From IMG/VR virus record IMGVR_UViG_3300005664_000123, positions 1 to 21,396 of that record: 21,396 bases of DNA. The stretch is one strand, 5' to 3'. A program made the translations under genes and the position numbers. The notes under the pieces were generated by a model. That model did not search any database. It worked only from the letters and a program-made list of their open reading frames with translations, and had not been told where the DNA came from. The DNA is from a virus. Below are positions 1 through 21,396 of this stretch, one piece after another (the first letter of the stretch is position 1; every line of letters begins with the position of its first letter).

Positions 1-42
1 ACATATCAAAAACAAATGACATCTAACTGAGGGGGAACACAC

Positions 43-1188
43 ATGTCGGGATTTAAAAGGGCAGAACGTAAACAGGTACGACTCAAGCTAGCGATGACGG
101 GACCATCGGGATCGGGAAAAACATTCTCAGCTCTCGTACTCGCAAAAGGTCTGGGCGGAAAAATAGCAGTCATCGATACAGAAAACGGATCAGCATCACT
201 GTACTCGAACATGACAACTGGACCACTCAAGGGGATTGAGTTCGATGTCATGGACATCACCCCCCCATTCACCACTGAGAAATACATCGATGCCATCAAT
301 CTCGCTGAGAAATCTGGATACGGTGTCATAGTCATCGACTCTCTCACACACGCATGGGCAGGTGAGGGAGGACTCCTAGAGCAGAAAGCACAGCTCGACG
401 CTCGACCTGGAACGAATCACTGGGCGAATTGGAAGCCGATCGATGTCAAGGACACGGCTCTTAAAAATGCTTTCCTTCACTCCAATATCGATGTGATCGC
501 TACGATGAGATCGAAAATGGAGTACACGCAGTCTGAGGAGAATGGGAAGAAGAAGGTAGAGAAACTAGGCATGGCACCAATCCAGCGTGACGGCCTATCG
601 TATGATTTCACAATTGTCTTTGATCTCGCCATGAACAATGAGGCAGCTGTATCAAAGGATCGTACCAGTCTCTTCGCAGGCACCATCTTTAAGGTCACTG
701 AGGAGACAGCGAAAAAGATAAACACATGGAGGCAGAGTGGAGCAGTCGTGTCCCATGCACCAGTAGCGAAGGCATCAACTGACGTAGCTCCTAAACAGGC
801 TACATCTTCCCAGGTGCCTAAGCAGAGTCAGGGAGTGGCAGCGAAGTCAGGCATACCCGTTCAGCCGAAGTCTCAGCCACTCTCTGATCAAAAACCATCA
901 CCACAAACGGATGAGTATCTGATCAGATTCGGAAAAGTTTACGCAGGTAAGAAGATGGGAGAGCTGGACAATGAAACGATCACAGCGTGGCATAAGAGGC
1001 TGATAGCGATCGACTCCAAGACTCTCAGTAAACCACAGCAGACAGACTTCCATGAGACCATCAGCATGCTAGAGATCGCTCTCATCGATCGTGGATTAGT
1101 ACAGTGGAATCCACCTCAGCCAGTAGAGGACGATGTCCCCATGGACTTCCCCCCAGTAGAGTCACAACAGGCAGGAGCGCAGACATGA
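43..1188 (+). CDS. P-loop ATPase, Sak4/RecA-like phage recombination protein
   Basis: The 381-residue protein opens with a Walker A motif GPSGSGKT at residues 20-27 and a Walker B strand ending VIVIDS at 95-100, the layout of AAA_24/Sak4-type phage ATPases related to the RecA core. Such proteins are linked to single-strand annealing or recombination and are often encoded beside an SSB, as here (SSB two genes downstream). After a Pro/Gln/Ser-rich linker (about 235-290) comes a small C-terminal region with FGKVYAGKKMGEL (about 296-308). It resembles the FGKYKG-type motif seen at the ends of exonuclease-X-like or DUF3820 proteins. The start is supported by a GAGGGGG ribosome site about 10 bases upstream. 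The stop overlaps the next start (ATGA). The ATPase call is firm; the exact recombination role is inferred from context. Confidence 0.85.
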   Translation: MSGFKRAERKQVRLKLAMTGPSGSGKTFSALVLAKGLGGKIAVIDTENGSASLYSNMTTGPLKGIEFDVMDITPPFTTEKYIDAINLAEKSGYGVIVIDSLTHAWAGEGGLLEQKAQLDARPGTNHWANWKPIDVKDTALKNAFLHSNIDVIATMRSKMEYTQSEENGKKKVEKLGMAPIQRDGLSYDFTIVFDLAMNNEAAVSKDRTSLFAGTIFKVTEETAKKINTWRQSGAVVSHAPVAKASTDVAPKQATSSQVPKQSQGVAAKSGIPVQPKSQPLSDQKPSPQTDEYLIRFGKVYAGKKMGELDNETITAWHKRLIAIDSKTLSKPQQTDFHETISMLEIALIDRGLVQWNPPQPVEDDVPMDFPPVESQQAGAQT

Positions 1189-1559
1189 GTACGATGAGAT
1201 CATCAGACGCAATCGAAACAGCAGAGGTTATGATCGCGGAGCTCGGTACTATCCTAAGTGAGACTCAGATCAGTAAGATGACTAAGGAAGTGAATGCGAT
1301 CAACAGAGTGGCTGACGAGATCAGACGATCCTACATGATCGGTAAGGTAGACATCGTCCGTGAGGCGATCGAGAGCATCAAGAATAGTGCAGACATCGTA
1401 ATAGGTTCTACTGCGATAGAAGGACTCGGTAGAGCGACAAAATCACTACTCAGACCATTCACAAATGAGGATCTGATCTACGCTCTACAGGACAGAGGAT
1501 ACGAGACATATTCACTGAAAATTAAACCAGAGGAGAAGGAGGACGATAGCAATGAATAG
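1185..1559 (+). CDS. Helical hypothetical protein between the ATPase and SSB genes
   Basis: This 124-residue protein starts MSTMRSS. An upstream in-frame ATG at 1104 exists, but the 1185 start is preferred because it makes an ATGA overlap with the ATPase stop and has AGGAG about 10 bases upstream. The sequence is almost entirely predicted helix, with charged heptad-like stretches around residues 10-60, no cysteines and no membrane segment. The acidic tail (EEKEDDSNE) overlaps the SSB start by 8 bases. No family was recognised. Its place between a recombination ATPase and an SSB suggests a DNA-metabolism accessory role, which is inference only. GATC sites are very dense here (ten counted by eye). 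Confidence 0.8.
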   Translation: MSTMRSSDAIETAEVMIAELGTILSETQISKMTKEVNAINRVADEIRRSYMIGKVDIVREAIESIKNSADIVIGSTAIEGLGRATKSLLRPFTNEDLIYALQDRGYETYSLKIKPEEKEDDSNE

Positions 1560-1956
1560 AGTGCAGCTTGAGGGTACGCTCTCAAAGGGTAATAAGTTTA
1601 GAGGAGTACGGTACACACCAGGTGGATCGTCCATGGTCTGTGATTTCCAGATCAAGGTCGTGGAGACGAAGGCGAATGGACAGGTCGCCACTCAGTGGAT
1701 CTCCTGCTACGTATGGGGAGAGAAGGCTGAGGAGGTCGCACGCACTGAGGACGGCGCAAAGGTACGCTTCAGTGGTCGCATAGATAATCAGAGCTGGGTG
1801 GACAAGCAGACAGGTCAGAAGGTTTATAAAACGAAGTTCGAGGCTGAGGAGCTATGGCTTGAGTCTCGTGCTGATAAGGTCGTGGCAGCTGCTCGTCAGG
1901 TACAGCAGCAGAGAGCGAATGGAAACCAACCAGACACAGATCAGGGTGACTACTAA
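1552..1956 (+). CDS. ssb: Single-stranded DNA binding protein (OB fold)
   Basis: The 134-residue product has the classical SSB layout. It begins MNRVQLEGTL and continues with beta strands containing FQIKVVE, QWISCYVWGEKAEEVA and GAKVRFSGRID. The aromatic/basic pattern and the W-x-x-x-x-WGE-K-AE core are typical of bacterial and phage SSBs. The C-terminal third is a Gln-rich disordered tail ending DTDQGDY; it is acidic but lacks the DDDIPF tip that recruits host repair proteins. It should coat ssDNA during phage replication or recombination and probably works with the Sak4-like ATPase upstream. It starts inside the end of the preceding gene, with GGAGAAGGAGG upstream, and its stop overlaps the next ATG by one base (TAATG). 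Confidence 0.92.
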   Translation: MNRVQLEGTLSKGNKFRGVRYTPGGSSMVCDFQIKVVETKANGQVATQWISCYVWGEKAEEVARTEDGAKVRFSGRIDNQSWVDKQTGQKVYKTKFEAEELWLESRADKVVAAARQVQQQRANGNQPDTDQGDY

Positions 1957-2204
1957 TGGACGACTACAATTTTTTAAAAGGCATCATCATCGGGATATTC
2001 ATCTCAGACGCGATCCGTCTGGTCATGAAGGTGATCACGATGCACACGACCGCTACACTCAGATCTAAGGAGCACGATCGATTCCTAGAGATGGTCAAAT
2101 CTACTAGAGGATTAGAGTCAGTGAAGCTCACGAACGGACCAGTCATGGCCGATGGATCAGTGAATATACAGGTAGAGGTCGAGGAGAAAAATGAGCGAAA
2201 ATAA
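1956..2204 (+). CDS. Small single-pass membrane protein
   Basis: The 82-residue protein has one hydrophobic helix at about residues 7-27 (FLKGIIIGIFISDAIRLVM). A soluble charged C-terminal part follows, ending in a beta-like VNIQVEVEEK stretch. The N-terminus is short and acidic (MDDYN) and basic residues follow the helix, so the tail may face the cytoplasm. The family was not recognised. It is the first of two small membrane proteins in this early operon. The start is coupled to the SSB stop and the end overlaps the next gene by 14 bases. Confidence 0.72.
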   Translation: MDDYNFLKGIIIGIFISDAIRLVMKVITMHTTATLRSKEHDRFLEMVKSTRGLESVKLTNGPVMADGSVNIQVEVEEKNERK

Positions 2205-2691
2205 AAACCCTAAAACATTCTACGTCACACCAGATCTGATCGTGAATCAAAAGCGTGTAGATCTACGTGAGATCAATATCGAACTAACGGCCGCTCTCAC
2301 CGCTTTCAATGAAGCGGTGCAGGATGTGGACTCACAGGATACAAACCCTGAGCAGATCCAGATGGCTAAAGAGGCTGTCTTTATGAAGCTGATCGAGAAG
2401 CTGGACTTTGTAACGCTCCTAGAGATCGTGCGTACAGCGCAGAAGTCTCGTGAGGCTCTGGTGAAGATATGCCACAGGATGACCGAGACCATAGGCTTCA
2501 ACGACATGTATGCGCAGCAGATCGATGTTTTAAACTATTCTCCTCTCTCAAATGAGAGAGCCATAGCTAAGCGTGCATTCGAGAGAGGCGTAAACCTAGG
2601 GTTTAATGTATGCGCAGGAGTAGCGTATCCAGCGGTCGTAGATCCACTCGGTGAGCAGATCGACAAAGCTGGTACTGAGGCTCTCCAATGA
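2191..2691 (+). CDS. Hypothetical protein, mostly helical
   Basis: This 166-residue protein starts MSENKNPKTF with GAGGAG just upstream, overlapping the end of the preceding gene. A short beta-like N-terminus (TFYVTPDLIVNQKRVDLR) is followed by long amphipathic helices through residue 120. The hydrophobic C-terminal stretch (GVNLGFNVCAGVAYPAVVDP, about 133-152) is probably buried rather than a membrane helix. No domain was recognised. Codon usage (GAG, ATC, AAG, CTA/CTC) matches its neighbours and GATC is dense. It is probably an early phage accessory protein. Confidence 0.78.
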   Translation: MSENKNPKTFYVTPDLIVNQKRVDLREINIELTAALTAFNEAVQDVDSQDTNPEQIQMAKEAVFMKLIEKLDFVTLLEIVRTAQKSREALVKICHRMTETIGFNDMYAQQIDVLNYSPLSNERAIAKRAFERGVNLGFNVCAGVAYPAVVDPLGEQIDKAGTEALQ

Positions 2692-2733
2692 TTTTAGGAT
2701 TGCGTTCATTCAATACACTGTTACGATCCCATC

Positions 2734-3096
2734 ATGAGGAGATGCGGGAAGCAGGGGTGTGCAAAGGAGTCCGCACGTGGGCAGAAGTACTGCTCAAGGG
2801 CGCACGCTCCGTTTTCTCATCTCCTCGACGATGCAGACGACAAGCGTCTGAAGATTCCGCGATGTCACTGCTTAGACGAGGACTCACGGATATGTATAGC
2901 GAAGCAGGTACAGCTGCCTGCTCGGATGTTCACTGTGAAAGAGATCTGCGATTGCAGATGTCACTCAATCAAAGCAGCCTGGGTGAATGGTGTGAAGGCA
3001 AACCAACCCGTACCATCAGGCAAGAAGCGAAATCGATCCAAGAAAAAGCGGCCAGAGTTCGACGCATCTACATGGGTGCAGTTGAAACTATTTTAA
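2734..3096 (+). CDS. Cys/His-rich putative zinc-binding protein
   Basis: The 120-residue product has two Cys/His clusters. The first is C4, C9, C20, H24, H29 in an arrangement like C-x4-C-x10-C-x3-H, typical of small zinc knuckles written CxxxxC...YCSxxHA. The second is C44, H45, C46, C54 and then C72, C74, C76, H77. The C-terminal part is strongly basic (KKRNRSKKKR-like), which fits nucleic-acid binding. There is no clear ribosome site at 2734 and no upstream in-frame ATG after the stop at 2695-2697, so the start is uncertain. A second frame (2688-3113) is also open across the whole gene. It has cleaner junctions but GAA-rich codon usage unlike the neighbours, so this frame is preferred. Confidence 0.68.
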   Translation: MRRCGKQGCAKESARGQKYCSRAHAPFSHLLDDADDKRLKIPRCHCLDEDSRICIAKQVQLPARMFTVKEICDCRCHSIKAAWVNGVKANQPVPSGKKRNRSKKKRPEFDASTWVQLKLF

Positions 3097-3109
3097 ATAA
3101 GGAGAGTGT

Positions 3110-3550
3110 ATGAGTGTGGTTTATTTCAATGTAGGACAGACGAGAGAAGAGGTCACACAGAGAGTCTACAATGAGATGATGGACAAGGACATCGTCGATG
3201 GCATCATGGCTCTACTCGAGGAGCTGGCTATCGCACGACCAGCTGCAAATCTCTCGATGAGTCGTCAGAAGCAGATCGAGGAGATGATCGATCAATACTC
3301 TAGAGAGAGATCAAACCTACATCTGAGAATTAAAAATCTAGAGACTGAGCTGAAGCAAAAACCAAAGGTCGAGGATGGGAAGTCACTCGTAGACTCGAAA
3401 TACCTGATGGATCTAGAGATCAGATCGAATAAGGCTGAGAGAAAGATCAGAAACTTAAATAGAGCACTGTGGACATTCGGATCGATGCACAACGAGAATG
3501 CTGCGATGGTGCTGAAAATCAATAACGTAGCAGAGGAGCTAGAGTCATGA
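3110..3550 (+). CDS. Coiled-coil hypothetical protein
   Basis: The 146-residue protein starts MSVVYFNVGQ, 7 bases after an AAGGAG ribosome site. Residues about 50-125 form a long charged helix with heptad-like spacing (including LHLRIKNLETELKQK and ERKIRNLNRAL), a likely coiled coil and dimer. No catalytic motif, cysteine or membrane segment is present. The function was not recognised. The stop overlaps the next ATG by 4 bases, so it is translationally coupled within the early operon. Confidence 0.75.
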   Translation: MSVVYFNVGQTREEVTQRVYNEMMDKDIVDGIMALLEELAIARPAANLSMSRQKQIEEMIDQYSRERSNLHLRIKNLETELKQKPKVEDGKSLVDSKYLMDLEIRSNKAERKIRNLNRALWTFGSMHNENAAMVLKINNVAEELES

Positions 3551-3792
3551 ACTACTCAGTCGATGAGGTGAAGCTCGCACAGACCCTCTACCACCCACTC
3601 TCAGTTCCATGGCAGCTATGTCAGGATCTACTCTTCGCTCACACTAAGGCTAGGTCAGCACAGGAGACTCTCACGAGCTGTCCTGTAGAGGCACCAGAGA
3701 TCAATGGAGCGATACTAGATCTCATGGAGATCACCTGCTCACGTAAAATGGCTACGATTAAACACGATCTAGGAGAGGCTACAAATGGATGA
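3547..3792 (+). CDS. Small hypothetical protein
   Basis: This 81-residue protein begins MNYSVDEVKLAQ. It has three cysteines (C25, C45, C64 by count) that are not in a recognisable zinc arrangement, and predicted short helices. No family was recognised. The ATGA overlap with the preceding gene and GAGGAG upstream support the start. Its last codons overlap the start of the 43-residue membrane protein at 3785. Function unknown; support comes from tight packing and native-like codon usage. Confidence 0.68.
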   Translation: MNYSVDEVKLAQTLYHPLSVPWQLCQDLLFAHTKARSAQETLTSCPVEAPEINGAILDLMEITCSRKMATIKHDLGEATNG

Positions 3793-3916
3793 GACTACGT
3801 ACCTAGCAATTCAATACTTCGTATCAGGAGTCGTCACTGGCTTCATCTTCACGATCATCGGTCTACTGATGCTGGTATCAGCACACGAGAAGAAGAAAAA
3901 TGACCCAGACGAATAA
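3785..3916 (+). CDS. 43-residue single-TM small protein
   Basis: This very short gene fills the only apparent gap in the left operon. It starts ATGGATGAG, overlapping the previous stop by 8 bases with AGGAG about 11 bases upstream, and ends TAA. The product is MDETTYLAIQYF, then a hydrophobic helix (VSGVVTGFIFTIIGLLMLV, about residues 13-31), then a charged tail (HEKKKNDPDE). The acidic N-terminus and Lys-rich C-terminal flank predict N-out/C-in. The downstream gene starts inside its last codons (17-base overlap). It could be a host membrane effector or simply an inner-membrane peptide; the role is unknown. Confidence 0.7.
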   Translation: MDETTYLAIQYFVSGVVTGFIFTIIGLLMLVSAHEKKKNDPDE

Positions 3917-4199
3917 TCAGGACACGATCACGATCCCAAGAGAGATGCGGAAGCAGATCGAGATCGCTGTAGAGATCATTTGTGATCCAAATAAAAAATC
4001 AGGTATGGTGCCTACGTGGCCTACCATCGAGCGCATGATGAAGGTCTCTGCGATGCTAGGAGCTAAGATGGCACTAAAAAAGGCTGAGCCTATCTACGAT
4101 GTGATCAGAGACCGTAGAGGGAAGTACTTCTTCCACCTAGAGAGTCCGAAGCTAATCAAACAATTTGAGAATGAATTCAGAGAGGTATTCGAGCCATGA
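3900..4199 (+). CDS. Hypothetical protein, helical
   Basis: This 99-residue protein begins MTQTNNQDTITIPREMRKQ. It contains predicted helices around 13-30 and 40-65 and an aromatic/basic C-terminal half (GKYFFHLESPKLIKQFENEF). The ITIPREMRKQ opening recalls the first strand of small antitoxin- or AbrB-like proteins, but the rest does not clearly fit that family. It overlaps the upstream small membrane gene by 17 bases and the downstream Fis-like gene by 4. AGAAGAAGAA precedes the ATG as a weak ribosome site. Function not recognised. Confidence 0.7.
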   Translation: MTQTNNQDTITIPREMRKQIEIAVEIICDPNKKSGMVPTWPTIERMMKVSAMLGAKMALKKAEPIYDVIRDRRGKYFFHLESPKLIKQFENEFREVFEP

Positions 4200-4477
4200 G
4201 TCAGTTAAAATATCAGGTAGACAGGTACGAGAAAATGCTGATCATAAGAGCACTGATGAACTCACACCTAAACATCGCATCAGCGTCAGAGTTCCTAGGT
4301 GAGAAGAGAACGTCACTGTCCATGAAGATGAGACGATATGAGATCAGGATCGATCGTGTGAATGGTCTGAGGATTCTCTACGACGGTCCGACAAAGCTCC
4401 TAGAGATCGAAAACTACTTTGTGAAGAATAAAAATAAATCAGACATCCCATCGCTCGAGGATGCTCAGAAAATCTAG
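4196..4477 (+). CDS. Stand-alone Fis-type helix-turn-helix DNA-binding protein
   Basis: Residues 11-50 closely follow the HTH_8/Fis pattern found at the C-terminus of NtrC-family activators and in Fis: YEKMLIIRAL, then N-I-A-S-A-SEFLG, then RTSLSMKMRRYEI. Unlike NtrC regulators, the HTH sits at the N-terminus and no AAA+ or receiver domain is present. The 93-residue protein carries only a short C-terminal extension (about 51-93) of unknown fold. It probably binds DNA as a dimer, as a phage transcription regulator or nucleoid-like factor. As the last gene of the left operon it could regulate the early or late switch, which is inference. The start makes an ATGA overlap with the previous gene. 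Confidence 0.82.
   Translation: MSQLKYQVDRYEKMLIIRALMNSHLNIASASEFLGEKRTSLSMKMRRYEIRIDRVNGLRILYDGPTKLLEIENYFVKNKNKSDIPSLEDAQKI
4474..4477. other. Convergent operon junction with shared stop codons (CTAG)
   Basis: The + strand Fis-like gene ends TAG at 4475-4477, and the - strand BppU-like gene ends TAG reading through 4476-4474. The palindrome CTAG therefore holds both stops. No bases are left for an intergenic terminator, and no stable hairpin with a T run was seen within about 60 bases on either side. Confidence 0.9.
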
Positions 4478-4863
4478 CCCCCCTTACGAGCTAGGATATT
4501 GATCGCCTCACTGAATCGTACTGTGTATGGAGCGATCCCAGTGCTCTTGGTAACTACAGCATCGAAGGTGAGTCTCTGAGCTACATCTATGAGAGCACTC
4601 TCAAGTGTATCGACTGCGAGCTTAGCCTTGCCATACGTCTGATCTGTGATCGTGATGTCACCATCAGCGAGAGAAAATGTCTGGTACGTGCCATCTACCT
4701 TCTTCAATTTAATCGTGATCGCCGTGACGTTCGTGAGTGGCTCGACATTTCCTGAGTCAGCTCTACGGAAGGTCAATGGGATCTCCCAGTCATCGCCTTG
4801 GAAATAGTTTCTGATTTTCTTTACTGACTCACTACCGAGTAGTCCGTCATTGCATGAACCCAT
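4474..4863 (-). CDS. BppU-N-like beta-sandwich phage structural protein
   Basis: The 129-residue product follows the pattern of the N-terminal immunoglobulin-like domain of phage upper-baseplate/neck proteins: FQGDDWEIPLTF early, then L-T-N-V-T-A-I-T-I-K-L-KK-x-DG, then regular strands separated by DG/TYGKA turns, ending VRFSEAINIL. It was probably made as a stand-alone domain and attached to the tail or neck. A GGAGG site lies 8 bases upstream of the ATG, inside the end of the FN3 gene. It is the last gene of the late operon, directly after the FN3 and 625-residue proteins, so the three may form one virion appendage. The fold assignment comes from the pattern only. Confidence 0.6.
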   Translation of the reverse strand: MGSCNDGLLGSESVKKIRNYFQGDDWEIPLTFRRADSGNVEPLTNVTAITIKLKKVDGTYQTFSLADGDITITDQTYGKAKLAVDTLESALIDVAQRLTFDAVVTKSTGIAPYTVRFSEAINILARKGG

Positions 4864-4865
4864 AT

Positions 4866-5372
4866 TTATTCCTCCACCGATCCTACGACCTCAGTCTCAT
4901 CGTCTACTGTACCAACCACATTACCAGCTACGAGCTGGAGTGAGGAGAGAAGCGTATCAGCGATACCAGAGAGAGAGTCCGTGAGAACCCCTGCACTGAC
5001 AGCTGACATAGAGACCGTATTTGAGTCCTGAATACCTGCTGCACTCCGTGCCTTCACGCCTACATGATACGTCGTACCCTCTACGAGAGGTGAGAGATCC
5101 TTAATATTGTAGATGTCCTCTACCAGTAGATTCTCTACTGCAGGGAGCTTATTTGCATCTACGAATAGACCGACTGCAGTGCCCGCCTGGATGTAGATGT
5201 CATAGAACTTAGGGTTTAGAACGTGTACGGCTGCGAGCCATGTAATCCTAAGAGATCCATTTGCCTGAGCCGTGATAGTAGCGATACCAGCGAATACAGG
5301 AGGCGTGATGTTGTCTACGCATGCGTCTGGTAGTGTGAACACCATACTTTCTGCTGCGATCTGGAACACCAT
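4866..5372 (-). CDS. Fibronectin type III domain protein, probable virion decoration
   Basis: The 168-residue product has an FN3-like domain at about residues 23-127. It opens TPPVFAG and has a core L-R-I-T-W, then YDIYIQAGTAVGLF, the tyrosine-corner-like region TTYHVGVKARSAAG and a last strand NTVSMSAV. FN3 domains are common add-ons of phage tail, capsid and fibre proteins, where they mediate weak surface binding. The N-terminal 20 residues (MVFQIAAESMVF) and the acidic C-terminal tail (DDETEVVGSVEE) lie outside it. The start is preceded by GGGAGAG located in the last codons of the 625-residue gene, so the two are co-translated. Confidence 0.7.
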   Translation of the reverse strand: MVFQIAAESMVFTLPDACVDNITPPVFAGIATITAQANGSLRITWLAAVHVLNPKFYDIYIQAGTAVGLFVDANKLPAVENLLVEDIYNIKDLSPLVEGTTYHVGVKARSAAGIQDSNTVSMSAVSAGVLTDSLSGIADTLLSSLQLVAGNVVGTVDDETEVVGSVEE

Positions 5373-5373
5373 C

Positions 5374-7251
5374 TTAACTCTCCCTTATGCTGAACTGAGT
5401 TTTCTGAGGATTCGGTGCACCTATCGTGAGCTGTAGCATGTGACCGACCACATTCCCTAGAGCCACGTATGGAAGGAATGTCACTCCGTCATCGACGCTG
5501 TATCCGAAGTCAGCGGCATTGAGCAGCAAACTCTTCGTGATCAGTAGATTCGCAGGATTCGATAGATCATATCCACGAGCTACGAGATCACCAGGAGCTA
5601 CAGGGTATAATCTCTTCTGAATGAATGTGACTTTCGCAGGACTATTCTCTGTACTGTGAGTGAATATCACAGACCAGTAGTCACTCATCTCACTCTTGGG
5701 TTGATAGCCTACATGGATCTCCTCGATCTGATTTGGGATCTGATTGTACTCAGACATACCGCGAGAAAATCCTCTAATTTGAATCTGTTCACCAGCAGCA
5801 AGTGCGCTCAAATCACCAGAGTCTAAAACGTCTGTCCATCCAACGGTCTCTGGTGCAAACCCAGAGATTCTGTACTGGAATCTTCCTCTGACGGTTCTGT
5901 TCGCTAATTGAGAAATTACGCTGAGGAAAGCTAGAGTATCGCCATCAGTAGTGTCCATGACCTTTGTGATGAAGTACTCAAGGCCGTAAACCTGAGCTGT
6001 TTTTATAGGAGTGAGTACGATACCTCTTTGCGAGACTGTCGTCATTACTCCCGCCGCCCATCCGAGCCCAGCAGCTACTTGAGTCATCGTTATTCCGCCG
6101 AAGAGATGCCCTTCTGAAAATGATGCGTGTCCTGCCGCCTCTAAAAATCTGTCATGACTGTTGCCGAATATCATATCAAACTCACCGCTCATGTGTCGTC
6201 TTGCTATGAAGTTCGATGAGCCAATATTTATTACTTCCCTCTCGACATCTTGTGACCAAGAAGCTGATACATAGGTAGGGTTAATAAATGGAGGACTGAA
6301 CGGCATCAAGTTACTCGCCGGATTGAGTGACGGCCATGTAGTCCCACCCGCAATGAGTTCGCTCAATAGACCGAGATACGTTTGAGTCGTAGTAGCGAAA
6401 AAGAAACAAGGATTGTTTTGAAGTGCCACTGGCAAATATGACTCTGTAGGAACTACTGCTTCTCCTGAATTCGTGAGTAGTAAGGTTCCAGTTAGAGCTG
6501 GAAGGTTTCCTGTGATACCAGTACCACCGAATACGTTGAGAGTGGTGATGATACCGTTCGCACCTGGAACACCAGTCGGAAGAGAGTAGTCTACTTTATA
6601 AGCCTGATATGTAGCTGAAACTCCGTTAAGCATGTAGAGCAATTTTTCTGTTTGTCTCAGAGCTAGAGCTACACCTGCAGTCAGAGTGAATGGTGAGTTC
6701 TCAAGTTTATAAACTTGCTTCGCGTCAGCGATTGTAGCTGTAGGGATCGTCGTAGGCACACCTGAGAAGTCTGTCTTAGCTAGTCCTATAGCAGCAGATC
6801 CTGCCATGTAGGTTCCACCGTTAGCAGTAACTGATCCAGTGGTAGTGACGAACACTTGCCATCCAGTTACGACGGCAGATGAAGCTCCGTCATCAACTTT
6901 AACAGCTCTCACCGTGTGAGTTGTCGCAGGAGAGTTGATCACAGTCAGAATGCAAGAACCAACAGAATTAGCCTGTCCTGTCAGTGGATTGAAATCGTAT
7001 AACATGCATCTCATGAGACCAGCCACAGGAGCTGAGAATACAAATATGCGATTATTTCCGATGTGTACTGAAACCGCTGCTAATCCGAAGTCATCGAACA
7101 CAGGGAGGAACACGTTTAATGGAGGACCGAGAGCGTTCTTACCTGTCGATGCGATAAGTTTAACGTTCATCATCGGAGTAATGAAAGTCTTCGTCGTGTC
7201 TCCGTAGACTCCGGTAGTGCTTAGTAACAAATCTGCTTTGACTGACTTCAT
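5374..7251 (-). CDS. Large beta-rich putative virion protein, unrecognised family
   Basis: This 625-residue protein begins MKSVKADLLL with AAGGAG 6 bases upstream. It is rich in Gly, Thr, Val and Asn with alternating beta-strand patterns, and it has no signal peptide, membrane helix or coiled coil. Blocks such as VFLPVFDDFGLAAV (about 46-60) and NNRIFVFSAPVAGLMRCMLYDF recall a beta-propeller or beta-prism scaffold, but no family was recognised. It is probably a structural or receptor-binding protein, since it sits in the late operon ahead of FN3 and BppU-like genes. Composition is unusual: 5761-7251 holds only about three GATC sites while 5401-5760, the C-terminal part, holds six. This suggests the N-terminal three quarters came by recombination. 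Confidence 0.75.
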   Translation of the reverse strand: MKSVKADLLLSTTGVYGDTTKTFITPMMNVKLIASTGKNALGPPLNVFLPVFDDFGLAAVSVHIGNNRIFVFSAPVAGLMRCMLYDFNPLTGQANSVGSCILTVINSPATTHTVRAVKVDDGASSAVVTGWQVFVTTTGSVTANGGTYMAGSAAIGLAKTDFSGVPTTIPTATIADAKQVYKLENSPFTLTAGVALALRQTEKLLYMLNGVSATYQAYKVDYSLPTGVPGANGIITTLNVFGGTGITGNLPALTGTLLLTNSGEAVVPTESYLPVALQNNPCFFFATTTQTYLGLLSELIAGGTTWPSLNPASNLMPFSPPFINPTYVSASWSQDVEREVINIGSSNFIARRHMSGEFDMIFGNSHDRFLEAAGHASFSEGHLFGGITMTQVAAGLGWAAGVMTTVSQRGIVLTPIKTAQVYGLEYFITKVMDTTDGDTLAFLSVISQLANRTVRGRFQYRISGFAPETVGWTDVLDSGDLSALAAGEQIQIRGFSRGMSEYNQIPNQIEEIHVGYQPKSEMSDYWSVIFTHSTENSPAKVTFIQKRLYPVAPGDLVARGYDLSNPANLLITKSLLLNAADFGYSVDDGVTFLPYVALGNVVGHMLQLTIGAPNPQKTQFSIRES

Positions 7252-7260
7252 CGTAGCTCC

Positions 7261-7509
7261 TTAGGGTAGAATTAAATCACCGCTTACAGCGGAAGTCTCA
7301 TCTTGAACTGTGACCATTTCGTGAGTCTCTGGATGCTCTGCTTGCATGAAGAATCTGACGAACGGATAGACTATTCCTCCGTGTGTTTCAAACCTCACGA
7401 TTGATAAATCCTTGCCGTCATAGAAAGCAGGAAGTGCTCCTGACTTAATTTTGAATGTGTCACCTATCTCAAAATTCTTCGTGCTTCCGTCACTGATGAC
7501 TACATTCAT
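7261..7509 (-). CDS. Small beta protein, third member of a tandem paralog trio
   Basis: The 82-residue product begins MNVVISDGSTKNFEIGD and continues with G-A-L-x3-YDGKDLSIV. It shares with the two upstream genes the pattern I-x-DGS-x5-GD-x6-G-x-L-x4-DGK-x-L-x-VV, so the three are paralogs, probably small SH3-like or KOW-like barrels. It lacks the coiled-coil extension of its immediate neighbour. No GATC was found in the gene, unlike its siblings, placing it in the same compositional block as the 625-residue protein downstream. The start makes an ATGA overlap with the preceding stop, with AGAGGA upstream. Function unknown; probably structural. Confidence 0.72.
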   Translation of the reverse strand: MNVVISDGSTKNFEIGDTFKIKSGALPAFYDGKDLSIVRFETHGGIVYPFVRFFMQAEHPETHEMVTVQDETSAVSGDLILP

Positions 7510-7979
7510 TTACTTAATTCCTCTTGAGCCATTTTGAGAGCGTCAGCATCAACCTTTGAAAGAAGTTCAATGGTTTTGCTTTTAGATGCCTCCAGTGCTG
7601 CTACCTTTTCGAGTGCAGCATCGCGCTCTGCTTTGATCGCTGCAATACCATCACCACTCTCTAGAGCTTTGATCAGTTCATCCTTCGCCTTCGATGTCTC
7701 GATGATCGCCTTGATGATCGCTGCAGCCTCTGGATCAGTGCTGATCTGCTGAGTACCTAGATCTACGATCTCCTGAGGTTTCTCTGGATTGATCACCTTA
7801 GAGATATTCGATCCATCCCATGCACTCTGCTCACCATTTGGCATCAGGAGAACGGGCAGTCCTGAGTCGAATGCTACGACTTGGAATGGTCCCTCTGAAT
7901 CTAAAACGCCTGGCATGAGCATCACCTTAGACTCTAAGCTGATCTCTACCTCACTACCGTCTGCAATTTTAATAATCAT
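7506..7979 (-). CDS. Tandem paralog with coiled-coil extension
   Basis: The 157-residue product has an N-terminal module (MIIKIADGSEVEISL..., about 1-65) matching the IxDGS family of its two neighbours. In this copy the DGK loop is reduced to a G-P-F. Residues 85-157 form an Ala/Glu/Lys-rich helix (including AIIETSKAKDELIKALE and ERDAALEKVAALEASK) that is probably a coiled coil. This could be a trimeric or dimeric stalk carrying the small barrel. A G6 run in the last codons of the upstream gene serves as ribosome site, 8 bases before the ATG. GATC is dense here (about ten by eye). Probably a virion accessory protein; function unknown. Confidence 0.72.
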   Translation of the reverse strand: MIIKIADGSEVEISLESKVMLMPGVLDSEGPFQVVAFDSGLPVLLMPNGEQSAWDGSNISKVINPEKPQEIVDLGTQQISTDPEAAAIIKAIIETSKAKDELIKALESGDGIAAIKAERDAALEKVAALEASKSKTIELLSKVDADALKMAQEELSK

Positions 7980-7982
7980 TTT

Positions 7983-8213
7983 TTAATCCCCCCTGATCCG
8001 TGGATACCCCGAACGGATCGCTTTCTCAATAAACTCTGCACCGATAAACGCCTCGCCTCTCATCCCCAGACTCACGATCAGGTACTGCTTCGATGTACCT
8101 ACGACATCGAGCTCCTTACCATCGAACGGATCTCCTAGAGCACCGTCTGTGAGAATGACGCGATCACCAGGTATGATCTCTGCTTCTGAACCATCATTGA
8201 TCTGATAGAGCAA
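7983..8213 (-). CDS. Small beta protein, first of the tandem paralog trio (TTG start)
   Basis: The 76-residue product reads MLYQINDGSEAEIIPGDRV, then G-A-L-GDPFDGKELDVV, then alternating strands ending SGYPRIRGD. The only reasonable start in this frame is TTG: upstream in-frame codons are GCG, GAT, GTT, GGG and AGG, and the nearby ATG at 8218-8216 is out of frame. The TTG lies 8 bases after an AGGGGGG run formed by the last codons of the upstream gene. The DGSEAEI and FDGKxLxVV motifs define the family shared with the two following genes. The fold is probably a small barrel; the function is unknown. Confidence 0.72.
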   Translation of the reverse strand: MLYQINDGSEAEIIPGDRVILTDGALGDPFDGKELDVVGTSKQYLIVSLGMRGEAFIGAEFIEKAIRSGYPRIRGD

Positions 8214-8217
8214 CGCA

Positions 8218-8460
8218 TCAACCCCCCTGATTATTATCCTTCGAATCCGAGTCTACACGATCCTCTAGATCCTGCGCCTGATGTGATGCTTTCGCTGCCT
8301 GTGCTCTCAGTCGTACTAGAGCACTGTCGAAAATCTCATCACGTGTTTTCTGATCCAGCTCGAATGCCTGTTCCTTCAACCTCGCGCGCTTCTTAGCCTC
8401 GAAATACTCACCGATGACGAGCATCAGGAATGAGAGGATACTACTGACGAGTGCCAGCAT
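8218..8460 (-). CDS. One-TM coiled-coil protein, i-spanin-like candidate
   Basis: The 80-residue product has an N-terminal membrane helix (about residues 2-17, LALVSSILSFLMLVIG). A basic stretch (EAKKRARLK) and a charged helix through residue 68 follow, then an Asp/Asn-rich end (DSDSKDNNQGG). That layout matches inner-membrane spanins and several small phage lysis-region proteins. Against a spanin role, the Lys/Arg cluster after the helix favours a cytoplasmic tail. The gene overlaps the exported protein upstream by 20 bases, as i-/o-spanin pairs often do. Its last codons supply the G6 ribosome site of the next gene. Spanin is one option; an unrelated membrane protein is equally possible. Confidence 0.65.
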   Translation of the reverse strand: MLALVSSILSFLMLVIGEYFEAKKRARLKEQAFELDQKTRDEIFDSALVRLRAQAAKASHQAQDLEDRVDSDSKDNNQGG

Positions 8461-9049
8461 ACGCTCTCCCAGCTGTGGTCATGGCGTACTCCACTCCATT
8501 GTCCACCCATCGCCATACGAAGGCAGGATCAGCTTTGATCTGATGTAGAGGTACATACGATGCAGATAGAACCCTCATGATGAGATTCCCCTCAATGCGA
8601 GTCCTCTGCTCACGACCATCCTGATCGAGCCATTTGTAGTCCACGATCACGATCCACTGACCACGGTCATTCTTTTCAAACGTGGCTCGATGTACGAGAT
8701 CACTCCAGAGAATGTCCTGACGAGTGATACCGACTGGTACCTCAAACCCTAGGTCTGGAGATCCATCAGCATAGAACACCTTGATCGACACGCATGACTT
8801 GTCCGATAGGCACTTCGATGGGGGGACTATGATCGATACCTTGTGCTGAGCCGTAGGATTACCCTCAGTCACTCTGCAGTATGTGGATCCAACCATAGGC
8901 TGCTGACCACATCCATCTATGATCACTGTCGCGTCATTTGCAGCGATAGCGAGCATCGAGGAGTCAGGAGTCACACGGTTAGTCACGCATCTCGACGATC
9001 CCATGACAGTGAATGCCATGAGTATGACGAGTAGTGGGTGGTTTCTCAT
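8441..9049 (-). CDS. Exported Cys-containing protein of the lysis region
   Basis: The 202-residue product starts MRNHPLLVILMAFTVMGSSRC. This is a signal peptide with a positive n-region and a hydrophobic core at residues 5-16. C21 follows SSR, which is a poor lipobox, so lipoprotein status is doubtful. Further cysteines come at about 47, 58, 79 and 85 (GCGQQ, TYCRV, SKCLS, KSCVS) and could form disulfides in the periplasm. The rest is a beta-rich domain (VDYKWLDQDGREQRTRIEGNL) of unknown family. GGAGG lies 9 bases upstream. Downstream it overlaps a TM/coiled-coil gene. Candidate roles are o-spanin-like or a host-surface protein; neither is shown by the sequence. Confidence 0.75.
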   Translation of the reverse strand: MRNHPLLVILMAFTVMGSSRCVTNRVTPDSSMLAIAANDATVIIDGCGQQPMVGSTYCRVTEGNPTAQHKVSIIVPPSKCLSDKSCVSIKVFYADGSPDLGFEVPVGITRQDILWSDLVHRATFEKNDRGQWIVIVDYKWLDQDGREQRTRIEGNLIMRVLSASYVPLHQIKADPAFVWRWVDNGVEYAMTTAGRAYAGTRQ

Positions 9050-9061
9050 AGAGAACCTCCG

Positions 9062-9427
9062 TTATTTTTTAGCGTTAAACATCGAGAGATACTTGAGCCA
9101 GTAGAGAACTTTCTCACTCTTAGCTACGATCTTCTCTGCAGCGTCATGAGCACCTACGAGCTTTGCAGCCCCTGCACTCAGCTTCACGAACATGATCAAG
9201 CCAGCAGATAGTGAGGTCATCACGATACTGACTGCAGCGATGATCTCAATCGCCTTGACCAATACAGGTCCGACATGTGGAATATTGAGTAAGAATTGCA
9301 TGACCATGCTCACCCACTCGAAGCCCTCTGGTGGAGCGACGACATCCTGTGCGAGTGCCACAGCAGCGAAGGTGAGGATAGAGAATACAAACAAAGCGAA
9401 CGTGTTTTTAAAAATAGATTTCAACAT
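9062..9427 (-). CDS. Holin candidate with signal-like N-terminus
   Basis: The 121-residue product has two hydrophobic segments. One is an N-terminal helix with AVALAQ at about 22-27, which looks like a signal peptidase site. The second is a long helix at about 58-82 (AIEIIAAVSIVMTSLSAGLIMFV), followed by a Lys/Ala-rich amphipathic tail ending MFNAKK. It sits directly downstream of an NlpC/P60 endolysin that has no export signal, so a membrane pore former is expected nearby and this is a good candidate. AAGGGGG precedes the ATG. If the N-terminal helix is cleaved the mature protein would have one TM, unusual for a holin. Confidence 0.6.
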   Translation of the reverse strand: MLKSIFKNTFALFVFSILTFAAVALAQDVVAPPEGFEWVSMVMQFLLNIPHVGPVLVKAIEIIAAVSIVMTSLSAGLIMFVKLSAGAAKLVGAHDAAEKIVAKSEKVLYWLKYLSMFNAKK

Positions 9428-9451
9428 ATAGAACCCCCTTAGGTTATGTCC

Positions 9452-9880
9452 CTAGAGAGTCTCATAGGGTGGTCTGGATGTCCCAACAAGGTCGCCACGG
9501 AATGAGATCGGACGGATACGCACAAATGCATTCTGCATCGCAGCTATTTCCTTCGTAGTGGATCTCGAGTCACCACCACCAGCCTCAATCATAAGCCCCC
9601 CACTGTAGGCTATAGCCACGTGAGTGATTTGCTCCGAGTCCTTACCGAAAAACAGTAGATCGCCTCTCTGTGGAGGTACTGTGCGCTTAGCTACAGGCCA
9701 TTTATTGTGTAGCATCTGAGAGTTCAAATCCTCAGCACGTCTGATGAGGCCGATCGATCTGAGTCCCTCGCATACGAGTCCACTACAGTCAAAGCCATGG
9801 AGAGGATTGTTACCCATCCAGATATAAGGCGTTCCCATAAACTTCATTAGGTACTCGACCATGACATCAGCCTGGTTCAT
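9452..9880 (-). CDS. NlpC/P60 family cysteine peptidase, probable endolysin
   Basis: This 142-residue protein is a complete NlpC/P60 domain. It shows the nucleophile in FDCSGL (C32), the GDLLFF strand at 73-78, the catalytic THVAI histidine (H87) and a third polar residue at E99 in MIEA, where many members have His. The family cleaves peptide bonds in murein stem peptides, usually D-Glu to diamino acid. No signal peptide, anchor or wall-binding domain is present, so a holin should release it; candidates flank it on both sides. A tail-associated lysin is less likely given the lysis-like context. The start makes an ATGA overlap with the upstream TM protein. Confidence 0.9.
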   Translation of the reverse strand: MNQADVMVEYLMKFMGTPYIWMGNNPLHGFDCSGLVCEGLRSIGLIRRAEDLNSQMLHNKWPVAKRTVPPQRGDLLFFGKDSEQITHVAIAYSGGLMIEAGGGDSRSTTKEIAAMQNAFVRIRPISFRGDLVGTSRPPYETL

Positions 9881-10149
9881 TGCTCACGCCTCGATGGTCG
9901 TCTGAGATACCCCTCAATGCGTGCATTAGACTCACTCAGCTTATCCAGACGCTGGATGATCGCATCCTTGTCCTGCTTATATACAGACTCATGTCTCTTC
10001 AGAGAGTCATCCGTATTGATCGCCTTAGCCTCGACATTAGACAGCCACATCACCACAGGTACTATCACTACGATGAGCGCAAAGCACCCAGATATGACCG
10101 TCACAAGCCAGCTAAACGGAACCTTGTATTTCACTGAATCATCACCCAT
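9877..10149 (-). CDS. One-TM coiled-coil protein beside the endolysin
   Basis: The 90-residue product has a membrane helix at about residues 13-36 (WLVTVISGCFALIVVIVPVVMWL). A predicted coiled coil follows (DSLKRHESVYK, AIIQRLDKLSESNARIEGYL), ending in a basic RRPSRREQ tail. This is the general layout of an i-spanin or of a membrane-anchored holin accessory protein. GGAGAG precedes the ATG. The stop overlaps the endolysin start, which strongly suggests a shared lysis role. The window thus has two genes of this architecture (here and at 8218), and the sequence does not decide which is the spanin. Confidence 0.72.
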   Translation of the reverse strand: MGDDSVKYKVPFSWLVTVISGCFALIVVIVPVVMWLSNVEAKAINTDDSLKRHESVYKQDKDAIIQRLDKLSESNARIEGYLRRPSRREQ

Positions 10150-10178
10150 TGTCGCTCTCCGTCATAGTGTAACAAAAA

Positions 10179-10547
10179 TCATTTGAGTCTGATACGGATA
10201 CCTACACCATCCTCAACAGGAAAATCCACAATCGGATGAGGCCGATCGAGTCCATGCTGAGAATGGTGGTAGAAGAAAACGTCTAGGTTAGATCCAACAT
10301 TCACGCCTGCCTCGAACTTCAAAGCAGCCCATGAGAATCGATCTGGAGTAGTGAATCCATGCACACGAGTACCGATGTACGTAGGACCGATCAGCTGGAA
10401 ATCAATATCCACTCCCATGCGATCCTTGATCTGCTCATGGGGGGACTCAAGGTACCGACCTCCACCGATCATACGGATGTAGTCGATACTGAGGTTTCTA
10501 AGTTCTAGTGCGAATGTGGACTGGATCAAAAAGAGAAGCATCACCAT
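10179..10547 (-). CDS. Small exported beta protein with PagL-like HxS motif
   Basis: The 122-residue product has a short hydrophobic N-terminus ending TFA (about 1-13), probably a signal peptide but without positive charge. An in-frame TAG just upstream of the ATG rules out an earlier start. Alternating hydrophobic strands follow (LSIDYIRMI, VDIDFQLIG, ALKFEAGVNVG, NLDVFFYHH, GVGIRIRLK), as in outer-membrane strands. The segment HHSQHGLDRPHP (94-105) resembles the H-x-S-N-x-G-L-x-x-P-N stretch holding the catalytic His and Ser of PagL lipid A 3-O-deacylases. The protein is shorter than PagL (about 150 or more residues) and Asn is replaced by Gln. The family is tentative: it may be a compact LPS-modifying enzyme or merely an outer-membrane protein. 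Confidence 0.6.
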   Translation of the reverse strand: MVMLLFLIQSTFALELRNLSIDYIRMIGGGRYLESPHEQIKDRMGVDIDFQLIGPTYIGTRVHGFTTPDRFSWAALKFEAGVNVGSNLDVFFYHHSQHGLDRPHPIVDFPVEDGVGIRIRLK

Positions 10548-10583
10548 AGGAAGATCCTACGATGATGCCTTAAAAAAAATCTA

Positions 10584-12776
10584 CTACGGCTTAGGTCCGG
10601 AACAGGTGACGAATCCTCTAGAGTCCTGACCAGCATTCGCAGCATCAAGAGTAGAGAGTTCGAACTGTGTCGCACTGTATGTATTACCAGCACCGAATGA
10701 TCCGAATACGAATCCTGCAGAGCTTCCATAAGTACCCACACAAACAGGAGCCTGTGCGAAGACTCCAGCATTAAATACATATCGGTAGCTTCCTACACCA
10801 GTTCTATTCACAGCACTGAGACCACCGCTTTGATAGTCGATCGTGCATGGATCAGAGCTACAGTCTGCGCCACTTGCGAATCTGAATGTGACCTCATTGT
10901 ACTGAGTCGGATTGATGATCTGCTTTGAGTTTTTCAATATCAGATCAGAGATGCTCATGCCGATAGGAATGATAGAGAATTGAACCTCTCCACCAGTAGC
11001 TAAAGTATCGAAATATGCGCTACATCCAGCACCAGCTCCTGATGATCTGAATGCTTGAAGTGAAATCTCTTTATCGTACACATCAGAATCAACCACTAGT
11101 ATTCCTTGGAATCCAGGCGCTCCATGTTGCGCTGTCTGAGATACATTTCTAAATGCACCGATAGAACTAGTCCCATCGAACATCCTGAATCCGCAGTCAT
11201 CAGATGTGCCTGAGTACAGTGCTCCGTTGTATTTCACTTCATAGACACCCTGTTTGAGCTTCCCGACCTTCATACAGACATCGTTAGCATTCGAGCATAC
11301 AGCTGCAGAACCTAGATAAGTCTTCGTCATCGCAGCAAAGTCAGCGTGTGAGAGAGTAGTGAACGATGCAGCTGTAGTGTTAAGACTTGTAGTCGGACCT
11401 GAGGCTACAATTTTAGATGCCGCCCAACTTGGTTGCTCATTCACTCTCTGAGCCTGTTCTGACTTAGAAGGGAAACGAATAACTTTGAACGATAGAGGAC
11501 TCTTACTAGTACCAGCACTTCCGTCTACGTTGATCGTAGCCTGAGTGCTCACATAAGATTGAATTCTAAATACCTGATTGGTACTTGATGCACCCTTACT
11601 CACTAAGAACGAAAGAACTGGAACAGCACCGAATCCACCGTTCTCAGAGTCAAGAGTACCTTGAGGATCATATCTAGTTGTTCCGTCGTACAAAGCGAAA
11701 GCACAATCTTGAGTCGCAGCATCGTTAGCGCACGCAAACACACCAGTCACAGTAATTTGATAATCACCTGCTGGCATGTCAGCAATTTGAAATGAAGGCT
11801 GAGGACCTGCTAATCCAGAAGCAGAAAGACCACCAGTATAAGTATACACACCACATGTCCCAGTGGCCTGTGGCATATCCTGGAATGAGCCAGATGTAGA
11901 GTTTGAGTATTGGCAAGAAGCTTGATCAACTGCTGAACCGAAGAATGCTGCTTGAATTAGTTCTCTTCCTACCGACTCACCTAAAAAGCAGTTATCGATC
12001 GCAATATCAGCGGCATCAGACTGGGAGATGATCCGAGCCTGTACGCTTCCTGACGATGGGAATACGAATGGTACATAGACCTGAGCAGGATCACTGAGAG
12101 CAGGAATTGTGTTCTCTGCGAGCACTGTAGATCCGTTGTAGACCTGCAGCTTGTAGTCCGTCGCTGTGGTTTTAAACCAGCAGGATGCTACACCAGAGTT
12201 ATTTTTTAGACCGTTCGGTACGGCCACCAGCGCGTTAGACAGCGTCTGCGATGCCGCAGAAGCATTGAACACTCCAGATCTGAGGTCAAATAGGAGATTA
12301 GATCCTGACGTAGCAATGGTGAATGATCCACCTGATGCAGTCCAAGAACCTGTGCCCCCCTCAAAGTCAGGGTTTCCGTCTGCGATGATGGTGATTCCAC
12401 CAGCTCCGCCGCCACCGGATCCGATACTTTTAAAGTCAGTGCCGTTGTTCGAAAATTCAAATTTCGCTGTCGATGAGTTGTATCGTACCTTCGGGTTCGA
12501 TGCTCCAAGACCTTGGTTGAAATCTAGAACCTTAGTACCGACCGTAGGCTTACCTACGCGCACGAGATCAGACTTAACCATGATGTCCTGATCCGTTACA
12601 TTCGACTCGATCGTTGGGTTGTTGACTCCCTGATTGATGTTGAATTTTAGAACCTTTGTTGCGGACGATGACTGACGACCGAACTCATTGATGTCGACCT
12701 GTGTTTTGAAGTCAGCTGCGTAGATCGGGTTTACCGTCAACAGAGCAAGTAAGTAGGCTAGTAATTTCATGTTCAT
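10584..12776 (-). CDS. Exported Cys-rich multidomain adhesin/fibre-like protein
   Basis: The 730-residue product starts with a signal peptide (residues 1-20, ending IYAAD). Two repeats come next (about 31-59 and 72-101, sharing T-KVL-x-FN-x3-G-x2-NP) and a Gly-rich hinge (118-127). A CBM4/9-like jelly roll at 134-267 follows (NPDFEGGTGSW ... IDNCFLG). Two further Cys-containing beta-sandwich units share a C-x-F-x-x-x-DGT core, and a C-terminal domain ends FVTCSGPKP. Cysteines are numerous and often paired, which fits disulfides in the periplasm or outside. Fibre genes normally lack signal peptides, so this may be displayed on the host. GGGAG is better spaced for the second ATG (12770) than the first. 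The gene ends with tandem TAG TAG. Confidence 0.75.
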   Translation of the reverse strand: MNMKLLAYLLALLTVNPIYAADFKTQVDINEFGRQSSSATKVLKFNINQGVNNPTIESNVTDQDIMVKSDLVRVGKPTVGTKVLDFNQGLGASNPKVRYNSSTAKFEFSNNGTDFKSIGSGGGGAGGITIIADGNPDFEGGTGSWTASGGSFTIATSGSNLLFDLRSGVFNASAASQTLSNALVAVPNGLKNNSGVASCWFKTTATDYKLQVYNGSTVLAENTIPALSDPAQVYVPFVFPSSGSVQARIISQSDAADIAIDNCFLGESVGRELIQAAFFGSAVDQASCQYSNSTSGSFQDMPQATGTCGVYTYTGGLSASGLAGPQPSFQIADMPAGDYQITVTGVFACANDAATQDCAFALYDGTTRYDPQGTLDSENGGFGAVPVLSFLVSKGASSTNQVFRIQSYVSTQATINVDGSAGTSKSPLSFKVIRFPSKSEQAQRVNEQPSWAASKIVASGPTTSLNTTAASFTTLSHADFAAMTKTYLGSAAVCSNANDVCMKVGKLKQGVYEVKYNGALYSGTSDDCGFRMFDGTSSIGAFRNVSQTAQHGAPGFQGILVVDSDVYDKEISLQAFRSSGAGAGCSAYFDTLATGGEVQFSIIPIGMSISDLILKNSKQIINPTQYNEVTFRFASGADCSSDPCTIDYQSGGLSAVNRTGVGSYRYVFNAGVFAQAPVCVGTYGSSAGFVFGSFGAGNTYSATQFELSTLDAANAGQDSRGFVTCSGPKP

Positions 12777-12784
12777 TCTCCCTT

Positions 12785-13399
12785 TTAAGTTATCGTCATC
12801 GTACCACTGATAGATGAACTGCTCGACAGATCGTTGATCTCAGAAGCGCAGTTGTCAAAACGTGTGTCACGGATCTGCGTGTAGTCAGCTGCTGCCAAAA
12901 TCTTAATCGCATCACCTGTGGTGTAGTCCTCAAATCTTCCATTGTATATCGACACCTCGTCAGCCTGAATCTCCAGACCAATCGATGCGGAACCCTTCGT
13001 GTAGATCGCTGAAGGTAGGAATGTGATACGAGCCCCGTTCTTCGTGATCTGCTGCGTGGTGTTAATAGTAGCAGCATCGAGCACGAGAATATTACAGTTC
13101 GATGGGACACCGCCATCAGCCATGACAGCGTTCAAGCTAGCGTGTGTAGCGAGTCCGCCTGGTGCGATGGTGCCTACGAATGCATTGTAGATCTGAGTGA
13201 AACCTGCGACGGCATCAGTGACCTCTTCGAAATAGTCCAGCCACTCAACACCGATGTTGTAGAACAGCCAGTTAAAAAACTCGTGTGGAGGACGCTCATC
13301 AGCAGCCCATCCCGCTTCCTTCTTCGATCCAGTAGGTTCAATACGAACGGTAGGATTAGTTTCTGTCCACAGGGGTTTTGATGCAGGTTTAGTTGCCAT
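12785..13399 (-). CDS. Tail fibre-like protein with beta-helix C-terminus
   Basis: The 204-residue product opens with the motif often seen at the start of phage tail-fibre proteins: W-T-E, later KKEAGW, then RPPHEFFNWLFYNI and EWLDYFEE (about 10-62). This part is thought to dock onto the tail. From about residue 120 it turns into short repeated strands (ITFLPSAIYT, GLEIQADEVSIYNGRF, AIKILAAADYTQI) typical of right-handed beta-helices, ending SGTMTIT. The protein is short for a fibre and may be a base to which the next, larger protein attaches. AGAGGAG lies 8 bases before the ATG. It follows the gpI-like gene, the usual fibre position. Confidence 0.78.
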   Translation of the reverse strand: MATKPASKPLWTETNPTVRIEPTGSKKEAGWAADERPPHEFFNWLFYNIGVEWLDYFEEVTDAVAGFTQIYNAFVGTIAPGGLATHASLNAVMADGGVPSNCNILVLDAATINTTQQITKNGARITFLPSAIYTKGSASIGLEIQADEVSIYNGRFEDYTTGDAIKILAAADYTQIRDTRFDNCASEINDLSSSSSISGTMTIT

Positions 13400-13426
13400 G
13401 CGTGATCTCCTCTAAGAATAAGCCCA

Positions 13427-14104
13427 TTATGCTAATGATCCTCCCACAAGAGGGTCTTTCGTACTACCGAAGCCCTTGGTTTTAGGATCAGGTCCGAAAA
13501 ATGCGAAATCAAATCTAGCGCGGTTCAAGTAGGCGAGTTTCCCGCCAGCACCCATGTCCACAGTGCTACCGAAGCCGAAGCCTGGGAGTAGACCATCGAA
13601 TGCGAATGCTTCGAACTCATCGAAGGTGACGATGGCATCAAGCCGTGTACCTGCTGGTCCGATTCTCTCGATCTGTGCGATCAGCATGTTCACCGCGTCT
13701 TGATCTGGAAATACATGTGAGCTTTGGAGCTGGTAGCTAGCTAGTGCACCGTCTTGGAAGTGTACGAGATCAACAGCTACGAGCACTTTAAAAACACCGA
13801 TGATCCGCTCAGGCTCACCGTTTGAAATATTCTCCGAGACCTTCGTCTTGAGTAGAATCCTGTACTCGTCATCCGTCGCTCCTGATGGACGCTCTAATCC
13901 GATGATCGTACCTAGATTGTCTAACGTCTGACCGAATGCAGTGTCGAGATCACGAAGGGTATTTAGGTCTACGAGTAGGCTCTCGATCTCCTGAATGGGA
14001 CCGTTGAAAGCATCGAGCATGGCTGCGATGAGAGGCTTCTTTTTGTACTGCTCTAAGAGCCTTTTCTTCGCGTCCTCTTTATGCGTGGTTATCTCTGTAA
14101 ACAT
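13427..14104 (-). CDS. Baseplate/tail protein, DUF2612 type (gpI-like)
   Basis: The 225-residue product has the DUF2612 signature: an N-terminal helical part (ITTHKEDAKKRLLEQYKKKPLI), then LDTAFGQTLDNLGTIIGLERP, DDEYRILLKTKVSEN and later RIGPAGTRLDAIV. The family sits directly after baseplate J in many contractile-tail phages and plays the role of P2 gpI, at the baseplate periphery near fibre attachment. The C-terminal 60 residues are Gly/Phe-rich (GLLPGFGFGSTVDMG, FAFFGPDPKTKGFG) and may be the fibre contact. The start follows the J stop as TAATG with GGAGAT upstream. Confidence 0.85.
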   Translation of the reverse strand: MFTEITTHKEDAKKRLLEQYKKKPLIAAMLDAFNGPIQEIESLLVDLNTLRDLDTAFGQTLDNLGTIIGLERPSGATDDEYRILLKTKVSENISNGEPERIIGVFKVLVAVDLVHFQDGALASYQLQSSHVFPDQDAVNMLIAQIERIGPAGTRLDAIVTFDEFEAFAFDGLLPGFGFGSTVDMGAGGKLAYLNRARFDFAFFGPDPKTKGFGSTKDPLVGGSLA

Positions 14105-15579
14105 TAGATCTCCGTCACCGATACTCTGGTGGTGTCGAAATCAGCGAACTCATTCGCAGCGATAGGAATATTGTCATCGAGTGTCGGAGCTGGAGCAGTA
14201 CCGACTTTGATCACTACGTCAGTGATACCTGGGATCGCATCGAGTGCTGCGATCAGAGTCGGATAGACGATCACGTCCTTACCGATACCGAATGCATCTC
14301 CACGATCAACGATCGCCTGCTTCACAAGCGTCACGCCGTCATCAGGGAAGTCCGTGTCAGTAGTGATGATGAGATCCACGTAAATATCCACAGCTGTAGG
14401 ACGTGAAAACTTAACAGTTTGCGCCACACCCTGAGAGTCGATCACAGTACCTACCTCGGTACCTACGGTACGAATACCAGCAGGCTTCGTGTCCCAGATC
14501 TCATCCCAAATATCCTGGTCATCTCCACCAGCGACTACAACCTCGTATGATTTCGGAGGTCTACCCTCACTGTCAAAAATTTCAGTTTCATTCTCGAATA
14601 CAATCGCAGCAGTGACACCTACGATGTTGAGCATACGTGCTCTGATAGCCTCAGGAGTTGCTGCTCCCCCCACCTGACGAGAGTTCTCAATACGAGATTT
14701 ATAAGCTGCATCAGTCTCACGATTACGACCGACCACTGCATCCACTGGATTGATCCCAGCTGTGAGTCCAGAAACAGGTGTTTCAATGACCGTGACCGTT
14801 CCTGCTGGAGCGACGGTAGGTCCTGTGCTCTCTGCGGTTAAATTAACTGTCCCTTGATTAACGCCCTCTACGGTCTGGGCTACGGTGACTACGACTGGAG
14901 TAGCTACTGTGAGAAGAGTATTGTCGATGACGACGAGCATGTCCTGCTGCTGCTTCCCTGCGTCGCCTGCGAAGGTGACGGTGAAGCCTGAGGTAAAGTT
15001 ACCAGCGACTGTGATACCAGCCCCCCATGGATCAATAGCATTCAGTGCTGCCTGTACAGCAGCGGCTGATGCATTGAATGGAAGTGCTGATGTATCGATC
15101 CCATAGAGTCGTAGCTTGAATGCTCCTGAGTCTGGGACGGTGCTGAAATCAATATCTTGAACCTCATCCATACCAGCCACGAGAGTGACTGTGAGATCCG
15201 TTTCAAATCGTCCTAATGGGTTGCCCTCTACTGAGAAAACGGTACCTGCTGGGATGACTGTAGCTGCTGATCCGAATAGCCTGAAGCCTGTGATTTTTGA
15301 TTCACGTGCTAGCTGTCGCTCAAGACCGATGGTTTTTCCGATCAGGTCTAGAGATATTCCAGTAGCAGTGGGTAGATACGCTGAGTTGTAAACGTCCTCG
15401 ACGGCCTCGTAGATCAGAGCCTCACGCTCTGCTTCAATACCTACGATCTGACCTAGTACGGTCTCAGGAAGGAGATTGATCTGATTCCCAAGGCCATCAC
15501 GCAGTGAGTCCTCGATCTCTTTTTTAATGTCGTCGAGTCGTGGGATCTGTAGTCCTGCGTCGGTCAGTCCAAATGCCAT
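14104..15579 (-). CDS. Baseplate wedge protein J with inserted beta domain
   Basis: The 491-residue product has the baseplate J layout: an N-terminal helical part (residues 1-90, LGQIVGIEAEREALIYEA), the AAT-V-I-P-AGTVFSVEG strand (105-119), the hallmark GRNRETDAAYKSRIENS (284-300), A-T-P-E-AIRARMLNI-x-GV, and a C-terminal beta/alpha part. Between about 138 and 238 sits an extra domain with S-G-A-F-KLRLYG, TSALPFNASAAAVQAALNAI and FTVTFAGDAG. This is a recurring phage and bacterial beta module (GTFTLTFNGQTT... type) not needed for the J fold. J forms the wedge that links hub to periphery and drives sheath contraction. AAGGA precedes the ATG. Confidence 0.93.
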   Translation of the reverse strand: MAFGLTDAGLQIPRLDDIKKEIEDSLRDGLGNQINLLPETVLGQIVGIEAEREALIYEAVEDVYNSAYLPTATGISLDLIGKTIGLERQLARESKITGFRLFGSAATVIPAGTVFSVEGNPLGRFETDLTVTLVAGMDEVQDIDFSTVPDSGAFKLRLYGIDTSALPFNASAAAVQAALNAIDPWGAGITVAGNFTSGFTVTFAGDAGKQQQDMLVVIDNTLLTVATPVVVTVAQTVEGVNQGTVNLTAESTGPTVAPAGTVTVIETPVSGLTAGINPVDAVVGRNRETDAAYKSRIENSRQVGGAATPEAIRARMLNIVGVTAAIVFENETEIFDSEGRPPKSYEVVVAGGDDQDIWDEIWDTKPAGIRTVGTEVGTVIDSQGVAQTVKFSRPTAVDIYVDLIITTDTDFPDDGVTLVKQAIVDRGDAFGIGKDVIVYPTLIAALDAIPGITDVVIKVGTAPAPTLDDNIPIAANEFADFDTTRVSVTEI

Positions 15580-15582
15580 CGG

Positions 15583-15954
15583 TTATCCTTCCCCAGCCTT
15601 GATGATCTCAGAATACTGTACCACGCCATCTACCTTCAGCCCCTCAAAGGTCACCTTGAGTGATCGATTAGGACTGTCGAAATCTAGCTCGAGAGACGTG
15701 AGCTTCGTCATCCCAGGAGTGGTGAGAATGGTCTCAGTGTAAATACCGTCGAGCGTCTTCACGTTCGGGTTCTTGATAAAGATTTTCTCGAAAAATGGAA
15801 TGCCTCTGAGCAGATCTAAAAACCACTCGCCCTTGAACATCTTGAATCTCTGACTGAGATGCTGCTCCACCTCATCGTCCTTGTCAGTGAGCTCGAGTAG
15901 TCCGTTTCGAATGAGGATGTCACCAGTGTCTGTATCCAATCGAATATCGCTCAT
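15583..15954 (-). CDS. Baseplate wedge protein, gp25/W-like (DUF2634 type)
   Basis: The 123-residue product follows the family pattern closely: I-R-LDTDTGDI, later D-E-V-E-QHLSQRFKMFKGEWFLDLLRGIPFFEKIFIKNPN (in parts, about 25-64), a helix with G-I-Y-T-E-T-I-L, TTPGMTKL and strands ending in KVTFEG. This small gp25-like protein starts sheath polymerisation at the baseplate rim and binds J, encoded next. The GEWF...G-I-P-F core is intact. The start forms an ATGA overlap with the preceding small gene, and the stop is 3 bases before the J start. Confidence 0.88.
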   Translation of the reverse strand: MSDIRLDTDTGDILIRNGLLELTDKDDEVEQHLSQRFKMFKGEWFLDLLRGIPFFEKIFIKNPNVKTLDGIYTETILTTPGMTKLTSLELDFDSPNRSLKVTFEGLKVDGVVQYSEIIKAGEG

Positions 15955-16169
15955 GTGATAGTCCCCGAAGCTGTGCCAGTAAACGGAGTGCCAGGAACCA
16001 CGACATTCACCGTAACCTCTGCTTCATTTTTAATATGGTCTACAAATTCGGTCACGATCAACTCCCACTTAGATTTCAAGTCAGTCTCCTGAGCGCCAGT
16101 GATCTCAGGGTTCACAGTCTTCAGTGCGTCCACTATAGCCTCAGCAAGCTGTGTAGCGTTCATTGCCAT
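15951..16169 (-). CDS. Small conserved baseplate-locus protein
   Basis: The 72-residue product has a helical N-terminal half (MAMNATQLAEAIVDALK ... WELIVTEFVDHIK, about 1-47). A beta C-terminus follows (VTVNVVVPGTPFTGTASGTIT). Small proteins of this form, ending in a GT-rich strand, are common between spike and gp25-like genes of contractile phages. Their exact role was not recalled with confidence; they may plug or chaperone the spike. AAGGAG lies 8 bases before the ATG, and the stop overlaps the gp25-like start. Confidence 0.72.
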   Translation of the reverse strand: MAMNATQLAEAIVDALKTVNPEITGAQETDLKSKWELIVTEFVDHIKNEAEVTVNVVVPGTPFTGTASGTIT

Positions 16170-16173
16170 CGCA

Positions 16174-16830
16174 TCACTCCTTCAGCGTACCAATGTCCGC
16201 TTGCAGCGTCGCAAACGCTGGGTTCACTAGCGGCTGCGGTCCTAAAGATGTAGCTACCCGAGCGTCCTGAATCGCCTGTACCAGATCAAATAAAGTCGAG
16301 ATGAGTTCCTTCCCGCTATCCAGATTCTTGATCGACACCTTCCCATTAGGCTTCACGCGTATTCGAGTCTTGTCGTTTTGGATCTCGATCGCATCTGGAT
16401 CCTCTACAGTGAAATTCTCACCCACAGTACGTAACCCTGGGATGCAAATTCCATCAGAGAGATCGAACATCCGCACGTCACCAGTGTCTACAGATCCACC
16501 CTGCTCAAGCCATCTATCGAGTGATCTCTCAGAGAACCCGATGAGGCAGCTATCACCTGCGTGTACAGGAATGTGTATGCGAGATTTACCGCTACCAGGA
16601 TGCATCACTGGGCATCCCTGAACGGGGGGCATATTACGTATCGTCCCATTCGGATACTTCCGCTTCGCTCCAGGCTGACATGTCGCAGTTTTCTTAACCA
16701 CGTCGTAGTCGACGATGTACCCGTGGATCATCACGTGCATGTTCACGAGCTTTGCCTGAATCGCCATATCGATGATGTCCTCGATATTCAGCGTCTGGCT
16801 ATCCTGAAACTCCTTGATCCCTAAACTCAT
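16174..16830 (-). CDS. Baseplate spike protein, Gp138 N-terminal domain family
   Basis: The 218-residue product has the Gp138/gpV-type OB domain at about 31-135. Its markers are H-G-Y-IVDYD-x-V-x-x-TA-T-CQP, P-P-V-Q-G-CPV and the strong GDSCLIGFSERSLDRWLEQGG-type stretch (92-112, seen across phage spikes), then M-F-DLSDGI. A narrow beta prism probably follows (D-A-I-E-IQNDKTRIRVKPNGKVSIKN, in parts, 146-170). The last 45 residues are helical. The spike trimer punctures the outer membrane at contraction. No apical metal-binding HxH motif is evident. GAGG precedes the ATG. Confidence 0.9.
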   Translation of the reverse strand: MSLGIKEFQDSQTLNIEDIIDMAIQAKLVNMHVMIHGYIVDYDVVKKTATCQPGAKRKYPNGTIRNMPPVQGCPVMHPGSGKSRIHIPVHAGDSCLIGFSERSLDRWLEQGGSVDTGDVRMFDLSDGICIPGLRTVGENFTVEDPDAIEIQNDKTRIRVKPNGKVSIKNLDSGKELISTLFDLVQAIQDARVATSLGPQPLVNPAFATLQADIGTLKE

Positions 16831-16832
16831 TT

Positions 16833-17687
16833 CTAAACCTCAATCTTCGTGTACCAGGGTTTGTCATCGGTATCACCCTCATGGATGACCTTATTTGCGA
16901 TGAACGTACCTGTAACAAATTTCGCCTCTACCTTGACCAGATTCCCAGGGTTGAACCCAGGCTGTAGCAGGCTGATCAGCTCTAGCTTCTGCTTATCCTT
17001 TTTCTGTGGACTACCGATGAGTCCAGTATCCTTCGTGAGCAGCAGCGCAGTAGTAGGTCCGATCGAGCCGCCCTTTTTAAACACATTCACTTTCCCGTCA
17101 GTGATATTCCACTGCAGTCCTAATCGTGAGCAGAGATTGTCCATGTGATCTCTCGAGTTCCCCGAGAGAGACAACCCATTGAGTACGGTCTCAGCAGGCA
17201 CATCCTTCACCTCACCCTGAGATGATCCGAATGAACCGATGAGAGATGTGAAAATGTCAGTCATCCCAGTGCCAGGTTTAAACGCCTGATCGACACTAGC
17301 TTCCTGCCATCCCTTCAATCCATCACCTAGTTCAAACGATGTGATGTTGTCCGGACCATCAGTAGTAGTGATCACTCGTCCTACATAGCCGCTGAATAAT
17401 AATTTCGGAGTCTCACCGTATCCTGCAAGGCACTCTACGATCACATTGTCTCTACGCTCAGCGAGATCTCGTGATGTTTTTTTGAGATTATAAATCCTGA
17501 TCTCACCCTTATTCGGGTTGCTATCGATAGCCTTCTCTAACTTGAATGATATTCTAAAGCCTTTTGCAAAATTCTTAGGGTTCGATGGCTCACGATATTT
17601 TGACACGAACTCTTTTGCGATCTTCGTCTGTGTGTCGATGAGCCTGAGCTTGCAGATGCGGTCGTATAGTAAAGTATCGCTAGCCAC
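16833..17687 (-). CDS. Baseplate hub protein (gp44/gpD-like), GTG start
   Basis: The 284-residue product matches the hub proteins of simple contractile tails. An N-terminal barrel has F-R-ISFKLEKAID and N-K-G-EIRIYNLKKTSRDLAE (about 45-77). LLFSGYVGRVITTTDGPDNI follows, with a helical part (TDIFTSLIG), the LCSRLGLQWNITDGKVNVFKKGG region and a final barrel FNPGNLVKVE. These features parallel T4 gp27/P2 gpD hub architecture. It forms the trimeric ring between tube and spike, encoded next. The start codon is GTG (7 bases after GGAG) and overlaps the plug gene by 8 bases. Confidence 0.85.
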   Translation of the reverse strand: MASDTLLYDRICKLRLIDTQTKIAKEFVSKYREPSNPKNFAKGFRISFKLEKAIDSNPNKGEIRIYNLKKTSRDLAERRDNVIVECLAGYGETPKLLFSGYVGRVITTTDGPDNITSFELGDGLKGWQEASVDQAFKPGTGMTDIFTSLIGSFGSSQGEVKDVPAETVLNGLSLSGNSRDHMDNLCSRLGLQWNITDGKVNVFKKGGSIGPTTALLLTKDTGLIGSPQKKDKQKLELISLLQPGFNPGNLVKVEAKFVTGTFIANKVIHEGDTDDKPWYTKIEV

Positions 17688-18006
17688 CTGTAGACTCCAC
17701 GTACATCAGGAAGTGCCGTGTACCTAAGTCACTCTTCGTAGGATCTAGATTCGCTCCAGTCGTATCTAGTACCACTAGAGCACCCTTCGGTTTTCCTTCA
17801 GCAGCTAATCCTCTGAGTAGATCGATCCCACAGCATAGTCTGATTGAGTTGATGATTTCAGCATTCTGGGGGGTTCTAATCGTGAGAAACCATGAGTCCA
17901 TCCTACGGTTGTAGCGCACGAAGAAAATGAACACGTCTCCCTCGAGATCGATTTCAAATTTATATGCTGGGAGATCCGATCTGACTGGGATTTCTAGGGT
18001 TGCCAT
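17680..18006 (-). CDS. Baseplate plug protein (cyanophage Pam3 plug-like)
   Basis: The 108-residue product resembles the plug family described for Pam3-type baseplates: an N-terminal LEIPVRSDLPAYKFEIDL, the FIFFVRYNRRMDSWFLTI core (about 26-43), a central C-G-I-DLLRGLAAEGKPKGALVVLD, then LGTRHFLMYVES near the end. The family sits between the Dit-like and hub genes and closes the tube lumen beneath the hub. Only the family name is taken from memory; the N-R-x-x-x-W-x-L-x-I and L-G-x-x-x-LMYVE signatures are visible here. AGGAGGTG gives a strong ribosome site. The start is coupled as TGATG. Confidence 0.82.
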   Translation of the reverse strand: MATLEIPVRSDLPAYKFEIDLEGDVFIFFVRYNRRMDSWFLTIRTPQNAEIINSIRLCCGIDLLRGLAAEGKPKGALVVLDTTGANLDPTKSDLGTRHFLMYVESTGG

Positions 18007-18740
18007 CAGGCACCTCCTGAGAAAAGAGATCCGATTCCACGCACTCCCTGCTTGAGTAGTGATGCACGACGTGATGCCTTCGTAGCATTCGCTCCCTGAG
18101 ATCCGAGCTCCGCTGTAGCTCCAGCCGTATGCTTCACGATCTCCTCGAGATTCGTCACCTGTACGTCCTGCGTTTTTACAAACCTGACCTCTTTAAAACT
18201 CATAGTGAATTTCAACTTCTGACCAGTCGATGGATCACGAGGCACGCTGAGAGACTGCAGCATCATGTTGTTGTAGACCGTGAGCGATGTCGTGATCGTC
18301 ACAGGGATACGGTTCTTCCACAGCTGCAGTAAATAATTGTAAGCCTGCTGAGACGGCGATGACTGTGGACCACTGATAGCGGATGCTACGAATCCACCTG
18401 CGACAGCACCTACAGCAGATCCGAATCCACCGCCGATACCATTACCTACAGCCGCTCCTATTCCACTCGATAGAGCATTGAGCAGTGCACCCTCTAGAGA
18501 CATAGGTGAGTCTGAAACCTCTCCCTCGATCTCGAGCATAATAGGCTTTGGATTTGCGTGATCCGTAACCTCTGATCCGTCCTCGACAGGATGGTCAGTG
18601 ATGTCGTTCTCGTACTTAGGATTCTCGCTCAGAGTAGCGTCCATCATTATGAGAACATCAGGTACGTCGACGGCTTGTATCTTAGATCTACGATCTCCGA
18701 AACCACCACCAGTTAAAATCTGTAGAGCGGATAGACTCAT
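18006..18740 (-). CDS. Dit-like tail protein with glycine-rich insertion
   Basis: The 244-residue product has the Dit-like N-terminal pattern. ITDHPVEDGSEVTDHANPKP at 47-66 is the hallmark of these phage distal-tail proteins. KPIMLEIEGEVSD follows, and the domain resumes after an insertion at about 131 (QQAYNYLLQLWKNRIPVTITTSLTVYNNM ... SFKEVRFVKT, in parts, to 190). Residues 84-124 are an unusual Gly/Ala/Ser run with many GxxxG steps, hydrophobic enough to resemble a glycine zipper. The C-terminal 50 residues are flexible and basic. It lies between tape measure and plug, where it should adapt the tube to the hub. Start and stop are both overlapped with the neighbours. Confidence 0.82.
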   Translation of the reverse strand: MSLSALQILTGGGFGDRRSKIQAVDVPDVLIMMDATLSENPKYENDITDHPVEDGSEVTDHANPKPIMLEIEGEVSDSPMSLEGALLNALSSGIGAAVGNGIGGGFGSAVGAVAGGFVASAISGPQSSPSQQAYNYLLQLWKNRIPVTITTSLTVYNNMMLQSLSVPRDPSTGQKLKFTMSFKEVRFVKTQDVQVTNLEEIVKHTAGATAELGSQGANATKASRRASLLKQGVRGIGSLFSGGA

Positions 18741-20263
18741 TGTGTAGGTGCCCCCTGATATCTACGAGCAGCTGATCTCGTAATGCGATCGATGCTTCCA
18801 TCCATAGAACTTTGAATCTTCGGTACAGCAGCAGGATCGAGATCTCCACCTACAGTGATATTGATCGGAGCATTTACATTCGCTCCACCATTACTCATAG
18901 AGTTCATCGTCGTACCAGCAGACGGTGCAGTAGCAGGAGTCATACCGAGCATTCCACCTACGCTAGATAGACCTGACATAATCCCTGATGCTCCACCAGC
19001 CATATCAAACAGCATCCCAAGAGGAGATGCTTTCAAGCCAGCCATCAAGAGATTTCCAAGCATAGGTCCGATAGATGCGACCTTCGACATGATCCAGTTT
19101 GCGAAATCACCGAAGAGTCCCTTAATGAAGTCTAGTGCCTTAGGAGCCATGTTGATCAGGTCTCTAAAAAACGTATCCGCATTCGGGTCTGTGAGAGTGA
19201 GATAGAGATCCTCAATGATGAGACCGAGTGCTACGAATGCCGCTCCGATAGCTAGAGGTACAGCCAAAGCTGCTAGCTGAGCAGTGATCATAGCGAATCT
19301 CAAAGCCTTGATCGCTTGGATCACTCTACCGATTCCGATCAGCATCTTAGCTGCGTACCATGCAGAGGCAAAACCGATCACCATCTTCGTGACCTTTTCA
19401 ATTCCCCCCATGACATCGATGAACCCCATCGCTGACTTAGTCAGACCATCCAGCATATTCCATGCGTTCTCTACGAAGACAGCGAGTGCCTTAAAGAAGA
19501 ACTCTGTACGCTGAATGACCGACGATCTATTGGCATCAAGCCATGCTAAAAATTTATTTGTGAGCTTCTCGATGATCGGTACGAGTCTCTTACCTACTGA
19601 GTAGGCGATACCAGTGACAGCAGATTTGACTCTCGTGATCTGGTCATTGAACCGCTCCATGGCCTCTGCCGACTCCTTGTCGAACACGAGTCCCATGCGC
19701 CTAGCCTCTAGACCCATCTTAGCTAGACCTGCTCCCCCCTCATTTAAGAGTGGGATCATTTTCGCTCCAGACTTACCGAATACCTTCATAGCGAGTGCCG
19801 ATTTCTCAGCACCATCAGGCATCGTTTTAAAGTGATCGGACATCTGTCCAATGAGAGAGATCGCATCAGGTGCTTTGCCACGGAACTGAGCGACACTGAT
19901 ACCGACTTTTTTAAACGCACCTGCTAGCTCTGAGTTTCCACTCATCGCCTCAGTCACATTCTTGTTTAACAATCCGATACTCTGCGCTAGCTCTCCATGC
20001 TCAATGTCAGCGAGTTTCGCTGCGTATCCGAGCTCCTGTAGAGCTTCAATATTGACGCCAAGACGCTGACTCATTTTGAGAGCCTCGTCACCAGCGTTCG
20101 ATGTAAATTTTGCGATAGCGAAAATGGATCCAGCAGCACCAGCTAGAGCGAACGAGAACGATTTGACTGTGCTACCAAGCCCAGCCATCTTCTCCTCAAA
20201 CTTCTTCAGCTCCGTGTCGTCAAACTCTAATCCGAGCTTGGCGACTAGTTCCTCTACGATCAT
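18737..20263 (-). CDS. Tape measure protein (short)
   Basis: The 508-residue product begins LVAKLGLEFDDTELKKFEEKMAG-like (in parts), typical of tape measures, then a hydrophobic helix SFALAGAAGSIFAIAKF. RLGVNIEALQELGYAAKLADI follows, then K-x-V-G-I-S-V-A and the conserved ALAMKVFGKSGAKMIPLLNEGG block (about 160-181). Long hydrophobic helices follow (about 295-360, including ALAVPLAIGAAFVALGLII), which may insert into the host membrane. The Gly/Met/Ser-rich tail ends in a small beta module. Using the usual ratio of about 0.15 nm per residue, the tail would be near 75 nm. The start overlaps the frameshifted chaperone stop by 4 bases. Confidence 0.92.
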   Translation of the reverse strand: MIVEELVAKLGLEFDDTELKKFEEKMAGLGSTVKSFSFALAGAAGSIFAIAKFTSNAGDEALKMSQRLGVNIEALQELGYAAKLADIEHGELAQSIGLLNKNVTEAMSGNSELAGAFKKVGISVAQFRGKAPDAISLIGQMSDHFKTMPDGAEKSALAMKVFGKSGAKMIPLLNEGGAGLAKMGLEARRMGLVFDKESAEAMERFNDQITRVKSAVTGIAYSVGKRLVPIIEKLTNKFLAWLDANRSSVIQRTEFFFKALAVFVENAWNMLDGLTKSAMGFIDVMGGIEKVTKMVIGFASAWYAAKMLIGIGRVIQAIKALRFAMITAQLAALAVPLAIGAAFVALGLIIEDLYLTLTDPNADTFFRDLINMAPKALDFIKGLFGDFANWIMSKVASIGPMLGNLLMAGLKASPLGMLFDMAGGASGIMSGLSSVGGMLGMTPATAPSAGTTMNSMSNGGANVNAPINITVGGDLDPAAVPKIQSSMDGSIDRITRSAARRYQGAPTQ

Positions 20264-20894
20264 CGCCTAGTAGATTCCTTCCTCTGCTTCTCAGCCAAGT
20301 CTATCTCGGTCTGCTCCTGTAAATCCAAAGCCTCATGAGCATCCGCCATATCCATGAGCGACCAATGCGTATCGAGTGCTTCTAAAGTAGCGACTTTTGA
20401 AATCACCAGTCTCCAGATGAACCACTCAACATGATCTGGGATTTTAAGCCCAGATCCTCCCCCCTGACCCTTCCGTCTTATTTTGAAACGGCGGGGGGCT
20501 TTGCGAAAAAATCTGCGAACTGATACTGAGCGATTGCTATGATGACTTTCAATTTGTGGAACTGTCTGCCCATGAAGATCGTGTCCTGTTGAGAGGCGAC
20601 ATCGATCCATCCAGCCTTCTTGTCTGCGAATCTCACGGTGCTGAGTAGATCGGAAAACAATAACTCCAGAGCATCCTCGTCGAGTGACTCGATCGCTCCC
20701 ATGAAGGTCTCGACCATACTGTCGTCGATCTTCGCCTTCATCCCGCCCTTTTTGCCAGCCAGACCTACGAGTCCAACTAGGGATTTTCCAAACATCTTTA
20801 TCAGGCGCGCTAGAACTCGTGTACCTTTTGTCCCAGCGAACAGCGCGCATTCATACTGCTCCCCATCCACTTTAAGGATGTTGCTCTCTCTCAT
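20260..20894 (-). CDS. Tail assembly chaperone, long form made by -1 frameshift
   Basis: Inferred 211-residue fusion. Codons 1-130 come from the short chaperone frame to the TTC at 20507-20505. Reading then continues in the -1 frame from 20505 to the TGA at 20262-20260, adding 81 residues (starting RKAPRRFKIR). The added part contains IPDHVEWFIWRLVISKV and ALDTHWSLMDMADAHEALDLQ, the short helical motif usual in the T portion of phage G/GT chaperones. The downstream frame has no start codon of its own with a ribosome site and lies between chaperone and tape measure, the conserved place for such frameshifts. The long form should bind the tape measure, the short form the tube protein. Its stop overlaps the tape-measure ATG. 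Confidence 0.85.
20459..20511 (-). promoter_or_regulatory. Programmed -1 frameshift signal (slippery heptamer plus stem)
   Basis: On the - strand the heptamer T TTT TTC (20511-20505) fits X XXY YYZ in the chaperone reading frame. Six bases (GCAAAG) separate it from a C6 run (20498-20493) that can pair perfectly with a G6 run (20464-20459). The 28-base loop holds the zero-frame TAA and a small inner CCGT/ACGG stem (20491-20488 with 20476-20473). Spacing and composition are as expected for a stimulatory hairpin. The downstream -1 frame is open to the tape-measure start. Confidence 0.85.
20478..20894 (-). CDS. Tail assembly chaperone, short (unshifted) form
   Basis: The 138-residue product starts MRESNILKVDGEQYECALF with AGGAGA 6 bases upstream. 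It contains GTRVLARLIKMFGKSL and ESLDEDALELLFSDLL, a pattern shared with tail chaperones encoded between tube and tape measure in contractile and siphophage genomes. It ends ADFFAKPPAVSK, with the TAA lying within the loop of the putative frameshift stem. It should keep tube or tape-measure subunits soluble during tail assembly. It is absent from mature virions in known cases. Confidence 0.88.
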   Translation of the reverse strand: MRESNILKVDGEQYECALFAGTKGTRVLARLIKMFGKSLVGLVGLAGKKGGMKAKIDDSMVETFMGAIESLDEDALELLFSDLLSTVRFADKKAGWIDVASQQDTIFMGRQFHKLKVIIAIAQYQFADFFAKPPAVSK

Positions 20895-20920
20895 GACTGT
20901 CTCCTTTTGACCGTCCTAAA

Positions 20921-21346
20921 TTATGCCGACACGTTACCGCCGACGAATAACTCGAGTCGATCGGTTTGAATGATCCACTCGCGCTCACTAACTTCTCTTG
21001 AAAACTCTGATGCAGGGAGCTTCACGATGTACGCCTTCTCAGCCATCGCAAGTGTTCTACCGCTGTTGTCTTTAATCAACAGTGGGAGTACGCCAGCGTT
21101 TCTCAGCTCATCGAGTTTCGCGATACCTGTGAGGTAGTCGTTCGATGGACTGGACTGCTGAAGGGTCAGCGTCGCCTTACCTGATTTGTTATTCGACTTG
21201 GCTCTTGTACCCTCGCCATCGATCCCGATGGATAGAGCATAGGCATCCTCGTCTCTCTCGAGCTGTACGAAGGTTCCGTCTGCGAACCCAGTGATCGGCT
21301 GTCCGCCGAAGATTACTGATACCTGTGATGGATCGTATGTAAGCAT
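20921..21346 (-). CDS. Tail tube protein (DUF3277/KPP10 gp10-like)
   Basis: The 141-residue product has the tube-protein pattern of this family. It opens with Y-D-P-S-Q-V-S-V-IFGGQPITGFADGTFVQLERDEDAY (in parts, about 4-36). A central K-S-G-KATLTLQQSSPSNDYL (55-72) follows, with a helix L-D-E-L-R, then LLIKDNSGRTL, and a terminal strand REWIIQTDRLELFVGGN. It stacks as hexamers beneath the sheath. AGGGGATAAGAGA precedes the ATG. It lies just before the chaperone gene and after what looks like the end of the sheath gene, the conserved tail order. Confidence 0.9.
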   Translation of the reverse strand: MLTYDPSQVSVIFGGQPITGFADGTFVQLERDEDAYALSIGIDGEGTRAKSNNKSGKATLTLQQSSPSNDYLTGIAKLDELRNAGVLPLLIKDNSGRTLAMAEKAYIVKLPASEFSREVSEREWIIQTDRLELFVGGNVSA

Positions 21347-21366
21347 TCTCTTATCCCCCTATGGTC

Positions 21367-21396
21367 TTAGACCGATACAAAGCCTGCAATGTCAGT
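21367..21396 (-). CDS. 3' end of an upstream gene, possibly tail sheath
   Basis: Only the last ten codons are present: nine residues, TDIAGFVSV, then TAA, 20 bases before the tube ATG. A beta-strand end of this kind fits the sheath protein that normally precedes the tube gene, but nine residues cannot prove it. A second frame is also open here, to a TAA at about 21355-21353, so even the frame is not certain. Confidence 0.4.
   Translation of the reverse strand, partial: TDIAGFVSV

Follow-up and report, generated by a model that had tools for sequence, protein, structure and literature searches.

A cysteine-rich fibre-like protein with a predicted signal peptide behind the baseplate genes of a contractile-tail phage

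The window, by which we mean the whole stretch of DNA analysed here, is a 21.4-kb IMG/VR fragment from a contractile-tail phage. Its minus strand carries, in this order, tail and tape-measure genes, baseplate genes, a J-like wedge gene, a DUF2612 gene, a 204-aa fibre gene, the gene for a large fibre- or adhesin-like protein (hereafter the window protein), and small lysis-like genes (Table 1). The original prediction had given the correct coordinates for the large gene, which we assign to the minus strand, as the plus-strand frame is riddled with stops. A GGGAG motif at 12782-12778 lies at a distance of only 1 nt from the first ATG (12776) and of 7 nt from the second (12770). Because of this Shine-Dalgarno spacing, Met3 (ATG 12770) is the probable translation start, and a start at this position probably leaves a textbook signal peptide. 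We also considered whether the gene might be a frameshifted extension of the upstream fibre gene; this was ruled out, as both genes possess a stop, a start, and a Shine-Dalgarno sequence of their own and the same split is found in relatives. Pfam and PHROGs searches with the window protein returned no match. Directly after it lies a gene (10179-10547, minus strand) encoding a 122-aa protein of no assigned kind with a signal peptide–like start (MVMLLFLIQSTFALELRN).

Table 1. Features of the window around the fibre-like gene.
Feature	Position	Strand	Remarks
Signal peptide–bearing fibre/adhesin-like protein	10584..12776	-	730 aa; 728 aa if start at 12770
Signal peptide, predicted cleavage after Ala20 (between MNMKLLAYLLALLTVNPIYA and A)	12717..12776	-	Sequence and conservation in most relatives
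Repeat/shaft module, mature N terminus (ending ..NPKVRYNSSTAKFEFSNNGTDFKSIGSGGGG), residues 21-128, no Cys	12393..12716	-	Alignment with L031, L040, L042, L045, L022, and signal peptide–less L041
CBM4/22-like beta-sandwich, residues 125-270, Cys199 and Cys263	11967..12404	-	VIA Z 12-16
TNF/C1q-like domain 1, residues 277-435	11472..11948	-	Homologous to tip of Bdellovibrio Bd2734 (8okw)
TNF-like domain, second divergent copy, residues ~452-604	10965..11423	-	Internal similarity E 1e-4; beta-sandwich in model
C-terminal domain, CSSDPCTI..QSG....APVC....CSG, residues 624-730	10587..10907	-	Family signature; motif scan and alignment
Baseplate wedge J-like protein	14104..15579	-	PHROG 6 E 1e-54; up to 52% identity in L045
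DUF2612 baseplate protein	13427..14104	-	Pfam PF11041, PHROG baseplate
204-aa fibre, tail-fibre-type N terminus, no signal peptide, putative baseplate adaptor	12785..13399	-	PHROG 7389/2126 tail fiber
Small genes downstream of fibre	8441..10547	-	Lysis assignment inferred
Signal/lipoprotein-like N termini	10179-10547 and 8441-9049	-	Sequence pattern only
Holin-like gene	9062-9427	-	Sequence pattern only
NlpC/P60-like endolysin	9452-9880	-	Sequence pattern only

Whole-protein tblastn, related-locus, and genome-contig searches found no relative of the window protein, and separate queries with its N-terminal and CBM regions likewise gave no match. When viral contigs were scanned with a degenerate DNA pattern built from the C-terminal signature (CSSxPCT...QSG), 12 true relatives were recovered, and profiles of the C-terminal domain and the N-terminal module raised the relatives to 22 viral contigs, the window excluded. 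Full-length alignment showed 21-28% identity. Two candidates, L014 and L015, were chance motif matches and were dropped. When the homologues from L012 and L010 were used as queries, no match was found in isolated phages or in plasmids.

The domain architecture was examined on an AlphaFold model built with 14 homologues (mean pLDDT 60, rising to 70-89 in the best parts of the core domains), as the model from the single sequence was uninformative (pLDDT 35). The CBM-like and other beta-sandwich units of the original prediction were borne out by this model, which contains four beta-sandwich domains, and by structure comparison. After the signal peptide, the window protein and its relatives have at least one copy of a repeat module ending in ..FSNDGTxFxxIGSGSG; no tail-docking N terminus was recognised there by Pfam or PHROG, and the place is occupied by this conserved shaft-like module. 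The next domain resembles CBM22 and CBM4 structures and other CBM-bearing enzymes (Z ~14 for CBM4/CBM22 modules); at ~10-20% identity, the likeness is one of fold, and sugar binding is putative. The first TNF-like domain matched the tip of Bd2734 by phmmer with the single sequence (3.4e-7) and with the family profile (5e-25), and its model superposed on PDB 8OKW with a VIA Z of 18.9 and an rmsd of 2.0 Å over 147 aa (24% identity). The homology of this domain thus extends to a surface adhesin encoded on a bacterial chromosome, in line with the search for chromosomal homologues that the original prediction had suggested.

Bd2734 is a mosaic adhesive trimer (MAT) fibre of Bdellovibrio with a disulphide-bearing TNF-like tip; tagged MAT proteins were located on the predator surface, and the family is displayed on attack-phase Bdellovibrio (PMC10769870). 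The window protein shares with Bd2734 and the MATs a signal peptide, a modular fibre, a TNF-like adhesive domain, and a cysteine framework. However, MATs are chromosomally encoded and displayed on the cell surface, and their signal peptide is followed by a conserved beta-rich domain of ~130 aa at the N terminus. The window protein is encoded in a phage tail operon, has two copies of the TNF-like domain in its interior, and ends in a different domain. The finding ties phage fibres to adhesins that Bdellovibrio uses in prey recognition.

All 14 cysteines of the window protein lie beyond residue 198 and are distributed 2+4+4+4 over the domains; the numerous paired cysteines that had been predicted thus find support as an even number in every domain. 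The even counts, together with the disulphide-bearing Bd2734 structure, suggest that disulfides may form. The cysteine content is 1.9%, as compared to 0.46% in the 13 other structural or tail ORFs of the window. Large signal peptide–like proteins likewise had a higher median than other large ORFs on the same contigs (1.63 versus 0.56 Cys per 100 aa; Mann-Whitney p 1e-5).

The N terminus itself (MNMKLLAYLLALLTVNPIYA followed by ADFKTQ) combines a positively charged n-region with a hydrophobic core, followed by a site acceptable for cleavage. Signal peptides were called by a crude rule, with a false-pass rate of ~3% on internal 50-mers of the window's tail proteins. None of the 13 other tail or structural proteins of the window has a start of this type, while relatives in ~19 of the 22 contigs pass the rule or resemble signal peptides, a count that includes L037, whose start is hydrophobic and lacks n-region charge. 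When the relatives were aligned, the n-region charge, the h-region, and the AxA-like c-region were found to be kept at ~30% identity, although the letters differ. This conservation rules out a chance hydrophobic start. The Sec signal peptide of the original prediction was therefore confirmed at the level of predicted and conserved n-, h-, and c-regions, and from these features, we consider Sec export of the window protein very likely and conserved.

Homologues lacking the hydrophobic N terminus, which had been named as speaking against this prediction, do exist in 3 of the 22 contigs (L004/L025, L010/L026, and L041); they look like variants rather than refutations. Those of L004/L025 and L010/L026 have a different N terminus (MANTSNRVKLTDYL/MGNIANRVLLADYL) and an adjoining thioredoxin-like gene; the L004 and L010 proteins contain the same domains as the window protein and are located in tail positions. 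The L041 protein has only three cysteines, and the alignment showed that the shaft module that trails the signal peptide elsewhere begins almost at its start Met. A similar motif is also present in the signal peptide–less fibres L048-L050. Because L041 and L048-L050 bear the module or a similar motif, the signal peptide seems to have been added to an N terminus otherwise typical of phage fibres. The thioredoxin-like genes (L025:10314-10799 and L026:10285-10638, with CHHC and CKVC motifs) directly follow each signal peptide–less cysteine-rich fibre and are accompanied by a small multi-cysteine protein, DUF6171-like in L025. These neighbours possibly reflect an alternative handling of cysteines, or merely a common T4-type pair.

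The gene order supports the predicted placement of a fibre- or adhesin-like protein in the receptor-binding slot, as the succession of baseplate J, DUF2612, fibre, and window gene is found in the window and four to five relatives. The signal peptide–bearing relatives in the ~19 contigs likewise occupy a slot of this kind. The window, L031, L040, L042, and L045 share the order of baseplate J, DUF2612, a signal peptide–less fibre of ~200 aa, and a signal peptide–bearing fibre; identity in the first two of these genes is 37-52%. Among these four contigs, sequence comparison recognises the fibre adaptor only in L040, L042, and L045; the 204-aa fibre is also conserved in L002. The sixth member of this set with nearly the same order, L022, has a P2-like baseplate and an identical final step; across residues 70-267 of the window protein, its signal peptide–bearing protein shows 48% identity. 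In a similar cassette, the signal peptide–bearing protein L037:4181-4984 contains a Phage Tail Collar domain (E 3e-13).

A corresponding arrangement is present in an isolated phage, phi1422 (JQ177062), a dwarf myovirus of Bdellovibrio bacteriovorus listed as lytic (PMC3391216). Its baseplate gene gp65 is followed by gp66, the fibre gene gp67 (no signal peptide, no cysteine), and gp68 (L051:40429-42273), annotated as hypothetical, which encodes 614 aa with a clear predicted signal peptide (start MKFMIAFIIALFSVTMATAQ) and eight cysteines. Thus, gp68 resembles the window protein in slot, signal peptide, cysteines, and size; however, its similarity to the family is weak and at the domain level (best E 7e-4, to L045). 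Judging from the Bd2734-like domain and phi1422, the host of the window phage is probably a Bdellovibrio-like predatory bacterium. The fibres at the corresponding place in Hafnia phage Meifeng, Erwinia phage phiEt88, and Aeromonas phage 56 have no signal peptide. The baseplates of Meifeng and phiEt88 are related to that of the window, and their fibres (MIFENG_62 and P88_00280, 636-658 aa) likewise lie behind baseplate genes; in contrast to the window protein, they have five to seven cysteines and a canonical tail-fibre N terminus.

In tailed phages, both synthesis and assembly of tail fibres are expected to take place in the cytoplasm. The original prediction had offered two fates for an exported fibre, display on the host surface or maturation in the periplasm before joining virions; we favour the second, given the late tail-to-lysis position and the similar gene in lytic phi1422, while retaining both. 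We put at about even (roughly 0.5) the probability that the window protein is exported via Sec, joins virions, and recognises the host as the distal fibre of the contractile-tail phage or the tip of such a fibre. This reading is favoured by the location of the gene between tail and lysis genes in many contigs, by the signal peptide that precedes a tail-collar domain, and by the similar gene in lytic phi1422. The protein would be expressed late, together with the tail genes, and exported via Sec with cleavage after Ala20, a step that is strongly predicted and conserved. In the periplasm, an oxidising compartment, it would then fold and acquire disulfides in the CBM-like and TNF-like domains and in the C-terminal one. 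Freed at lysis, it may dock through its mature N-terminal module on the adaptor fibre already on the baseplate. Several points speak against this fate: the fibre would be diluted if it were assembled after lysis, Bd2734 as the nearest relative of solved structure sits on a cell surface and not on a virion, there is no known docking domain, cysteines are retained in two signal peptide–less relatives, and the kinship of gp68 is weak. The open-access literature searched contained no precedent for such exported or post-lysis fibres, which does not exclude one.

A smaller though substantial chance goes to an exported adhesin that faces the host, acting in the periplasm of the infected cell or on its outer surface; it might, for instance, be a soluble receptor-masking protein (for superinfection exclusion or to keep progeny off debris) or a MAT-like surface fibre. 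Such a role would agree with the signal peptide and with the homology of the TNF-like domain to Bd2734, whose family has been shown at the cell surface in attack-phase Bdellovibrio, and the adjoining signal peptide–less fibre could then be the virion fibre. However, expression this late, between tail and lysis genes in many contigs and in lytic phi1422, would leave little time to benefit the cell, and both the tail-collar domain of L037 and the tail positions of the L004 and L010 fibres with the same domains argue against it.

It is improbable that the hydrophobic N terminus is non-functional as a signal peptide and instead serves for docking or trimerisation of a fibre assembled in the cytoplasm. 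Three relatives do without the segment, and two of them retain the cysteine pattern, which would fit; however, the n-, h-, and c-features persist while the letters vary, the following module begins near the initiator Met where the segment is missing, and cysteine enrichment accompanies the segment. Least probable of all is that the phage picked up a MAT-type adhesin gene of the predator as mere cargo, without any function in particle or infection, as, apart from the domain homology to Bd2734, the position right behind baseplate and fibre genes is conserved across several tail types and unrelated phages, the shaft module is shared with phage fibres, and the composition profile of the window has no foreign-DNA boundary.

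Returning to the exported virion fibre, we propose tentatively, and at somewhat less than even odds, that a set of tailed phages, probably of Bdellovibrio-like predators, exports its receptor-binding fibres via Sec, that disulfides mature these fibres once they have left the cytoplasm, and that they are attached to virions no earlier than lysis. This last step may take place within the closed prey ghost, in which case fibres and virions would be held together. If true, such a route would break the rule that tailed-phage virions are finished in the cytoplasm and would suggest an origin of the predators' surface adhesins. A conserved syntenic class of signal peptide–bearing, cysteine-rich proteins in the fibre slot makes two possibilities testable in the isolate phi1422: a deviating route of assembly, or an additional task of fibres that is directed at the host.

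Two to four consecutive fibre-slot proteins with signal peptides occur per contig in L022, L027, L030, L033, and L034. In three of these contigs, the proteins, each with its own signal peptide, form runs (L030:7057-10321, L033:2923-6404, and L034:5266-13007), so that entire fibre cassettes seem, from their predicted N termini, to be exported. Past the presumed lysis genes of the window (4866-7251, minus strand), a 625-aa and a 168-aa (fn3-like) protein resemble by eye the first genes of L010 (L010:2-3255), which hints at a shared phage community.
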